DNA of 64,000 nucleotides, taken from assembly GCF_029581575.1 (NCBI RefSeq), contig NZ_CP089975.1:1240001-1304000 (forward strand), in the 5' to 3' direction. Position 1 is the stretch's first letter, and each line of letters starts with the position of its first letter. Below the pieces are notes generated by a model. The model saw only the letters and a list, made by a program, of their open reading frames with translations. It searched no databases and was not told the DNA's origin. The position numbers were made by a program, and so were the translations under genes. This document shows positions 1 to 64,000 of the stretch, one piece after another. Origin of the DNA: Moraxella nasibovis. Its GTDB lineage: Bacteria > Pseudomonadota > Gammaproteobacteria > Pseudomonadales > Moraxellaceae.

Positions 1-123
1 GGTCATGCTTATTTTACAAAACACAACCGACGGCAAACATTGCGCAAAATTTTGGTGAGACTTAGGATAATTTCTCAGTCATTGTTGATTTTGACTACTT
101 TTGGCTTAGCTGACATTAGTAGC

Positions 124-681
124 TTAGTTAATGACGACTTGCGCCGACGATCTGAGTAGCACCGTACTTGCGCCAGACTCAGTCAGGGTGACTTTGGAAG
201 TGGTCACCAGTCGCACAGGTTTGCCATCTTCCGTCCAAGTCTCAGTCGTCACAACCTGCGCACGAGCCTGACCACCAACAATCACGACATCACTGATGCG
301 AATGTCGTAGCGATAATTCTTTGATTTTGCCCAGCTTTTTTGTAAATATTGCAAATAAGCGTTTTTACTCAGGTCGGCAGAATTACCATTGCGAGTCATT
401 TTGATGATGGCATCGTCCGAGATGAGACGAGAGATTTGCCCAATGTTTTGGCTGTTGGCGGCTTGATTCATGGCGGCGGCATAAGCTTGTACAGACGACT
501 CGCCGATGGCATAAGCTGGCGTACTGATGAAAGGCGATGCGCCAAGCGCCAAAGCCAAACCCAGCCCCACAGAATGCGACAAAGGCTTGCCAGTCAGTTT
601 GCCTGCGGCACCGATGGCAGCAGTCAAAGCACCGACCATCATGCCTTTTTTGATGAGATGTTTTTTGTTATGTTGAGTCAT
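124..681 (-). CDS. Exported NTF2/SnoaL-like protein of unknown function
   Basis: A protein of 185 residues whose N-terminus is rich in Lys/His, followed by a long small-residue hydrophobic stretch (about 14-58) ending in a possible signal-peptidase site near STPAYA. The remaining ~125 residues have the size and alternation of a cystatin/NTF2-like fold (helix YAAAMNQAANSQNI, then strands ending in TETWTEDGKPVRL), as in SnoaL or DUF4440 proteins; this fold assignment is by eye. It is probably periplasmic. The start has a good AAGGG ribosome site (revealed on the minus strand just beyond 681). It stands alone and reads left. Ligand and role are unknown. Confidence 0.7.
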   Translation of the reverse strand: MTQHNKKHLIKKGMMVGALTAAIGAAGKLTGKPLSHSVGLGLALALGASPFISTPAYAIGESSVQAYAAAMNQAANSQNIGQISRLISDDAIIKMTRNGNSADLSKNAYLQYLQKSWAKSKNYRYDIRISDVVIVGGQARAQVVTTETWTEDGKPVRLVTTSKVTLTESGASTVLLRSSAQVVIN

Positions 682-883
682 GATAAACCCTTTTTGTCTT
701 GATCCGTGGATCGTGTGTGTTGGTTAATTAAGACGAATTTGAAATTTAAAACACCAAATCGTCTTAGCATTTAGCCTAAATCCTAAATGTAGCATAGCAA
801 AACGATTTTAAACAATCATGGCTAAATGTAACAAATTGTTGCAATTTTGGGAGAATCCTGTACCAGACGCAGCGAGTTCGCCA

Positions 884-2050
884 TTAAGATTCCACTTGTT
901 CAAGCTTGGCACCGATGCGATCCATGCGTCTGTCCATCAGCTGTCTTGCCAAAGTCTGCATGTCATCAACACGGTCAAATTCATCGACGATTTCAAGACC
1001 AAGTAAAGTCTCCAAGACATCTTCAAGACTCACCAAACCCTTCACCTCGCCAAACTCACCCACCGCCAAGGCAATATGAATGCGCTGTTTTAGCATCATG
1101 TCAAGCAAATCAAACAACTTCATCTTAGCAAACACAAAGGGAATGTCACGGCGAAATTTGCTCAAAGGCGTGTGAATGTCTTGGTTTGCCTTGGCGATGA
1201 GCAGGTCGGATTTGAGCACAAAGCCTGTGGCATTATCCAAGTCTTCATTAAAAATCGGAAAGCGAGAAAACGGCAGCTTTGGCAAATTGGCAAACACATC
1301 GCCCACCGTCATCTTTTCATCAAATGCCATCATCACCGAACGGGGCGTGACGATGTCCTCGACATTGATCATGCTAAGCGCCAGAGAGTTTTTGATGATG
1401 CGTGTTTCAAGCTCGCTCATCTGTCCCAAGCTTTCACCTTGATTGGCAAGGGCGATGAACTCATGGCGGCTGAAAGTCGATTCGGTGTTGCCACGAGTTA
1501 AAAGACGAGAGATTTTCTCCGCCACCCAAACGATCGGCATGAGTGTGATATTGATAAAGCGCACATAATACGCCACTGGCATGGCAAAGCGGCGCCAGTA
1601 GGTTGTGCCCAGCGTCTTTGGAATGATCTCTGTACCAATCAAAATCACCAAAGTCATCACTGCACTAAACACCCCAAACCAAGCACTACCAAAGACGATG
1701 GTCGCCTGAGCGCCCGCACCCAGCGAGCCTAGCGTGTGAGCGATGGTGTTTAAGGTTAAGATGGATGAGATGGACTTTTCGATGTTGTTGATTTTGACAT
1801 TTTCTAGCAAAGTGGCGGCTTTTGGGTTGTCCTCTTTGAGCGTATCGACATACGATGGCGTCATGGTCAAAAGCGTCGCCTCCGACACCGAACAGATGAA
1901 CGAAAAAACCAAAGACAGCGAAATAAAAAAAACAAGCAGTGCAATGTTGGTTGCGGTCGGGGCGGTGTCATTAGCCAGTGCGGCAGAAGACAAAGAGATG
2001 AGCCCAAAAAAAACTAAAAACTGAATCAAGCGTGTTCGGTGACGGGACAT
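884..2050 (-). CDS. CNNM (DUF21) transmembrane / CBS-pair protein
   Basis: A 388-residue inner-membrane protein. Residues about 10-30 could be a signal-like first helix. Three further hydrophobic helices (about 34-60, 95-125, 128-150) form the CNNM/DUF21 module, with the characteristic SEATLLTMTPSYV and GTEIIPKTLG motifs. A CBS pair follows (about 215-350), containing the typical VEDIVTPR start and VSLEDVLETLLG end. The C-terminal CorC/HlyC domain of longer relatives is absent. Relatives are linked to Mg2+/Co2+ transport or its regulation; the substrate here is inferred only. The gene is monocistronic and divergent from the yajC-secDF operon. Confidence 0.88.
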   Translation of the reverse strand: MSRHRTRLIQFLVFFGLISLSSAALANDTAPTATNIALLVFFISLSLVFSFICSVSEATLLTMTPSYVDTLKEDNPKAATLLENVKINNIEKSISSILTLNTIAHTLGSLGAGAQATIVFGSAWFGVFSAVMTLVILIGTEIIPKTLGTTYWRRFAMPVAYYVRFINITLMPIVWVAEKISRLLTRGNTESTFSRHEFIALANQGESLGQMSELETRIIKNSLALSMINVEDIVTPRSVMMAFDEKMTVGDVFANLPKLPFSRFPIFNEDLDNATGFVLKSDLLIAKANQDIHTPLSKFRRDIPFVFAKMKLFDLLDMMLKQRIHIALAVGEFGEVKGLVSLEDVLETLLGLEIVDEFDRVDDMQTLARQLMDRRMDRIGAKLEQVES

Positions 2051-2214
2051 ATAAATCTTTCAATAAACGAAGGATTTGTTATATTAAGGCAAAACCGCCC
2101 AGACTGCAAGCGTCAAAATGTTGTATTTGGTAACTTGATGAATGTTTGATTCACCATTTGAGCAAAATCCACGCCATGAAAAGTGAAATTACATGGCGAG
2201 ATTGCGTAATTTTG

Positions 2215-2223
2215 TGGTATGAT
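2215..2223 (+). promoter_or_regulatory. Extended -10 promoter in front of yajC
   Basis: TGG-TATGAT fits an extended -10 (TGn plus a TATAAT-like hexamer) about 60 bases before the yajC start. No convincing -35 was seen at 16-18 bases, which is common for extended -10 promoters. Confidence 0.4.
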
Positions 2224-2285
2224 ATGCGTTATTTTTGCCTTTGGCATCGTCAATTTTAGTTTCTTTTCGCTTAAAGGAGTCTTTT

Positions 2286-2618
2286 ATGTTGGAATTATTC
2301 ATCACAAATGCACACGCCGCCCCTGCTGCTGGTGCTGAACCGAATGTCTTTTTGCAATTTTTGCCGATGATTGCGATTTTTGCGATTTTTTATTTTTTGG
2401 TCATTCGTCCGCAGTCAAAGCAAAGAAAGCAGCACCGTGCGATGGTAGATAGCCTAGCTGTGGGCAATGAAGTCTTGTTCGCGGGCGGTTTGATGGGTAA
2501 AATCACCAAAATCGATGGCGACTACGCTACCGTCGCTCTAAATCCCACCAACTCAATCAAAATCCAGCGTGCAAGCGTCATCAGCGTCCTTCCTACTGGC
2601 ACGATTGACAATCTATAA
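2286..2618 (+). CDS. yajC: Preprotein translocase accessory subunit YajC
   Basis: A 110-residue single-pass inner-membrane protein that associates with SecDF in the Sec translocon. The hydrophobic helix (about 20-45, PMIAIFAIFYFLVIRP) is followed by the family hallmark RPQSKQRKQH and a small cytoplasmic domain with GNEVLFAGGLMGKI. A longer reading frame opens at 2235, but the ATG at 2286 has an ideal AAAGGAG ribosome site and gives the normal family length. It is first in a yajC-secD-secF operon; tgt/queA, the usual upstream neighbours in many relatives, are not here. Confidence 0.95.
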   Translation: MLELFITNAHAAPAAGAEPNVFLQFLPMIAIFAIFYFLVIRPQSKQRKQHRAMVDSLAVGNEVLFAGGLMGKITKIDGDYATVALNPTNSIKIQRASVISVLPTGTIDNL

Positions 2619-2626
2619 TCACTTTT

Positions 2627-2658
2627 GCAAAACTTGTCTTGGCAGGTTTTGCTTTTTT
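2627..2658 (+). terminator. Terminator-like hairpin between yajC and secD
   Basis: GCAAAAC at 2627-2633 pairs with GTTTTGC at 2646-2652. The stem can be extended inward with G-U pairs, and it is followed directly by six T. It lies inside the presumed operon, so it may act as a partial terminator that sets the yajC:secDF ratio. Confidence 0.6.
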
Positions 2659-2746
2659 CATTGTTTATCTTGCACAAAGCTTATGGCATGAAAAAAGACT
2701 GTCGGTCGTTTTGGTGCCATTTGTGCCTTAACCATAAGAATACTCT

Positions 2747-4624
2747 ATGCAATACCCTGCTTGGAAATACATACTCATCGCTGTGGTGTTGGTCATTTCT
2801 GGCTTATACGCCCTACCAAATCTTTATCCAGATGAGCCTGCGGTACAGATCACGGGCGCATCTGCTGGCGTACAACTCACCGAAGATGTCTTAACGCAAT
2901 CACAAGCCCTGCTTGATCAAGCTGGGCTTGCGCACCATGACGGCAGCTTTGCCGATAACAGCGCGTTGGTGCGTCTGTCCACCGCCGAAGACCAATTAAA
3001 AGCCCAAGAAGTGCTGCGTCGTGAGCTTGGCGACAACTATGTCGTAGCGCTCAATTTGGCGCAGACGACGCCTGAGTGGCTAAGAAACATCGGCGCCAAA
3101 CCGATGAAACTGGGTCTTGACCTGCGTGGCGGTGTGCGTTTCGTGCTTGAAGTGGACATGGCAAAAGCGCTTGAACAGCGACTTGCCACCGCAAGCCAAG
3201 ATGTGCGCCGCATTTTGCGCAGCGAAAAAATCGCCGTCAAAAGCCTACGCACCACCGAAAATGGCATGATGCTCATCTTTGATGGCAATGACGCTCGCGA
3301 TCGCGCACAAAACCTATTGCAAAGCAATATGGCAAATGACTTTGTGTTGCGCCCCCTAGCGGATGTTGAAGGCGCTGCCTTAGAGATGACCTACACCGAG
3401 ACTCGTCTTGATGAAATCAATCAATACGCCGTCGGACAAAACTTAACCACCCTACGAAACCGTATCAATGAGCTTGGCGTGGCAGAAGCTTTGGTGCAGT
3501 CACAAGGTGCTAACCGCATTGTCGTTGAGCTGCCGGGTGTACAAGACACCGCCGAAGCCAAGCGTGTACTTGGTCGTACCGCAAACCTAGAATTCCGTAT
3601 GGTGAGCGATGACGCCGACAGCTTTACTGGTGGCATTGCCCCCGCTGGCACAGAAGCCTATCCGTTTGGCGATTTGAATGGTCCGCCCATTTTGCTAAAC
3701 CGTCAAGCCATCGTCACAGGTGAAAAAGTACAAGGCGCACAAGCAGGCCTAGATGAAAACGGTCGTCCACAAGTATCCATCAATCTAGATGCCGCTGGCG
3801 GTCGCCTGATGCAAAACGCCACTCGCACCGCTGTCGGCAAACAAATGGCGGTATTGTTCATCGAAAACAAACAGCGCATCAGCTACGAACAAGACCCTGT
3901 CACAGGCGAGACCAAAGAAGTGCGTACGCCTTATGCTGAGACTCGTGTGATCAACCGTGCCACGATTAACGCCGTACTAGGCTCATCTTTTGTCATCACA
4001 GGTCTGGATTCAGCGGCAGAAGCTGATGAGCTTGCTCTGCTACTTCGCTCAGGGGCATTGGCAGCGCCGATGTACTTTGTCGAAGAGCGCACCATCGGTC
4101 CTTCACTGGGTCAAGACAACATTGACAAAGGTCTGATGGCATCACAAATCGGCTATCTGCTGGTGTTTTTATGGATGGTGGTGTTCTATCGTGCTTGCGG
4201 TGTGATCGCCAACATTGCCCTTGCCCTAAACATCGTCATGCTTGCTGCCATCATGTCCATCTTGGGTTCAGCATTGACCCTACCGGGCATTGCAGGTATC
4301 GTACTGACCATGGGTATGGCGGTGGATGCCAATGTGCTGATCTTTGAGCGCATTCGTGAAGAGCTCGATGCAGGCGTACGACCTAAGGCTGCGATTGTGG
4401 CAGGCTTTGACAGAGCGTTTAGTGCGATTTTTGATGGGCAAATCACCACCTTGCTTGTGGCGTTCATTCTGTTTGCCATCGGTACAGGTCCGATTAAAGG
4501 CTTTGCGGTGACGCTTGCCATCGGTATCGTCACTTCCATGTTTACCGCCATCACCGTGACTCGTGCGCTCATGCAGCTATGGTATGGTAATCGCAAAAAC
4601 TTAACAAAAATCAGCATCGGTTAG
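2747..4624 (+). CDS. secD: Protein translocase subunit SecD
   Basis: A 625-residue RND-family subunit of the SecDF-YajC complex, which uses proton motive force to help move proteins across the inner membrane. The first helix (about 7-25) precedes the large periplasmic P1 region, with the LGLDLRGGVRFVLEVD motif at about 121-136. Five more helices follow in the C-terminal third, including the conserved GMAVDANVLIFERIREE segment and a late GPIKGFAVTLAIGI helix. The length is normal. It starts 128 bases after yajC and ends 9 bases before secF. Confidence 0.97.
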   Translation: MQYPAWKYILIAVVLVISGLYALPNLYPDEPAVQITGASAGVQLTEDVLTQSQALLDQAGLAHHDGSFADNSALVRLSTAEDQLKAQEVLRRELGDNYVVALNLAQTTPEWLRNIGAKPMKLGLDLRGGVRFVLEVDMAKALEQRLATASQDVRRILRSEKIAVKSLRTTENGMMLIFDGNDARDRAQNLLQSNMANDFVLRPLADVEGAALEMTYTETRLDEINQYAVGQNLTTLRNRINELGVAEALVQSQGANRIVVELPGVQDTAEAKRVLGRTANLEFRMVSDDADSFTGGIAPAGTEAYPFGDLNGPPILLNRQAIVTGEKVQGAQAGLDENGRPQVSINLDAAGGRLMQNATRTAVGKQMAVLFIENKQRISYEQDPVTGETKEVRTPYAETRVINRATINAVLGSSFVITGLDSAAEADELALLLRSGALAAPMYFVEERTIGPSLGQDNIDKGLMASQIGYLLVFLWMVVFYRACGVIANIALALNIVMLAAIMSILGSALTLPGIAGIVLTMGMAVDANVLIFERIREELDAGVRPKAAIVAGFDRAFSAIFDGQITTLLVAFILFAIGTGPIKGFAVTLAIGIVTSMFTAITVTRALMQLWYGNRKNLTKISIG

Positions 4625-4633
4625 GAGTGCATC

Positions 4634-5770
4634 ATGACTAATGAAAATAATCCAATCGAGCAGCCATTAAGCGCCAAAGAAGAGCGTCGTCGCCGTGGTC
4701 CACGCCGTGACGGCAAAGGCAGCAACGCCCGAGCCAACGAAGAGGCGCTTGCAGGTCAAGACATCATCACCACAGATGAGGTCGCCGAAAAGGCAGGCGG
4801 CGCAAAATTGATCGGCAACCGTCGCATTTTGCCATTCATGAAATTTGAAATACCGATGATGGTGTTTTCCGTCCTTTTGGTCATCGCAAGTATTGCCGCC
4901 ATCGCATTTAAAGGTCTAAACCTAGGTCTTGATTTCACTGGCGGTGTGTCGGCAGATGTGCGCTATGAGCAGCCTGTCGAGCAAGCGCAGGTGGTCTCCG
5001 CTTTGTCAGACAAAGGCTTTGATGATGCGGTGGTGCAGTATCTTGGCACTCGTAGCGAGCTTTTGGTACGCCTACCACCCCAAGACAGCAAAGATCCAGA
5101 AGGTCTAAGTCAAGAGCTGTCGGAGGCGCTGAATTTACCATCTAATGCCGCTGCGGTGGATAACATCAGCATCATCGGCAGTCAGGTGGGCAATGAGGTG
5201 TATCTGGACGCACTCTTGGCACTGGGGCTGGCACTTGGCTTAATGATGATCTATGTGTCGATCCGCTTTCAGTTTAAGCTTGCCTTGGGTGCGGTGCTGG
5301 CACTCTTACACGATGTGATCGTGGTGTGTGGTTTGTTTGCCATCTTTGGTTGGCCGTTTGACCTGACTGTACTTGCCGCTGTGCTTGCCTTGATTGGTTA
5401 TTCGGTGAACGACACCATCGTCGTTTATGACCGCATCCGTGAAAACTTCCGCCGTGTGCGTGGACTTACGCCCTACCAAGTGGTTGATTTATCACTCACT
5501 GAGACGCTGCGCCGTACCATCATGACCGCAGGGACGGTCTTTGTGGTGGTGCTTGCGCTCTTATTCATGGGTGGTGACAGTCTGTTTTGGTTTGCCTTGG
5601 CGCAGTTCATCGGTACGATTGCAGGTACTTATTCATCGGTGTACATCGCAAGCTCAATTCCACTGCGCATGGGGATATCAAGAGAAGACTTCGTGGTGCA
5701 GGTCAAGCCTGAGTTTGAAGAAGAAGTGGTGGTATTTGCTGATCCCGAGCTTCAAAACAGCAAAGACTAA
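4634..5770 (+). CDS. secF: Protein translocase subunit SecF
   Basis: A 378-residue partner of SecD. Family motifs are present: LNLGLDFTGGV after the first helix, and LIGYSVNDTIVVYDRIRENFR followed by the ETLRRTIMTAGTVF segment in the membrane domain. There are six predicted transmembrane helices. The first ~70 residues form a hydrophilic cytoplasmic extension with an Arg-rich patch (EERRRRGPRRDGKG) not found in short SecF proteins such as that of E. coli. It is last in the operon and is followed by an intrinsic terminator. Confidence 0.97.
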   Translation: MTNENNPIEQPLSAKEERRRRGPRRDGKGSNARANEEALAGQDIITTDEVAEKAGGAKLIGNRRILPFMKFEIPMMVFSVLLVIASIAAIAFKGLNLGLDFTGGVSADVRYEQPVEQAQVVSALSDKGFDDAVVQYLGTRSELLVRLPPQDSKDPEGLSQELSEALNLPSNAAAVDNISIIGSQVGNEVYLDALLALGLALGLMMIYVSIRFQFKLALGAVLALLHDVIVVCGLFAIFGWPFDLTVLAAVLALIGYSVNDTIVVYDRIRENFRRVRGLTPYQVVDLSLTETLRRTIMTAGTVFVVVLALLFMGGDSLFWFALAQFIGTIAGTYSSVYIASSIPLRMGISREDFVVQVKPEFEEEVVVFADPELQNSKD

Positions 5771-5794
5771 GAATCAATGTATTGTTGTAACCAC

Positions 5795-5826
5795 AAAAAG
5801 CTCCGAGATGACACTCGGGGCTTTTT
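5795..5826 (+). terminator. Intrinsic terminator of yajC-secDF
   Basis: A 13-base stem, AAAAAGCTCCGAG with CTCGGGGCTTTTT (one U-G pair), has a six-base loop. It ends in a T run about 25 bases after the secF stop. Confidence 0.9.
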
Positions 5827-5906
5827 ATTATGCCTTGCTAAAATAATCTTATACCAGCGAACTTTTAAACTTTAAAATGACCACAAAATTTGATTTTGGA
5901 CGGTAG

Positions 5907-5926
5907 GGGCGAAACATTTTTCGCCC
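5907..5926. repeat. Small palindrome GGGCGAAA/TTTCGCCC
   Basis: A perfect 8-base inverted repeat with a four-base centre lies in the 413-base gap between secF and the EamA gene. It lacks a T run and looks like an extragenic palindromic element. Confidence 0.5.
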
Positions 5927-5995
5927 AATAAAAATAAAGCAATAACAATTTACACCTACAAGCATATTAAAAATCAACCTCTGTGAACTTACGGT

Positions 5996-6123
5996 CCTAG
6001 GTTGGAGCCAATGCAAAAAAAACCAAACAAATTCAATAAATTATGCCATAAACGGTGGGCATAGCCCACCCCACAAAGCTGTATTGCTTTATCAGTTTGG
6101 TGGATTAAGACCAACCACCGTTT
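5996..6123. repeat. Intergenic palindromic element, copy 1
   Basis: The segment starts with TAGGTTGG, contains AAACAAATTCAAT (6025-6037) and the perfect palindrome GGTGGGC-ATA-GCCCACC (6054-6070). It ends in CCACCGTTT (6115-6123), which is the inverse of AAACGGTGG at 6050-6058, so 6050-6123 is bounded by inverted ends. The same order of motifs occurs at 61645-61745. It has no coding capacity and fills most of the gap upstream of the EamA gene. Confidence 0.65.
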
Positions 6124-6152
6124 TTACAATTTTAAGATGAATTGAGTATAAT
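6123..6152 (+). promoter_or_regulatory. Sigma-70 promoter for the EamA gene
   Basis: TTTACA (6123-6128), an 18-base spacer and TATAAT (6147-6152). The expected start of transcription lies near 6159, about 25 bases before the ATG. The TTG that opens the longer reading frame at 6142 overlaps the -10 region, which argues for the ATG at 6184. Confidence 0.75.
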
Positions 6153-6183
6153 AGACCATTTTTTATTGCCATCATTTGCCATC

Positions 6184-7092
6184 ATGACCACAATCCACCG
6201 ATTTTTTGAGCATCTTTCCCCAAAAACCCAAGGCTACCTACTCGTGCTATTCACCATGTGTGTATGGGGGAGTTTTAGCCTGCTGTCTCGTGTGACGGTG
6301 CGCTGGCAGGTGTCGGTGTGGGATGTGATTGCCATGCGTTTTGCCTTCGCTGCCATAATTTTGTTGCCGATTTTATGGCTTAATAAAGACTGGCGGTTTT
6401 TGCTGCATTGGCGAGCTGTCGTGCTTGCCATCATCGGTGGCGTGGGATATAGCTGTTTGGTGTACACTGGCTTTACCTTAGCACCTGTGGTACATGGGGC
6501 GGTGTTTTTAAATGGCATGATTCCTGTGGCGACAGCCTTGCTGCTTTGGCTGATTTTTAAAATACGCCCCGATACCGACACCAAAATCGCCCTAATCATC
6601 ATCAGCCTGACTCTATGCGCCATGGCTGCGATGATTTTGATGGGGGCGTATCATTTTAATGTGGGCGATGTGATTTTTGTCAGCTGTGCCTTTTGTTGGG
6701 CGGCGTTTAGTATTTTATTAAAAGAGTGGCAATTTACGCCATGGCAGACCATGTGCAGCAGCGTCATCTGGTCGGCGTTGATCTATTTGCCGATTTATGC
6801 GCTGTTTATTGGCTTTTCATCGCCCGATGCCAGTTGGCACCATCTGGCGATTCAGGGTATTTTTCATAGCGTGCTGGTGATGATCGTGGCGACGGTCACT
6901 TATGCGATGGCGGTGGCTCGCCTTGGGGCGTTCATGGCAGGTGGACTGTCATCACTTGCACCATTCATCTCAGCGATCCTTGCCGTGCCGCTGCTTGGCG
7001 AGCCATTGAACATGGTGATGGTACTTGGTCTCATTGGCATGGGGCTAGGTACGGTACAGCCGTGGCGGTGGCTTGGGCGGCGCAAACATTGA
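6184..7092 (+). CDS. EamA/DMT-superfamily inner-membrane exporter
   Basis: A 302-residue protein with about ten hydrophobic helices arranged as two EamA repeats. The first runs from about residue 15 (GYLLVLFTMCVWGSFSLLSR) to about 140. The second runs from about 150 to the end and closes with GGLSSLAPFISAILAVPLLGEP, the usual end-of-repeat signature. Members export metabolites such as amino acids or drugs; the substrate cannot be told. The ATG at 6184 was chosen because the upstream TTG lies within the promoter. The LOG-like gene follows after 54 bases and may be cotranscribed. Confidence 0.88.
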   Translation: MTTIHRFFEHLSPKTQGYLLVLFTMCVWGSFSLLSRVTVRWQVSVWDVIAMRFAFAAIILLPILWLNKDWRFLLHWRAVVLAIIGGVGYSCLVYTGFTLAPVVHGAVFLNGMIPVATALLLWLIFKIRPDTDTKIALIIISLTLCAMAAMILMGAYHFNVGDVIFVSCAFCWAAFSILLKEWQFTPWQTMCSSVIWSALIYLPIYALFIGFSSPDASWHHLAIQGIFHSVLVMIVATVTYAMAVARLGAFMAGGLSSLAPFISAILAVPLLGEPLNMVMVLGLIGMGLGTVQPWRWLGRRKH

Positions 7093-7146
7093 CATCGCCT
7101 GCCAAGATTTTTACAATAACACAAACCCAAAAGACAGGCTCTCATC

Positions 7147-7761
7147 ATGAAAACTCTCAATAACATTGCCGTATATTGCGGCTCAAATTTTGGCAATACG
7201 CCTGATTATTATCATGCCGCCAAGCTCATGGGGCAGACGCTCGCCACACAGCACATCAGGCTCATCTATGGTGGTGGCAATGTCGGCTTGATGGGCACCA
7301 TCGCCGACAGCGTGCTGGCACATGGTGGTGAAGTCACGGGCGTGATTCCCACTTTTTTAAAACAAAAAGAAGTGGCGCACACCGCTCTTAACGAACTCAT
7401 CGAGACCGCCGACATGGCGACACGCAAGTACAAAATGATCGAGCTTGCTGACGGCTTCATCGCCATGGCAGGTGGCATCGGCACGCTAGAAGAACTGTAC
7501 GAAGTGCTATCCTTGTTGCAACTACGCCAGCATGACAAGCCTGTGGGTATTTTAAATACTCATGGATTTTTTGACCCATTCTTGGCAAGTCTGCAAAAAT
7601 ACGCCGATGAAGGCTTTATGCCACAGGCAAACCTAGATCTCATCTGCGTCTCTGACGACCCTGCCGATTTATTAGAACGAATGCGCCATTTTGAATTTGT
7701 CGATGCACAAAAATGGGTGCGCCCTGCTTGGCTTGACCAGCAAGACATTCCCACTTGGTGA
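7147..7761 (+). CDS. LOG-family protein (nucleoside 5'-monophosphate phosphoribohydrolase-like)
   Basis: A 204-residue Rossmann-type protein of the TIGR00730/LOG family, whose members release the base from cytokinin ribotides or AMP-like nucleotides. Visible features are the N-terminal VYCGSNFGN, the GGGNVGLMG loop and the catalytic region ATRKYKMIELADGFIAMAGGIGTLEELYEV. The usual PGGxGTxxE motif reads AGGIGTLEE, so the first Pro is Ala, while the catalytic Arg and Glu are kept. The length is typical. True substrate is unknown in bacteria of this kind. Confidence 0.88.
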   Translation: MKTLNNIAVYCGSNFGNTPDYYHAAKLMGQTLATQHIRLIYGGGNVGLMGTIADSVLAHGGEVTGVIPTFLKQKEVAHTALNELIETADMATRKYKMIELADGFIAMAGGIGTLEELYEVLSLLQLRQHDKPVGILNTHGFFDPFLASLQKYADEGFMPQANLDLICVSDDPADLLERMRHFEFVDAQKWVRPAWLDQQDIPTW

Positions 7762-8089
7762 TCGGCAAAATACGCTTGATGACCTCCATACACCAAGCCA
7801 AAAGTCACTTGCATTCACTCATCCATGGCATGAAGTTTTTGGCTTGATGACAAATTTGGCAAATTTTTATGAATTTTTGGTAAATTGTAAAAAAATAATA
7901 CAAAAAACACTTGCAATAAAATAAAACGAATGTACACTATATTCATCAAAAAATGCGTGATGGTTCGTGTTTTTTTAAGTTTCGCAGAATGACATCTTAA
8001 CTTAGCTTTTGACTAGGCGTTTTTGAAAAAATTTGTTACAATAAACAGATGTTATTCGTTTCTTTATTTTATTTTACAAGGTGGTGGCT
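7762..8089. other. AT-rich intergenic region upstream of accB
   Basis: The 328 bases are non-coding. The last ~200 bases are strongly AT-rich. Possible promoter pieces are TTGCAA (7911-7916) with TACACT (7933-7938) 16 bases later, and TACAAT at 8037-8042. No stable terminator hairpin was seen after the LOG gene. This is where transcriptional control of accBC would be expected. Confidence 0.4.
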
Positions 8090-8515
8090 ATGGACATCAA
8101 AAAAATTCGTGAACTGATTGATTTAATGGAAGAAAAAGATTTGGTAAATCTTGAATATGGTCATGACGATAATTATGTCAATCTGACTCGCAATGTCGCC
8201 GTCCATACCATCGCCGCAGCCCCTGTTGCCAGCGCACCTGCCGCAGCCCCTGTTGCCAGTGCGCCAAAAGCGCCGAGTGGCAAGGTTGAGACCTCTCCGA
8301 TGGTGGGCGTGTTTTATTCAGCCCCTAGCCCAAATGATCCGCCTTTTGTCAAAGTGGGTCAAAAAGTACAAGCTGGCGATCAGCTGGGTATCATTGAAGC
8401 CATGAAAATCATGAACCCACTAGAAGCCACGCAAAGCGGTATCATTGAAGAGATTTTGGTGAATAATGCCGATGTGGTGCAATTTGGTCAGCCTGTGATT
8501 CGTTATAAGGCTTAA
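8090..8515 (+). CDS. accB: Biotin carboxyl carrier protein of acetyl-CoA carboxylase
   Basis: A 141-residue carrier for the first step of fatty-acid synthesis. The N-terminal helix [15 protein letters not shown] leads into an Ala/Pro-rich flexible linker (about 41-64). The biotinyl domain has the attachment motif EAMKIMN with Lys106; most relatives read EAMKMMN. A GTG at 8081 opens the frame slightly earlier, but it forms part of the AAGGTGG ribosome site, so the ATG at 8090 is preferred. accC follows after 15 bases, the usual accBC operon; accA and accD are not in the window. Confidence 0.97.
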
Positions 8516-8530
8516 TTTGGGAAGTTTGTC

Positions 8531-9877
8531 ATGATTAAAAAACTTCTGATTGCCAACCGAGGCGAGATTGCCCTGCGCATCGTGCGAGCGTGCAAACAGC
8601 TTGGCATACAGACGGTGGGCGTGTACTCTACGGCAGATAAGGATTTGATGCATTTGCGCTTTGTGGATGAAGCGGTGTGCATTGGCAACGCCCCTTCTGC
8701 CCAAAGCTATCTGAACATGAACGCCCTGCTTTCTGCCGCAGAAATCACAGGCGCGGACGCCATTCACCCCGGTTATGGTTTTTTGTCCGAGAATGCTGAA
8801 TTTGCCGAAAAAGTTGAAGAAGCAGGCTTGACTTTTGTAGGTCCTCACGCTGACCACATTCGCTTGATGGGTAATAAAGTCTCCGCCATCAATGCCATGA
8901 AAAAAGCAGGCGTGCCGACCGTGCCTGGTTCTGTGGGTGCGATCACTTTGCACAATGCCGAAGAGCAAGCCAAAAACATCGGCTTTCCGCTGATTGTCAA
9001 GGCGGCAGCTGGTGGCGGTGGGCGTGGTATGCGTGTGGTGGAACGCTTTGAAGAGCTGATCAACCAAGTGCAAGCCGCCAAAGCCGAAGCTGAGAGTGCT
9101 TTTGGTGATGATACGGTCTATATGGAGCGTTTCTTAAAAAACCCACGCCATGTAGAAGTGCAAGTGCTTGGCGATGGCAATGGCAACGCCCTACACCTGT
9201 TTGATCGTGATTGCTCACTACAACGCCGTCATCAAAAGGTGCTAGAAGAAGCTCCTGCCCCTGGCATTCCTGACGACATCAGGCAGCCGATTTTGGACGC
9301 TTGTGTGCGTGCGTGCGAGCAGATCAAATATCGTGGTGCGGGTACTTTTGAGTTTTTGTACGAAGATGGTCAGTTTTTCTTTATTGAAATGAACACTCGT
9401 GTGCAGGTCGAGCACCCTGTGACTGAGATGATCACAGGCATCGATGTCATCGTCGAGCAGCTAAAAATTGCCGCAGGCTATGGACTGTCCTATCATCAAG
9501 ACGAGATCACCATCCATGGTCATGCCATCGAATGTCGCATCAACGCCGAAGATCCTAAAACCTTCATGCCGTGCCCTGGTCGCATTGACAATCTGTTTGC
9601 CCCAAGTGGCTCAGGCGTGCGCTTTGACAGCCACCTGTATCAAGGGTATAGCATTCCAAGCTACTATGACTCCATGATTGGTAAGCTCATCTGTCACGCT
9701 CAGACTCGTCGCCAAGCTGTTGCTAAGATGCTGCATGCGCTTGATGAGCTGGTGATCGAAGGCATTAAGACAAACATTCCTTTGCACCGAGATGTGATTT
9801 TGCAAGATGAAAATTTTGCCAACGAAGCGCAAAACATTCACTATCTGGAAAATCATCTTTTAAAACCGCAAAGCTGA
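8531..9877 (+). CDS. accC: Biotin carboxylase subunit of acetyl-CoA carboxylase
   Basis: A 448-residue ATP-grasp enzyme that carboxylates the biotin of AccB with bicarbonate and ATP. It begins with [17 protein letters not shown]. The ATP-binding Gly-rich loop [14 protein letters not shown] is at about residues 158-172, and the catalytic stretch [27 protein letters not shown] at about 273-300 contains the metal-binding Glu and active Arg. The length matches the E. coli protein (449). It is second in the accBC operon and followed by an intrinsic terminator. Confidence 0.98.
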
Positions 9878-9903
9878 TGGCAAGTTTTATTGTCATTTTC
9901 ATA

Positions 9904-9936
9904 AAAAAAGACGCACCGAATGATGCGTCTTTTTTG
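9904..9936 (+). terminator. Intrinsic terminator of accBC
   Basis: An A-rich left arm ending in GACGCA pairs with TGCGTC plus a T run, with a short loop, about 26 bases after the accC stop. The A and T runs make it usable from both strands, so it may also end the leftward lipoprotein operon. Confidence 0.9.
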
Positions 9937-9966
9937 TGTGCAAGAACAAGCCAAAAACTAGGTAGC

Positions 9967-10170
9967 CTAACCTTGACATACACACCCAGAAAGCGTCTTT
10001 GACCGCCACTGCCGCTTGATGCAGATGAACCGCCACAGCTGCCGCTGCTTGGCGATGGTGTATTTTTGGCGTGTGGCTTTCTTGGCCAGACGATTGGCAC
10101 GCAGCTTGGCAGGATGCGGGCGCCTTTTGCGCTTGGTCATGCGTTTATTGGCGATGGTTCTTTTGTTCAT
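9967..10170 (-). CDS. Very basic 67-residue micro-protein, last in the lipoprotein operon
   Basis: Not recognised. The reading frame starts with an ATG that overlaps the stop of the preceding lipoprotein gene as ATGA, with GTGAGGA just upstream as a ribosome site, so translational coupling is plausible. The product is dominated by Lys and Arg (MNKRTIANKRMTKRKRRP at the start), has two Cys near the end, and has no signal peptide or membrane helix. It could bind nucleic acid or an acidic partner. It might also be a chance frame: homology could not be tested, and other frames cross the same bases. Confidence 0.42.
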   Translation of the reverse strand: MNKRTIANKRMTKRKRRPHPAKLRANRLAKKATRQKYTIAKQRQLWRFICIKRQWRSKTLSGCVCQG

Positions 10171-11822
10171 TCCTCACCACCTAATTGCAACAAAAGCTGC
10201 AAAGGTGTATCAAGTCTATCTGCCATGCGCTCACGCCACTCGTACAGATTGACGCTATTTGTGGCATTTGGGGTGTGATGCTGTGCTGGCAAGCGTTCAA
10301 ACTCGTGCTTGGCATAGGGCTTGATGACCGTAAACACATCGACAAATGCAGGCGTATTTTTTAAAGTCAGACGAGCAAAAGCACCACCAGACAAATAGTG
10401 ACGCTCATGCAGCCAGCTGATACGCCCTGCGTGTACGCCATAGTGCTGCACTGGTTCATGGGCGGAGTTGAATGCGCTCTCACCCCCATACAGCTTGGCA
10501 TAGTAGTCATCAATGCGGTACTTGATGAGCGCCAACAGTCGCTGCATCAGCGCTTTGCTGTTGTATTGAGATGAATCTTCTTCATTGTCATTTTGCGTGG
10601 CTGCGTGCGCCAAGATCACCTCAATGTCACCCTCGCCACCAAGCTGATACTGCTGCGGCAGCATCTCTTCGATAAGCTCTGGGTATTTGGCGGTGATGTC
10701 TTGATACAGCGTGTCATAAAAAACATAGCGACTGTACGCACGCATCTTTGAGTCTGGGGATTTTTGGATGATGGTGGTGGTATTGGCGATTGTACGCTGC
10801 ACCCCCTCATCTGTCATCTCAGCAAAATGTGGCAAATCCAGCACACTTTGAGCGCCCACCAGCTGAACACTGCCCTCATCAAGCACTTCAAGGCTCTCAG
10901 CCTTAGCATGGGCATAAGCTTTGATGAAATCTTTGGCAAAACCCTTAGGCAAACTGCCATCTTCAAGCGTGATGGCAAGCCACTTGTTTTGCCACTGGTC
11001 GCCCAGCTCCTTATCGACCGCTTGGCTATTGATGAATGCCGCATTGTCCGCCCACAGATAAAGCGTGCCTGCCTTCAAATCCACATAAATCGGCTGATTG
11101 ATGCTTGCTTTTAGATTTTTGCTGTCATAAGTAAACTTTGGCAAGGCTGTCAGCACCCCTGCCAAAGGCTGATAACTGCCAGTGATGGTGGTCTTGCTAG
11201 GCTTGATGAGATACTCATTGATGAGCTGAGATTTTTTGACATCTAATGCAGTAGGCATGTCGCTTTGCTCATCTGTTTCGTTGGCGATTTGTGCGCCCAC
11301 ATGTGCCACAAGATCACTTTGCAGGGCTGTACTTAGCGCCTCAGGGCTTAGATTTTTGTTATTTTCATAAAACGCCTCGAAGTCGTAAGGCTGATAGCGA
11401 CTCACGCCCGTGCGTGCCTCGACACACGCCAGATAGTCTTCTTTGATTGTTAGGGCAATCCCTGTCTTATCATTAGCGACAGTGGCGGCGTGAACGCCTG
11501 CTTGCTCGGCTGCCTTTTCTGCACTGAGCATCGCCACATAGGCGGTGTCATGCACGCTTTCACAGCTTTCATCTGGCTGGCTTTGGCTAAGATGATGAGA
11601 TGGGCCAGATGGGTAAATTGTCGTTTCATAGCCAAAGGAAGTGCGCAGCTGCGACTTGACCGTCTGTTTTAGTGTGTCTTTGGCGCTTTGCTTGGCATCA
11701 GAGCTGCTTAAATGCCCACCCAAAGACCCCGTCGTAGTACAGCCCGACAAGACGAGCGCCACCGCCACGCTAAGTACGGCGGCTTTATTATTCAGTGCGT
11801 GATTAAACTTACAAAGTTTCAT
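10167..11822 (-). CDS. Large lipoprotein of unknown function (second of a pair)
   Basis: About 551 residues. The start carries a lipoprotein signal with lipobox LVLSGC, so it is probably acylated at that Cys and sorted to the outer membrane. An ATG two codons earlier (11828) abuts the TAAGGA ribosome site with no spacing; the ATG at 11822 has a proper six-base gap and is chosen. The mature part is soluble and rich in Asp, Glu, Gln and Ala, with no motif I recognise. It starts 9 bases after the end of the 803-residue lipoprotein gene and overlaps the micro-protein gene by four bases, so the three form one operon. Confidence 0.75.
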   Translation of the reverse strand: MKLCKFNHALNNKAAVLSVAVALVLSGCTTTGSLGGHLSSSDAKQSAKDTLKQTVKSQLRTSFGYETTIYPSGPSHHLSQSQPDESCESVHDTAYVAMLSAEKAAEQAGVHAATVANDKTGIALTIKEDYLACVEARTGVSRYQPYDFEAFYENNKNLSPEALSTALQSDLVAHVGAQIANETDEQSDMPTALDVKKSQLINEYLIKPSKTTITGSYQPLAGVLTALPKFTYDSKNLKASINQPIYVDLKAGTLYLWADNAAFINSQAVDKELGDQWQNKWLAITLEDGSLPKGFAKDFIKAYAHAKAESLEVLDEGSVQLVGAQSVLDLPHFAEMTDEGVQRTIANTTTIIQKSPDSKMRAYSRYVFYDTLYQDITAKYPELIEEMLPQQYQLGGEGDIEVILAHAATQNDNEEDSSQYNSKALMQRLLALIKYRIDDYYAKLYGGESAFNSAHEPVQHYGVHAGRISWLHERHYLSGGAFARLTLKNTPAFVDVFTVIKPYAKHEFERLPAQHHTPNATNSVNLYEWRERMADRLDTPLQLLLQLGGEE

Positions 11823-11831
11823 GATCATTCC

Positions 11832-14243
11832 TTAAAAGTCGGCTCGTTCTTGGTCGGCGGTGTCATATTCGTCCACCTGCTGCTCATCCTCATAGTCATC
11901 ATAAGCATCATCATAGTAGGCAGCTCGTGCTTGCTTTGCCTTGCTGTTTAGGCGAATACTGCTAAGCCATGCCGTGCCATCAAAGCTGTCATTGGTATTA
12001 AAACTTTGCTCAAACTTCGTGGCAAGCGGATGAGAAAAAGGCTTATCAGAATAACGAATCTGCCCAATGCTTTGTGTTATTGCCTGCTGCGTGTGGTCGG
12101 TCAAGCTGCCTTTGGACTGAATGCCGACAACATCGCCCTTGGCGTCAAGATACACCTGCATGGCATGATGAATGCCGATCGGCAAGACCCCTTCAATGAC
12201 TTGCAAAACCTTGCCCACATCACCAGTGCGATGACCTTTTTGAATGAGCGTCAGGTCATTGATGAGTCGTGTCATCGCTTGACCTTGCTCGCCTTGATAA
12301 AGACTGGCGTTGGCATCGATGTGCGATTTTAAATCCTTAGTCAGGTGCTTGGCGATGGTGGCGATGATCTGCCCACCTTCATGCGAGCCTAAGTCCAGCT
12401 TATATGCTTTATGAGCGCCGATCTGCTTGGCAAAACGGTCTTCACGAATGTCTATGGCGGTGATTTTTTCGTCATTGAGACGAGTAAGCCCTTCAATCAA
12501 GCCTCGTCGTGCCGCATCATAGAGCATGGCGGTGGGTAGCTTGCCTTGCCATTCATCGGGCAGACCAAAAGTCATCTCTTGATTTGGTAGATCGTTAGGC
12601 AGCATCGCCTCGTTTGGTGCGAGCATCGCCATGAGCGGCAAGAGTGCCGACACATCTGCTTTGAATTGGTCGTTGGTGTAGTCAATCATCACAGGCACTT
12701 GGATAGAATAATCCAGCGTCGGTGCGTATGAGTCTAGCGAATACAGCTCTTTACTTTGGCGCACGCTTGGCTGATAATGTCCCAACACCGTCACCACCGT
12801 GTGGTCGTTTTGGTAGATGTTTTGGGCTTTAAGCTGCTCTGGGGTAAGTTTTAACTGACCAAGCACCATACCCACCATGCCCCCGACAGACGATGGATCG
12901 GCAGACACATTATCCGCACCTTCTGCCTTCATGCGCTTATAGGCATCAAAATATTCAGCAGCCTTTGACAGCGGCGTATCAGATGCCACTTGCTGCGGAT
13001 AAAGGTACGTGGAAATCAAGGCCGCTTGTGATTCTTGCTGTGCGTATGCCGAGGCTAAGGTTTGTACAGGCTTAGGCTGATACGACTCATCAAAAACATC
13101 ACCAATGACAGCATCCACACACGACACCTGATGAATGAAGTTTTGGGCAAACAGTTCGGCATCTTTGGCATAACTTTTACCTTGTTGTAGCAAATCATGG
13201 TTTCGACCATGTGTCGTCATCTGGCACGCTCTTTGCGCCTGAGTATTTTTGAGCTCAAGCTCAGTGGCTATGTCCAGATAATAAAACGGCTCCAAGGACA
13301 AGCCTTTGTCATAAATCTGATGACAGCCACGATAATTGACATAAACCAAATCATAGTAATAATAATCATCGCCTTCATAAGACATCTTGTCTCGTGATGC
13401 GGACAGAGCTTGACGAATACTGGTATTAAAATCATCCGCACAGACCGCAACCTGCTCAAAGTCTTGGGATACATAACCTCCAAGATGATGCAGTTTTGCC
13501 TCATTACCTGCTTTTTTATGGTTTTTAATGAGTTGGTCAAGTGCTAAAAGCTCGGCTTGCACTTGTGCATCGGCGGTGGTGATGGTAGGATTGTCAGCAA
13601 CCAGACGATCAAGATTGATCGATATTTCCGTGATGTCGCCGTGTAGCCGCGCATTTGCTCCTCGCTGCTCCTCTTGGGCGGCTTGATAAGCGTCGCTCAT
13701 GCCCTCCGCCCGTGTAAGCCCGCTATCAAAGCCACTGCCTGCCATCTCATCATGATAACGCAGATAAGGCAGACCGCTCACCGACTGCCCAAGATCATCC
13801 GCTTGCAGCTGGCTCAAAGCACTCTCTTCGTCCAAGCCCAAATACACCTCTTTGGTACGAAAAACTTCGGTCTGCACTGGCTGATTTTTATAAGCATAAG
13901 TCTTGATGGCGCTATTTAGCAAGGTGTCTGCACCCTCATCGATGGTGCCTTCTGTCGTGATGGGCATGACCTTATGATGATGCGTGCCCAGCGAATAACG
14001 CTCAGACGCCAGATGACGGCTGATCGCATCGACAAGCTGCGCCTGATTTTGGCGAGCAGGTGATGTCTTAGAGTCGGAAAATAGCTCTCGCACACCCGAT
14101 GCCTGACTGCTAAGCACATTGGTCTTAGCCAGACTCATCTCTTTGGGGTGTGGCGTGCTTTGACAGGCGGACAGTATGATGGCGCCCACCAAGAAGGCAC
14201 ACGGTTTAAGCAAGGCAGTTTTGGTTTTGATGGTCTGGTGCAT
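11832..14243 (-). CDS. Very large lipoprotein of unknown function (first of a pair)
   Basis: An 803-residue protein with a lipoprotein signal (hydrophobic FLVGAIILSAC, lipobox ILSAC at about residue 26). The mature protein has no recognised domain. It is mostly helical by eye, contains scattered Tyr/Asp-rich segments (EGDDYYYYDLVYVNYRG), and ends in a strongly acidic tail of about 30 residues (YYDDAYDDYEDEQQVDEYD). It leads a leftward operon with the 551-residue lipoprotein and a basic micro-protein. The size and doubled lipoprotein arrangement suggest a surface or outer-membrane complex; that is inference only. Confidence 0.78.
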   Translation of the reverse strand: MHQTIKTKTALLKPCAFLVGAIILSACQSTPHPKEMSLAKTNVLSSQASGVRELFSDSKTSPARQNQAQLVDAISRHLASERYSLGTHHHKVMPITTEGTIDEGADTLLNSAIKTYAYKNQPVQTEVFRTKEVYLGLDEESALSQLQADDLGQSVSGLPYLRYHDEMAGSGFDSGLTRAEGMSDAYQAAQEEQRGANARLHGDITEISINLDRLVADNPTITTADAQVQAELLALDQLIKNHKKAGNEAKLHHLGGYVSQDFEQVAVCADDFNTSIRQALSASRDKMSYEGDDYYYYDLVYVNYRGCHQIYDKGLSLEPFYYLDIATELELKNTQAQRACQMTTHGRNHDLLQQGKSYAKDAELFAQNFIHQVSCVDAVIGDVFDESYQPKPVQTLASAYAQQESQAALISTYLYPQQVASDTPLSKAAEYFDAYKRMKAEGADNVSADPSSVGGMVGMVLGQLKLTPEQLKAQNIYQNDHTVVTVLGHYQPSVRQSKELYSLDSYAPTLDYSIQVPVMIDYTNDQFKADVSALLPLMAMLAPNEAMLPNDLPNQEMTFGLPDEWQGKLPTAMLYDAARRGLIEGLTRLNDEKITAIDIREDRFAKQIGAHKAYKLDLGSHEGGQIIATIAKHLTKDLKSHIDANASLYQGEQGQAMTRLINDLTLIQKGHRTGDVGKVLQVIEGVLPIGIHHAMQVYLDAKGDVVGIQSKGSLTDHTQQAITQSIGQIRYSDKPFSHPLATKFEQSFNTNDSFDGTAWLSSIRLNSKAKQARAAYYDDAYDDYEDEQQVDEYDTADQERADF

Positions 14244-14337
14244 GATGAACTCAACGATCCATGAATGATGGCTTAATTATACTAAAATCTGTCCCAATTG
14301 CGACTGTTTTTTATAAAAATTTTGCCAGATTTTAACA

Positions 14338-14367
14338 AAAAAGACCATGCCAACGCACAGTCTTTTT
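14338..14367 (-). terminator. Intrinsic terminator of the LysR gene
   Basis: On the minus strand AAAAAGAC pairs with GTCTTTTT. Inner pairs (GTGC with GCAT) extend the stem. It ends in a T run about 15 bases beyond the stop of the regulator gene. Confidence 0.7.
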
Positions 14368-14381
14368 CAATAAATAAAGGC

Positions 14382-15254
14382 TTATTTGCCAAAGTACGCC
14401 GTTAGGATTTCAAGGCACTTTTTGGCTTTGGTGGGTAGTTGATCTTTGGCGACAGCGACAGCGGTCAGGGTCAAAGTTGGCAAGGCGTGGTCGGCAAGCA
14501 CAGGAACAAGCGTGCCAGATTCGATGTAGGCTTTGGCATTAAGCTCACTCGCCTTGACGATGCCGTAGCCAGATGCCGCCAAAGACAGCGCAATCGACTG
14601 GCTGTTGGTGATGAGTCGTGAATTCACTCGGATGCTGAATTTATCGCTGCCTTTTTGAAATTCCAAATGTTCACTCGAACGCTCGCCATGAGCGATGAAA
14701 GCATGGCTGGATAAGTCTTTGGGTACGCTGATGGCGTCAAAACGCTGCAAATACTCAGGCGATGCAAGTAGCACCTGACCCACTTTGGTAAGGCTTACGC
14801 CCTGTGGGTTTGTCTCCAAGACCAACGCCAAGTCAATGCGGTCTTCGATGATGTCGAGCGCATCACCACGAGAGATGATGTTTAGCGACAGATTTTCATG
14901 TTCACTCAGCCACTCACTCAGCGCAGGAATGAGATAAGTACTGGCGATCTCAGGTGAAGTGGCGATGCGCAGACTGCCTGCAATCTCGTCTTTGAGCTGG
15001 CTTACACTGTCTCGTCCTTGCTCTGCCGCCTTCACCATCTGCAAAGCCGCATGATACAGGCTCTCCCCCGCCTCACTAAGGCTTAGCTTTCGGGTTGAGC
15101 GGTGCAGTAGCGCCACCCCCAAATCCTCTTCAAGCGAGCGAATCTGCTGACTGACTGCACTCGTTGTGATGCCCAATTCCTTGGCAGCACCGCTGAATGA
15201 CCCGTGACGCACCACACTGGCAAATACCGCCATACCCCGTAATTTTTCTAACAT
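14382..15254 (-). CDS. LysR-family transcriptional regulator
   Basis: About 290 residues. The N-terminal winged helix-turn-helix (MAVFASVVRHGSFSGAAKELGITTSAVSQQIRSLEEDLG) is followed by a linker helix and a substrate-binding-type effector domain from about residue 90. The pattern resembles CrgA/AaeR-type regulators rather than MetR or CysB. An earlier ATG (15317) adds 21 unusual residues. The ATG at 15254 has AAGAGAG upstream and places the HTH at the normal position. There is no divergent target gene, so its regulon cannot be guessed from context. Confidence 0.9.
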   Translation of the reverse strand: MLEKLRGMAVFASVVRHGSFSGAAKELGITTSAVSQQIRSLEEDLGVALLHRSTRKLSLSEAGESLYHAALQMVKAAEQGRDSVSQLKDEIAGSLRIATSPEIASTYLIPALSEWLSEHENLSLNIISRGDALDIIEDRIDLALVLETNPQGVSLTKVGQVLLASPEYLQRFDAISVPKDLSSHAFIAHGERSSEHLEFQKGSDKFSIRVNSRLITNSQSIALSLAASGYGIVKASELNAKAYIESGTLVPVLADHALPTLTLTAVAVAKDQLPTKAKKCLEILTAYFGK

Positions 15255-15565
15255 AACACACTCTCTTGTCCGTTGCACTGACCCAAAATCAAAGCCAGGC
15301 CATTTGACACACCTCAATCAATCATCCATCTGTCATCGGCGTGCTAAAAGCTTTGATTCAACCCAACAAAATACATTACAACTAATACATTATAACAAAT
15401 TGGCATGCAGGATTATACAGATAAAATGAATGATTTATATAATTTTTCTGCAAAAACCAAGTTTATTATAGAGCATGACATGGCATTAAGCAAATGTTTC
15501 TTGGCATTATTTCAAATGTAAATTTTCTTCATAATATAAATAAATGTTATTTTTGTGTTGTGTTT
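15255..15565. other. AT-rich gap between dnaX and the LysR gene
   Basis: The 311 bases are non-coding and about two thirds A/T. A TATAAT reading left (15389-15394) could be the -10 of the regulator gene, but no good -35 is visible. No terminator hairpin was recognised after dnaX. Confidence 0.35.
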
Positions 15566-17704
15566 TTAGGAGTTTAATGTTAATTTACTGCCCGACAAAA
15601 TGGGATTGCCATCATCGATGATAAAGCCTTGCTGCCAAAGCGCCTGCGTGACAGGGCTTTGGATGAGTTGGTTTTGCGCTCTGATAAGCACGGCAGCTTG
15701 GCGCTCTTGTTGCAAGACATAGGGCGTGGCAAGCCTATCAGCATCGCTCAGCAGTGATGGCTCGTCGCCAAGCGTCATCTTTGGCAGGCGTTCACCGATT
15801 TTTACTTTGGCGCTGGCAAAGCTTTTGCTGACTTGGGCGTTGTGACTTTCTACATGCAGCGTGCTGACACCGTCGATATCTCCGAGCATTTGGCTATGCA
15901 TGAGCAGCGCCAGCTCATCGTTATCAAACAGCCCATCTTGACGAGCCTCAGACAGCCAAAAGTCCCATTTTTGTGCATTCCACTCGCCACTCATGTCGGT
16001 AGGCGGTGGCAAAAGCTCGGCTTTTAAGGCGCTCTTTTGATCACTGATGGCATCGGCTTGTGTAGGCGGCGCTAAGACTGCATCAGCTTGCACCTGCTCC
16101 ACCTCTTGAATGGCTAGGCTGGGTGCGTCGCTTGCGGTGGTCGGTGCGTCTTCTTGAATGTTTGGCTGAGCATCTGACGGCTCAGCCATCTCATCGCTTG
16201 GTGATGGCTTGCTTGCATCACTGGCGACATTTGGTTGAGCATTGGTTTTGACTTCATCAATTTCATCAATTTCATCAATTTCATCAATTTCATCAATTTC
16301 ATCAATTTCATCAATTTCATCAATTTCATCAATTTCATCAATTTCATCAATTTCGTTAATTTCGTTAATTTCGTTAATTTCGTTAATTTCGTTAATTTCG
16401 TTAATTTCGTTAATTTCGTTAATTTCGTTAATTTCGTTAATTTCGTTAATTTCGTTAATTTCGTTAATTTCGTGAGTTTCGTCGATTTCGGTTTGATTTG
16501 ATGGCAAATCAGCAGACTCCAATGGCATAGCATTGCTTGCGTCTGTTGGTGCATCGGCTGGCGTCGGCTCGTTTATGGAGTCGGTTTGTATGACGGGGCG
16601 TGCCATCTCGCCGACCGCCAAAGGACGAAAGGCAAGCAATCTTAAAACGCCCATTTCTAGCGCCTGCATTGGCGTACTTGCCAGACGCACGCTCTCTCTT
16701 GCCCTGATGGCAATCTCATAATACAGCTGCAAGACATCGGCAGGGATTTTTTGTGACAGTTTGGCAAATGCTGCTTTTTGCTCTTCATTTTTATCCATCG
16801 ACAGTGGCAAATACTGCATCATGGCAAGCTCATGCAAGGCATCGACCAGCTTATCAAGCATCGCCACCGCATCCACCATCTGCTGTCTTAGGCGGGTGAT
16901 GTGCTCGGCAATGCGGCGAGCATCACCCAAATAAATGTCATCAATCAGCCTAAGCACATCCAAGCCATCGACCAGACCGAGCATCGCATTGACGCTTTCA
17001 TCGCTGATCTTACCGCCACCAAAGGCGATGGCTTGGTCAGTCAAAGACAGGGCGTCACGCACCGATCCTTTGGCAGACTCGGCAAGCTGCCAAAGCGCCT
17101 GCTTGGAAAAACTGACATTTTCTTGATTCAAAATATCCGCCAAATGCTCATGCAGCTGTACCTGTGACATCGGACGCAGCACAAATTGCAAACAGCGGGA
17201 GACGATGGTAATGGGCAGTTTTTGCGGGTCGGTGGTGGCTAGGATAAATTTGACATGCTCGGGCGGCTCTTCTAGCGTCTTTAACAATGCATTAAAAGAA
17301 TGGGTCGAGAGCATATGCACTTCGTCAATCAGATACACCTTGTAGCGCCCTTGCGTGGGAGCATAAGGCACATTTTCAAGCAAATCTCTGGTGTCTTCCA
17401 CCTTCGTACGACTCGCCGCATCGATCTCAATCAAGTCAATGAATCTGCCAGCATCCACGCTCACACAGGTATCACACACCCCACAAGGCGTACTGGTGAT
17501 GCCTGTTTCGCAGTTTAGGCATTTGGCAAGGATTCGAGCGATGGTCGTCTTGCCCACACCACGAGTACCTGTGAACAGATAAGCATGGTGCAGCCGCCCT
17601 GTGTCAATGGCATTGGCAAGCGCCTGCCAGACATGTTGCTGCCCGAGCAGCTGGCTAAAATCTTTGGGGCGGTATTTTCGGGCTAAGACTTGGTATTGTG
17701 ACAT
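15566..17704 (-). CDS. dnaX: DNA polymerase III subunits gamma/tau
   Basis: A 712-residue clamp-loader ATPase that joins the replicase. Walker A is GTRGVGKTT (about 46-54) and the zinc module is Cys65, Cys74, Cys77 and Cys80. LIDEVHML and the SRC motif (IVSRCLQF) follow in the AAA+ domain, and domain III ends near residue 370. The tau-specific linker contains a pure tripeptide tract (residues about 413-484): 13 copies of Ile-Asn-Glu, then 11 of Ile-Asp-Glu. A tau C-terminal domain follows (WDFWLSEARQDGLF to the end). Whether a gamma form is made by frameshifting was not determined. recR and ybaB, common partners, are not adjacent. Confidence 0.96.
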   Translation of the reverse strand: MSQYQVLARKYRPKDFSQLLGQQHVWQALANAIDTGRLHHAYLFTGTRGVGKTTIARILAKCLNCETGITSTPCGVCDTCVSVDAGRFIDLIEIDAASRTKVEDTRDLLENVPYAPTQGRYKVYLIDEVHMLSTHSFNALLKTLEEPPEHVKFILATTDPQKLPITIVSRCLQFVLRPMSQVQLHEHLADILNQENVSFSKQALWQLAESAKGSVRDALSLTDQAIAFGGGKISDESVNAMLGLVDGLDVLRLIDDIYLGDARRIAEHITRLRQQMVDAVAMLDKLVDALHELAMMQYLPLSMDKNEEQKAAFAKLSQKIPADVLQLYYEIAIRARESVRLASTPMQALEMGVLRLLAFRPLAVGEMARPVIQTDSINEPTPADAPTDASNAMPLESADLPSNQTEIDETHEINEINEINEINEINEINEINEINEINEINEINEINEINEIDEIDEIDEIDEIDEIDEIDEIDEIDEIDEIDEVKTNAQPNVASDASKPSPSDEMAEPSDAQPNIQEDAPTTASDAPSLAIQEVEQVQADAVLAPPTQADAISDQKSALKAELLPPPTDMSGEWNAQKWDFWLSEARQDGLFDNDELALLMHSQMLGDIDGVSTLHVESHNAQVSKSFASAKVKIGERLPKMTLGDEPSLLSDADRLATPYVLQQERQAAVLIRAQNQLIQSPVTQALWQQGFIIDDGNPILSGSKLTLNS
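16253..16468. repeat. 9-base tandem repeat, 24 units, inside dnaX
   Basis: On the plus strand there are 11 perfect units of TTCATCAAT (16253-16351), followed directly by 13 perfect units of TTCGTTAAT (16352-16468). Degenerate units (TTCGTGAGT, TTCGTCGAT) continue to about 16486. Because 9 is a multiple of three, gains or losses of units keep the dnaX frame, and all six frames remain open across the tract. The two blocks encode Ile-Asp-Glu and Ile-Asn-Glu runs. Confidence 0.98.
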
Positions 17705-17903
17705 AATTATTTGGCGCTTTTGCTAAAAGACTTGGTAAAAGACTATTGTAACTTAAAATTCACCAGAATAAAAATTGAATTTATTTTCATACCAAGGAAA
17801 GCCACAGGATGAGCATGACTTATCTATTTAGGTTGGATTGGATTGGCATTCAAGTTTTTGGCTATCAATGCTACAAATACCATCATGGCATCGCTCGGCA
17901 GTG

Positions 17904-18683
17904 TCAGTCATTCAAGGCAAAATGCACCGTCTTTATATCTCCCACATCATCGCCCGCTTGGGATTTTTCGTGCCAAGTCAGCGTCTCGTCAGTCATCGCC
18001 AGCACATTGGAGACGCAAGTGCCGTAGCCATCTGTCTTAACAAATATCGCCGACAACGCCTTCTCCCATGCCTCATCGATGCCCGTGTTAGGCAGGCGCT
18101 CTTGGGTGCGAGCATCTTCCAAGACATCCAAGCCCACCGCCAAAACATCGCCGCCAAGCCTCGTTCCGTCATGCCCGATGAGCGGCAGCAGCTCTTGGGT
18201 AAAACGCTTTCGTAAATGCGCCACTTTCGCCCAGTCATCACCCATAAGACCATTAGACAGCACATACACACCGCCATGCAAAGCCTCTGGCGCATGACCT
18301 TTGTTGCTCATGTACACCGCCTGCTGCCTATTGCCCACGATGAGATTAAAGCCAGCATAGTCTTGCTGTGTTTTTTGTAGCGCTTTGGCAAACTGCATGG
18401 GACTGTCATCAGACTGCAAAAACGCCGTCAAGAGATGCCCACGAGAAGTGGCAAACTTACGCCGATCTCGACCATCTCGATAATTGGTCAGCACCGCCCA
18501 GCGTCCAGATTTTGTCACACCAAGCCAAGTTCCCCCTTCTGACAAATCCCTACCTGCATAAAATCTCAAATCCTCTTGATAATCAAGCCCTGCACTTGGT
18601 CTGTCATAAAATTCATCACGATTTGAAATCAAAAACAGCGGCACTTGATGACACACTTGCCACGCTAAGGCGACGATACACAT
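17904..18683 (-). CDS. NRDE-family protein (TANGO2-like)
   Basis: A 259-residue protein starting MCIVALAW, with the defining NRDE sequence in FLISNRDEFYDRP near residue 20. GGTWLGVTKSGRWAVLTNYRD follows at about 50-70, then the VYVLSNGLMGDDWAKV segment. A Cys directly after the initiator Met is conserved in this family, which is thought to resemble N-terminal nucleophile hydrolases. Animal TANGO2 has been linked to haem or lipid handling; the bacterial role is unsettled. A TTG two codons earlier was rejected because the ATG at 18683 has AAGGAT at good spacing. Confidence 0.87.
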   Translation of the reverse strand: MCIVALAWQVCHQVPLFLISNRDEFYDRPSAGLDYQEDLRFYAGRDLSEGGTWLGVTKSGRWAVLTNYRDGRDRRKFATSRGHLLTAFLQSDDSPMQFAKALQKTQQDYAGFNLIVGNRQQAVYMSNKGHAPEALHGGVYVLSNGLMGDDWAKVAHLRKRFTQELLPLIGHDGTRLGGDVLAVGLDVLEDARTQERLPNTGIDEAWEKALSAIFVKTDGYGTCVSNVLAMTDETLTWHEKSQAGDDVGDIKTVHFALND

Positions 18684-18831
18684 GAACAATCCTTATTAAA
18701 AACCCAATGATATACTAAGAGTGGAAAACACATCAACCACACGCCACCACACAAAAACAGGGGCGAAAACCTCACCCCTGTCAATCATAGCTACTCGTAG
18801 CTGCTCATACTATCTGCGCAGATGACCAAAA

Positions 18832-20511
18832 TCACTCGGCGAACAAACCTTTGGCAAACATGTCTCGCATGACTTTCTTATCAAGCTTGCCGACGCTGGT
18901 TTTTGGCAGCTGCTCCAAAAATCTCACTTGGCTTGGTATGCCGTATTTTGGAATCATACCCCGCTCGAATGCCTGCTCAGCCAGCGCCAAAATGTCCTCG
19001 GCTTTGGTCTCTTGGCAGTCTGGCTTTTTGACGATGAGTGCCATCGGACGCTCACCCCATTTCTCATCTGGCACGCCGATCACTGCGATGTCTGCCACGC
19101 TCGGATGCAGCGACAAAATTGTCTCGATTTCAAGCGACGACACCCACTCGCCACCAGATTTGATGACATCTTTTAGGCGGTCGGTGACTTGCAGATTGCC
19201 CTCACGATTTATGTGGGCGATGTCTTGGGTGTGTAGATAGCCGCCCTGCCACAGCTCGTCGCCTGCGTCGTGGTTTTTAAAGTAGCTTTGGGTGAGCCAC
19301 GGCGCACGCACCACGATCTCGCCAGTAGATTGCTCATCTTGGGCATCGATGCGCTCACCGCCTTGCCACAGCTGAATGTCCACCAGCGCCACAGGCACGC
19401 CCGTCTTGGTGCGGCGGATGATGTCTTCATCTTCGCTCAGCACCTCTTTTTGATTGAATGTACTCATCGTGATGACAGGGCAAGTCTCCGACATGCCATA
19501 AGCGGTGAACGCCTCCACCCCGTTGGCAACGGCAGTTCTGGCAAGCCCTTCGGTCAGGCGTGAGCCACCGATGATCATCTTTAAGCCATCAAATTTACGC
19601 CCACGCTTCGCCATCTCACCCAAAAGCATTTGTAAGATGGTCGGCACGCCATGCGTGAAGGTCACGCCCTTTTGTTCAATCATGTCCACAAGCTTTTCAG
19701 GCACATAGCGCCCCGGATAAATCTGCTCGATGCCGATCATCGTTGACATGTATGGCACACCCCAGCCATGCACATGAAACAGCGGCGTCACTGGCATATA
19801 GACATCGCCATATCCCAAGCCTTGCTTCTCGGCATTGAGCGCAAAGGCAGTGGTGATGCCAAGCGTGTGCAGCACCAGCTGACGATGGCTGAAAAATACA
19901 CCCTTTGGATCGCCTGTGGTACCACTGGTATAAAAGGTGGTGGCGATGGTGTTTTCATCAAAATCTGGAAAATCAAAATCTTCGCTGGCAGCAGCAAGCA
20001 GTGCCTCGTATTCGCCTGCGCATAAGCTGTGCATGTAGTCAGGAATGGCATTTGGCGCACCATCAAAAGCGCCATCGTCCAGCCAAATGACCTTTTCGAC
20101 GGACGGCACATCCAAGTGATAATCTTGAATCATCGGCGCAAATTCTGCATTGAGCAGCAGCACCTTAGGCTTGGCATGATTGAGCGTGTACAGCACCTTA
20201 TCAGGCGACAAGCGAATGTTCACCGTCTGCAAAATGTACTGACTCATCGGCACCGCAAAATAACTCTCCAAATAACGATGCGAATCCCAATCCATCACCG
20301 CCACCACATCGCCCGCCTGCAAATCAAGGCTCTTTAAGACATTGGCAAGGCGATTGATGCGCTTGAAAAAGTCAGCATAAGTATAAGTCAGGCGATCAGC
20401 ATAGTGGATCTTTTGGTCTTTTGATGCGACTTTGGCACGGTTCAAAAGCTGCTTGATGAGTAGCGGATAGGCATAAGCCTCGTGGGCGCTCTGATAGTCT
20501 TGATAGTCCAT
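18832..20511 (-). CDS. Fatty-acid--CoA ligase (AMP-binding, AlkK/FadD type)
   Basis: A 559-residue adenylate-forming enzyme. The P-loop-like signature TTFYTSGTTGDPKGVFFSH is at about 190-210, the A5 motif TAYGMSETCPV at about 335, the TGEIVVRAPW and ITDRLKD-type segment (LQVTDRLKDVIKSGGEWVSS) at about 430-450, and the catalytic Lys near the end (KTSVGKLDKKVMRD). It activates medium- or long-chain fatty acids to acyl-CoA for beta-oxidation; chain length is not readable from sequence. It stands alone between the NRDE gene and lysS. Confidence 0.92.
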   Translation of the reverse strand: MDYQDYQSAHEAYAYPLLIKQLLNRAKVASKDQKIHYADRLTYTYADFFKRINRLANVLKSLDLQAGDVVAVMDWDSHRYLESYFAVPMSQYILQTVNIRLSPDKVLYTLNHAKPKVLLLNAEFAPMIQDYHLDVPSVEKVIWLDDGAFDGAPNAIPDYMHSLCAGEYEALLAAASEDFDFPDFDENTIATTFYTSGTTGDPKGVFFSHRQLVLHTLGITTAFALNAEKQGLGYGDVYMPVTPLFHVHGWGVPYMSTMIGIEQIYPGRYVPEKLVDMIEQKGVTFTHGVPTILQMLLGEMAKRGRKFDGLKMIIGGSRLTEGLARTAVANGVEAFTAYGMSETCPVITMSTFNQKEVLSEDEDIIRRTKTGVPVALVDIQLWQGGERIDAQDEQSTGEIVVRAPWLTQSYFKNHDAGDELWQGGYLHTQDIAHINREGNLQVTDRLKDVIKSGGEWVSSLEIETILSLHPSVADIAVIGVPDEKWGERPMALIVKKPDCQETKAEDILALAEQAFERGMIPKYGIPSQVRFLEQLPKTSVGKLDKKVMRDMFAKGLFAE

Positions 20512-20662
20512 GATATCACTCCTTGATAGTCTTGATGGTAGTTGATGGCGGTCGCTGACCGTTTAGCTACTAGCATAGTGATTTTTCAAAATGTTGTCAA
20601 TATACATTTCACAAAAAAGCTGTTGCCTTAGGTCGGTACAGTTTTGCCGTCCGCTTGCGACA

Positions 20663-20696
20663 AGCCCCGCTCATGTCAAAAACATCAAGCGGGGCT
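20663..20696. terminator. Strong GC-rich hairpin downstream of lysS
   Basis: A perfect 9-base stem, AGCCCCGCT with AGCGGGGCT, has an inner ATGT/ACAT stem in its loop. It sits 28 bases after the lysS stop, but no T run follows on either strand. It could be a terminator of the hairpin-only type, a 3' end stabiliser or an attenuator remnant. Confidence 0.55.
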
Positions 20697-20723
20697 ATGG
20701 CAAATGGTGCGTTTATACGCTCA

Positions 20724-22241
20724 TCACTTATGACGCATATGCGGGAATAAAATCACATCACGAATACTTGGTGCATTAGCAAATAGCATCACCAAACGGT
20801 CAATACCAATGCCTTCGCCTGCGGTTGGCGGCAAGCCATATTCAAGGGCTTCAATAAAGTCAGCATCATAATGCATTGCCTCATCATCGCCTGCGTCTTT
20901 TTCTGCCACCTGCTGTTTAAAGCGTTCGGCTTGGTCGATTGGGTCATTTAATTCTGAAAAGCCATTGGCAAGTTCTCGTCCGCCAATAAAGAATTCAAAA
21001 CGGTCGGTAATGTGTGGATTGTCATCATTACGGCGAGCAAGGGGCGAAGTTTCTGCTGGGTATTCAGTAATAAAAGTCGGCTGTCTTAGCTGTGTTTCTA
21101 CCGTTTCTTCAAACACAATGGTTTGTAATTTACCCAACCCGAACGATGGTTTGACTTCTTCTTTTAACGTATTTTTAACAAAATCCGCCAAGAATTCACG
21201 GTCATTGATATTATCCAAAGTCAGATTAGGATTATATTTTAAAATCGCTTCGCTCATTGGGATTTTGGCAAATGGGGCTTTAAAACTAAATACTTCTTCG
21301 CCATAAGGGACATCAGTCGTTCCTAAAATATCCATTGCCAATTTTTCAAGCATATTTTCAGTCAATGCCATTAAATCTTTATAATCAGCATAGGCTTGAT
21401 AAAATTCAATCATCGTAAATTCAGGATTATGACGAGTAGAAACGCCTTCGTTACGGAAGTTACGGTTAATTTCAAATACACGCTCAAAACCGCCAACCAC
21501 CAAGCGTTTTAAATAAAGCTCTGGGGCAATACGCAAAAACAGCTCCATATCCAAGGCATTATGATGCGTAACAAACGGACGAGCAGATGCACCACCTGGG
21601 ATAATGTGCATCATTGGCGTTTCAACTTCCATATAGCGTTCATTGGTGAGATATTCACGAATGCCTGCCACCACTTTTGAGCGAATTTCAAAAGTTTTAC
21701 GGGTTTCTTCGTTCACCATCAAATCTAAATATCGTTGGCGATATTTCACTTCGGTATCGGTCAAACCGTGAAATTTATCAGGAAGTGGGCGCAGTGATTT
21801 AGTCAATAATTCAAATTGCTCTAAATGAACATATAAATCGCCTTTGCCAGAACGACCCAAAAAACCTGTGCCAGCTACAATATCGCCCAAATCTAGCGAT
21901 TTAATCAGCTCCAAAGTATCGGCATCAAGCCCTTTTCTATCGACATAAAGTTGGATACGACCTGTCATATCTTGAATGACGATAAACGAGCCACGATTAA
22001 GCATCACTCGTCCTGCGACTTTGGCATACACTTTTTCGCCATTTTCAATGGTTTCTTTATCCACGCCTTCAAATTGGGCTTGTAAATCGCCTGCATAATC
22101 TTCACGCTTAAAAGTATTGGGATAAGCGGTTTTGCCATTTTCTTTGGCTTTATTTTCCAAGTCTTTTAATTTGGCGTGGCGTTGGGCGATTAAATCGTTT
22201 TCGCTGAGTTGTGTTTCAGGGGTTTGGGTCTCTTTTGACAT
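20724..22241 (-). CDS. lysS: Lysyl-tRNA synthetase (class II)
   Basis: 505 residues. The OB-fold anticodon-binding domain (about 65-180, [24 protein letters not shown]) is followed by the class II catalytic core: motif 1 around [16 protein letters not shown], motif 2 [25 protein letters not shown] and motif 3 [19 protein letters not shown]. It charges tRNA-Lys in the cytoplasm. The length is normal. In enterobacteria prfB precedes lysS; here the neighbouring release factor gene is prfA, 0.95 kb upstream on the same strand. Confidence 0.98.
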
Positions 22242-22394
22242 AATAAAAACCTTTGTTAAATTTTAAAATTAAATGTTTATTTGAATAAGTTCAAGGTATG
22301 CGCACACCTTTAAAATCTAAGTTTTTTCAAAAAGATGAGTATATGCACCTTGTGATTTGGTTATTTGGGCTTTGAATGAGATTGATGAATAACA

Positions 22395-22823
22395 TTAATG
22401 TACGCACAAAACCCCACTAAACTCGCCTTTATTGACCGTGCCATAACAGCCAAATGGGACATTATTGCTTGGGCAGACACCTGTTGCTTTGGTATTTTCT
22501 TTGGCATAATCGTCCACAGAAGCAGTACATCGCCCTGCTTGGCAGTCGCTACCGTCCGTACACACTTTGCCTTTATCGGCAAATTCCACCACGCAAAAAT
22601 CGTATCCAAGCAAGCCTTGTTTGCTAATTTGTCCGCCTTGTTTTTGGCATTCGGCAATCTCGGCAGGGGTTGCGTATTTGCCCGCTGGGTGTTTGACCAT
22701 GTTGGCGGTTAAAGTTGTCCCCACGGTCTGTTTTGGTGTGTTATCCACTTTTTGCTTATTGATGGTGTTAGGTGTACAAGCGGTTAATGTGAATACAGTT
22801 ATCACGCAAAACAATTTTTTCAT
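22395..22823 (-). CDS. Small Cys-rich lipoprotein of unknown function
   Basis: 142 residues from the ATG at 22823. The signal MKKLFCVITVFTLTAC has lipobox LTAC. The mature part carries eight further Cys, including CTDGSDCQAGRC, which suggests a small disulfide-bonded domain in the periplasm or at the outer membrane. The frame is open 23 codons further upstream, but that would run into the preceding gene and lose the signal peptide. It begins one base after the stop of the membrane protein gene and is probably translationally coupled to it. Homologues not recognised. Confidence 0.78.
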   Translation of the reverse strand: MKKLFCVITVFTLTACTPNTINKQKVDNTPKQTVGTTLTANMVKHPAGKYATPAEIAECQKQGGQISKQGLLGYDFCVVEFADKGKVCTDGSDCQAGRCTASVDDYAKENTKATGVCPSNNVPFGCYGTVNKGEFSGVLCVH

Positions 22824-22824
22824 T

Positions 22825-23190
22825 TTATTTACGCTCTTTATTTTTCCAAACCGTCTTTGGCAAAAAATAGAATGCAGATAATATTGTACCAATGGGAAAT
22901 CCTAGCAACATAATTGCAAAAACGATTTCTGAAATTCTGCGGGACAGTTCCAATTTTCTTTTTGCACCTATTGCAAGCAATAAATGAACTGCCATAATAG
23001 GCATAAAACCCAACAAACTTTCTACAAATATTTGCCAAGAGCTTCTTTCTTTATATAAGGCTCCCAAAATAGGGTGGTTTCCAAAATAACCAAACGCAGA
23101 AACGAGTATAAAATAAAAAACAACAAAGCCAATATGCACTCGCATCAGCCTTAGATGATTATTATTAAAAGTTGTTTCCCATTGTTTCAT
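22825..23190 (-). CDS. Small membrane protein in the prfA operon
   Basis: A 121-residue protein with three likely membrane helices (about 17-38, 52-73 and 88-110) and a basic C-terminus KTVWKNKERK. No family recognised. The ATG follows the prfA stop codon with no gap, with GGGGA within the end of prfA as its ribosome site, so translation is coupled. The Cys-rich lipoprotein gene follows after one base. The tight packing suggests it is real and cotranscribed. Confidence 0.75.
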   Translation of the reverse strand: MKQWETTFNNNHLRLMRVHIGFVVFYFILVSAFGYFGNHPILGALYKERSSWQIFVESLLGFMPIMAVHLLLAIGAKRKLELSRRISEIVFAIMLLGFPIGTILSAFYFLPKTVWKNKERK

Positions 23191-24267
23191 TTATTCCCCA
23201 ACACTCGCCATCAAATCCGCCTGATGTTCTCGCAGTAAACTGTCCAATAACTCACCCAAATCCCCTTCCATAATCGCATCTAGCTTATAAAGGGTCAAAT
23301 TGATACGGTGGTCGGTCATACGCCCTTGTGGGAAATTATAGGTGCGAATGCGTTCCGAGCGGTCGCCAGAGCCGACTAGATTTCGTCTCATATCGCTCGT
23401 GGCATCTACTTGGGCTTGAACTTTGGCTTGCTGGATTTTGGCAACCAGCATTTTCATTGCTTTATCTTTGTTGGCGTGCTGAGAGCGTTCTTGCTGACAC
23501 TCTGCCACCACACCTGTGGGAATGTGCGTGATTCGCACCGCACTGTCGGTCGTATTGACATGCTGACCGCCCGCCCCGCTTGAACGATAGGTGTCAATCC
23601 GTAAATCCGCAGGGTTAATCTCCACCGTGTCATCAATCTCAATCTCAGGCATCACGGCAACTGTACACGCCGATGTATGCACACGCCCCTGAGACTCGGT
23701 CGCTGGCACTCGCTGAACACGATGAGCCCCGCTTTCAAATTTGAGCCGTCCATAAACGCCCACGCCTGACACACGGCTGATGATTTCTTTATAGCCGCCG
23801 TGTTCGCCTTCGTTTGCCGACAGCACTTCCACCTGCCAGCCTTGACTTTGTGCGTATTTTTGGTACATACGAAACAAATCGCCCGAGAATATCGCTGCTT
23901 CATCGCCGCCTGTGCCTGCTCGGATTTCCAAAAATGCCGTTGCCTTGTCATTAGGGTCTTTTGGGAGCATGGCGACATTTAGGGTTTCGGTAAGCTCATC
24001 AATTTTGGCTTTTGCCGACTCAATTTCGTCTTGGGCAAGCTCACGCATATCAGGGTCGGACAGCATTTCATTGGCGGTTTCAAGGTCGCTTTCGGCTTGG
24101 ACAAACGCCTGCCACAGCCCCACCAATTCGTCCAACTCGCTATGCTCCATGGACAAGGCACGGAACTTTTTATTGTCCGAAATCACATCTGGATCGGACA
24201 ACAAATGGGTCACTTCTTCAAATCTGTCCGCCATTTGGTCAAGGCGGTGGCGTAAACTTTCTTTCAT
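23191..24267 (-). CDS. prfA: Peptide chain release factor 1
   Basis: 358 residues, the normal RF1 length. It recognises UAA and UAG stop codons: the anticodon-like tripeptide PAT is in [16 protein letters not shown] (about 180-195). It triggers peptide release with the GGQ motif in [18 protein letters not shown] (about 230). The N-terminal helical domain begins [19 protein letters not shown]. hemK/prmC, which often follows and methylates the GGQ Gln, is not adjacent; two unrecognised envelope-protein genes follow instead. Confidence 0.98.
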
Positions 24268-24406
24268 TATGATTGACAGGCTTTGTTATTAAACTGGTTA
24301 TTTTGCCATAAAATGATAAGTTTTGCATTAAGTTTTGCTATAATTAACCACAAAATTAACACGCCATCACATCAGCACGCATCAGAACAAACCTTTGGAA
24401 AAAATC

Positions 24407-25054
24407 ATGAACGCAATCATTCTAGACACCGAGACCACAGGCATGAGTATGCCACACGCCACCGAGATTGCATGGATTGAGATTGATGAGCATCTAAACC
24501 AAACCAATCTTAGCTTTAATCAGCGTTTCAACCCCCTAAAACCCATCGAGTCTGGGGCAAGTCGGGTCACAGGCATCTATGATGAGGATGTCAAAGATGC
24601 GCCGCCACACACCACTTTTGACATGCCAAAGGTGACTTATGTGATTGGGCATAACATTCGCTATGATTTGGGCGTCCTTCAAAACGCAGGTGTCGATTTG
24701 TCATCGATCAAGCCGATTTGTACTTGCAATTTGGCAAGAAAATATTTTGGCGAGCTGCCAAGATTTAGCCTTGGCGCGCTTTTGACGCATTTTTATCCTG
24801 AGGATAAGGCGGTCTATGAAAATCATGCGCATGGCGCTTATTATGATGTGCTTTTTACCTATAAAGTGCTGATTGCACTAAACCAAAGGATTGGCGCAAG
24901 CGACTTTGAGACTTTATTCATCGAAAGCCTGCCCACTAAGATGCCCTTTGGCAAGCACAAAGGCAAGCGTTTTGAGGAAGTGCCAGAGGATTATAAGCGC
25001 TGGCTGCTGCGCCAAGACATTGATAATGCCTTAAAAGTGGCGCTGTTTTATTAA
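24407..25054 (+). CDS. DEDDh 3'-5' exonuclease, ExoX-like, with DUF3820 tail
   Basis: 215 residues. The exonuclease core has Asp7 and Glu9 in ILDTETTG, an Asp in GHNIRYDLGVL, and the His...Asp pair in NHAHGAYYDVLF, matching the DEDDh metal-binding set. The last ~45 residues (MPFGKHKGKRFEEVPEDYKRWLLRQ) form the small DUF3820 module often fused to ExoX-type enzymes. It probably trims single-stranded DNA ends in repair. The frame opens at a TTG (24395), but the ATG at 24407 begins the conserved core and has GGA upstream. Confidence 0.88.
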   Translation: MNAIILDTETTGMSMPHATEIAWIEIDEHLNQTNLSFNQRFNPLKPIESGASRVTGIYDEDVKDAPPHTTFDMPKVTYVIGHNIRYDLGVLQNAGVDLSSIKPICTCNLARKYFGELPRFSLGALLTHFYPEDKAVYENHAHGAYYDVLFTYKVLIALNQRIGASDFETLFIESLPTKMPFGKHKGKRFEEVPEDYKRWLLRQDIDNALKVALFY

Positions 25055-25123
25055 GCCATTTTTAACATGCTTTTACAAACTTCCGCCTAAATTTACACAA
25101 AACAGAGCCATCACTGACCACCA

Positions 25124-26245
25124 TCAAGCACGGCGAGTCAGCCACACGCCACTTTCAATGTGGTGTGTGTAGGGAAACTGGTCAAACAGCGCCATGCGTT
25201 TGATGTCGTGCGTTTGCGTGAGCGTTTGTAGATTGTCAAACAGCGTGTCTGGATTGCACGAAATGTAGATGATGTTGTCAAAATTTTGCAAAATCTTTAA
25301 AGTTTCGCCATCAATGCCTGCTCTGGGCGGATCAACAAACACCGTATTAAAGGCATAATTGTTCATCTCAATGCCAGCCTCCGCCAGCCGTCTAAATTCA
25401 CGCTTGCCTGCATGAGCCTCGCTAAATTCTTCGGCAGAAAGCCTTGCAATGTCAATGTTGGCGATGTTGTTTTTGGCAATCGCCCATTTGGCGGCATGGA
25501 CGGACGATTTGGCAAGCTCGGTCGCCAGCACTTTTTGAAAATATTTGGACAGTGGCAAGGTAAAATTGCCATTACCGCAGTACAATTCAAGCAAATCTTG
25601 TTTATTTTCAATGCCGTCCGCCACATCGCAGGCAAAGTTTAACATCTGCGTGCAAACAAAAGCATTGGGCTGGCTAAATCCGCCTTCAATCTGCCGATAA
25701 TAAAAGTCGGTTTCTACACCTTTGATATCGACTGTCATTTTTTCGGTAACAAAATCATCAGACAAGACAATTTTTTGCCCACGACTGCGACCGATGATTT
25801 TTACGCCCAATTTATCCGCCAAAGACTGTGCCACGCCCTGCCATGCTTCGTCTAATTTTTTGTGATAAATGAGCGAGACAAGCATTTCGCCGTGTAGCGT
25901 GCTTAAAAAATGCACTTCAAAAATCCGCTCTGACAACAGCGAATTTGCCTTTAATTCATCAAGCAGCACCGGCATCAGCTCGTTAATCTGGCGACTGGCG
26001 ATGGCAAATTCATCAAGACGCACCACCGTTTTTTTGCCCGCCTCATCACGCTCAAACATCGCATAAAACAGCTCATCGTCCGTATGCCAAATGCGAAACT
26101 CGGCACGCATACGAAAATGGCTGACTGGCGATGGATACACTTCAAGTGCAGGCGGATTAAATGGTGCAAATTGCTCGCCAATTCGGGCGATTTTTTCGGA
26201 TAATTGGGCTTGATAAGTCTGGTCGTTCATCACAAGTGCGGTCAT
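25124..26245 (-). CDS. trmA: tRNA (uracil-5-)-methyltransferase
   Basis: 373 residues. It methylates U54 of tRNAs using S-adenosylmethionine. The SAM-binding motif is [15 protein letters not shown] (about 217-231). The catalytic region contains [11 protein letters not shown] and the nucleophile Cys in [11 protein letters not shown] (about 335), with the general-base Glu near the C-terminus ([11 protein letters not shown]). The length is close to E. coli TrmA (366); the small size and lack of a TRAM domain separate it from RlmC/RlmD. It is convergent with the ExoX-like gene. Confidence 0.95.
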
Positions 26246-26296
26246 GTTCGGTTCTTAAATTAAAAAATGGCAAAATTACCACAGAATTATGTGAAA

Positions 26297-26388
26297 TTGT
26301 AGGTTGGGCTCTTCTTGCAAAAACCCAAAAAAATCAATGTGTTATGCCAAAAATTTTGGGTTTTACTGTCGTTCAATCCAACCTACAA
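26297..26388. repeat. 92-base palindromic element (MITE-like)
   Basis: The ends TTGTAGGTTGG (26297-26307) and CCAACCTACAA (26378-26388) are perfect 11-base inverted repeats. Inside, AAAACCCAAAA is opposed by TTTTGGGTTTT. It has no coding capacity and lies in the 356-base gap between trmA and the FabH-like gene. Its left end resembles the starts of the elements near 5996 and 61645. Confidence 0.75.
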
Positions 26389-26462
26389 AAGTTATATTAC
26401 TTTACTGATTTGTCTGGCTTACAGTTAATCCTTTATTATAACACAGCCTGATTGATGCTAAG

Positions 26463-26530
26463 GATTTTTATCCAAAGATTTTTTAAGGCGGTATCTACCA
26501 TATGGATTATGTTAAATAAATTTGATGAAC
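26463..26530. repeat. Dispersed intergenic repeat B, copy 1
   Basis: Shares with 61747-61816 the order ATTTTT, CCAAAG, then ATCTACCATATGGATTATG and a TAAATTTGA tail. Both copies sit immediately before a terminator facing a leftward gene. Confidence 0.75.
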
Positions 26531-26534
26531 CAAA

Positions 26535-26564
26535 AAATAAGAGCGAAACTACTCGCCCTTATTT
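26535..26564 (-). terminator. Intrinsic terminator of the FabH-like gene
   Basis: AAATAAGAGCGA pairs with TCGCCCTTATTT (one mismatch), with a six-base loop and an A/T-rich flank. It lies about 38 bases beyond the stop of the FabH-like gene. Confidence 0.75.
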
Positions 26565-26601
26565 GATGATTTCCACGATGGTGGATTGGTGTGAATATTT
26601 A

Positions 26602-27747
26602 TCACACTTTTTTGACAATCACCGAACCGATGGAATAACCTGCCCCAAACGAGCAAATCACCGCCAAATCGCCACTTGCCACGCCGTCTTGACAGCGGTG
26701 AAAGGCAATCATCGGACTTGCCGAACTGGTGTTACCAAATTCGTCAATCACCATCGGAGCAAGTGATTTGTCGGCGTCCTTACCCATCACGGTACGCAAA
26801 ATCAAATCAATCATGTTAATATTGGCTTGGTGTAGCCACAGTTTTTTGACTTGGTCGGTGCTGATGTGGTTTTCTGCCAAATGCGTGCTGATGATTTCAG
26901 AGACTTTTGGGCAAACTTCACGGAATACTTTTCGACCTTCTTGTAAAAACAGCTTGTCGGTGACAGGCTCGTCCAAATCTGGGTACATGGCGGATTTGGT
27001 GTGCAAAAACTCACTTCTGTCCATAAAGCCAAATTCGTTTTTGATGTTGGTGGAAAACTGCGTCCACAGTTTGCTGTCAATGATTTCGTAGCCTTTGGGT
27101 GTGTCCAGCTCTTCAATGATGGTCGCTGCCGCCACATCGCCAAAGATGAAATGACTGTCTCGATTTCGCCAGTTTAGATGGGCGGACGTAATCTCGACAT
27201 TGACCACGGCAATGCGTTTGCCAAGCCCTGCTTTAATCATGCCGACCGCTTGGGCAATACCAAAAGTCGCCGCACTGCACGCCACATTGGTATCAAAGGC
27301 AAAACCGCCTACCATACCCACAGCGTGCTGAATCTCAATGGCGATGGCAGGATAGACACGCTGAAAATTAGAACAAGCACAGATAATGCCGTCCAAATCT
27401 TTGCCTTCTAAGCCTGCATTAGCAAGGGCTTGGTTAAGTGCATCTACGCCCATCTCTGCCATGATGGATAGCTCCTCACCCAGCTTTCTGGCAGGGACTG
27501 TCGGCGCCATAATCTTAGGGTCTAAAATGCCTTTTTTATCAATGACATAGCGAGATTTAATGCCCGATGCCTTTTCAATAAATTCTACCGTAGAATGCTG
27601 CAAAGCGACCTTCTCGCCTGCCTCAATCGCTGCGGCATTTTCACGGTTGTAGTCATCAACATAAGTGTTAAACGCCGTTACCAGCTCGTCATTGCTGATT
27701 TTGTCTTTTGGGATATGCAGACCTGTAGCGGTCAGATAAATTGCCAT
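26602..27747 (-). CDS. Beta-ketoacyl-ACP synthase III-like condensing enzyme
   Basis: 381 residues of the thiolase fold. The catalytic triad is visible: Cys157 in TNVACSAATFGIAQ, His in KKLWLHQANINMID (about 305), and Asn in DEFGNTSSASPMIAFH (about 337). It is longer than classical FabH (about 320) and carries an inserted segment near residues 25-60. It therefore matches the longer FabH2-type branch found in Pseudomonas and Acinetobacter, which can prime fatty acids from acyl-CoA. No other fab genes are nearby, so the priming substrate cannot be told. Confidence 0.88.
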   Translation of the reverse strand: MAIYLTATGLHIPKDKISNDELVTAFNTYVDDYNRENAAAIEAGEKVALQHSTVEFIEKASGIKSRYVIDKKGILDPKIMAPTVPARKLGEELSIMAEMGVDALNQALANAGLEGKDLDGIICACSNFQRVYPAIAIEIQHAVGMVGGFAFDTNVACSAATFGIAQAVGMIKAGLGKRIAVVNVEITSAHLNWRNRDSHFIFGDVAAATIIEELDTPKGYEIIDSKLWTQFSTNIKNEFGFMDRSEFLHTKSAMYPDLDEPVTDKLFLQEGRKVFREVCPKVSEIISTHLAENHISTDQVKKLWLHQANINMIDLILRTVMGKDADKSLAPMVIDEFGNTSSASPMIAFHRCQDGVASGDLAVICSFGAGYSIGSVIVKKV

Positions 27748-27940
27748 ATTGAGTCCTTAATTTTGCTTTTAAAATTGGTTTTAACTTTGCCTAGTTTATC
27801 ACAAAAAGTGTAAGCATTTGTAAAATTTTATCACAACTTCTAAAAATTAGTGAACATTTTTACACTAAATTTACCATTTTTTTTAAATCAACCGACCAAC
27901 TCTTAATATTTTTTGGGCTTGACCGCCTTGACGCACCAAT

Positions 27941-27972
27941 AAAAAAGCCATGCCACATCGCACGGCTTTTTT
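27941..27972 (-). terminator. Intrinsic terminator of tpx
   Basis: AAAAAAGCC and GGCTTTTTT form a 9-base stem around a 14-base loop, about 22 bases beyond the tpx stop. Confidence 0.85.
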
Positions 27973-27993
27973 GGGGATTTTTTTAATAATCCA

Positions 27994-28494
27994 TTAGGCA
28001 AGCACTGCCAACGCAGCTTCATAATTTGGCTCGTTTTTGATTTCACTCACCAGCTCACTGTGTAATACAACATCATTTTCATCAAGCACGATGACCGCAC
28101 GAGCCGCCAAGTTTGCCAATGCACCAGAAGTGATGGCAACGCCCAGCGTTTCAAGCAAATCAAAATTGCGGAAAGTTGAAAGTGTCTTCACCGCCTCAAT
28201 GCCCTCTGCCCCACAAAAACGAGCCTGAGCAAATGGCAAATCTGCCGAAATACACAACACCACGGTATTATCAAGCTCGGCAGCTTTTTGGTTGAACACA
28301 CGCACCGAAGTGGCACACACGCCCGTATCAATGCTTGGGAAAATGTTCAAAACTTTACGCTTACCAGCAAAATCCGCTAGGCTCACCGCAGACAAATCGC
28401 TTGCTACCAGATGAAAATCAGCGACCGTCTCGCCTGCTTTTGGAAAATTGCCTGCGATGGTGATGGCATTGCCACCCAAAGTTACTTGTGTCAT
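27994..28494 (-). CDS. tpx: Thiol peroxidase (2-Cys peroxiredoxin, Tpx)
   Basis: 166 residues. It reduces hydroperoxides with electrons from thioredoxin. The peroxidatic Cys lies in [16 protein letters not shown] (about 60) and the resolving Cys in [13 protein letters not shown] (about 94), the Tpx arrangement. The N-terminus [18 protein letters not shown] is typical. The open frame extends eight codons upstream, but the ATG at 28494 has a perfect GGAGGC ribosome site. hrpA lies 58 bases upstream on the same strand. Confidence 0.96.
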
Positions 28495-28552
28495 AAAAGC
28501 CTCCAATAAAAATGACAAAAAGTTAAGGTTAAAAGAAAATGAATTAAAAATC

Positions 28553-31500
28553 CTACTTAGTATTTAGGCTTGCCCACAGTTTTTCAAGGCGTTTGTCCGA
28601 GATGGCAAATTTGGTTTTCATTGGCTGTGCAAACAGATTGATGCGATATTCCTCCACCGCCCAGCGATATTCGGCAATTTTTGGATCATGCACACGGTTG
28701 GCAAGTCGCTCCATATGCACATCAAGCGCATACACGCCATCAAGATCGGCATCTACATTATGCGTCAGACGATCAAGGCGAACATTGAGTGCTTGCAAAT
28801 AACGGGGGTATTCTCGCCAATGCGCCACATCTGTGCGATAAATAAAGTCCGACAAGCTCAAATCATCAAGCTGATCTTCCACATCTTCAATGCTCTCGCC
28901 AAAAATCTCACCATCAAGCATGAGCAGCTTACCACGAGCCGTCTGCCAGCTGGTATAGATGTCTTTGAGCGTCTTTAATACCGCCTGCCCTGCCAACAAA
29001 AACTCCGCCAACACCGTCTGGCAAGTCTGGGCAAATTCACTCTCATCAAAAGGCAAATGCTCCACCAGCCAAGCGGTTTCATCATCAATCAGACCGCCAA
29101 TGTGCAAGCGAGCCGCTTCACTGCTGCTGTCAATAAAGCGTGGTGCGTGGTCATACAAACACGCCTGCAAAGTGGCATCAACAACAATGGCTTTGAGTTT
29201 TTCTAAATCGCCAAGCGGTGCAAAGGCAAGTTTAAAGGCTTTGTCAATCTGTCCTGTGAGCTGTTTTTGCTTAGCTCCCAGCTTAGATTTGATCAAAGCA
29301 AGTATGCCGTTTTTGTGCGTATGTAGGGCGGATTTTAGCTCGGTAAATTGGGCGATGGACACCGCCACGCCTGCCTTATCCGCCTTTAACGCGGAAAATT
29401 CTTGCATGACCACGCCTGATGTGTGCTTGTTACGGACAAAGTTAAAATGTGCTGGAAACTGATGGTGCAAGCCCTCTTCTATCATCACCTCTTGGCGAAT
29501 CACACTGGTATGGCGAGATTTTAGGCGTGCCAAATCACGGCTTTTTTCAATCACATGATTTTTGTCATCTACCACACAAATCAGCGGGCGCAAATAATCA
29601 TCTACCTTAGACGGCTCAAAATCATTGGGACTGACACGCACGCCAAGCCTTAATAAATTATCCGTCAGCTGGTCAAGCAAACCCACGCCGCTATTGACGC
29701 TCAGCTTAGCAAAAATCTTATCGGTCGTATCAGGAATTGGTACAATCTGACGGCGCAATTCTTTTGGCAAGGTTTTAAGCAGTTGTAAAACCAGCTCATA
29801 TCGCCAACCTGCAATCCCCCAAAGCAGTGCCACCGCATCAATCTGCGACAACGCCTTGACTGGCACACGCACAGTAACGCCATCGTCATCAGAACTTGGG
29901 TCAAACACATAAGATAACGGCAATTTTAGACCGCCCATTTGCCAACTTTCAGGAAACTCATGATTGGCATTGACCGCTTCATTTAAAACATCGTCATCAC
30001 TAAAAAACAAGAAATTCGGATCTTCGCTCGCTTTTTCGTGATAAAACTCTTCAAACGCCTTGCGACTGGCGATATGACTTGGGATTTTTTCATGATAAAA
30101 CTGATACAACCGCTCTTCATCAACAAGCAAATCCCGACGACGAAGTTTGTCTTCGATACGCTCCACATCTTTGATTTTGGCGGTATTATGCGTCAAAAAC
30201 TTGGCAGAAAATCCATAATTGCCCTCCACCAGTGCATCACGAATAAAAATCTCTCGTGCGTGCTCAATGTCCACAGGCTCATAGTTTGTCAACTCTTTGG
30301 CAACCACCACCAGCCCAAACAAGCTGATTTGCATATAAGCACGCACACGCCCTGTTTTTTTCGACCAATGCGGTTCAAAGTAATGGTATTTCAACAAATC
30401 GCCTGCTGCCGACACAATCCATTCTGGCTCAATCTTGGCATTGCACCGCATATAAACCTGCGAAGTCTCCACCACTTCAAACGCCATCAACCAATCCACG
30501 CCCTTTTTATGCAAAGTACTGGCAGGAAAAATGCGAGCCTTTTGACTTCTTGCCATCAAATACTCGCCCAGTGCGTCCGTCTTATGTGCCAAAAAAGACA
30601 GCAACGCCGTCAATAACGCTCGATGAATGTTGGCATATTGTACCGCCGCCTGATCTACCACGCCGTTTGTGCTGATGGCTTTTAGAGCAGACAGACTAAG
30701 ACTGCTTTTGTTTTTGGTTGCTTTGGTTTTATTCAGCGACAGACGCACGCCTTTTTTGGTATCAGCCTTTACCAAACTGCGGTCATCTTGATGATTGTCC
30801 GCCTTATCATCGGTTTTTTTAATTTCAAAACCAAGCTCTGCCATCATGCCTGATAACTGCTCGTGCGTCTTTTGCCATTCACGAATGCGAGTGGCACTCA
30901 GATAATGCTTTTTGGCAAAATTTCGCCGTGCGTTACTGCTTAGCACTTGATAGTCATTCAACTCATGTGTGCCAAACAACGCCTGATACAGCTCCAAATA
31001 AAACAAAAAGTCCGAATGCTCACGGCGGAATAATGCGTGCTTTTGATCAGCCTGCATTTGCTTGTTGCTTGGACGCTCACGCACATCTTGTACCGCAAGT
31101 GCCGAGACAATGATGAGCATGTCAGACAAACAATCAAAATGATCGCCTGCAATGAGCATTCTTGCCAGTCGTGGGTCAATCGGCATTTTTGCCATCATCT
31201 GACCGATTTTGGTTAAGGCGGTGGGCGTTGATTTGCGTTTTTTGATGGCAGTCTTGGTCGGTGCGTCTGTGATCGCCCCAAGTTCAAGTAGCAGTTTTTT
31301 GCCGTCATTCACCAGACGAAAATCAGGCGGCGTGATAAAGTCAAATGCCGACACATCGCCAAGATTTAGCCTTGTCATCTGCAAAATGACGCTTGCCAGA
31401 TTGGTACGCAAAATCTCAGGCTCGGTAAATTCTGGACGAGCATTAAAATCTTCTTCAGAATACAGACGAATGCACACGCCATCGCCAATACGACCACAGC

Positions 31501-32746
31501 GACCCTTACGCTGATTGGCGGCAGCTTGGCTGATTGCCTCGATGGGCAGTCTTTGAATGCGAGAGCGGTAATTATAACGACTGATACGAGCAAATCCCAA
31601 ATCAATCACATAGCGAATGTTCGGCACGGTCAAAGCGGTCTCGGCGACATTGGTAGCAATGATGATTCGCCGACCCTTGCCCGATGGCTGAAAAATCCGC
31701 TGCTGCTCAGCAAAGCTTTGTCTGGCAAACAACGGTAACACTTCGGTGTGAGCAGGTGCGTGCGTGGTTAAGATGTCTTGTAATTCACGGATTTGGGCTT
31801 CTGTACTGGCAAAAATCAAAATGTCCGCTTGGTGCGGATGTCCTTTTTTGGCAGCATCATCAAAACACTCTGCCACTGCCGCCGTCAATGCTCGTGGCAA
31901 ATTATCCTCTGCCTCATCAAACGCATCGTCATCGTGACTGCTGATGATCTGATCGGTCAAAGGACGATAACGCACCTCCACAGGATAGCTGCGCCCCTCC
32001 ACGCTAAATACAGGGGCAGGCACGCCATCTTTGGCAAAATAATTGGCAAATCGCTCGGTATCTAAGGTTGCCGAGGTGATGATGACTTTTAAATCTTCTC
32101 GTTTTGGTAGCAGACTCTTTAAATAACCCAAAATAAAATCAATATTCAGACTGCGTTCATGTGCCTCATCAATGATGATGGTATCATAGCGAGTCAAAAA
32201 CCGATCCGTACCCAACTCGGCAAGCAAAATACCATCCGTCATCAGCTTGACAATGCTGTGCTGACCGCCTTCTTCGGTAAATCGCACCTTAAAGCTCACC
32301 GTCTGCCCCAAACGCTCGCCCAGCTCATCAGCGATACGACTTGCCACCGAGCGTGCCGCCAGTCGGCGTGGCTGAGTATGTCCGATTTGCCCTGTCGTAC
32401 CACGACCTGCCAGCATGGCAAGTTTGGGTAGCTGCGTGGTCTTACCTGAGCCTGTCTCGCCTGCCACGATGATGACTTGATGATCTTTGATGGCTTGTAT
32501 TAAGACTTCCGCTTCTTTGGTGACGGGCAAGTCAGGATTGAGCTTTTCGCCAAGATCGCTAGGAATGGCGTTTTGTCTGGCGATGACTGCTTGGGCGGAG
32601 CGTTCGGCAATCTCATCAAATCTGGCTTGCTTTTTGACTTTTTCATCGCCGTGAGCGTGTTTGATTTCTTGGCGAAGTCGGTTTAAATAGTGGCGATCTT
32701 TGGCTAAAATGGCTAACTCTTTCATCATGGATTCTTTTGTATTCAT
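28553..32746 (-). CDS. hrpA: ATP-dependent RNA helicase HrpA (DEAH box)
   Basis: A 1397-residue DEAH/RHA helicase. Walker A is GETGSGKTT (about 96-104), the DEAH box at about 193-196, SAT in [12 protein letters not shown], and motif [20 protein letters not shown] near 410. The helicase-associated and OB-fold domains follow, then the long HrpA-specific C-terminal half. The length is slightly above E. coli HrpA (1300). In E. coli HrpA has been linked to mRNA processing and rescue of stalled ribosomes. One Lys-rich, low-complexity insertion (about 650-690) is likely disordered. Confidence 0.97.
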
Positions 32747-32991
32747 TCAAATTTTACTTCATTTATTATAGATGCTGATGGATGGGATAAACTTGGGTCG
32801 GCGCTTGGATTTGATTTTTGAAAAATTGATGTGTTATTGTAATGCACTTTGGCAAGGCGTGCAAATCTGTGCTAAAATATGGCGTTAAAGCAGGCTTTAT
32901 TTTTTGATTGGGCTTATAATCAAGATTCGATTGTCATATCAAAAGCAATCAAAATAAAGCCTTGCCATCGAATAAACCAGCCCAAGCCAAC

Positions 32992-33744
32992 ATGTCAAAT
33001 TCACACGCCATGAGCCAGTCAAACGCCCAAATACTCAACGACACCACGCCAAGCCCTCTGGCGGTACTGGTCATCATTTTGATGGTCGTGCTGATTCATG
33101 CTTTCGCCATCATCATCGCCATGTCCGCAAAGCCAGCACCTAAGATGCCAGTGAATGTCTTGGAAGCGCAAATTCTCTCGGCGGCGGACGCCAAGCGCAT
33201 GAGTACTCAGAATCAAGCACGCATGAGCACTCAAAGCACCCAAGAAAATCCTACTAATAATGCGGTCGTGCGCCCAAAATTTCAAGAACGCCGCCCTCAA
33301 CCATCATCAAGCTCGCCTGTTTTTCAAAGCTCGTCGGAGTCGTCTTTTGGCAGCGACGAAAGCTTTTATCATGATTTTGACAGCCCATCTTACCCAGACA
33401 TTGAAAAACAAGCCCAAAGTCAAGACAGCACCTTGACCGAGCAAACGGAACAAGAAAATTCAGCCAAACCATCCGTATCAAGCGACGACATCAAAAAAGC
33501 CAAGACCTCAGCTGCCTCACGCGTCATCGCCGCATGGCAAAATCACGACGATGTTGGCGGCAAGACACTCACCGTCACCATCACACTCGATGATGCGGGC
33601 AATGTGACCAATGTTCGCATTGGCAAAGGCGACCAAGAGCTTGCTCAAAGTGCGACAGCAGCGATTTATGACAGCGCCCCATTTAGTGAATTGGCAGGTA
33701 TCAGCAAAAGCCTGACCATTCAGTTTGTCAGCAAGCTACAATGA
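32992..33744 (+). CDS. tolA: TolA-like cell-envelope protein (short form)
   Basis: About 250 residues. The N-terminal membrane helix (VLVIILMVVLIHAFAIIIAM) is followed by a disordered Ser/Gln-rich region and a C-terminal globular domain of about 80 residues (AASRVIAAWQ to SLTIQFVSKLQ) with the TonB/TolA fold pattern. TolA spans the periplasm, linking TolQR to TolB and Pal. E. coli TolA has 421 residues with a long Ala/Lys-rich helix; that helix is largely missing here. The frame opens at a TTG (32962); neither start has a strong ribosome site. tolB follows, supporting the name. Confidence 0.82.
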   Translation: MSNSHAMSQSNAQILNDTTPSPLAVLVIILMVVLIHAFAIIIAMSAKPAPKMPVNVLEAQILSAADAKRMSTQNQARMSTQSTQENPTNNAVVRPKFQERRPQPSSSSPVFQSSSESSFGSDESFYHDFDSPSYPDIEKQAQSQDSTLTEQTEQENSAKPSVSSDDIKKAKTSAASRVIAAWQNHDDVGGKTLTVTITLDDAGNVTNVRIGKGDQELAQSATAAIYDSAPFSELAGISKSLTIQFVSKLQ

Positions 33745-33877
33745 GACCACTCAATGAGACCGCTTTGGCTAAAATGGCGTTTTAAAAGGTGTTTTAGTCA
33801 ATCAGCTTATACACCAATCAACTTACCAAACAAATCATCTTAGGATTTGCAAACTCATCAGAATAAAGGAAAGTCAC

Positions 33878-35146
33878 ATGAGCATCACCACATCGCCACT
33901 TAAGATCATCGCATTTGGCGTCATGACAAGCTTTGCCTGTGTCAGTCACGCTGAAGATTTGGTGCTTGAAGTTAGCAAAGTAGGCATCACCAACCCCCAT
34001 CAGATCGCTTTTATTCCCTTTACAGGCAATACCGCCATCAGCCCGCTGGTGCTCGATCAGCTGGCGCAAACCGATCTTAAAGCCAGCGACGATAAGCTCC
34101 CCTCCAAGGCGACCAGTGTCGATGCGGTGCTCGCCAATATTCACGCATGGCGCAACACAGGCTATCGCTATGTGGTGCTTGGCGACAGTCGTAGTATTTT
34201 GGGCAATAAAGTCGCCACCAACTTTCAAATCATCGACCTAAACACCGCCAGACAGCTGGGTGCAAATCACACGCACATCTCAGGTGCCAGCCAAGCCGAG
34301 CTTAATACCGCCGCCAGCGACATCAGTAGCAAGATCTATCAAGCCATCACAGGCAAAGCCTCTGATCTGGTCGGGCGCATCGCTTATGTCGAAGAAACTG
34401 GCGATCTTCGCCAAAAAACCTCTCACCTAAAAATCATCGATGTCGCAAGCAAAACCACTCGCACCATCGACACCGTTCAAGGCGCCATCTTGACACCCAC
34501 TTTCTCACCAGATGGCAGCCAGCTTGCCTATACGGTGCTAGAAAATGACGCCCTACCTGTCATCTATCTATATCAGCTAGAAAGCCAAGTCAAAAGTCTT
34601 GCCACGCCATTTAAGGGGCATAATCTCTCGCCAAGCTTTTCACCCGACGGCAGCGCCTTGCTGTTTTCAGGCAGCCATGACAACCACAACCCCAACATCT
34701 ATCGCCTCGACCTAAACGCCAACAGACTCACCGCCATCACCACTCTTGCAGGCGCTGAGAACTCACCTTCTTATCTGTCTGGCAATCAAATCATCTTCAC
34801 CGCCGACAATGGCACACGCACCCAGAGCATCTATCGCATGGCGCTAGGCTCAAGCCCTACACGCATCACAACTGGCAGCAGCCCAAGGGTCAGCCGAGAC
34901 GGCAGCCAGCTTGCCTACACGCAAGGCTCAAATCTCATCGTCTCACATGTAAACGGCTCAAACCCAAAAACCATCGCCAGCATCGGCACCGAAGGCACGG
35001 CAAGCTTTTCGCCCAGCGGTCAAAGCGTGGTCTATGCCAGCCATGGCAAAAGCAGCCAGCTTGTCATCAAAAACCTAGCCAGTGGACAGACCACCATCTT
35101 GCCCACCACAGGCATCGTCAAAGACCCTGCATGGTCCGCTCAATGA
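33878..35146 (+). CDS. tolB: Tol-Pal system periplasmic beta-propeller TolB
   Basis: 422 residues. A Sec signal peptide (SPLKIIAFGVMTSFACVSHA) leads to an N-terminal alpha/beta domain. A six-bladed propeller follows, with repeated TFSPDGSQLAYT, SFSPDGSALLFSG and SRDGSQLAYTQ blades from about residue 205 on. It works in outer-membrane constriction at division together with Pal and TolA. It starts 133 bases after tolA with AAGGAAAG as ribosome site. pal does not follow. Confidence 0.95.
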   Translation: MSITTSPLKIIAFGVMTSFACVSHAEDLVLEVSKVGITNPHQIAFIPFTGNTAISPLVLDQLAQTDLKASDDKLPSKATSVDAVLANIHAWRNTGYRYVVLGDSRSILGNKVATNFQIIDLNTARQLGANHTHISGASQAELNTAASDISSKIYQAITGKASDLVGRIAYVEETGDLRQKTSHLKIIDVASKTTRTIDTVQGAILTPTFSPDGSQLAYTVLENDALPVIYLYQLESQVKSLATPFKGHNLSPSFSPDGSALLFSGSHDNHNPNIYRLDLNANRLTAITTLAGAENSPSYLSGNQIIFTADNGTRTQSIYRMALGSSPTRITTGSSPRVSRDGSQLAYTQGSNLIVSHVNGSNPKTIASIGTEGTASFSPSGQSVVYASHGKSSQLVIKNLASGQTTILPTTGIVKDPAWSAQ

Positions 35147-35178
35147 CAATCCAAGCTTTCAAGCAGACGAGATGACAA

Positions 35179-35493
35179 ATGACGCAAGACGATACGGCAA
35201 ATCCGATGGTTAATTTGACAATCAATTTAGCAATGAATCTGGCAAAAAAAGCCTGCCCATTTCTACTGGCAGGCTGCATGGTGGGCTGTCAGCACATTCA
35301 AGTGGCTCGCAGCCCCATTCCTGTTACCTTGACACCAAACGCCGCCCAAAAAGCCGCCTTAGCAAGCAATCACAGCACTCCCTCGCACGACCCCATCATT
35401 CTTAGCCCCACCAACCAACCCATCAAAAACAAATCCGACGCCAAAAAGATACCGAACACGACAGAGTTTTTTTTGCTAGAAAGTTGGTTTTAG
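35179..35493 (+). CDS. Small lipoprotein-like protein downstream of tolB
   Basis: 104 residues in this frame, 32 bases after tolB and in the place where pal normally sits. A short hydrophobic stretch KKACPFLLAGCMVGCQ offers two possible lipobox Cys (33 or 37). If translation starts at the internal ATG at 35233, the signal peptide would be conventionally placed. The mature part is Pro/Asn/Ser-rich and lacks the OmpA-like peptidoglycan-binding domain of Pal. Homology unknown; the frame could be spurious but its context favours a real gene. Confidence 0.5.
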   Translation: MTQDDTANPMVNLTINLAMNLAKKACPFLLAGCMVGCQHIQVARSPIPVTLTPNAAQKAALASNHSTPSHDPIILSPTNQPIKNKSDAKKIPNTTEFFLLESWF

Positions 35494-35497
35494 GCGG

Positions 35498-36439
35498 TCA
35501 GGTAAGTCTCACCACCACGGTCGCCATGCGTCCTGTGGCAGGTTTTTTGGCGTGCGTCTGAGCCCGATAAGAATAAAACCGAGCGTCCCGATAGGTGCAT
35601 GGCACTTGCTCATTGACCACATTTACGCCAAGTTTTTGTAGCTCAAGTCTGGTTAATTGGTGCAAATCAATCAGACATTTATCTGCCGTCTTGCCATCGG
35701 TAATGATGGCAGAAGTTAAGGCATTTTCATCAAGTGTCGTCAGCTGTTTTTGGCAAACTTGACGCACGATGTCTTGCCCCAGCGTACGAGTAATTTCATA
35801 AGATGGCTGTTGAATGTGCGCACCGATCACGGCAGAAAAACTCACATTAGGGTGTGTTTGTCGCATTTTTTGTAGCGTATGAGCAATGATGCCATTGGTC
35901 AGCCCCTGCCAGCCTGCATGGATACAGGCGATTGGCACATCGGCTTGTTCATCGTTATTCAAATCATTATCCAAATTAGCATCCAAATCGGTATTCAAAT
36001 CTGTATCTGGAAAAATCGCCACTGGCACACAGTCTGCCGTCATGATGGCAAGCGCTTGCCCTGCCGTCTTTGTCAAAATTGCGTCTGCATTCGGCGCGCT
36101 CAAAGAATGTCCAGACGCATTGTCCAAGTCCCAAACCACATCGCTGTGCGTTTGGTTTAACCAAAAAATCCCATCTACCTGCCCAAAATTTTGCAAAGTA
36201 TCTAAGAGCTTGGCACGGTTGGCAAGCACCGCTGATGCGTCATCGCCCACATGTAGCCCTAAATTAAAATCGCCATAAATGTCATCATCAGCAAATTTAT
36301 CAAACACGCCTGCCACAGTCTGCACCACCAAAATGCGTGGCGTATGATGCAGGATAAGCAGATTGTTTAGACCATTATTGTTTAGACCATTGTTACCGTC
36401 CGCCTGCGTCATGCTGTGGGTATTTACGCTGTCATTCAT
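35498..36439 (-). CDS. pgeF: Purine nucleoside phosphorylase/multicopper-type YfiH (PgeF) protein
   Basis: 313 residues of the DUF152/YfiH family. The zinc-binding residues are recognisable: His in FWLNQTHSDVVW, Cys in IMTADCVPVAIF and His in IACIHAGWQGLTNGII. Members act on purine nucleosides or correct misincorporated peptidoglycan residues (PgeF in E. coli). An Asp/Asn-rich insertion (DTDLNTDLDANLDNDLNND at about 155-175) is unusual and probably an external loop. It starts four bases after rluD, the same order as rluD-yfiH in E. coli. Confidence 0.92.
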   Translation of the reverse strand: MNDSVNTHSMTQADGNNGLNNNGLNNLLILHHTPRILVVQTVAGVFDKFADDDIYGDFNLGLHVGDDASAVLANRAKLLDTLQNFGQVDGIFWLNQTHSDVVWDLDNASGHSLSAPNADAILTKTAGQALAIMTADCVPVAIFPDTDLNTDLDANLDNDLNNDEQADVPIACIHAGWQGLTNGIIAHTLQKMRQTHPNVSFSAVIGAHIQQPSYEITRTLGQDIVRQVCQKQLTTLDENALTSAIITDGKTADKCLIDLHQLTRLELQKLGVNVVNEQVPCTYRDARFYSYRAQTHAKKPATGRMATVVVRLT

Positions 36440-36443
36440 GCCA

Positions 36444-37472
36444 TCAATCCTGCTTTAACACATCAATCAAATCTTTCATGTCATCAGGCAAATCGGCACA
36501 AAACTCCATTTTTTCGCCTGATTTTGGGTGAATAAAGCCCAATCTATAAGCATGCAATGCCTGACGGCTAAAACCCTGCACCGCTTGGCGACACGCTTCT
36601 GACAGACCCGACTTAATGGGCTTACCATAGACCGCATCGCCCACCAAAGCAAAGCCCAAATGCGACAAATGCACACGAATCTGATGCGTCCGCCCTGTCT
36701 CCAAACGCACATCTAATAGGCTGTATCTCTCGCCCAAACCCTGCGCCTTTAAAATGTGTGTTACCGCAGGCTTGCCAGAATCACGCACCGCCATCTTGGT
36801 ACGCTGGGTTTGATGGCGAGCAATGGGCAAATCAATGGTTGCATGACGCAAAATGTCGCTTGGCACGCCTTGGCAGACGCACTGGTAATGGCGATAGACG
36901 CTTTTGTCTTTTAATTGCTCAGTCAAATCAAGCTGTGCCGACTTACTGCGTGCCACCACCAAAAGCCCAGTCGTGTCCTTATCAATACGATGCACCAGCC
37001 CTGCTCGTGGCAGATGGGCATTGTCTGGATAATGATATAATAAGGCATTGACCAGCGTGCCAGTGCGATTGCCCGCCCCTGGATGCACAACCAACCCTGC
37101 AGGCTTATTGATGACAATCACATCATCATCTTCATACACCACATCCAGTGCGATGTTCTCTGGCAAATCCGCCGAGTGGTCTTCTAGCACCGCTTGCAAT
37201 GTCAGCACATCATCTGCTTTGACACGGTATTTGGGCTTTTGTGGGGCTTGATTGACCAAAAGCTCGCCATTTTCAATAAAGCTCTGCACCTGCACCCGAG
37301 AAAACTCAGCAAACACCGTTGTCGCAAGTTTATCCAAACGCAGACCAGACTCGTCCGCCGTCACCACATGGCTCAAAGCAACCGTCTGCCCATCTGTGCT
37401 GTGGTCCGCTACACCAAAGCCATCGTCCAATTCGCCATCAATTTCATCAGGCAAGTTTGTATCTATCATCAT
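36444..37472 (-). CDS. rluD: 23S rRNA pseudouridine synthase RluD
   Basis: 342 residues. An N-terminal S4 RNA-binding domain (about 40-100, GLRLDKLATTVF...VQSFIENGELLVN) precedes the RluA-type catalytic domain, with the active Asp in LVHRIDKDTTGLLVVARS near residue 165 and the RTHQIRVHLSHLG motif at about 263. It makes pseudouridines in helix 69 of 23S rRNA. It is divergent from bamD, an arrangement conserved in many gammaproteobacteria. An acidic N-terminal extension of about 30 residues is present. Confidence 0.96.
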   Translation of the reverse strand: MMIDTNLPDEIDGELDDGFGVADHSTDGQTVALSHVVTADESGLRLDKLATTVFAEFSRVQVQSFIENGELLVNQAPQKPKYRVKADDVLTLQAVLEDHSADLPENIALDVVYEDDDVIVINKPAGLVVHPGAGNRTGTLVNALLYHYPDNAHLPRAGLVHRIDKDTTGLLVVARSKSAQLDLTEQLKDKSVYRHYQCVCQGVPSDILRHATIDLPIARHQTQRTKMAVRDSGKPAVTHILKAQGLGERYSLLDVRLETGRTHQIRVHLSHLGFALVGDAVYGKPIKSGLSEACRQAVQGFSRQALHAYRLGFIHPKSGEKMEFCADLPDDMKDLIDVLKQD

Positions 37473-37668
37473 TTTTAAATTACAATTTTAAGTGACAAAA
37501 ATTACCTAACACTTTATCACATTTGTGTGTTTTTTTCTGACAAATTTAGCATAAAAAATCCACAAAATTCCTGCAAAAACCGACAATTATTGTTTTTTTC
37601 ATGACAAATTGTGGTAAACTAGCCCTAATTCACCTACATCAACCCATTTTAAAGATTGCGGAGCTTTC

Positions 37669-38742
37669 ATGAAATCATTACAACTAAAACTCATCACCGC
37701 CCTAGTCGCCAGCAGCATGGTCATGACAGGCTGCACCACTTTAAAAGGCGCATTTGGCAAAAAAGAAGAAGTCATCGCCACCGCCGAGAAGTCCGATGTC
37801 AGCTACTATCAAGACGCCCAAAACGCCCTTGATAAGGGTCGCAATCGTGAAGCGATCACCGCTTTGACGAACATCCGCACTTTCTATCCGACAGGTCGCT
37901 ATGCTGAGCAAGCACTGCTTGACTTGATCTACGCTCAGTACCAAGCCGGCGACTTTGAGGCGGTCACGCAGAGCACGGCAGAGTTCATGCGCTCATACCC
38001 CACCAGCCGTAGCATCGATTACGCTTTGTATGTGCAAGGCGTGACGCACATGGGCGGCTCGCCAAAGTCTTCACGCCTGTTTAGAATGGATCAGTCACAG
38101 CGTGACACTTCATGGCTACGACTGGCTTTCAACGATTTTCACTCTCTGGTCAGCAATTTTCCAAACAGCCAATACGCCCCGGATGCCGCTCAGCGCATGA
38201 TTACCCTTTATAATGATTTTGCTGAGCATGAGCTGACCGCTGCCCGCTGGTACATCAAGCGTGATGCGTATTTGGCGGCTGCCAACCGAGCCAAATGGGT
38301 GTTTCAATACTACCCACAGTCTGAGGCTGTGCCTGAGGCAATGGCGATTTTGGCATACAGCTATGACAAACTTGGCATGAGCGACACCGCCAATCAATAC
38401 AAAACCCTGCTGCAAATCAACCACCCACAATACCTAACTGGCGCAGGCGAGGTACGCTTGCCAAACCAAGGGGCGTCATCATGGGGCAAACGCACACTGT
38501 CCATGATCACGCTTGGCAAACTAGGACGCAGCAAAGACAGCTTTGAGGCGACTGACAGCAGCTACACAGGTGCAACACGCACCCAAGTCGTGCGTCAGGC
38601 GGCAGGTCTGACCCTACCTCAGATCAGCGAAAGCCAAGACATCGAAAGCACCCCTACCACCGAGCGACGCTTACCGCAAATCGGACTAGGTCTGCCTAAG
38701 CAGGAGGCTGATGCAGGTCGCACCAATGAAGTGCCACGCTGA
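37669..38742 (+). CDS. bamD: Outer membrane assembly lipoprotein BamD
   Basis: 357 residues. Lipobox MTGC at about residue 24 follows the signal LKLITALVASSMVM. Five TPR-like repeats (about 50-260) include SYYQDAQNALDKGRNREAITAL and YAEQALLDLIYAQYQAGDF. It is an essential part of the BAM complex that inserts beta-barrel proteins. The C-terminal ~90 residues after the TPR region are longer than in E. coli BamD (245 residues) and low in order. It is divergent from rluD; a good terminator follows. Confidence 0.95.
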   Translation: MKSLQLKLITALVASSMVMTGCTTLKGAFGKKEEVIATAEKSDVSYYQDAQNALDKGRNREAITALTNIRTFYPTGRYAEQALLDLIYAQYQAGDFEAVTQSTAEFMRSYPTSRSIDYALYVQGVTHMGGSPKSSRLFRMDQSQRDTSWLRLAFNDFHSLVSNFPNSQYAPDAAQRMITLYNDFAEHELTAARWYIKRDAYLAAANRAKWVFQYYPQSEAVPEAMAILAYSYDKLGMSDTANQYKTLLQINHPQYLTGAGEVRLPNQGASSWGKRTLSMITLGKLGRSKDSFEATDSSYTGATRTQVVRQAAGLTLPQISESQDIESTPTTERRLPQIGLGLPKQEADAGRTNEVPR

Positions 38743-38769
38743 CAGACAGCCCTTCATTCGCCATACAGC

Positions 38770-38808
38770 CAATCCCATAAAAACATTTATGGGATTGATT
38801 GTCTTTTT
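38770..38808 (+). terminator. Intrinsic terminator of bamD
   Basis: CAATCCCATAAA and TTTATGGGATTG form a perfect 12-base stem with a four-base loop. A T-rich run follows about eight bases later. It lies 27 bases beyond the bamD stop. Confidence 0.8.
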
Positions 38809-38839
38809 GGATTAAAAACCCAGCAACGAAAGGTGCGTC

Positions 38840-40930
38840 ATGCGAGTTCCTGAATCTGTCATAGAGCAGCTAAATAGCCAAGCCGATTTGGTGGGCATGA
38901 TTCGCCGCCACACCGTTTTAAAGCCTGCTGGGCGTGAATTTAAAGGCTGCTGCCCATTTCATGGCGAAAAAACACCGTCCTTTTATGTCAATCCACAGAC
39001 CAATTTATACTATTGCTTTGGCTGTGGCGCTAAGGGCAATCCCATCACCTTTTTAAAAGAATTTGAGCGCCTAAGTTTTGTCGAGGCGCTGACCGTTTTG
39101 TCTGAACAAACAGGCATTGACCTGCCCAAAGACGATGCCTTTGAACAGTCCATCAAATACAAAAAAACCACCAAGCCCAAAACCACTGCCAAAGCAAATC
39201 GTCAGCCCAGCACCGACCAATCAACCACAGTTCATCAGTATTCTAACAACGATCAATCCTTTGGCGGGCAAACACTGTCCGATATTGACGATGTCTATCG
39301 TGATGATGCGGTTTACCATGACTATCTAAGCGGTAATCACACAGCCGCCTTTGATAATGACACCAGTCCTAACGCACCCACGCATGATGAGTCAGATGCA
39401 CAAGGCGATTTGTACAGCTTACTTGGTAACATCTGCCGATTTTATCAGCACAAGCTGCACCAAAATCCTGCGGCGATGGCGTATTTTGCCTCTCGTGGCT
39501 TGACCCAAGAGACCATCACTACTTTTGAATTGGGCTACGCACCAAGCGGCTGGCAACACCTAGAAGAAGCCTTTCCACAGGACATCGAAGGCTTAAAAAT
39601 CCTTGGTCTGACTCGCACTTCACAAAAGGGGCGAGATTTTAATCTGCTTAGAGACCGAGTCATTTTCCCCATCAAAGACAAGCAAGGGCGTGTGGTGGGC
39701 TTTGCTGGACGAGCCTTGGGCGATGAAATGCCAAAATACATCAACTCGTCAGAATCGCCCGTCTTTCAAAAGCAGTTCATCTTATACGGATTGTACGAAG
39801 CCCGCCAAGCCAAAGCCAGCAGCTACATGATGGTGGAAGGCTACATGGATGTCATCGCCTTGTATCAGGCGGGCATTTATGGGGCGGTCGCACCGATGGG
39901 TACTGCCGCCAACGAAGGACAAATCGCCAGTTTGTTAAAATACAACGACAGCCTGACCATGTGTTTTGATGGCGATGGCGCAGGACAGCGTGCCGCTTGG
40001 CGTGCCTTGGAAGTCGCTGCCCCCATCTTAGCCGACGGCAAGCAGCTCAAATTTCTCACCCTGCCAGACAATCATGACCCAGATACCTACCTCCAAGCAC
40101 ACGGTGCGGATGCCATGCGCCTGCAGATGGAAGAGGCTCTTAGCACCTCAGATTACATTTTTAATGTATTAAGCCTGCGCTATGATTTAAGATTTCCTGA
40201 AAATAAAGCGGCGGCAATGGCAAAGCTTAAAGAGCTGACCGCCAAATTTCCCAAAGGGTCGAGCTTTAAATGGTGGCTAAACAACGACATCTATCAAAAG
40301 CTTGGCGCCAAAGACCAAAAAACTCGCTATGTCATCGATAAGGCAAACTACGAAGCCAGCGTCAATCGCAACATTTTGCTGTATCTGTGCCTGCTATACG
40401 CACCGCACCTGCTTGATGACGACCCGTTGTCTAGAATCTTGACCAAATCTGGCGTGGTCGATGTGCATGTCGATTTCATCGAACGCCTTGAAAAGCATGA
40501 GCTACACTTGCCAGAATTACCCACATGGCACAGCATTGGCGACGATGCCCTAACCGAGCTTGTCAGCACCATCACAAAGCTTGGCAAACTTGGTGACGCC
40601 ATCTCGCCGCTGACCAAAAGCGACGACCCACAAGTGATCAATGGGCAGGCGCATTTTATCATGGCAAGCCTACCCAATGATGCCCTGCAAGATGTACTGG
40701 CCGAATCATGGCGGGGGTTTTTTGGGCAGATGACCGCCGAACGATTTGAAAATATCGGCTTGTTTTTTGATGAGCTGCTTTGTCAAAAACTGCTTGAAAT
40801 TTTCAAAAAACAACACGAGCAAAGCAAAAACATCATTCTTTCAGAGATTCATAAGCGCCGCCTGCTTGCCTTGCAGCACTGGGACAAAGCCCAAAAGAGC
40901 AAACTTGCCACCGCTTTGGATAAAAGATAG
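38840..40930 (+). CDS. dnaG: DNA primase
   Basis: A 696-residue primase that makes RNA primers at the replication fork. The N-terminal CHC2 zinc module uses Cys38, His41, Cys59 and Cys62. The RNA-polymerase/Toprim domain has YMMVEGYMDVIAL and the metal-binding MCFDGDGAGQRAAWRAL (about 373-389). The C-terminal helicase-binding domain ends in KRRLLALQHWDKAQKSK. A poorly conserved, polar insert (about 100-185) sits between the zinc and catalytic domains and makes it longer than E. coli DnaG (581). rpsU and rpoD, frequent partners, are absent here. Confidence 0.97.
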   Translation: MRVPESVIEQLNSQADLVGMIRRHTVLKPAGREFKGCCPFHGEKTPSFYVNPQTNLYYCFGCGAKGNPITFLKEFERLSFVEALTVLSEQTGIDLPKDDAFEQSIKYKKTTKPKTTAKANRQPSTDQSTTVHQYSNNDQSFGGQTLSDIDDVYRDDAVYHDYLSGNHTAAFDNDTSPNAPTHDESDAQGDLYSLLGNICRFYQHKLHQNPAAMAYFASRGLTQETITTFELGYAPSGWQHLEEAFPQDIEGLKILGLTRTSQKGRDFNLLRDRVIFPIKDKQGRVVGFAGRALGDEMPKYINSSESPVFQKQFILYGLYEARQAKASSYMMVEGYMDVIALYQAGIYGAVAPMGTAANEGQIASLLKYNDSLTMCFDGDGAGQRAAWRALEVAAPILADGKQLKFLTLPDNHDPDTYLQAHGADAMRLQMEEALSTSDYIFNVLSLRYDLRFPENKAAAMAKLKELTAKFPKGSSFKWWLNNDIYQKLGAKDQKTRYVIDKANYEASVNRNILLYLCLLYAPHLLDDDPLSRILTKSGVVDVHVDFIERLEKHELHLPELPTWHSIGDDALTELVSTITKLGKLGDAISPLTKSDDPQVINGQAHFIMASLPNDALQDVLAESWRGFFGQMTAERFENIGLFFDELLCQKLLEIFKKQHEQSKNIILSEIHKRRLLALQHWDKAQKSKLATALDKR

Positions 40931-40953
40931 CAGCTGCCATTTGTACCAAGCCA

Positions 40954-41622
40954 TCAGGCAAACAGCGCACCGCCCTTAGCAACCGCTGCTTGATGCTCAG
41001 CTCTTGCCTCGCAGTCTGCCATCCAGCGTCTGATGTGCTGCCAGTCGCCAAGCCCGCCACGGCTTTGTAATGCCTTTGCGGCAAAATAAGTCTGAATGTC
41101 TGCGCCTGTAAACTGACCTGCCAGCCACTGTCTTTGTGCCAAATGCGCATCGAGCAAACCAAAGCTTTGACGAATGTTGCCTGAAATCATCAAAGATTCC
41201 ACCTTATTGGCAATCGCCTTTGCCACAGGGCGCACTAAAAATGGCGATTTGGTGGCGACTTTTGTCATCACCAGCCGCATCACCAAAGGCGGCATCATTG
41301 AGCTTTCAGCAAAATGCAGCCAAAAAGCATAATCCTCCCAGTGCGACGCATCGGGCGACAGCTTGCCTTGTGTGTCATAATATTTGAGCAGATATTCAAT
41401 GATAAATCCCGACTCGGCAAGCGTACACCCTCGAACATCATCCACCAAAATGGGCGCCTTACCCATCGGGTGAATGCCCATCATCTCTTTGGGCGCAAGA
41501 AAATTGGCGTTACGCGTGTGAGTGACAAGCTCATAAGGCGTGCCATACAGCGCTGACAGCTCCTCAAGCAGCCACAAAATACGAAACGAGCGAGAGTGAT
41601 TTAGGTGATGTAAAGTCAGCAT
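40954..41622 (-). CDS. Glutathione S-transferase family protein
   Basis: 222 residues from the ATG at 41622, which has a strong GGAGGC ribosome site. The frame opens seven codons earlier without such a site. The N-terminal thioredoxin-like domain contains LNHSRSFRILWLLEEL, with Ser/Arg as the likely catalytic region. APILVDD and LAESGFIIEYLL are the cis-Pro loop and glutathione-contacting Glu-Ser pair. The all-helical C-terminal domain follows. The substrate is unknown. It is convergent with dnaG. Confidence 0.9.
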   Translation of the reverse strand: MLTLHHLNHSRSFRILWLLEELSALYGTPYELVTHTRNANFLAPKEMMGIHPMGKAPILVDDVRGCTLAESGFIIEYLLKYYDTQGKLSPDASHWEDYAFWLHFAESSMMPPLVMRLVMTKVATKSPFLVRPVAKAIANKVESLMISGNIRQSFGLLDAHLAQRQWLAGQFTGADIQTYFAAKALQSRGGLGDWQHIRRWMADCEARAEHQAAVAKGGALFA

Positions 41623-41714
41623 GATGCCTCCAGACTCAATCAATGTCTAAAAAATAAAAAAGCAAAGCTCATTTTACCACGAAATCTTGGCGATGGCACG
41701 CAGACAGCCGATCC

Positions 41715-41743
41715 TAAAAAAACACCCCAAGCTTAACTTAGGG
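41715..41743 (-). terminator. Intrinsic terminator of the mesX-mesD-flavin reductase cluster
   Basis: On the minus strand CCCTAAG pairs with CTTGGGG (one G-U), and a run of seven T follows. It is located about 18 bases beyond the stop of the flavin reductase gene. Confidence 0.8.
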
Positions 41744-41760
41744 CATTGATGGCAAGGCAC

Positions 41761-42255
41761 TCACACGATCGCCGTCTGCTCACAAGTCTTGTGATAACTT
41801 CGATTAAAATAAGTTAAAGCCTCGTGGCTGTCGCTGTGCTTGATGTCGATGATTTCACAAATCATCACGCCATGCGTACCAACCTCTTTAATCTCTTGAA
41901 TCTTACAATCAAAACCAATCAAAGCATCGGACAGTAGCGGCGCACCTGTTGTCAAGGTCTCCCAAGTGCCATGCTCAAAGCGCTCATCAGAGTTGAGTCG
42001 TGATGCAAAGGTGTTGGAAAGGTGTGACTGCTCAGCGGCCAAGGTATTGACCATCAGCACCCCATTTTTGACAAAATTATCATAAAAACCAATGCTTGTA
42101 TTCATGCACACGAGCAAAGTCGGCGGTGAGTCGGTCACGCTTGCCACCGCTGATGCCGTAAAGCCATGTCTGCCTGCTGCACCATCGGTCGTCACCACAT
42201 GCACCGCCGTGGTCAGCTTTGCCATGGCGTCTTTAAAATCTGCTACATCTACCAT
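41761..42255 (-). CDS. Flavin reductase-like (FMN-binding split-barrel) protein
   Basis: 164 residues of the flavin reductase-like family, in which short proteins of this type reduce FMN/FAD with NAD(P)H for a partner monooxygenase. Typical segments are FKDAMAKLTTAVHVVTTDGAAGRHGFTASAVASVT, then PPTLLVCMNTS (flavin-binding loop), FVKNGVLMVNTLA, and a C-terminal YFNRSYHKTC. The TTG at 42288 was rejected in favour of the ATG at 42255, where the family homology begins. It lies 107 bases downstream of the core methionine synthase on the same strand, so it may supply reduced flavin to that oxygen-dependent system; this is inference. Confidence 0.88.
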   Translation of the reverse strand: MVDVADFKDAMAKLTTAVHVVTTDGAAGRHGFTASAVASVTDSPPTLLVCMNTSIGFYDNFVKNGVLMVNTLAAEQSHLSNTFASRLNSDERFEHGTWETLTTGAPLLSDALIGFDCKIQEIKEVGTHGVMICEIIDIKHSDSHEALTYFNRSYHKTCEQTAIV

Positions 42256-42301
42256 TGTTATTTTCTTAAAATTTATTTTATTTATCAATCAAAACCTTTC
42301 A

Positions 42302-42327
42302 CCCTTCGACAAGCTCAGAGTGAACGG
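42302..42327. repeat. REP-like extragenic element, copy 1
   Basis: CCCTTCGACAAGCTCAG followed by AGTGAACGG. It differs from the copy at 43499-43524 at two positions (AGT versus GGC) and lies in the mesD-flavin reductase gap. This type of short extragenic palindromic unit is widespread in proteobacteria. Confidence 0.75.
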
Positions 42328-42362
42328 TCTTGGTGGCTTTTAAAACCAAATACTATGAATGA

Positions 42363-43397
42363 TTATTTACCTGCAAGCTCATTGCGGATAATTTCGGCAC
42401 CTTGAGTCAAGGCGTTTAATTTACCACGAGCCACGGTGCGAGAAAGCGGTGCCATACCGCAGTTGGTGCTTGGGTATAGATTGTCCGCATCGACAAATTG
42501 CAAGGCTTTACGCAAAGTATCCGCCACTTGCTCTGGCGTTTCGATTTCGTTGGTCGCCACATCAATCGCCCCAACCATGACTTTTTTGCCACGAATCAGC
42601 TCAATCAAATCCATTGGCACTTTTGAGTTTTGGCATTCTAGCGACACGATGTCAATGCTTGATTTTTGTAAGAATGGGAAACTTTCTTCGTATTGACGCC
42701 ATTCGCTCCCTAGCGTTTGTTTCCAGTCGGTGTTGGCCTTGATGCCGTAACCATAGCAGATATGCACCGCAGTTTGGCATTTTAAGCCCTCTACCGCACG
42801 CTCAAGCGCCGCCACGCCCCAATCGCTCAATTCATCAAAAAACACATTAAACGCAGGCTCGTCAAACTGGATAATATCCACGCCAGCCGCTTCTAATTCT
42901 TTGGCTTCTTGGTTTAGGATTTCGGCAAATTTCCACGCCAATTTTTCACGACTCTTATAATGACCGTCATACAGCGTGTCAATCATCGTCATCGGGCCAG
43001 GCAAAGCCCATTTAATCAGCTTATCAGTATGCTGACGCAAGAATTTGGCATCTTCCACAAACACCGAATTTGGACGAGACACTTCACCCACCACGCTTGG
43101 CACGCTCGCATCATAGCGGTTGCGGATACGCACGGTTTCTCGCTTGTTAAAATCCACGCCGTCCAAATGCTCGATGAATGTCGTTACAAAGTGCTGACGA
43201 GTTTGCTCGCCGTCGCTCACAATGTCAATGCCTGCACGCGTTTGCTCAGCCAGCGACACCAAAAGTGCGTCTTGCTTGGCTTGCAATAATTCTTCGCCCT
43301 CAAATTTCCAAGGCGACCATAGCTTTTCAGGTTCGGCAAGCCAAGACGGTTTTGGCAAACTGCCTGCGGTAGAAGTTGGGAGTAAAATTTTGCTCAT
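42363..43397 (-). CDS. mesD: Core (folate-independent) methionine synthase, MesD type
   Basis: 344 residues equivalent to the catalytic C-terminal half of MetE, lacking the N-terminal folate-binding half. The zinc and homocysteine ligands are all visible: His212 and Cys214 in VHICYG, Glu254 in VSLECQ and Cys313 in STNCGMAPLSR. In the MesD family methionine is made in aerobes without methyl-folate or cobalamin, and activity depends on a DUF1852 protein and oxygen (Price, Deutschbauer and Arkin). The DUF1852 gene lies directly upstream here, which supports MesD over other MetE-like groups. The methyl donor is not established. Confidence 0.9.
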   Translation of the reverse strand: MSKILLPTSTAGSLPKPSWLAEPEKLWSPWKFEGEELLQAKQDALLVSLAEQTRAGIDIVSDGEQTRQHFVTTFIEHLDGVDFNKRETVRIRNRYDASVPSVVGEVSRPNSVFVEDAKFLRQHTDKLIKWALPGPMTMIDTLYDGHYKSREKLAWKFAEILNQEAKELEAAGVDIIQFDEPAFNVFFDELSDWGVAALERAVEGLKCQTAVHICYGYGIKANTDWKQTLGSEWRQYEESFPFLQKSSIDIVSLECQNSKVPMDLIELIRGKKVMVGAIDVATNEIETPEQVADTLRKALQFVDADNLYPSTNCGMAPLSRTVARGKLNALTQGAEIIRNELAGK

Positions 43398-43460
43398 GAT
43401 GTTATCCTAAAAATGTTTAAAAATATCTGCTCTGGTTTAAAAAGTGCGACAAAAAGAAAA

Positions 43461-43524
43461 TCATTCGTGGTGAGCTTGGCAAACCTAAGATTTTTCCACC
43501 CTTCGACAAGCTCAGGGCGAACGG
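43461..43524. repeat. REP-like extragenic element, copy 2, with inverted partner
   Basis: CCCTTCGACAAGCTCAG plus GGCGAACGG at 43499-43524. A diverged inverted copy (TTCGTGGTGAGCTTGGC) lies just before it. The two arms can fold into a long hairpin with an exact TGAGCTTG/CAAGCTCA core. It sits in the mesX-mesD gap. Confidence 0.75.
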
Positions 43525-43620
43525 AAAATCTTATTAACACACCTGATTAAACCACCAAAATATCAATCTTTTAAAAACCCAAATCAGCCGACTCATCATC
43601 GGCTGACTTGATGTTATGAA

Positions 43621-44598
43621 TTATTTTTCGGCAAGCCAAGCGTCCAAAATCTCTTTGTAAGGCTTGATGAATTTTTCTTCGGCAAGTTTGCCCTGCTTAA
43701 TCGCAAGCTCGGTACGCTCCACACGGTCGTATTCTACCAAAGTCAGCGAATAATCGTCATAATTTAAGCTGCCTTTATAAGTCTCGCCTGCAAACGAGTT
43801 GGCATTATAAATCTCTGGACGATAGATTTTTTGGAAGGCTTCCATCGTCGCAATCGTGCTAATCAGCTCAAGATTGGTGTAATCGTTCAGCAAATCAGCC
43901 GTTTCATCATAGTAGAATGCATACGGAGCAACCGAGCCTTTTGGCATGAAGTAACGCACTTTTAAGCCCATTTTTGCAAAATACTCATCGGTCAATGAAT
44001 AGTCATTTTGCACATATTCCACGCCCAAAATCGGATGCACATTGGTCGTGCGATGATAAGTGCGAGTGGTCGCCACGCTCAGGCAAAGCACTGGGGCTTT
44101 TTCATTACGAGCCTTGTATTCTGGCGAGTTTAGCACATATCTGTACAATTTGCCGTGCAACTCGCCATAGCCCTCTGGCACAGTAAAGCTCGGCTTGTCT
44201 TTGTTATGGTCAAGCAGTAGCACGCTAAAATCATAATCACGCACAAATGATGAAAAACTGTTGCCGATGATGCCGCCAGTGGTTTTGCCTGTTTTGTGGT
44301 CGGTGACATAAGTTTTTAGCCATTCAAGTACTGAAAAATACTCACCCTTGCCCTCTACATCGATGTCGATAGAAACGATTTCAAGTTGCACCGAATAACG
44401 GTCGTTGGTTGGGTTGTCCCAGTTTGCCAAATCGTTAAAACGGTTGTTAATCATCGCAATGGCTTTTTGTAGGTTTTGTTTGCGATTTTCGCCACGAGCC
44501 AGATTGGCAAAGTTGGTCGTCAAACGAGTGCTGCTCGCTGGCTCGTAGTTTTCATCAAAAGTTTCGGTATGAACTCGACAGTTAAAATTTGTGGTCAT
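43621..44598 (-). CDS. mesX: DUF1852 protein required by core methionine synthase (MesX)
   Basis: 325 residues from the ATG at 44598, which has a strong GAGGTG ribosome site. The frame is open 45 codons further upstream but without such a site. The sequence begins MTTNFNCRVHTETFDENYEPASS and includes NRFNDLANWDNPTNDRYSVQLEIVSIDIDVEGKGEYFSVLEW, the DUF1852 pattern as I remember it. No signal peptide or membrane helix is present. In Acinetobacter-type bacteria this protein is essential for MesD function together with oxygen; its chemistry is undescribed to my knowledge. Leads the mesX-mesD-flavin reductase cluster. Confidence 0.87.
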   Translation of the reverse strand: MTTNFNCRVHTETFDENYEPASSTRLTTNFANLARGENRKQNLQKAIAMINNRFNDLANWDNPTNDRYSVQLEIVSIDIDVEGKGEYFSVLEWLKTYVTDHKTGKTTGGIIGNSFSSFVRDYDFSVLLLDHNKDKPSFTVPEGYGELHGKLYRYVLNSPEYKARNEKAPVLCLSVATTRTYHRTTNVHPILGVEYVQNDYSLTDEYFAKMGLKVRYFMPKGSVAPYAFYYDETADLLNDYTNLELISTIATMEAFQKIYRPEIYNANSFAGETYKGSLNYDDYSLTLVEYDRVERTELAIKQGKLAEEKFIKPYKEILDAWLAEK

Positions 44599-44635
44599 GT
44601 GACACCTCGTGCGCCTGTTGTTTTGGAATGTGTGT

Positions 44636-44699
44636 ATTAAACCACAATTTTCTATTGAATAAAAGTGATATATTTTTGAAAAATGATGAAAATAATTCA
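44636..44699 (-). promoter_or_regulatory. Possible MetR-activated promoter of mesX
   Basis: TGAA-AATAA-TTCA at 44687-44699 is an exact match to the E. coli MetR consensus TGAANNNNNTTCA. Reading left, TTTAAT (44636-44641) could be the -10, which would place the palindrome centre near -64, the usual activation position of LysR-type regulators. The gap upstream of mesX is only 210 bases. A match of this kind can occur by chance in AT-rich DNA. Confidence 0.5.
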
Positions 44700-44808
44700 A
44701 GTTATCAGCCTTTACTCCAACAAGCACTGTCAAAATAAGCCAAAAATCATAAGTCTCATGGTTCAGTGGCTTTTAAAAGTGCAGCATTCAACAACCCAAA
44801 TCTACCGA

Positions 44809-45624
44809 TCAGATGGCAAACTTCGCCCAAATCGGTGCATGGTCGGACGGTTTTTCAAGCCCACGAATGTCATAGCTGATGCCCGCTGCCACACAGTCAT
44901 CAATCAGACTGCCAGTACAAAGGATGTGATCGATGCGCAGACCTCGTTTTGGCTCATCCTCAAAGCCACGAGAACGATAATCAAACCAGCTAAATTCGTC
45001 GGAATTTTCTGGTTTGAATTTGCGGTAAGTGTCGTGCAGCTCACGGCTCATCAGCGCCTCATACCACTCTCGCTCCTCTGGCAAAAATGAGCAAGTGCCG
45101 TTTTTTAGCCAGCGCTTTGCGTTCACCTCGCCAATGCCGACATCGCTGTCTTTGGGCGAAATGTTCATATCGCCCATGACGATCAGCTCTCGACCCTCGG
45201 CTTTTAGCTCATCGATGTAGCGGTTCAAATCAGCATAAAACGCCCTTTTCATGGGAAACTTGACCTCATGTGAGCGGTTTTCACCTTGTGGAAAATACCC
45301 ATTGATCACATCAATCGTACGCCCATTGATGTCAAATCTGGCATGAATCAGGCGGCGCTGTGCCTCTGGGTCGGCAAATGGAAAGCCCTTTTGCACAAAA
45401 ATCGGCGCAACTTTTGATAAAATCGCCACGCCATAATGCGACTTTTGTCCAAAAAATGACACATGATAACCCAATCCCTCCACATCCGCCAATGGAAAAG
45501 CCTCATCGTGCACTTTGGTCTCTTGCAGTCCGATGATGTCAGCACCAAGCACATCACGCACCGCCATCAGCTGATGCGGTCTGGCACGCAGCCCATTGAT
45601 ATTAAAGCTTACAAAAGTTGTCAT
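44809..45624 (-). CDS. xthA: Exodeoxyribonuclease III (AP endonuclease)
   Basis: 271 residues of the exonuclease-endonuclease-phosphatase fold. It cuts DNA at abasic sites in base-excision repair. Metal and active-site residues are visible in FNINGLRA (Asn), GLQETKVHD (Glu near 35), GDMNISPKDSDVG (Asp/Asn near 150), and a C-terminal RIDHILCTG and SDHAPIWAKF (Asp-His). The length fits the family. It lies upstream of the mesX cluster on the same strand but with a 210-base gap, so probably has its own transcript. Confidence 0.95.
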   Translation of the reverse strand: MTTFVSFNINGLRARPHQLMAVRDVLGADIIGLQETKVHDEAFPLADVEGLGYHVSFFGQKSHYGVAILSKVAPIFVQKGFPFADPEAQRRLIHARFDINGRTIDVINGYFPQGENRSHEVKFPMKRAFYADLNRYIDELKAEGRELIVMGDMNISPKDSDVGIGEVNAKRWLKNGTCSFLPEEREWYEALMSRELHDTYRKFKPENSDEFSWFDYRSRGFEDEPKRGLRIDHILCTGSLIDDCVAAGISYDIRGLEKPSDHAPIWAKFAI

Positions 45625-45757
45625 ACATTACTCGTCATTCGTCGTTGATTGGTGGGTTATTTTAGCAAATTTTTTGCTTAAATTTTGATTATTTTTATAA
45701 GACTTTTTAAGTTTTTCGGTGTACAATAGTTCATCATTTCAAAAAACAAAGATAACC

Positions 45758-46213
45758 ATGAACGCACCAATTTTCAAAAAACATTACAAAGTCTATATCA
45801 ATCACACAGACGCAGGCGGCATCGTCTATCACGCCAACCACTTGACCTTTTTTGAAAACTGTCGCAGAGATTGGCTAAGCTCACTGGGCTTTGATGGTTA
45901 TTTTTTTGACACTGATGGTGTGGCAGGTGGCACAGACGGCTCATCAGGCAGGGTACATTTTGTGGTAAGTCAGGCAAATTTGTCCTACAAATCCGCCCTA
46001 TTTGTCGATGATGTACTGGTGGTGAGTGTGCATGAGATGACTCAAAAGCCTGCAAGTCTCATCTTGACGCAGCACATCTATCGCAGCGACAAGGATTTTC
46101 ATGAAGGCAAAATCGCAGCCACAGGTGTGATCACATTGGCGTGTGTGATGAATGTCGATGGTACCATTCGTCCGCATCGCTTGCCCAAAGCTTTCACCAC
46201 TGCCAAGCTTTGA
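45758..46213 (+). CDS. YbgC/FadM-type hot-dog acyl-CoA thioesterase
   Basis: 151 residues with the hot-dog fold signature of 4-hydroxybenzoyl-CoA thioesterases: VYINHTDAGGIVYHANHLTFFENCRRDWL, with the catalytic Asp of the HTDAGG motif at about residue 17. A Gly-rich loop insertion (DTDGVAGGTDGSSGR, about 48-62) is longer than in E. coli YbgC. YbgC is usually the first gene of the tol-pal cluster; here it is about 10 kb from tolAB and alone. A GTG at 45719 opens the frame but the ATG at 45758 begins the conserved domain. Confidence 0.88.
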   Translation: MNAPIFKKHYKVYINHTDAGGIVYHANHLTFFENCRRDWLSSLGFDGYFFDTDGVAGGTDGSSGRVHFVVSQANLSYKSALFVDDVLVVSVHEMTQKPASLILTQHIYRSDKDFHEGKIAATGVITLACVMNVDGTIRPHRLPKAFTTAKL

Positions 46214-46384
46214 GCATAAAACCATCAAACCAAGGCTTTGCTGGCGGTCAACAATCCCTTCGACTGCCGCATTTTTGCCGTATCCTTGCCATATCCTTGG
46301 CTCAGTACACCAAACAAAAAAAAGACAAGCAATGCTCATCTTTTTTGGTTGGTAAGTTCATTTGATGTAGTTTTTTAAGATAAT

Positions 46385-47251
46385 TTACAAAAACTTAGTA
46401 ATCAATCTTAAAGGCAGATACTTCATGCCAAGACCGATTGGCAGCCAAGGCCAAGCTGGCACATAAGCCTCATCGACTTTCGCCTCGATCGCCTTGATGA
46501 TGACCTCCGCTCCTTCCTCTTCCCCCACCTCAAAAGGCAGATATTTTGCGCCGATATTTAGGTCTGTGCGTACATAGCCTGGATAAATGGTCGATACGGT
46601 GATGGGGAGCTTTTCGCTGATGGTGTCAGCACGAATACCCTCAGCAAGCGCCGCAAGCCCTGCCTTAGCAGCGGCATAAGTGGTGAGATGGCGTGGCAGA
46701 CCTCGCACCGCAGACATGCTAGAAATTACCACCAGATGACCGCTGTTCTGACGGCGAAAAATCTGCATGGCAGACTCACACTGCGCCAAAGCTGAGATGA
46801 AATTGGTCTCGGCGGTCGCACGATTGATGGCAAAGCGCCCATGACCAATGACACGACTGTCACCGACGCCAGCATTGACGATGATCTTGTCAATCTTGCC
46901 ACCATCTTTTTGAATCATTTCATTAAACGCATCAAATACTGTAAACACATCTTCATAGACGGTCACATCCAAAGTCTGCACATACACCTTGATGCCAAAT
47001 TCAGCCTCAAGCTCGGCTTTTAGCGCCTCCAAGCGCTCCAAGCGTCTGGCACAAATCGCCAAATCATAGCCCAAAAAAGCAAACTTGCGTGCCATCATCG
47101 CCCCAAGCCCACTGCTTGCGCCTGTGATCAGCACGGTCTTTCCCTGACCGACGCCACGAATGTCGTTCAAATCCTTGATTTTGTTAAATTGGTTGGCGAC
47201 CACTCGCCCAAATTTATCCACTTTTGCAAACACTTCTTCAAGCTTTTTCAT
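46385..47251 (-). CDS. Short-chain dehydrogenase/reductase
   Basis: 288 residues with an N-terminal basic/amphipathic extension of about 40 residues. The Rossmann core follows: cofactor loop GASSGLGAMMARKFA, an ARR after strand two suggesting NADP(H), NAGVGDSRV, the catalytic Ser in VISSMSAVRG and YAAAKAGL (Tyr-x-x-x-Lys). C-terminal hydrophobic residues may contact the membrane. The substrate is unknown; related Moraxellaceae enzymes are annotated simply as SDR. The ATG at 47251 has GGAAAGA upstream, better than the TTG at 47284. Confidence 0.9.
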   Translation of the reverse strand: MKKLEEVFAKVDKFGRVVANQFNKIKDLNDIRGVGQGKTVLITGASSGLGAMMARKFAFLGYDLAICARRLERLEALKAELEAEFGIKVYVQTLDVTVYEDVFTVFDAFNEMIQKDGGKIDKIIVNAGVGDSRVIGHGRFAINRATAETNFISALAQCESAMQIFRRQNSGHLVVISSMSAVRGLPRHLTTYAAAKAGLAALAEGIRADTISEKLPITVSTIYPGYVRTDLNIGAKYLPFEVGEEEGAEVIIKAIEAKVDEAYVPAWPWLPIGLGMKYLPLRLITKFL

Positions 47252-47394
47252 GCAAATCTTTCCAAAAAAAGTTATATCAAACAAGCACCAAACGCCATTT
47301 TGTTATTTTAACAAACCAATCAAAGCCCAAGCACGCAGGTCGGCAAACCAGCGCACAAGCCAAAAAAAAGAGCAATATTAAGCTGTAAAATAAA

Positions 47395-47425
47395 AAAATA
47401 GCGAAATAAATATTTTCGCTATTTT
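47395..47425 (-). terminator. Intrinsic terminator of the SohB-like gene
   Basis: AAAATAGCGAAA and TTTTCGCTATTTT form a 12-base stem with a six-base loop inside an A/T-rich flank, about 73 bases beyond the sohB stop. The A/T runs on both sides make it potentially bidirectional. Confidence 0.8.
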
Positions 47426-47497
47426 AACGCATTTTTTGCTAAAATTCTAATGATTTAATGTGCACACTCACTCACTAAATCAATCATCGTGCTGCAC

Positions 47498-48454
47498 TCA
47501 GGGGCGACCAAGCTTATGGATAAATCTGCCAATCGATGCACCCGCCGACTCGACCGCCATTTCCACAGAAGTCGCCATTTGCTCGCTCAGACCCAGCTTT
47601 TCTGCCAAAGTTGGCTTGCTGCGTGAATGCAGCGCAAAGACATTATAATTCTCCATCAGTGTCAATAAATAGGCGTCCGAAGTACCGATGTCATCCACCA
47701 AATTCAGTGCTTTGGCGTCCTCACCAAACCAAAATTCACCCGTCGCCACCTGATCGATGTCAAGCGATGGGCGGTGTTTTTTAACATGCTGCTTAAACAG
47801 CTCATGAATACGATCGATGTCCGCTTGATATTTGGCACGATCCTCATCGGTGTTTTCGCCAAATACCGTCACTGTGCGTTTGTATTCGCCTGCGGTGAAC
47901 ATCTCATAGCCGATGTCGTGCTTTTTCATCAGCTCGTGAAAATTGGGCAGCTGGCTCACCACACCCACCGAGCCGATGACGGCAAAATTTGAAGCGATGA
48001 TTTTATCCGCCACACACGCCATCATGTAGCCGCCACTGGCAGCGATTTTGTCCACGCACACAGTCAAGGTCAGCCCTGCCGATTTGATGCGCTCTAGCTG
48101 AGCTGCCGCCAGACCATAGCCATTAACCTGACCACCGCCAGACTCCAAACGCAGCACCACCTCATCTTTTGGGCGAGACGCTGCGATGATGGCGCTCACC
48201 TCCTCACGCAGATGCGCCACTGCACTGGCTTTGATGTCGCCATCAAAATCAAGCACATAGACTTGCTTATCACTTGCAGGCTTGGCGTCTTTATCCGCAG
48301 ATTTGCCAAATGGTAGCTTAGATAAGCATGATTTTTTGGCAGATTTACCCTTGGTATCTTTGACTTCCTCAAACTGCTTTTGGCGCTTTTGTTTGACTTT
48401 ATTTAGGTGAATGATTTGTAATTCTACGGGTTTTTTGGATGAATGAAATAGCAT
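47498..48454 (-). CDS. sohB: SohB-like S49 family peptidase lacking the usual anchor
   Basis: 318 residues. The S49 (SppA/SohB) core is clear: VYVLDFDGDIKASAVAHLREEV, RLESGGGQVNGYGLAAAQL, the nucleophile Ser in DKIAASGGYMMACVADKII (about 165), and a downstream Lys in GEYKRTVTVFG that fits the Ser/Lys dyad. E. coli SohB starts with a membrane helix; here the N-terminal ~70 residues are polar and strongly basic (KQKRQKQFEEVKDTKGKSAKK), and the frame is closed 14 codons upstream, so no anchor is encoded. The enzyme may be soluble, peripheral, or mis-started by an upstream frameshift. Confidence 0.88.
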   Translation of the reverse strand: MLFHSSKKPVELQIIHLNKVKQKRQKQFEEVKDTKGKSAKKSCLSKLPFGKSADKDAKPASDKQVYVLDFDGDIKASAVAHLREEVSAIIAASRPKDEVVLRLESGGGQVNGYGLAAAQLERIKSAGLTLTVCVDKIAASGGYMMACVADKIIASNFAVIGSVGVVSQLPNFHELMKKHDIGYEMFTAGEYKRTVTVFGENTDEDRAKYQADIDRIHELFKQHVKKHRPSLDIDQVATGEFWFGEDAKALNLVDDIGTSDAYLLTLMENYNVFALHSRSKPTLAEKLGLSEQMATSVEMAVESAGASIGRFIHKLGRP

Positions 48455-48641
48455 GATTTTATTCCACAAATGTATTGGTTTGATGTTGTTGATTGATTGT
48501 TAATTGGCGATAAAATGAGCAGTAAGCTTAAAAATTGTCAAATCCCAGTAGCGCTTTGAATAGTGTCAATTCAAGCTCATCTGTATCAATGTCCCATCCT
48601 ACTAAGGCATCAACATTTTAACTCCCTTAGCCAGCCCTCAA

Positions 48642-50504
48642 TTAGCTTTCACTGTGATTTTTAAGACCGATGCCACGCAGTCGGCCACGCCCATCGACAT
48701 CACGCACGATGAGTGACCACGAATCATTCAGGCGCACCTCATCACCCTTGACAGGCTCGGCCTTAAAATGATCAAGCATGAACTCCTCGACCGTCTGATG
48801 GCTGGCAGCACTCAGTGTGCCAATCAGTTCATCATCGATGCCTTTTAGACCCCCTGATGTACCTAAGGGCGGCGTAAAGATACTGTCTAGCGCGCTGGTG
48901 ACAGGCGCAATGGTCTTGCCAAAGCGGTTTTGGTTCTGTGAGCGAGTCGCCAGATTATAAAAAGGCAAATCACGGATGCGGGCATGCGGTGACAACAGCC
49001 AATCACCATAAAACTCACTGGTCTTTTGGTACTGAGTGGCTGAGTTATTAAATACCTTAGCAATGCTTGCCGCCCAGTCGCCAGACAGCGCATACCATAC
49101 GATGTCGCCGACTTTAAGCATGGTGTCTTCGTCAACGCTCACCAGATAGCCATCTCGCACCACCGCAAAGACAGCAATGTCTCTTGAATTGACCTTTGTA
49201 GAAATGCTTTGCGGATGACGACCGATGGCAAACGCCCCCGCCTTGACCTCAAATTCGTACAGCGTGATGTTCGCCTGATCACCCACCCAAATCTCATGCT
49301 CAGCCTTAGGCTCAGCATCGGTCGGCACCCACACATGAAAGGCTCGTGACATGAAAGGAATGGTCGCCCCTTGCGCCAATAATGACAAAATCACCACGCC
49401 AAAGACGATATTAAACGCCAAATCCGCCCCAGCCACGCCACTCATCACAGGAATGAGCGCAAGCGTAATCGGCACAGCGCCACGCAAACCCACCCACGAA
49501 ATAAAGCCAATCTCTCTTGGACGAAAACCAAACGGCAAAAGGCTGGTCGAAACAGCAAGCGGACGCGCGATGAACAACAAAAATAGGAAAATGATTAAGG
49601 AATAATGCCACTCTTCTAGCATTTTTGATGGCGAGACAAGTAAGCCAAGCACCACAAACAGCACCGCCTGAGACAGCCAAGCAAAGCTGTCCATCACACG
49701 CAGCACATGCTCAGTGGCACGCACTTTGGTATTGCCAATGGCAACGCCTGCCAAATACACCGCCAAGAAACCACTGCCGCCAAAAAGGTTGGTCGCACCA
49801 AATACCGCCATTCCCGCCGACATGATCAAAATGGCATACATACCCTCTGCCAGATGCACTTTTGGTAAAAGCTTTGACAGCGCCCAGCCTGCGATCGCCC
49901 CTGCCAAAAGACCAACACCAATCTGCTGCACCAGCATGATTAAAATATCCCAAGCGCTTTGGCTGGCAGGGTCAAGGTTCATGGCGATCATCACCGTCAC
50001 CAGCAAGATCGCCATCGGGTCATTTGCGCCTGATTCAAGCTCCAAGGTCGCCTGTACACGGTCGTTGAGTTTTACGCCGCCATTTCTAAGCAAGCTAAAT
50101 ACCGCCGCCGCATCGGTAGAGCCGACGATCGCCGCCATCAACAGCCCCAAACGCCAATCGACATCCAAAAGCCAAGTCACAAACACACCAAGCGCCAGCA
50201 CGGTGGCAAACACCCCCCAAGTCGCCAAGACAATCGCAGGCTTTAAGCCCACACGAAACGACTTAAAAGAAGTCCTAAGACCACCATCGAGCAAAATGCA
50301 CGCCAGCGCCGCCTGTCCGATGAAGTTTGCCATCGAGTATTCTTCAAAATGAATCCCCAGCACACCCTCTTCACCTGCCAGCATTCCCACGCCCAAGAAA
50401 AACAGCAACAGCGGCACGCCAAGCCTTGCCGACAGGGTACTGGTCATGATGCTGATAAAAATCAACATTGATGCAACAAGATAAATGATGTTCAAGGTAT
50501 CCAT
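48642..50504 (-). CDS. Potassium/proton antiporter (CPA1, NhaP2/CvrA type)
   Basis: About 620 residues. Twelve or so membrane helices fill residues 5-400, with the transport motif GSTDAAAVFSLLRNGG (ion-binding Asp, about 145) and LELESGANDPMAILL. A cytoplasmic TrkA-C/RCK-like domain (about 420-500, SISTKVNSRDIAVFAVVRDG) and a C-terminal CorC/HlyC-like domain (about 540-615) follow, the architecture of NhaP2/CvrA. It likely exports K+ for protons to control cell volume and pH. The ATG at 50504 begins the first helix; the TTG at 50543 was rejected. Confidence 0.92.
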   Translation of the reverse strand: MDTLNIIYLVASMLIFISIMTSTLSARLGVPLLLFFLGVGMLAGEEGVLGIHFEEYSMANFIGQAALACILLDGGLRTSFKSFRVGLKPAIVLATWGVFATVLALGVFVTWLLDVDWRLGLLMAAIVGSTDAAAVFSLLRNGGVKLNDRVQATLELESGANDPMAILLVTVMIAMNLDPASQSAWDILIMLVQQIGVGLLAGAIAGWALSKLLPKVHLAEGMYAILIMSAGMAVFGATNLFGGSGFLAVYLAGVAIGNTKVRATEHVLRVMDSFAWLSQAVLFVVLGLLVSPSKMLEEWHYSLIIFLFLLFIARPLAVSTSLLPFGFRPREIGFISWVGLRGAVPITLALIPVMSGVAGADLAFNIVFGVVILSLLAQGATIPFMSRAFHVWVPTDAEPKAEHEIWVGDQANITLYEFEVKAGAFAIGRHPQSISTKVNSRDIAVFAVVRDGYLVSVDEDTMLKVGDIVWYALSGDWAASIAKVFNNSATQYQKTSEFYGDWLLSPHARIRDLPFYNLATRSQNQNRFGKTIAPVTSALDSIFTPPLGTSGGLKGIDDELIGTLSAASHQTVEEFMLDHFKAEPVKGDEVRLNDSWSLIVRDVDGRGRLRGIGLKNHSES

Positions 50505-51018
50505 TAGCTTGGTATGTCTCCCCAAATGGTGCCAAAACGGCAAATACGGCGGTTAAAATTTAACCTACAATCCTAACACATTATCCAAGCCAATTGCCAT
50601 CATAAATTCATTTATTTACACTTATTTTACAAGAATTTACATTTTAAAAAATGCGAATCAAATAAGCCTGCCACTTCATCACAAATTTACCTGCAAAATT
50701 CTCCATAATCTTAATCCATAATCTTAATTAAAAAACCAATGTTAAACCCAGCGAATAATCTGGCAAAAACCATCAAAACAGCTCTCCTTTCAAACAATCA
50801 TCACAAAAACCACCGCTTTGCCGAATTTAAGATCCATTTTAAGACCCACAAAAAGATTTTTTGTAATTTTCACAAAATTTTATGAAATTTTAATTAACAT
50901 TTAAGCGCAATTTTGCTACAATCTCAAAGTTATTTTAATCATTTTAAAAAATCGCCTTTTTGGGATTCACCAAGAAACTTCAAAAAGCGGTATTATTTTA
51001 TTTTAAGGCAATGAACTT
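50505..51018. other. 514-base AT-rich gap between the antiporter and aspS
   Basis: A non-coding region with divergent genes on both sides. It contains the aspS promoter, a 13-base direct tandem duplication (CCATAATCTTAAT at 50703-50728) and a small ACAAAAA/TTTTTGT palindrome near 50847. No short gene with a ribosome site was found. Confidence 0.5.
50894..50922 (+). promoter_or_regulatory. Sigma-70 promoter of aspS
   Basis: TTAACA (50894-50899), a 17-base spacer and TACAAT (50917-50922). The predicted leader is about 90 bases. Confidence 0.65.
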
Positions 51019-52815
51019 ATGATGCGTAGTCATTATTGTGGTCTTGTGACCGAAGAGCTTATCGACCAAACCGTTACCATCGCAGGCTGGGTGCACCGCA
51101 GACGAGACCATGGCGGCGTGATTTTCCTAGACATGCGTGACCGTGAAGGTCTGCTACAAGTCGTCATCGATCCAGACACCCCAGAAGCCTTTGCAACGGC
51201 AGATTCTGCCCGCTCTGAATACCTACTAAAAATCACAGGTCGTGTGCGTCGTCGCTACGCAGGGACAGAAAACAACAACATGACCAGCGGTCAAGTTGAG
51301 CTGTTGGGCAAGGAAATCGAACTGCTTGCCAAAGCAGAAACTCCGCCATTTCCGCTAAACGATGACAATGTGACCGTCTCAGAAGAGCTGCGCCTAAAAT
51401 ACCGTTTCTTGGACATTCGTCGTCCAGAGATGCAAGAGCGTCTGCGTTTTCGCTCAAAAGTTACCAATCTAATTCGTAACTACCTAGACGACAACGGCTT
51501 TTTGGATGTAGAGACCCCAATCCTAACCCGTGCCACCCCAGAAGGCGCAAGGGACTATCTGGTACCAAGCCGTGTGTCTAATGGCGAGTTTTATGCCCTG
51601 CCGCAGTCGCCACAGCTATTCAAACAGCTACTGATGGTGGGTGGTATCGACCGTTACTACCAAATCGCTAAGTGTTTCCGTGATGAAGACTTGCGTGCCG
51701 ACCGTCAGCCAGAATTCACCCAAATCGACATCGAAACATCATTCCTAGATGACAACGACATCATGGACTTGATGGAAGGCATGACTGTTAAGCTGTTTGA
51801 TGAGCTTTTGGGCGTGAAGTTTGACAAATTTATCCGTATGCCATATAGCGAAGCCATGCGTGATTATGCGTCTGACAAACCAGATTTGCGCATTCCATTA
51901 AAGCTTGTGGATGTCGCTGACATCATGCAGAATGTGGAATTTAAAGTATTCTCAGCACCAGCCCAAGACCCGAAAGGTCGTGTGGTCGCCCTGCGTGTGC
52001 CAAATGGTGCAGAAATCAGCCGCAAGCAAATCGACGACTACACCAAATTCGTTGGTATCTACGGCGCCAAAGGTCTTGCCTACATCAAGGTTAATGACGC
52101 AAGCAACATCAACAACGGCGTTGATAAAGAATCAGGCTTACAATCACCCATCATCAAAAACATGACTGATGAAGTGTTGGCGGAGCTTATCAAGCGTACT
52201 GGCGCTCAGTCTGGCGACATCATTTTCTTTGGTGCGGACAAAGCCAAAGTCGTCAATGATGCGATGGGCGCACTGCGTGTCAAGCTTGGTCATGATCTAA
52301 ATCTATTGACATCAGAATGGGCGCCGCTGTGGGTGGTTGATTTCCCAATGTTTGAAGAAACAGACGATGGTAAATGGACTTCTGTGCATCACCCATTCAC
52401 CCTACCAAAGTCAAGTGTCGAAGAAGTCAAATCCAATCCAGGTGAGGCCTTGTCTGTCGCCTATGACATGGTACTAAACGGCACAGAAATCGGTGGCGGT
52501 TCATTGCGTATCTACACGCTAGAAATGCAAAAAGCCATTTTTGAAGCGCTTGGCATCGGCGAAGAAGAAGCCGAAGAGAAATTCAGCTTCCTACTAAACG
52601 CACTAAAATACGGTGCGCCGCCGCACGGTGGCTTGGCATTCGGTCTTGACCGCCTGATCATGCTAATGACTGGTTCATCATCAATCCGTGATGTGATTGC
52701 TTTCCCAAAAACCAAGACAGCAGAATGTCCGCTGACCCAAGCCCCTGCTGCTGTGGACAACAAGCAGCTGCGTGAATTGGGCTTGCGCATCCGTGAGAAA
52801 GAAAAAGCGCAATAA
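51019..52815 (+). CDS. aspS: Aspartyl-tRNA synthetase, predicted non-discriminating
   Basis: 598 residues of the bacterial type: N-terminal OB-fold, class II core (motif 1 [25 protein letters not shown] region, motif 2 [18 protein letters not shown] at about 218-235), GAD insertion domain, and motif 3 [14 protein letters not shown]. At the two positions that control tRNA choice in Pseudomonas aeruginosa the protein has His31 (RRRDHGG) and Gly82 (RYAGTENN), the non-discriminating state. It would then also charge tRNA-Asn with Asp for later amidation by GatCAB. It leads an operon with an acyltransferase gene 14 bases on. Confidence 0.96.
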
Positions 52816-52829
52816 TCAGGCTCTTTTTC

Positions 52830-53753
52830 ATGATTAAGATGATAAAATTCGTGCCACTGCCGCTACTTCGCATGGTGGCACGGATTGGCGCATCATTTGC
52901 ACGCATGAATCATGCCAGCATCTATCGCAGCATACGCAAAAATCTTGCGATCGTGCGTCCCACTTTGTCTGATGATCAGCGAGCGCACCTAGCAGAGCAG
53001 GCATTAGCCAATCAGCTCATCAGCAGCGTCGATAGCCTAAAATGCTGGGCAATGCCGCCAAGCTGGTCCATAAGGCAAATCAAAAGCGTGCATGGTTTAA
53101 AGATTTTACAACAAGGCTTGAGCAATCCCAATGGCATGCTTGCCATCGTGCCACACATCGGCACTTGGGAGATGATGAACGCATGGCTCAATCAATTTGG
53201 CGAGCCTGTCATCATGTACAAGCCTGTCAAATCTAAGATCATGAATGAATTCATCTTAGAAGGTCGTCAAAGACTGAACGCCACACTCGTCCCTACCGAC
53301 AGCACTGGCGTGAAGGCCATCTTTAAAACACTCAAACAAGGCGGGTTTAGCATCATTTTGCCTGATCATGTCCCTGATCTCTCAGGGGGTGTGGTTGTGC
53401 CTTTTTTTGGCATACCGACATTGACCAGCACACTTGCATCCAAGCTTGCCCAAAAAACAGGCTGCGCTCTGGTAGGGCTTAGCTGCATACGCTGTGATGA
53501 TGGCGATGGCTTTGAGGTGTTTTGCCATGACTTGAATGATGCCGCTTTGTACGACAAAGACATCCAAGTGGCGACGACCGCACTAAATCACGCCATGCAA
53601 GGCATGATTGAGGCGCATTTTACTCATTATATGTGGGGTTATCGCCGTTTTAAGTTCACGCCATTTGGCGACAATCCCTACCTGCTCGATGAGAGCGAGC
53701 TGCACACACAAGTGCTTTCTTATCACGCCACACAGAATAAGGACATGGCATGA
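52830..53753 (+). CDS. LpxL/HtrB-family lipid A late acyltransferase
   Basis: 307 residues. The catalytic His-Glu box is HIGTWEMM (about 108-115), and conserved segments IMYKPVKSKIMNEFILEGR and GFSIILPDHVPDLSGGVVVPFFG follow, typical of the LPLAT/LpxL superfamily. It adds a secondary acyl chain to lipid A or lipooligosaccharide at the inner membrane. The N-terminal membrane helix of many LpxL proteins is weak here. It is cotranscribed with aspS upstream and overlaps the glycosyltransferase gene by four bases, pointing to joint work on the lipooligosaccharide. Confidence 0.9.
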   Translation: MIKMIKFVPLPLLRMVARIGASFARMNHASIYRSIRKNLAIVRPTLSDDQRAHLAEQALANQLISSVDSLKCWAMPPSWSIRQIKSVHGLKILQQGLSNPNGMLAIVPHIGTWEMMNAWLNQFGEPVIMYKPVKSKIMNEFILEGRQRLNATLVPTDSTGVKAIFKTLKQGGFSIILPDHVPDLSGGVVVPFFGIPTLTSTLASKLAQKTGCALVGLSCIRCDDGDGFEVFCHDLNDAALYDKDIQVATTALNHAMQGMIEAHFTHYMWGYRRFKFTPFGDNPYLLDESELHTQVLSYHATQNKDMA

Positions 53754-54502
53754 GTACAACCGATACCAACTACATCATCTGCATGAAGTGGGGCACAAAA
53801 TACGGCGCTGAGTATGTCAATCGTTTATACAACATGGTCGAGCGCAATCTCACCCTGCCTTTTACTTTCGTCTGTCTGACCGATGACCCCGCAGGGATTC
53901 GCCCAGAAGTGCAGTGCTATCCGATTCCAGAGCTGAATTTGCCAAGCAACATTCCTGAGCGTGGCTGGAAAAAACTGACGACTTTCAAGCCAGATTTGTA
54001 CGGCTTAAAAGGCACGGCGCTGTTTTTAGACATCGACATTGTCATCGTGGATAACATTGACTGCTTTTTCACCCATCAGGCACAGCATGACGACAGCGTG
54101 ATGATCATTCGTGATTGGAAAAAACCGTGGCGAATGGTGGGTAACAGCTCTGTTTATCGCTTTAAGGTGGGACAAAATACCCATCCAAACCTGCTGTCTT
54201 ATTTTGAGAATAATTTTGAAAAAATCCGCTCAGAAGTTCGTCATGAGCAGGCATTTTTATCCAACTATCTGCGAGAGCATCATCATTTGGAGTACTGGGA
54301 TCCATCTTGGTGTGTCAGCTACAAATATCACTGCCTACAAAAGATTCCTATGGCATATTTTAAGCCACCCGTCAAACCCAAAGACGCCAAAATCATCATT
54401 TTTCATGGCGAAATCAACCCGCCAGATGCCATCGCAGGTGGTGGTGGCAAATGGTATCGCCATGTCTTGCCAAGCGACTGGATCAAAGAAGCGTGGCAAT
54501 AA
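53750..54502 (+). CDS. Glycosyltransferase (GT-A fold, DxD motif)
   Basis: 250 residues. It starts with YIICMKWGTKYGAEYVNRLYNMV, continues with FVCLTDDPAGIRPEV, and carries the metal/nucleotide-sugar motif FLDIDIVIVDNID (Asp-x-Asp, about 99). The C-terminal HGEINPPDAI resembles the end motif of GT8-like enzymes. No membrane helix. It starts within the stop of the acyltransferase gene (ATGA), so translation is coupled and the two probably modify the same glycolipid. Donor sugar and acceptor are unknown. Confidence 0.85.
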   Translation: MSTTDTNYIICMKWGTKYGAEYVNRLYNMVERNLTLPFTFVCLTDDPAGIRPEVQCYPIPELNLPSNIPERGWKKLTTFKPDLYGLKGTALFLDIDIVIVDNIDCFFTHQAQHDDSVMIIRDWKKPWRMVGNSSVYRFKVGQNTHPNLLSYFENNFEKIRSEVRHEQAFLSNYLREHHHLEYWDPSWCVSYKYHCLQKIPMAYFKPPVKPKDAKIIIFHGEINPPDAIAGGGGKWYRHVLPSDWIKEAWQ

Positions 54503-54510
54503 CGCCAAAC

Positions 54511-54539
54511 AAAAAGCACCCAAAAAAAGGTGCTTTTTT
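54511..54539 (+). terminator. Intrinsic terminator of aspS-acyltransferase-glycosyltransferase
   Basis: AAAAAGCACC and GGTGCTTTTT form a perfect 10-base stem with an eight-base loop. The T run lies directly after, 9 bases beyond the stop. Confidence 0.9.
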
Positions 54540-54560
54540 ATTGATGTCTAGACTTTAAAA

Positions 54561-54731
54561 TTAACGCTTAAACATATCGCCTTGACGATTCTTTTTGACA
54601 TATTCAATCATACAATCACGCAATAGCTGGCTTGCTGTGCGATTATTGTCGCGCGCCGCTTGCTTAAACTGCTCAACCAAGTTCTTATCAACGCGCATAT
54701 TAAATGTGGTCTGTTCGCCGTGTGCTGCCAT
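54561..54731 (-). CDS. 56-residue ribbon-helix-helix DNA-binding protein
   Basis: Read directly from the sequence. The product starts MAAHGEQTTFNMRVDKNLVEQF and ends KKNRQGDMFKR. The strand TTFNMRVDKN and helices LVEQFKQAARDN and TASQLLRDCMIEYVKK fit an Arc/CopG-type ribbon-helix-helix dimer. An AAGGGG ribosome site precedes the ATG and a TTGAAA-16-TATAAT promoter lies close by. Such proteins are often antitoxins or autorepressors, but no toxin gene flanks it: the next genes are a convergent glycosyltransferase gene and a permease gene. It may regulate another locus. Confidence 0.85.
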   Translation of the reverse strand: MAAHGEQTTFNMRVDKNLVEQFKQAARDNNRTASQLLRDCMIEYVKKNRQGDMFKR

Positions 54732-54773
54732 GTTAGCCCCTTTTGGTGAAATCTGATGAAAAATTAGGGTGAA

Positions 54774-54801
54774 ATTATATCAATATTCATAAAAATTTCA
54801 A
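54774..54801 (-). promoter_or_regulatory. Sigma-70 promoter of the ribbon-helix-helix gene
   Basis: Reading left: TTGAAA (54796-54801), a 16-base spacer and TATAAT (54774-54779), 43 bases before the ATG. The spacer is A/T-rich and could hold the protein's own operator. Confidence 0.7.
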
Positions 54802-54864
54802 GCATTTATGCACATTTTTTATGATTTTTCAAAACTTATTGTTCATGCTGTTAAGCCGTACTAA

Positions 54865-54893
54865 AAAAACCGCCCAAATTATGAGCGGTTTTT
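54865..54893 (-). terminator. Intrinsic terminator of the DUF3360-like permease gene
   Basis: AAAAACCGC and GCGGTTTTT form a 9-base stem with an 11-base loop, about 28 bases beyond the permease stop. The A and T runs make it bidirectional. Confidence 0.85.
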
Positions 54894-54920
54894 GCAAAGC
54901 CCTGCGATCAAGGCTGTCAA

Positions 54921-56429
54921 TCAAACACGAAATTGTGGTAAAAACGCTGGAATACCAGGGAACATACCCACCGCACCCATCGCCAGACACAAGATGACGA
55001 AGCCGACAAGCGGAATCATCACACGACCCGACAACCCCAAAGAGCGGCTGCGCTCTTTATCGCCGATCAGACCTAAGTTATCCAAAAGCATGGTCAGTGA
55101 CCAGCCAAAGACAGGATTGACAAGCGCCGACGCAAACACGACGATGGCGGCAGACTGGGTGGTTTTACCCTTACGAGTCATCTCCATGCCCGCTTCAAGC
55201 AGCGGCACAAATACCGCCACGATCAGCGCCGTTGAAAGCACAGGCTGCCACACCGCCAGATCCATCGGATAGCCCCACAGCGCCACGACGATACAAAAAA
55301 CAGCCGTCAAAATCGCCCCCGCAGGAATCGGACGCTTGGCGATGGCTGCTGGCACGACATAAGTACCCCATGATGAAGTGAAGTTCGCCCCGCCCAGCGC
55401 TGAGCCTACCACTTGACGCACCGAGCAGCCGACCATCGTGTCATCAATGTTCATATAGGTGCGCTCAGAGCGTGGCGGATAGCTGATTTTTTGGAAAACT
55501 TGATGACCCAAAAAGTCAGGCGACCACATCGCCACCGCCAGCACCGCAAAAGGGAATGCCACGATGTAGGCTTTTAGATCAGGCAAGCCCAAAGTCCAGC
55601 CCGTGTCTTCGCCCCACCAGTACATTGGGTTGAGCGGTGGCAAGCCAGGACCTGTCTTAAACTCAAACGGCGCACCCAGCATGAAGGCAAGCACGCCTGC
55701 CAAAGTACAGCCGATCGGCACCGCCAGCCAACGCTTTTGCCAATGTTCAAGCAGCGCATACATGACGATGGTCGCCACAATGATGATGAAGGCAATGTGC
55801 GGCAAGCCAATCCCTTCCGCCCAAGCGATCATCGCTTTCACCTGACCGATCGTCCCAACAAAGCCCAGATATAAAAGCAAGCCCCCTGCCACACCATTAC
55901 TGGTCAGGCGTGCCATCAGACTACCGCCCTTGCACAGAGCTAAGATGATGCCAAAAACCCCCATCAAAACACCAAAGGCAAGCGGATGCCCACCTGCCGC
56001 CACCACGATGGGAATCAGCGGCACCAGCGGACCGTGCGTACCAGGCAGATTGGAAGTTGGTAAAAGAAAGCCAGACAAAATCAGCACAAAAAATGCCGCA
56101 ATCAGCATCTCATAGCGCACATTTTCAAGGACGAAAGCATCGGACAGTCCCAATGGCGCTGCGAATGCCGCCGCCATCGCCCCGACCATGACAATCTTGC
56201 CAATGGTGGCAGCCAGCGCAGGAATGGTGTCTTCGAATTCAAAACGATAATCACGAAAAGGTAGGTTCACACGCCAGCGTTTTGGCTGCATGATTTGTAA
56301 TTCGTGGTTTAGGTATTCGCTGCGTGTGGCAAAGCTTGAGCTTGGCTTGTGTAGCTCGGCATAGCTTTTACCGCCCAAATCACTAAGCGTACCATTGCCC
56401 GCAACAGAATCTTCGATTGCATCACTCAC
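54921..56429 (-). CDS. Multi-pass permease, probably DUF3360 (SulP/NCS2-like)
   Basis: 502 residues. A polar N-terminus of about 70 residues precedes 11-13 hydrophobic helices. Segments such as LPGTHGPLVPLIPIVVAAGGHPLAFGVLMGVFG and SALGGANFTSSWGTYVVPAAIAKRPIP recall the nucleobase/sulfate (NCS2/SulP) transporter fold. The whole pattern matches what I remember of the DUF3360 family. Substrate unknown. The start is GTG, with AAGGAG eight bases upstream. It has a terminator of its own and no obvious partner gene. Confidence 0.78.
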   Translation of the reverse strand: MSDAIEDSVAGNGTLSDLGGKSYAELHKPSSSFATRSEYLNHELQIMQPKRWRVNLPFRDYRFEFEDTIPALAATIGKIVMVGAMAAAFAAPLGLSDAFVLENVRYEMLIAAFFVLILSGFLLPTSNLPGTHGPLVPLIPIVVAAGGHPLAFGVLMGVFGIILALCKGGSLMARLTSNGVAGGLLLYLGFVGTIGQVKAMIAWAEGIGLPHIAFIIIVATIVMYALLEHWQKRWLAVPIGCTLAGVLAFMLGAPFEFKTGPGLPPLNPMYWWGEDTGWTLGLPDLKAYIVAFPFAVLAVAMWSPDFLGHQVFQKISYPPRSERTYMNIDDTMVGCSVRQVVGSALGGANFTSSWGTYVVPAAIAKRPIPAGAILTAVFCIVVALWGYPMDLAVWQPVLSTALIVAVFVPLLEAGMEMTRKGKTTQSAAIVVFASALVNPVFGWSLTMLLDNLGLIGDKERSRSLGLSGRVMIPLVGFVILCLAMGAVGMFPGIPAFLPQFRV

Positions 56430-56845
56430 AATACATACTCCTTAACATTGTGATGACTAAGGCGCCCAAATCCCTGTTCTTTTCATCTCCTTGATGCCAA
56501 AAGAACACATTTGAACACCGCTCATGGTGATGAGCATGGCGCATCTGTATTGTGTGCATTTCGAAAAATAAGCAAACCTAAATGACCAAATATTCTAAAA
56601 GATATCACAATCAACACGGCAAGACTTAGCACCTTTTGCCGCAATTTGTTCATTTTTTGAAATATATCTAAACAGTATTTAAACTTTAAATACAGAGCCA
56701 TCCATGTTCGCCCATGATTATAGCTTGCTTTTTCGTCCATGTCATGCTTTATTTTTCAAAAATTCAAATAAATTTCATCACAAACCATAACAAAACAGCA
56801 CTTTATGATACAATAAAGCGACAAATTATTAAGCAAAAGTACTCA
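56430..56845. other. 416-base gap between the permease and yacG
   Basis: A divergent upstream region. TGATACAAT (56806-56814 by reading) is a likely extended -10 for yacG. A leftward open frame (56522-56740) crosses it but lacks a ribosome site. No stable palindrome or repeat was seen. Confidence 0.4.
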
Positions 56846-57046
56846 ATGACCAAAGTTCTAACCTACCCTTGCCCCACCTGCAAAAAACCCAGTGCATGGC
56901 ATGACAGCCCAACAAAACCCTTTTGTTCCAAACGCTGCCAACTCATCGATCTTGGCGAATGGGCATCGGAAAACTACAAAATCGCCAGTGATCAGTCGCC
57001 ATTTAGCGATGAGATGACGGCGACAGACGCTTTAAGTAAAGATTAA
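56846..57046 (+). CDS. yacG: DNA gyrase inhibitor / zinc protein YacG
   Basis: 66 residues from the internal ATG at 56846. The zinc ligands are Cys-x2-Cys in YPCPTCKKP and Cys-x3-Cys in [14 protein letters not shown], the invariant YacG pattern. In E. coli it binds GyrB and inhibits gyrase. The frame is open 44 codons further upstream, but that region is AT-rich non-coding DNA containing the promoter. argD follows after 31 bases and may be cotranscribed; in many relatives yacG sits near coaE and pilD instead. Confidence 0.93.
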
Positions 57047-57077
57047 AATTATTCGTATTTGAAAATAGGAATCGCTC

Positions 57078-58247
57078 ATGAGCTATTTGATGCCAACTTA
57101 TGCCCGTCAGCCCATCAGCTTTGTGCGTGGCGAAGGCGCTTATTTATATGACGACAAAGGCACAGCTTATCTGGATGCACTGACAGGCATTGCGGTGTGT
57201 GGACTTGGGCATTGTCACCCTGCTGTGACCGCCGCCATGAAAGACCAAGCCGAGACGCTCATTCACACAAGCAATCTTTTTGGGGTTGATTGGCAAGAAA
57301 AAGCTGGCGAAATTTTGTGCCAAAAAGCAGGCATGTCGCAGGTATTTTTTGGCAACTCTGGCGCAGAAGCGAACGAGTGCGCCTTAAAATTGGCAAGATT
57401 TTATGCACATAAACAAGGCAAGCGTCGTCCAAAAGTCATCGTGATGGACAACGCTTTTCATGGACGCACTCTACTTACCGTAACCGCCACCGCCAACCCA
57501 AAAGCACGAGAAGGTTTTTTTACCTTGGATGACGATTTTATCCGAGTGCCGTTTGGCGATGCCGCCGCCGTGCAAGCACTCAGCGGTGACGCAGACATCT
57601 GTGCGGTATTCGTTGAGCCAATTCAAGGTGAAGGCGGTTTGCATACGCCACCAGCAGACTATTTAAAAGCCTTAGCAAACATTTGCGATGACAACGACTG
57701 GCTATTCATGCTTGATGAAGTGCAAACAGGCAACGGACGCACGGGCAAATATTTTGCTTATCAGCACAGCGATGTCCGCCCTGATGTGCTGACCACCGCC
57801 AAAGGCTTGGGCAATGGCTTTCCTGTGGGGGCGTGTATGGTCGCAGGGCGTGCCGAAGGTCTGTTTGGCTATGGCTCGCATGGCTCGACTTATGGTGGTA
57901 CGCCATTTGGCAGCCGCATTGTCTGTGCGGTGTATGACGCATTAACCCAAGAAGTGCTGGACAACGCCAAAAAGCAAGGCGAAACCATCAAGCGTACCAT
58001 GCTTGAGCGTTTTGGCGAGCGTGGCGTGAGCATGCGTGGGCTTGGCATGATGATTGGCGTTGTCATGCCAGAGGGTACAGACTGCAGCCGTTTGGTGGAT
58101 TTGGCAAGGGATAAATATCAGCTCATCATCAATGTCACAGGTGGTAATGTCATTCGTCTTTTGCCCGCGCTCAATCTTAGCGACGCTGATACAGATCTTT
58201 TGCTTGATAAACTGGGCGATCTCATTGATGAGCTGCTTTGTGCTTGA
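57078..58247 (+). CDS. argD: Acetylornithine/succinyldiaminopimelate aminotransferase
   Basis: 389 residues, a class III PLP aminotransferase of arginine (and lysine) synthesis. GNSGAEANECALKLAR and NAFHGRTLLTVTATANPK form the cofactor cup. FMLDEVQTGNGRTGKYFAYQ carries the Asp that contacts PLP nitrogen, and the Schiff-base Lys is in TTAKGLGNGFPVGACM (about 239). HGSTYGGTPFGSR follows. Length and motifs match ArgD better than GabT or AstC, though AstC cannot be fully excluded by sequence alone. An 11-base hairpin follows the stop. Confidence 0.93.
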   Translation: MSYLMPTYARQPISFVRGEGAYLYDDKGTAYLDALTGIAVCGLGHCHPAVTAAMKDQAETLIHTSNLFGVDWQEKAGEILCQKAGMSQVFFGNSGAEANECALKLARFYAHKQGKRRPKVIVMDNAFHGRTLLTVTATANPKAREGFFTLDDDFIRVPFGDAAAVQALSGDADICAVFVEPIQGEGGLHTPPADYLKALANICDDNDWLFMLDEVQTGNGRTGKYFAYQHSDVRPDVLTTAKGLGNGFPVGACMVAGRAEGLFGYGSHGSTYGGTPFGSRIVCAVYDALTQEVLDNAKKQGETIKRTMLERFGERGVSMRGLGMMIGVVMPEGTDCSRLVDLARDKYQLIINVTGGNVIRLLPALNLSDADTDLLLDKLGDLIDELLCA

Positions 58248-58257
58248 TGTCACAAAC

Positions 58258-58292
58258 TGGCGGCATGGGTCATGTGAATTTCCATGCTGCCA
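58258..58292. repeat. Hairpin after argD
   Basis: TGGCGGCATGG pairs with CCATGCTGCCA (one G-U) around a 13-base loop, 10 bases beyond the argD stop. No T run follows, so a terminator role is uncertain. Confidence 0.5.
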
Positions 58293-58384
58293 GATGACCA
58301 TGTGCAAAAATCATCAATTTAGCATCAACAACCTTAAATTCAAAACCTTTAAAATTAAGAAAAATTTAAAAAATATTTAAGCTC

Positions 58385-59971
58385 ATGCCTTGTTTTCGCT
58401 TACCTTCTGCCTTACTCATGCTGAGCGCACTGACGGCTTGTCAAAGTCTGCCTGACATCGCTCATCTACCAAAAAGTCAGCTCATCACCGAGCAGGTCAA
58501 GGTAAATCGACAAAAGCCCATAGACATAGCGCCAGACGCCCTAGATCAAGCCATCGATGAGCAAATCGCCCACCATCGTCATGCGTCAGGCTACTATCCG
58601 ATCGCAACAGGGGCGAATGCCTTTGCCGCACGCAGCGTCCTGACGGACATGGCGACGACGACCATCGACATACAGTACTACATTTGGCACAATGACGAGG
58701 CGGGTCGTATGATGATTCACGACTTGTGGGAGGCGGCTGAGCGTGGGGTGATGGTGCGGCTGCTGCTTGATGATTTTAATGGCTCGCCTAAGCTTGACGA
58801 GCTTTTACTCGCCTTTGCCAAGCACCCAAATGTCGCTGTACGGCTGTCAAACCCCTTCTCTCATCGGAAATTTCGCTCAGCAAGCTTTTTGACTGAGCCT
58901 ACCAGAATCAACCGCCGAATGCACAACAAAAGCATGACCTTTGACAATCGCCTAAGCATCATCGGTGGGCGCAACATCGGCAATGAGTATCTAAATAACG
59001 CCAAGCACAACAATTTTTCCGACATGGATGTGCTGCTCATCGGTGCTGTGGTCGATGATGTGACGACAAGCTTTGAACAATACTGGTCATCCCCCACCAG
59101 CTACGACATCGAGACACTCGCCAAGCCCACACCTAAGACTTTAAGCGAGCTGCTTGACGAGCCACCCAGCACCGTGTCAAGCAATGAGCAAGTGCGAGCG
59201 CTACGCACCTATCGACAAGCGCTTGCAAGCTCGACCATCGGCGAAGATCTGATCAATAAGCGTGTGCCTTTTCGCTGGGCGATGATTGAATTTTTGGCGG
59301 ATGATGCCAAAAAGCTTAGCAACGACGCTGCACTCGATGCGCACTTGGTCAGCCTATTGCAGGCACGGCTAGGACGCCCCATGCAAAAGCTTAGCATCAT
59401 TTCGTCCTATTTCGTACCCACCAAAGAAGGCGTGCGCACGCTTAGGCGACTTGCCAAAAGCGGTGTTGCGGTCAGTATTTTGACCAACTCTTATGACGCC
59501 ACCGATGTCGGTGCGGTACACGCAGGCTATGGGCATTGGCGACATGACCTGCTGGATGCTGGGGTGAATTTGTATGAGCTAAAATCCACCGCCATCAGCA
59601 TTGATGACAACAAACTTTGGCGCAGCAAGCAGACCAGCACCACCAGCCTGCACGCCAAAGCTTTCGCTGTGGATGACGCTCAGGTATTCATCGGCTCATA
59701 CAACATCGATCCACGCTCCGCCAATCTCAACACCGAGCTTGGCGTCATCATCCATGACGGCAGGCTTGCTCAGCAGCTGCACGGCGCTCTACACAGCCAA
59801 AGAATTTTAAACCAAGCCTACAAAGTCGTACTCACCAAACAAAACACCCTAGAATGGCACACGCTAGAACATGGCAAATACACCATTCACAAAAGCGAGC
59901 CAAACATGAAAATCAGGCATCGTGCAGGGGTTGCGGTGATGAGTCTCATGCCCATAGACTGGCTGCTGTGA
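58385..59971 (+). CDS. Phospholipase D-family lipoprotein (ClsC-like)
   Basis: 528 residues. The N-terminus is a lipoprotein signal with lipobox LTAC (about residue 20). Two PLD catalytic motifs are present: HNKSMTFDNRLSIIGGRNIGNEY (about 180-200) and HAKAFAVDDAQVFIGSYNIDPRSANLNTELG (about 420-450), each with His-x-Lys-x4-Asp. This is the layout of the YmdC/ClsC group of cardiolipin synthase-like enzymes, but the lipid anchor instead of membrane helices is notable. It stands alone between argD and the transporter gene. Confidence 0.9.
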   Translation: MPCFRLPSALLMLSALTACQSLPDIAHLPKSQLITEQVKVNRQKPIDIAPDALDQAIDEQIAHHRHASGYYPIATGANAFAARSVLTDMATTTIDIQYYIWHNDEAGRMMIHDLWEAAERGVMVRLLLDDFNGSPKLDELLLAFAKHPNVAVRLSNPFSHRKFRSASFLTEPTRINRRMHNKSMTFDNRLSIIGGRNIGNEYLNNAKHNNFSDMDVLLIGAVVDDVTTSFEQYWSSPTSYDIETLAKPTPKTLSELLDEPPSTVSSNEQVRALRTYRQALASSTIGEDLINKRVPFRWAMIEFLADDAKKLSNDAALDAHLVSLLQARLGRPMQKLSIISSYFVPTKEGVRTLRRLAKSGVAVSILTNSYDATDVGAVHAGYGHWRHDLLDAGVNLYELKSTAISIDDNKLWRSKQTSTTSLHAKAFAVDDAQVFIGSYNIDPRSANLNTELGVIIHDGRLAQQLHGALHSQRILNQAYKVVLTKQNTLEWHTLEHGKYTIHKSEPNMKIRHRAGVAVMSLMPIDWLL

Positions 59972-60192
59972 TGGCTTGTGCTGATGTCGCCATGAGCAAA
60001 TATCGCCAAACAAAGCACTTTTAAATTATTTTTGACAATAATTCAACAAATAGATAAATATTTAAGCCAATCTTACTAATTTTTGGTATAATCGCAAACC
60101 AAATCCATCTTACCAAACCGCATTTAGGCTCACCGTCATCAAAGTCCAACAAAGACCAACATGTCGCTTTAAACCTAAGCCCTGAGTGACTC

Positions 60193-61578
60193 ATGCAACT
60201 AAACACGACCGAACAGCTTGGCACCAAGCACTTTTATATTCTTGCCATCACAGCACTATGCTCAGCGATGGCGTTTTTTGACTTTATTTTATTCGTCTAT
60301 CTTGCCGATCTTTTTTCATTGGTATTCTTTGGCGATCGTGCGGATGTCTGGGTGCAGTTTTTGCAGACTTTCTTTTTGCTGGCGACTGGCTATCTGGCAA
60401 GACCGCTGGGCGGGCTGTTGTTTGGTAAATATGGCGACACTTACGGCAGAAAGCCTGCTTTCATGCTTAGTATGCTTGGCACGATGATATTTACTTTTGT
60501 GGTGGCATTTTTGCCCACTTATCAGCACATTGGCATCATCGCGCCGCTGCTTTTGGTCATTGCTCGATTTGGTCAAGGCATTGCCATCGGCGGCGCACTG
60601 CCATCCGCTTGGACTTATGTCGTTGAGCATCTACCCATCAAGAACATCGGTCTGGGCTGCGGCATCATTTGCGCAAGTAGCGTGCTGTCTTTTTTGGCGG
60701 TCATCAGCGCCATCAGCTTTCTGCAAGAGACACTGACCTCATCACAGATGCTCAGCTACGGCTGGCGAATCTTGTTTTTCGTCAGCGGCATTTTAAGCCT
60801 CGTCTCATCTTTACTGCTAAAAAATCTCTCCGAGACCGCCATTTTTGAAAACATTGCCAAATCCAGCAGCCATCTGGACTCGTATGTGGACAGCGTCAGC
60901 CTAGAAGAGCAGCACAGCCCAACGCCTGCATACACCCCCTCCAAAGAAATGTCGTTTCGCCCTGCCAGCCTCATCGACATCTTGCAGTCCATCATCAAGC
61001 ATCATAAGTTTGCGCTTGTCATCGCTTTTATGATTTCACTCATCATCGCAAGCTTGTCGATGTATCTGCCTGTGCTGATGACGCCGATTTTGGCAGAAAA
61101 CTATCTGATTTCAAGCGAATATCTGTTTTTTGGTAGCATCATCGGTCTTATCTTTTTGGTGCTAGGCTCGGTGATGTTTGGCTATTTGACAGACAGATTT
61201 GGCGCAGGTCGTGTGATGACTTTTGGTGGGGCGTTTTTGATTTTACAAGTGGCGATATTTTTCCACCACCTACAAAATGGCGGCGAGCTGATTTTACTTT
61301 GCTTTGCTTTACTTGGGCTGTCCAATGGTCTGATCGGCGCCCTACCATCGGTGATGACACGGCTATTTCCCGCCAAGGTGCGCATGACAGGCATCGGCAT
61401 CTGCTACAACATCGCCAGTGCGCTCATCGGTGGTATTTTGCCATTTTTACTCGGCTATGCCAGTTTTTATTTCTCGTTTGCGCCCGCCTTGTATTTGGCA
61501 GCGGTTGGCGTATTGGTGATATTTTTGAGTTTCTTTGTGTATTATATGCCACGCTCAGAGCGAGATTTGGATCGATGA
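60193..61578 (+). CDS. MFS transporter, metabolite:H+ symporter (MHS, ProP-like)
   Basis: 461 residues with 12 membrane helices. The first loop has LARPLGGLLFGKYGDTYGRKPAF, the MFS signature (Gly-x3-Asp-x2-Gly-Arg), and the same signature recurs in GYLTDRFGAGRV in the second half. RFGQGIAIGGALPSAWTYVVEHLP is typical of the MHS subfamily that imports organic acids, proline or betaine. A polar central loop of about 45 residues (200-250) separates the two halves. Substrate unknown. Upstream, TATAAT at 60087-60092 may be its -10. Confidence 0.88.
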   Translation: MQLNTTEQLGTKHFYILAITALCSAMAFFDFILFVYLADLFSLVFFGDRADVWVQFLQTFFLLATGYLARPLGGLLFGKYGDTYGRKPAFMLSMLGTMIFTFVVAFLPTYQHIGIIAPLLLVIARFGQGIAIGGALPSAWTYVVEHLPIKNIGLGCGIICASSVLSFLAVISAISFLQETLTSSQMLSYGWRILFFVSGILSLVSSLLLKNLSETAIFENIAKSSSHLDSYVDSVSLEEQHSPTPAYTPSKEMSFRPASLIDILQSIIKHHKFALVIAFMISLIIASLSMYLPVLMTPILAENYLISSEYLFFGSIIGLIFLVLGSVMFGYLTDRFGAGRVMTFGGAFLILQVAIFFHHLQNGGELILLCFALLGLSNGLIGALPSVMTRLFPAKVRMTGIGICYNIASALIGGILPFLLGYASFYFSFAPALYLAAVGVLVIFLSFFVYYMPRSERDLDR

Positions 61579-61644
61579 TTGGCTTGATCGATGATTTATC
61601 ATCAAAAAGGTTAACACAAAATAATGTGATGTCGTAGATGCCAT

Positions 61645-61745
61645 AGGTTGATATCATTAAAAAATTAAACAAATTCAATGGCTTGCAATTAAAACGGTGG
61701 GTTTAACCCACCCTACACGACTTTATCGATTCGGTTGTTATAACA
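61645..61745. repeat. Intergenic palindromic element, copy 2
   Basis: Starts with TAGGTTG, contains AAACAAATTCAAT (61667-61679, identical to 6025-6037) and the palindrome GGTGGGTT-TAACCCACC (61696-61712). The order of motifs equals that of the element upstream of the EamA gene. No coding capacity. Confidence 0.65.
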
Positions 61746-61746
61746 A

Positions 61747-61816
61747 GATTTTTCCAAAGGTGTTTAACATTTAGCATCTACCATATGGATTATGTTAATT
61801 AAATTTGACAAACCAA
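61747..61816. repeat. Dispersed intergenic repeat B, copy 2
   Basis: Shares ATTTTT, CCAAAG, ATCTACCATATGGATTATG and TAAATTTGA in the same order and spacing as 26463-26530. It lies just before the rpiA terminator. Confidence 0.75.
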
Positions 61817-61845
61817 AAAAGGCGCACCGATTGGCACGCCTTTTT
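61816..61845 (-). terminator. Intrinsic terminator of rpiA
   Basis: AAAAAGGCG and CGCCTTTTT form the stem around a 12-base loop, about 28 bases beyond the rpiA stop. Confidence 0.85.
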
Positions 61846-61873
61846 AATGGCACAATTTTAATGGCACAATGAT

Positions 61874-62539
61874 TTAAAATTTCACTGTTTCCACGCCAGC
61901 ATCACTGGCTTTTAGCATGATGGTTGCTGACTGATGAGCAAAAATACCATTACACACCACACCCACGATGTTGTTCAGCTGCTCTTCTAATGCCTTAGCA
62001 TCGCTGATGTCTAGGTCGTAAGTATCCAAAATGATGTTGCCATAATCGGTCACAAAACCTTCACGATACACAGGCTCGCCACCCAATTTGACCAGCTCAC
62101 GAGCCACATACGAGCGAGCCTGTGGCAATACTTCAACCGCCACAGGAAATTTGCCTAATTTTTTAACGATTTTTGATTCATCTACCATACAAACAAACGA
62201 CTTGGACGCAGCAGCGACAATCTTTTCACGAGTCAATGCCCCGCCACCGCCTTTGATCATGTTGCCCAAGCCATCAATCTCATCCGCCCCATCAATGTAC
62301 AAATCAAGCTCGCCCACACTGTTCAAATCATAAATCTCAATGCCAAGCGCACGCAACTGATCTTCGGTAACTTTTGATGACGAAACCGCCCCCTTAAGAT
62401 TGACCTGTGGCAACAGCTCAATCAAGCAATTTACCGTACTGCCCGTACCCACGCCCAAAATCATGCCATCTTCAATGTGGCTTAGGGCGGCTTTGGCGGC
62501 GGCTTGTTTTTGTGCAAGTTTTGGGTCGATGGTCGTCAT
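61874..62539 (-). CDS. rpiA: Ribose-5-phosphate isomerase A
   Basis: 221 residues. It interconverts ribose-5-phosphate and ribulose-5-phosphate in the pentose phosphate pathway. Substrate loops are visible: [14 protein letters not shown] (about 29-42), [11 protein letters not shown] (catalytic Asp pair, about 81-91), [16 protein letters not shown] (Lys and Glu, about 94-109). The length matches E. coli RpiA (219). A clear AAGG ribosome site precedes the ATG. It is monocistronic with its own terminator. Confidence 0.97.
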
Positions 62540-62673
62540 ACTTTACCTTTTTAATCACTAAATGATGAAACTTTAAAAAAATCTGCTCTATTTTACGCCA
62601 AAACGCCAAAAAATCATAGAAAAATAAAAAACAATAATAAAATCAATGACTTATGATTTTAAAAGGCAAAAAA

Positions 62674-62782
<109 letters not shown>

Positions 62783-62787
62783 CCCTT

Positions 62788-62815
62788 ATTATACTTAAAT
62801 ATTTAAAATATGCAA
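62788..62815 (-). promoter_or_regulatory. Promoter of the SRP RNA gene
   Basis: Reading left: TTGCAT (62810-62815), a 16-base spacer, and TATAAT (62788-62793), with the predicted start about six bases on at the G-rich 5' end of the RNA. Confidence 0.75.
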
Positions 62816-62868
62816 GGCTTTTTGGTAAATCTTAGCAAGATTTGGCAAATTTGGGATAAAAATCCACT

Positions 62869-63372
62869 TTAAGGCTGTGTTGGGATAAAGTGTGCGGTCT
62901 GCGTTGCCAAGCCTTCGCTGATGACGCTCGTCTGCAACACTCGGCATTCTGCCAACTCAAACGATGCTGGCGACAAACCCTCTAAAATCGCCGTCATACG
63001 AGCGACAATCGGCATGTGGCAGACGATCGCAACGGTCAAATCGTCCGTATCCGCACCGAATTTGTGACGAATGGCACAATCAATGTCATCAAGACCCACC
63101 ACAGGATCGTCATCAGGCGTGATGCTGCTGATGGTGATGAATGCTGGATGTTGCCCGACAGCCACCAAAGTGTCTTGTAGGATTTTGGCGGTTTGGTCGG
63201 CACGATGATAAGGGCTTGCGATGATCGCATCAATGGGAAAATCTTGGGTGTGCTGACATAAAAAGTGAGCCGTCTGAGCAGCCTGCTTTCGCCCAAATTC
63301 GGTCAAATCACGCCCTGCATCATCTTCGCAATATGGGGCTGCTTGACCATGTCTGATAAAAATTAATTTCAT
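62869..63372 (-). CDS. sixA: Phosphohistidine phosphatase SixA
   Basis: 167 residues of the histidine phosphatase superfamily. The catalytic RHG triplet is in MKLIFIRHGQAAP (His8), and further conserved residues occur in ASPYHRADQTAKIL (Arg) and VAIVCHMPIVARM (second His). SixA removes phosphate from HPt domains or the PTS-Ntr protein NPr. An ATG three codons earlier (63381) forms an ATGA overlap with the gpsA stop but has no space after AAGGA; the ATG at 63372 has a nine-base gap and is preferred. It is cotranscribed with gpsA. Confidence 0.9.
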   Translation of the reverse strand: MKLIFIRHGQAAPYCEDDAGRDLTEFGRKQAAQTAHFLCQHTQDFPIDAIIASPYHRADQTAKILQDTLVAVGQHPAFITISSITPDDDPVVGLDDIDCAIRHKFGADTDDLTVAIVCHMPIVARMTAILEGLSPASFELAECRVLQTSVISEGLATQTAHFIPTQP

Positions 63373-63377
63373 CACGC

Positions 63378-64000
63378 TCATTCCTTATCCAAAGTATCGT
63401 CAGATTTTGGCTTGGCGGTTTTGCTCGCCTGCAATACTTCATCAAACTCTTGGCTTAGGCGTGCGTGGCTCTCATCATTAGGCAAGACGAATTCCACATC
63501 ACTACGAAACCCAGTTTCCATCAGGTTTAATGCCACGCCAAGCGGTGCTTTATTTTCGTACAGCACCGCATGAAGTGCGTGCGTGATTGGCATATACACA
63601 CCCAGTGCTTTGGCTCGTTCATGCACCTGCAAGATGGTATTGACCCCTTCGGCAGTCTGTCCGAGTTTTTTGATGGCATTATCCAGACTCATACCTTTGC
63701 CAAGCATATTGCCAATGCGATAATTACGGCTTAGCACCGAATTACAGGTGGCATATAGATCGCCCACGCCAGACAAACCCAAGAAAGTCAAAGGATTTGC
63801 CCCTGCTGCCACACCAAATCGGCTCATCTCCGCCAAAGCGCGAGTCAGTAGCATGGCTTTGGTGTTATCGCCCACATCGTAAGCTGCTGCCATGCCCATG
63901 GCGATGGCATAGATGTTTTTTAAGGCGCCGCCCAGCTCCACACCTTTGACATCATCTGATGAAAACACCCGAAAAAACGCACTGTGCAGCGCTTCTTGGA
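63378..64000 (-). CDS. gpsA: Glycerol-3-phosphate dehydrogenase [NAD(P)+], cut by the window edge
   Basis: The C-terminal 207 or so residues of GpsA; the coding frame is still open at 64000 (QEALHSAFFRVFSSDDVKG), so the N-terminal cofactor domain lies outside the window. The catalytic Lys is in VELGGALKNIYAIAMG, and GVGDLYATCNSVLSRNYRIGNMLGKG is the substrate-domain signature. It makes sn-glycerol-3-phosphate for phospholipid synthesis. The C-terminal extension (about 30 polar residues, KTAKPKSDDTLDKE) is longer than in E. coli. It overlaps or abuts sixA, a linkage common in gammaproteobacteria. Confidence 0.95.
   Translation of the reverse strand, partial: QEALHSAFFRVFSSDDVKGVELGGALKNIYAIAMGMAAAYDVGDNTKAMLLTRALAEMSRFGVAAGANPLTFLGLSGVGDLYATCNSVLSRNYRIGNMLGKGMSLDNAIKKLGQTAEGVNTILQVHERAKALGVYMPITHALHAVLYENKAPLGVALNLMETGFRSDVEFVLPNDESHARLSQEFDEVLQASKTAKPKSDDTLDKE

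Follow-up and report, generated by a model that had tools for sequence, protein, structure and literature searches.

The window, a stretch of 64,000 nucleotides from Moraxella nasibovis, carries mesX, mesD and a flavin reductase gene on its reverse strand, together with two hairpins and a MetR-box-like site (Table 1). The Pfam matches confirm the arrangement proposed in the initial annotation, with a DUF1852 gene upstream and a flavin reductase-like gene downstream of mesD, all leftward. The extent of the cluster, first given as 41761..44699, is corrected to 41761-44598, since mesX starts with the ATG at 44598. This start is taken from the Pfam match and the alignment of relatives: the PF08908 match begins at residue 46 of a longer TTG frame (E 5.3e-164) and the 58-sequence alignment begins at the same place. 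The start codon of the reductase gene is the ATG at 42255.

Table 1. Features of the mesX-mesD-flavin reductase cluster (window coordinates).
Feature	Position	Strand	Details
mesX (PF08908, formerly DUF1852)	43621..44598	-	325 aa; putative oxygenase predicted to provide the methyl group to MesD
mesD, core methionine synthase	42363..43397	-	344 aa; NF006589, PF01717
Flavin reductase, PF01613, RutF/HpaC-like	41761..42255	-	164 aa
Hairpin followed by a T-run between mesX and mesD, terminator or attenuator	43579..43611	-	-22.6 kcal/mol, z -5.9
Terminator-like hairpin after the flavin reductase gene	41721..41747	-	z -1.8 for a 66-base stretch
MetR-box-like site upstream of mesX, TTGAATTATTTTCAT	44686..44700	-	One mismatch to ATGAA-N5-TTCAT

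MesX, encoded by a single copy in the genome, matches PF08908 ('Putative oxygenase MesX') over its full length (546 bits against a cut-off of 25, positions 1-323 of 323). MesD scores 685.6 bits with NF006589 (cut-off 392) and is a catalytic-domain-only PF01717 protein of the PRK09121 type, with mesX adjacent and a match to PDB entry 3rpd_A (630 bits). As the initial annotation had stated, it is a MetE catalytic-half protein with intact zinc ligands: H212, C214, E254 and C313 are invariant in 139 of 139 MesD sequences, and fall in the same alignment columns as in three MetE proteins of the genus Moraxella. The reductase is a clear PF01613 protein (E 6e-37, 127.5 bits against a curated cut-off of 27), with PDB 2r0x_A as a solved relative (220 bits). 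It scores below every NCBIfam equivalog cut-off, including that of RutF (TIGR03615; 214.4 bits against 254.75).

The MesX/MesD system was described in 2021 (PMC7857596). That paper reports that homocysteine methylation by MesD depends on MesX and oxygen but needs neither methyl-folate nor B12, and that MetF is dispensable for this synthesis; what the initial annotation gave as established on these points is correct. The pairing of mesX and mesD is not due to chance, because in two samples of related loci mesD follows mesX on the same strand at 79 of 80 and at 48 of 48. It is almost certain that the Moraxella cluster makes methionine, and very probable that it does so without folate or vitamin B12. 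PF08267, the N-terminal folate-binding domain of MetE, is absent from MesD, which is thus not a MetE. Profile searches of the complete genome gave no match to the MetE, MetH and MetF families (PF02219, PF02965 and PF08267), and MesD is the sole PF01717 match. MesX/MesD is the only de novo methionine route that the searches detected here.

It had been stated that one terminator closes the cluster. This is wrong, because a strong terminator-like hairpin with a T-run lies between mesX and mesD, directly after mesX, and is stronger than the hairpin after the reductase gene. Comparable hairpins are found in the mesX-mesD gaps of other Moraxella. In a 10-row alignment, ten stem pairs are kept in every one of the 100 cells, and two of these pairs have changes on both sides, which gives modest covariation support. 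The automated terminator finder missed the window's own mesX-mesD hairpin, and its counts in relatives are lower bounds.

The MetR-box consensus was taken from PMC4239095. MetR-like boxes are present ahead of mesX at 92 of 140 loci, compared with 21 of 869 control genes. Moraxella also has a MetR-like protein. This protein runs contrary to a 2014 survey in which four Moraxellaceae genomes had no MetR. It is probable that a MetR-like regulator switches on mesX transcription when homocysteine builds up. The presence of the protein in Moraxella also offers a simple reading of the B12 shut-off of mesX in Acinetobacter. PMC12892962 reports that B12 lowers mesX in A. baumannii (log2 -8.3), along with a flavin reductase located two locus tags from it (log2 -2.5); we infer that the latter is the mesD-linked one from its locus-tag number and from the gene order at locus L024. 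Control of mesX by a riboswitch was rejected, the Rfam gathering search of the window having matched SRP RNA only.

A total of 119 Moraxellaceae genomes were surveyed, 90 with MesX and 29 without. All 90 MesX-bearing genomes have a reductase homologue downstream of MesX on the same strand, no more than 2.8 kb from the MesX match (median 1.3 kb), although these are not 90 independent events because the genomes of a family are related. Only one of the 29 MesX-less genomes has a homologue, which is unlinked and contains an in-frame stop. This genome was considered as a case of a decayed cluster and rejected as such, there being no trace of mesX or mesD within about 5 kb; its reductase homologue clusters with unlinked paralogues. 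MesX and the reductase are jointly missing inside at least three genera that otherwise carry both. In the reductase tree, a supported set (97/96) comprises the linked Moraxellaceae sequences together with two from Pasteurellaceae. It contains 41 linked rows and one of the 21 unlinked ones, and is separate from the remaining unlinked paralogues.

Outside the family the picture is different. PF01613-like and MsuE-like genes were sought by profile search of all frames of at least 60 aa at all loci. A PF01613 reductase adjoins the cluster at just 1 of 47 evenly sampled Pseudomonadota loci, and an unrelated MsuE-type reductase at 4 of 47; three of these five belong to one genus. Conservation of the reductase neighbour, proposed earlier as a check on its involvement, is therefore complete among the MesX-bearing genomes of the family and fails beyond it, and the idea that such a neighbour is a general feature of MesX loci was rejected. 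Other reductases occupy the same place elsewhere: HsaB-like at nine loci, StyB/HpaC-like at four and a Devosia one at a single locus. MsuE-type (PF03358) genes are found at five loci (L120, L121, L138, L152 and L071), immediately upstream of mesX except in L120, where the gene sits between mesX and mesD; an Acidovorax plasmid has the order msuE-mesX-mesD. A linked reductase went undetected at 73 of 129 loci, of which two (L009 and L010) stop just past mesD and are uninformative. Pasteurellaceae are among the loci without a detected linked reductase, and their MesX is about 80% identical to that of Moraxella.

Pfam neighbour scans covered 59 and 38 genes adjoining the cluster at loci lacking a PF01613 reductase, with results for the 25 commonest families. 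They omit L047 and L053, which have large frames within the mesD BLAST cluster, as well as L010 and L018, which nearly duplicate L009. Also omitted are the frame of L071 that runs on the opposite strand and all 52 genes located after mesD on the opposite strand. TauE/SafE neighbours are present at 21 of 140 loci. A sulfonate-type methyl source, to which these neighbours might point, was not adopted because minimal glucose medium is enough for the published system to function in E. coli (PMC7857596). The methyl source of MesX is not given in the literature found.

No remote relative of MesX emerged in Pfam at E values up to 5; each of the other families listed matched one or two of 58 MesX sequences, none with an E value below 0.02. 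Searches of the PDB found no similarity by sequence and a best E of 0.8 by profile. Remote homology to a known fold was rejected on these results, as no similarity to known flavoprotein families or solved structures was detected by the Pfam and PDB searches.

It is most likely, judging by gene content and conservation, that MesX is an oxygenase that uses O2 and is fed by reduced flavin, and fairly likely that the neighbouring reductase supplies this flavin. The reductase would reduce free FMN (or FAD) with NAD(P)H and the reduced flavin would diffuse to MesX. With reduced flavin and O2, MesX would then carry out an oxygenase reaction on a common metabolite that frees an activated methyl group, and the zinc-homocysteine thiolate of MesD would accept that methyl. 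The genomic comparisons strengthen the idea, through the co-occurrence of 90/90 against 1/29, the recruitment of distinct reductases elsewhere and the presence of a single PF01613 protein in this genome. The lowering of both mesX and the reductase by B12 in A. baumannii (PMC12892962) points the same way. The suggestion that the third gene supplies flavin has thus gained ground, but it is not new, because PMC7857596 had already named the reductase neighbours ACIAD3522 and Ga0059261_2931 and predicted flavin use by MesX. A strict three-part system, as first proposed, is contradicted by the published rescue of E. coli metE and metF mutants by mesX and mesD without a reductase gene (PMC7857596), although the E. 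coli control genome has its own PF01613 reductase. A dedicated reductase is therefore not obligatory. The mutant work in A. baylyi and S. koreensis, as excerpted from PMC7857596, names mesD and mesX as required and leaves the reductase unnamed.

It is possible, but unlikely, that MesX is instead a non-haem iron oxygenase, with the reductase acting to reduce ferric iron by way of free reduced flavin, or to keep the MesX iron ferrous. MesX has exactly two invariant histidines (H148 and H188) and invariant carboxylates at E92, E194, E262, E294, D61, D100, D121, D123 and D239, all in 140 of 140 sequences, which could suffice for a 2-His-1-carboxylate site; its Pfam label says only 'putative oxygenase', and it lacks flavoprotein similarity. 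A flavin substrate accords better with the repeated recruitment of flavin reductases, the MsuE type included, as the known partners of MsuE-type FMN reductases are FMNH2-dependent monooxygenases. Less probable again is a passenger role for the reductase, which would then have some other function (general flavin or quinone reduction, for instance) and would have stayed next to mesD in Moraxellaceae through common ancestry and common regulation. The scarcity of PF01613 neighbours outside the family and the published complementation would agree with this, but the co-occurrence within the family, the near-absence from MesX-less genomes, the joint absences within genera and the replacement by other reductases elsewhere argue against it. 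That MesX itself carries the methyl, for example on Cys172, and passes it to MesD, oxygen and flavin being needed for the loading step, is very improbable, since plain S-methylcysteine is a poor methyl donor and C172, although invariant in 140 of 140 sequences, may be structural. Covalent methyl binding by MesX is one possibility put forward by Price et al. (PMC7857596), and the mesX-mesD hairpin would favour MesX over MesD, as for a carrier or a slow enzyme; such a role is compatible with flavin supply by the reductase, the two not being mutually exclusive.

With flavin supply by the reductase as the preferred explanation, it is more tentatively suggested that MesX defines a new class of two-component flavin-dependent oxygenase yielding an activated methyl, for which lineages may have repeatedly recruited RutF-, HsaB-, StyB-like and MsuE-type NAD(P)H:flavin reductases. 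If true, this sequence family without detectable relatives would provide an oxygen-driven path to methionine that starts in central metabolism and avoids both folate and B12. With the co-occurrence and replacement of the reductases, flavin use by MesX is no longer just a remark but a prediction that could be tested in several lineages. The cleanest places to do so are genomes that, like this one, lack any MetE, MetH or MetF match and have a single PF01613 reductase.

Among known systems, the cobalamin-independent methionine synthase MetE shares its catalytic half and zinc site with MesD but has an N-terminal folate-binding half that MesD lacks, in a genome also without a MetF match. The short-chain reductases of two-component monooxygenases (RutF, HpaC, HsaB and StyB) belong to the same PF01613 family as the Moraxella reductase, whereas their monooxygenases have no sequence kinship with MesX, the presumed partner here. 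The MsuE FMN reductase (TIGR03566, PF03358), which takes the place of the reductase at other mesX-mesD loci, is of a different Pfam family and is not in this window; at those loci its partner would be MesX. Also close are MesD/MesX of Sphingomonas koreensis and of A. baylyi ADP1 (PMC7857596), with the three gene families of the Moraxella cluster in matching order. Unlike these, the Moraxella genome yielded neither a second de novo methionine synthase nor a MetF in the searches, and a terminator-like hairpin separates its mesX from mesD. Locus L043 of A. baylyi DSM 14961 carries mesX, mesD and a reductase from the same tree set as the Moraxella one, and in strain ADP1 the three genes are ACIAD3524 and ACIAD3523 for MesX and MesD, with ACIAD3522 as their neighbour.

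The mesX-mesD-flavin reductase cluster lies on the single 2.23 Mb contig of a complete genome, and the nearest named relatives of its MesX (PF08908, formerly DUF1852) in similarity searches are from Moraxella. The initial annotation had extended the cluster to 44699, but the long TTG frame in the ORF list was ruled out as the start of mesX, since the Pfam match, which begins at residue 46 of that frame, and the aligned MesX of relatives both begin at the ATG at 44598. The single terminator assigned to the cluster likewise becomes two hairpins, one with a T-run after the reductase and a stronger one after mesX (-22.6 kcal/mol; shuffled sequences average -8.65, z -5.9). The MesD zinc ligands H212, C214, E254 and C313 are intact as first described: they line up with MetE columns from three congeneric genomes and are kept in 139 of 139 MesD sequences. 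MesD has a relative of solved structure (3rpd_A, 630 bits), as does the reductase, closely (2r0x_A, 220 bits); PDB sequence and profile searches found none for MesX.

Features of the mesX region and other elements, in window positions
Feature	Position	Strand	Product	Location
glutathione-transferase-like gene	40954-41643			downstream of cluster
hairpin with T-run	41747-41721	-		3' of reductase
flavin reductase (PF01613)	41761-42255	-	164 aa
CTGAGCTTGTCGAAGGG	42302-42318			mesD-reductase gap
mesD	42363-43397	-	344 aa
CTGAGCTTGTCGAAGGG	43499-43515			mesX-mesD gap
hairpin, stronger	43611-43579	-		3' of mesX
mesX	43621-44598	-	325 aa
MetR-like box TTGAATTATTTTCAT	44700-44686	-		5' of mesX
xthA	44809-45624			upstream of cluster
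bacterial small SRP RNA	62678-62774	-

Across 119 Moraxellaceae genomes, profiles detected MesX in 90, MetF (PF02219) in 98, MetH (PF02965) in 102 and the MetE N-half (PF08267) in 27, 25 of them above cut-off. The host has MesX and no match to the profiles of the other three; its sole PF01717 match is MesD. The host also encodes a PF02574 protein resembling homocysteine S-methyltransferases (309-aa frame, contig C1:1792325-1793197), perhaps for salvage; none was found in 8 of the genus's 13 MesX genomes. These 13, out of 17 in the genus, include ten with no MetF, MetH or MetE match, two with MetF and MetH (G059 and G082) and one with PF02965 in a 272-aa frame (G073). MetF, MetH and MetE are all present in the MesX-less G023, G033 and G056, while the complete genome G048 has none of these four proteins nor a MetR-like one, and is probably a methionine auxotroph. 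Family genomes without MetF have MesX in 18 of 21 cases (G113 counted by elimination). Price et al. (2021; PMC7857596) had already given 69% of MesD-only proteomes as apparently lacking MetF.

Within the family, the reductase follows MesX closely. With the window's reductase as query (E <=1e-15), a homologue was found in 91 of the same 119 genomes: 90 of the 90 with MesX and 1 of the 29 without it (G057, where it has an in-frame stop and no mesX or mesD inside about 5 kb). In all 90 it is on the same strand, 3' of the MesX match and within 2755 bases of it (median distance 1259); the genomes are related, so these are not 90 independent events. Both are absent together from G023, G033, G048 and G056 (the host's genus), G051 (genus g7) and G024 (genus g11), in three genera that otherwise have both. 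The cluster reductase is the host's sole match in a PF01613 search.

Outside the family this neighbour is rare. An even draw of 397 Pseudomonadota genomes contained MesX in 49, of which 48 loci were fetched (host excluded), 47 from outside the family. All 48 have mesD 3' of mesX on the same strand, and a PF01613 reductase is downstream in 1 of the 47 (L139), the other match, L159, belonging to the family. The best 80 of 247 relatives, which are biased to Moraxella, Acinetobacter and Pasteurellaceae and share some genomes with the even sample, have a linked PF01613 reductase in 48 and mesD in 79. A mesX without detectable mesD within its 13-kb locus occurs in Pseudoalteromonas luteoviolacea (L051). 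Pasteurellaceae MesX 79-82% identical to the window's were found in Mannheimia, Ursidibacter, Actinobacillus, Bibersteinia, Histophilus and Lonepinella (loci L007, L009, L010, L012, L014-L016, L018). No reductase was seen at the mesX locus in L007, L012, L014 or L018; L009 and L010 stop directly after mesD and are uninformative.

Elsewhere, other reductases take this place. An MsuE-type FMN reductase (PF03358) is directly 5' of mesX at L071, L121, L138 and L152, the last three from a single genus, and lies between mesX and mesD at L120. The two scanned exceed the TIGR03566 cut-off of 212.5 bits (L138, 248.6; L120, 231.4). An Acidovorax plasmid also has the order msuE-mesX-mesD. Six PF01613 neighbours scanned with NCBIfam fall under the equivalog cut-offs, those of the window and A. 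baumannii leaning to RutF, Pandoraea and Pseudomonas to HsaB, Paracoccus to StyB and Pseudoroseicyclus to HpaC_Thermus; the remainder are labelled from tree position. A tree was built from 76 distinct reductases; certain of its deep joins depend on long branches, and the branch of the Devosia protein is very long. The linked Moraxellaceae, Histophilus and Lonepinella proteins group together in it with support (97/96; 41 linked, 1 unlinked), separate from the remaining unlinked family paralogues. Two further sets fall elsewhere, one of 9 that includes Pseudomonas, Pandoraea and Microbulbifer and an alphaproteobacterial one of 4. The nesting of the Histophilus and Lonepinella reductases within the Moraxella set suggests that the whole cassette was transferred.

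Over 129 loci, 37 reductases are RutF-like, 9 HsaB-like, 4 StyB-like, 1 from Devosia and 5 MsuE, which with the remaining loci amounts to 17 label changes on a quick MesX tree. MesX is also found on 208 plasmid records; among 11 inspected, with an incomplete gene table, 4 have an annotated flavin reductase adjoining mesX-mesD (Croceibacterium, Shinella, A. lwoffii, Acidovorax); the other 7 show none. The mobilizable A. lwoffii plasmid (L217; NZ_CP118964.1 45410-53366) carries mesX-mesD-flavin reductase-TauE with IS5 genes upstream. A divergent MesD subgroup (L120, L127, L131) scores 426-450 bits versus 600-729 for the other evenly sampled loci, and one member has msuE within the operon.

That the system uses reduced flavin is best supported here by the repeated recruitment of varied flavin reductases, some of them unrelated to one another. 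We infer that MesX would act as an oxygenase fed with free reduced flavin. It is also possible that MesX holds a non-haem iron site, the reductase acting via iron reduction, since H148 and H188, its only invariant histidines, and several acids are conserved in all 140 MesX sequences; C172 is the only invariant cysteine. No linked reductase was detected at 73 of the 129 loci. According to PMC7857596, supplying mesD plus mesX, with no reductase, rescues an E. coli metE or metF mutant, aerobically only; passages of that paper on mutants of A. baylyi and S. koreensis name mesX and mesD and not the reductase. The reductase therefore looks like a helper, replaceable by other reductases, and not like an obligatory member of a three-part system.

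By a crude rule that overlooked the window's own hairpin, a hairpin with a T-run is found in the mesX-mesD gap at 15 of 54 reductase-linked loci versus 2 of 87 others, some species being common to both sets. In a 10-row alignment of these hairpins, in which the window fills two rows and other loci the remaining eight, ten pairs are paired in 100 of 100 cells, with changes on both sides at two. The covariation score was reached by 7 of 500 shuffles and the count of two-sided changes by 33 of 500, so the covariation backing is modest. The hairpin could reduce expression of mesD and the reductase relative to mesX. The B12 response given in PMC12892962 is also unequal in A. baumannii (log2 -8.3 for the DUF1852 gene, -2.5 for the flavin reductase ABUW_3196). 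The 17-mer CTGAGCTTGTCGAAGGG has four genomic copies in total, one with a mismatch, and one lies in each gap of the cluster.

With at most one mismatch to ATGAA-N5-TTCAT allowed within 300 bases 5' of a gene, a MetR-like box precedes mesX at 92 of 140 loci; dinucleotide shuffles give an expectation of 5.3, and of the other genes in these neighbourhoods 21 of 869 have one. The rows for Moraxella or the genus number 21: the box is present in 13, and 8 show two mismatches. Nine genes scanned from a 27-gene cluster of LysR neighbours all match MetR best (185-298 bits, under the cut-off of 382). It is very likely that the genus has a MetR, given a single MetR-like match (268-283 bits, below cut-off) in 16 of 17 genomes, all but G048, and its position divergent to metE, 0.7-2 kb distant, in the three MetE-bearing ones. 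MetR may have been redirected to mesX where metE was lost. MetR responds to homocysteine, and thus MetH working with B12 would be expected to bring mesX expression down, a reading that fits the A. baumannii data. The older regulatory survey (PMC4239095) assigns PF08908-metE2 to the MetR regulon in several groups and reports MetR missing from Moraxellaceae, with four genomes tabulated, which the MetR-like protein of the genus appears to contradict.

Other neighbours recur. TauE/SafE (PF01925) transporter genes adjoin mesX or follow the reductase at 21 of 140 loci in several families (e.g. L117:3004-3828, L035:8692-9492, L217:6214-7014). A distant MTHFR-like protein is encoded near mesX at L112, L115, L116, L080 and in genome G111 (C11:11793-12413), divergently in all but L080 and as two frames in L112; that of L115 matches PF02219 (52 bits) and PF12225. 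Two Alcaligenes loci (L047:3468-5756, L053:3442-5733) have a same-strand frame of about 763 aa directly 5' of mesX and a divergent LysR gene; the frame, which BLAST clusters with mesD, probably encodes a full MetE.

The literature searched, which lay mostly outside subscription papers and preprints, contained no report of MesX chemistry, nor, with "MsuE" not among the search terms, of an MsuE neighbour of mesX. Two strains apparently evade N2O toxicity through MesD, according to PMC13059711. The system is real and already known, and the flavin hypothesis is already published; what is new here, besides two corrections to the initial annotation and the apparent conflict with the older regulatory survey, is supporting comparative evidence for that hypothesis.
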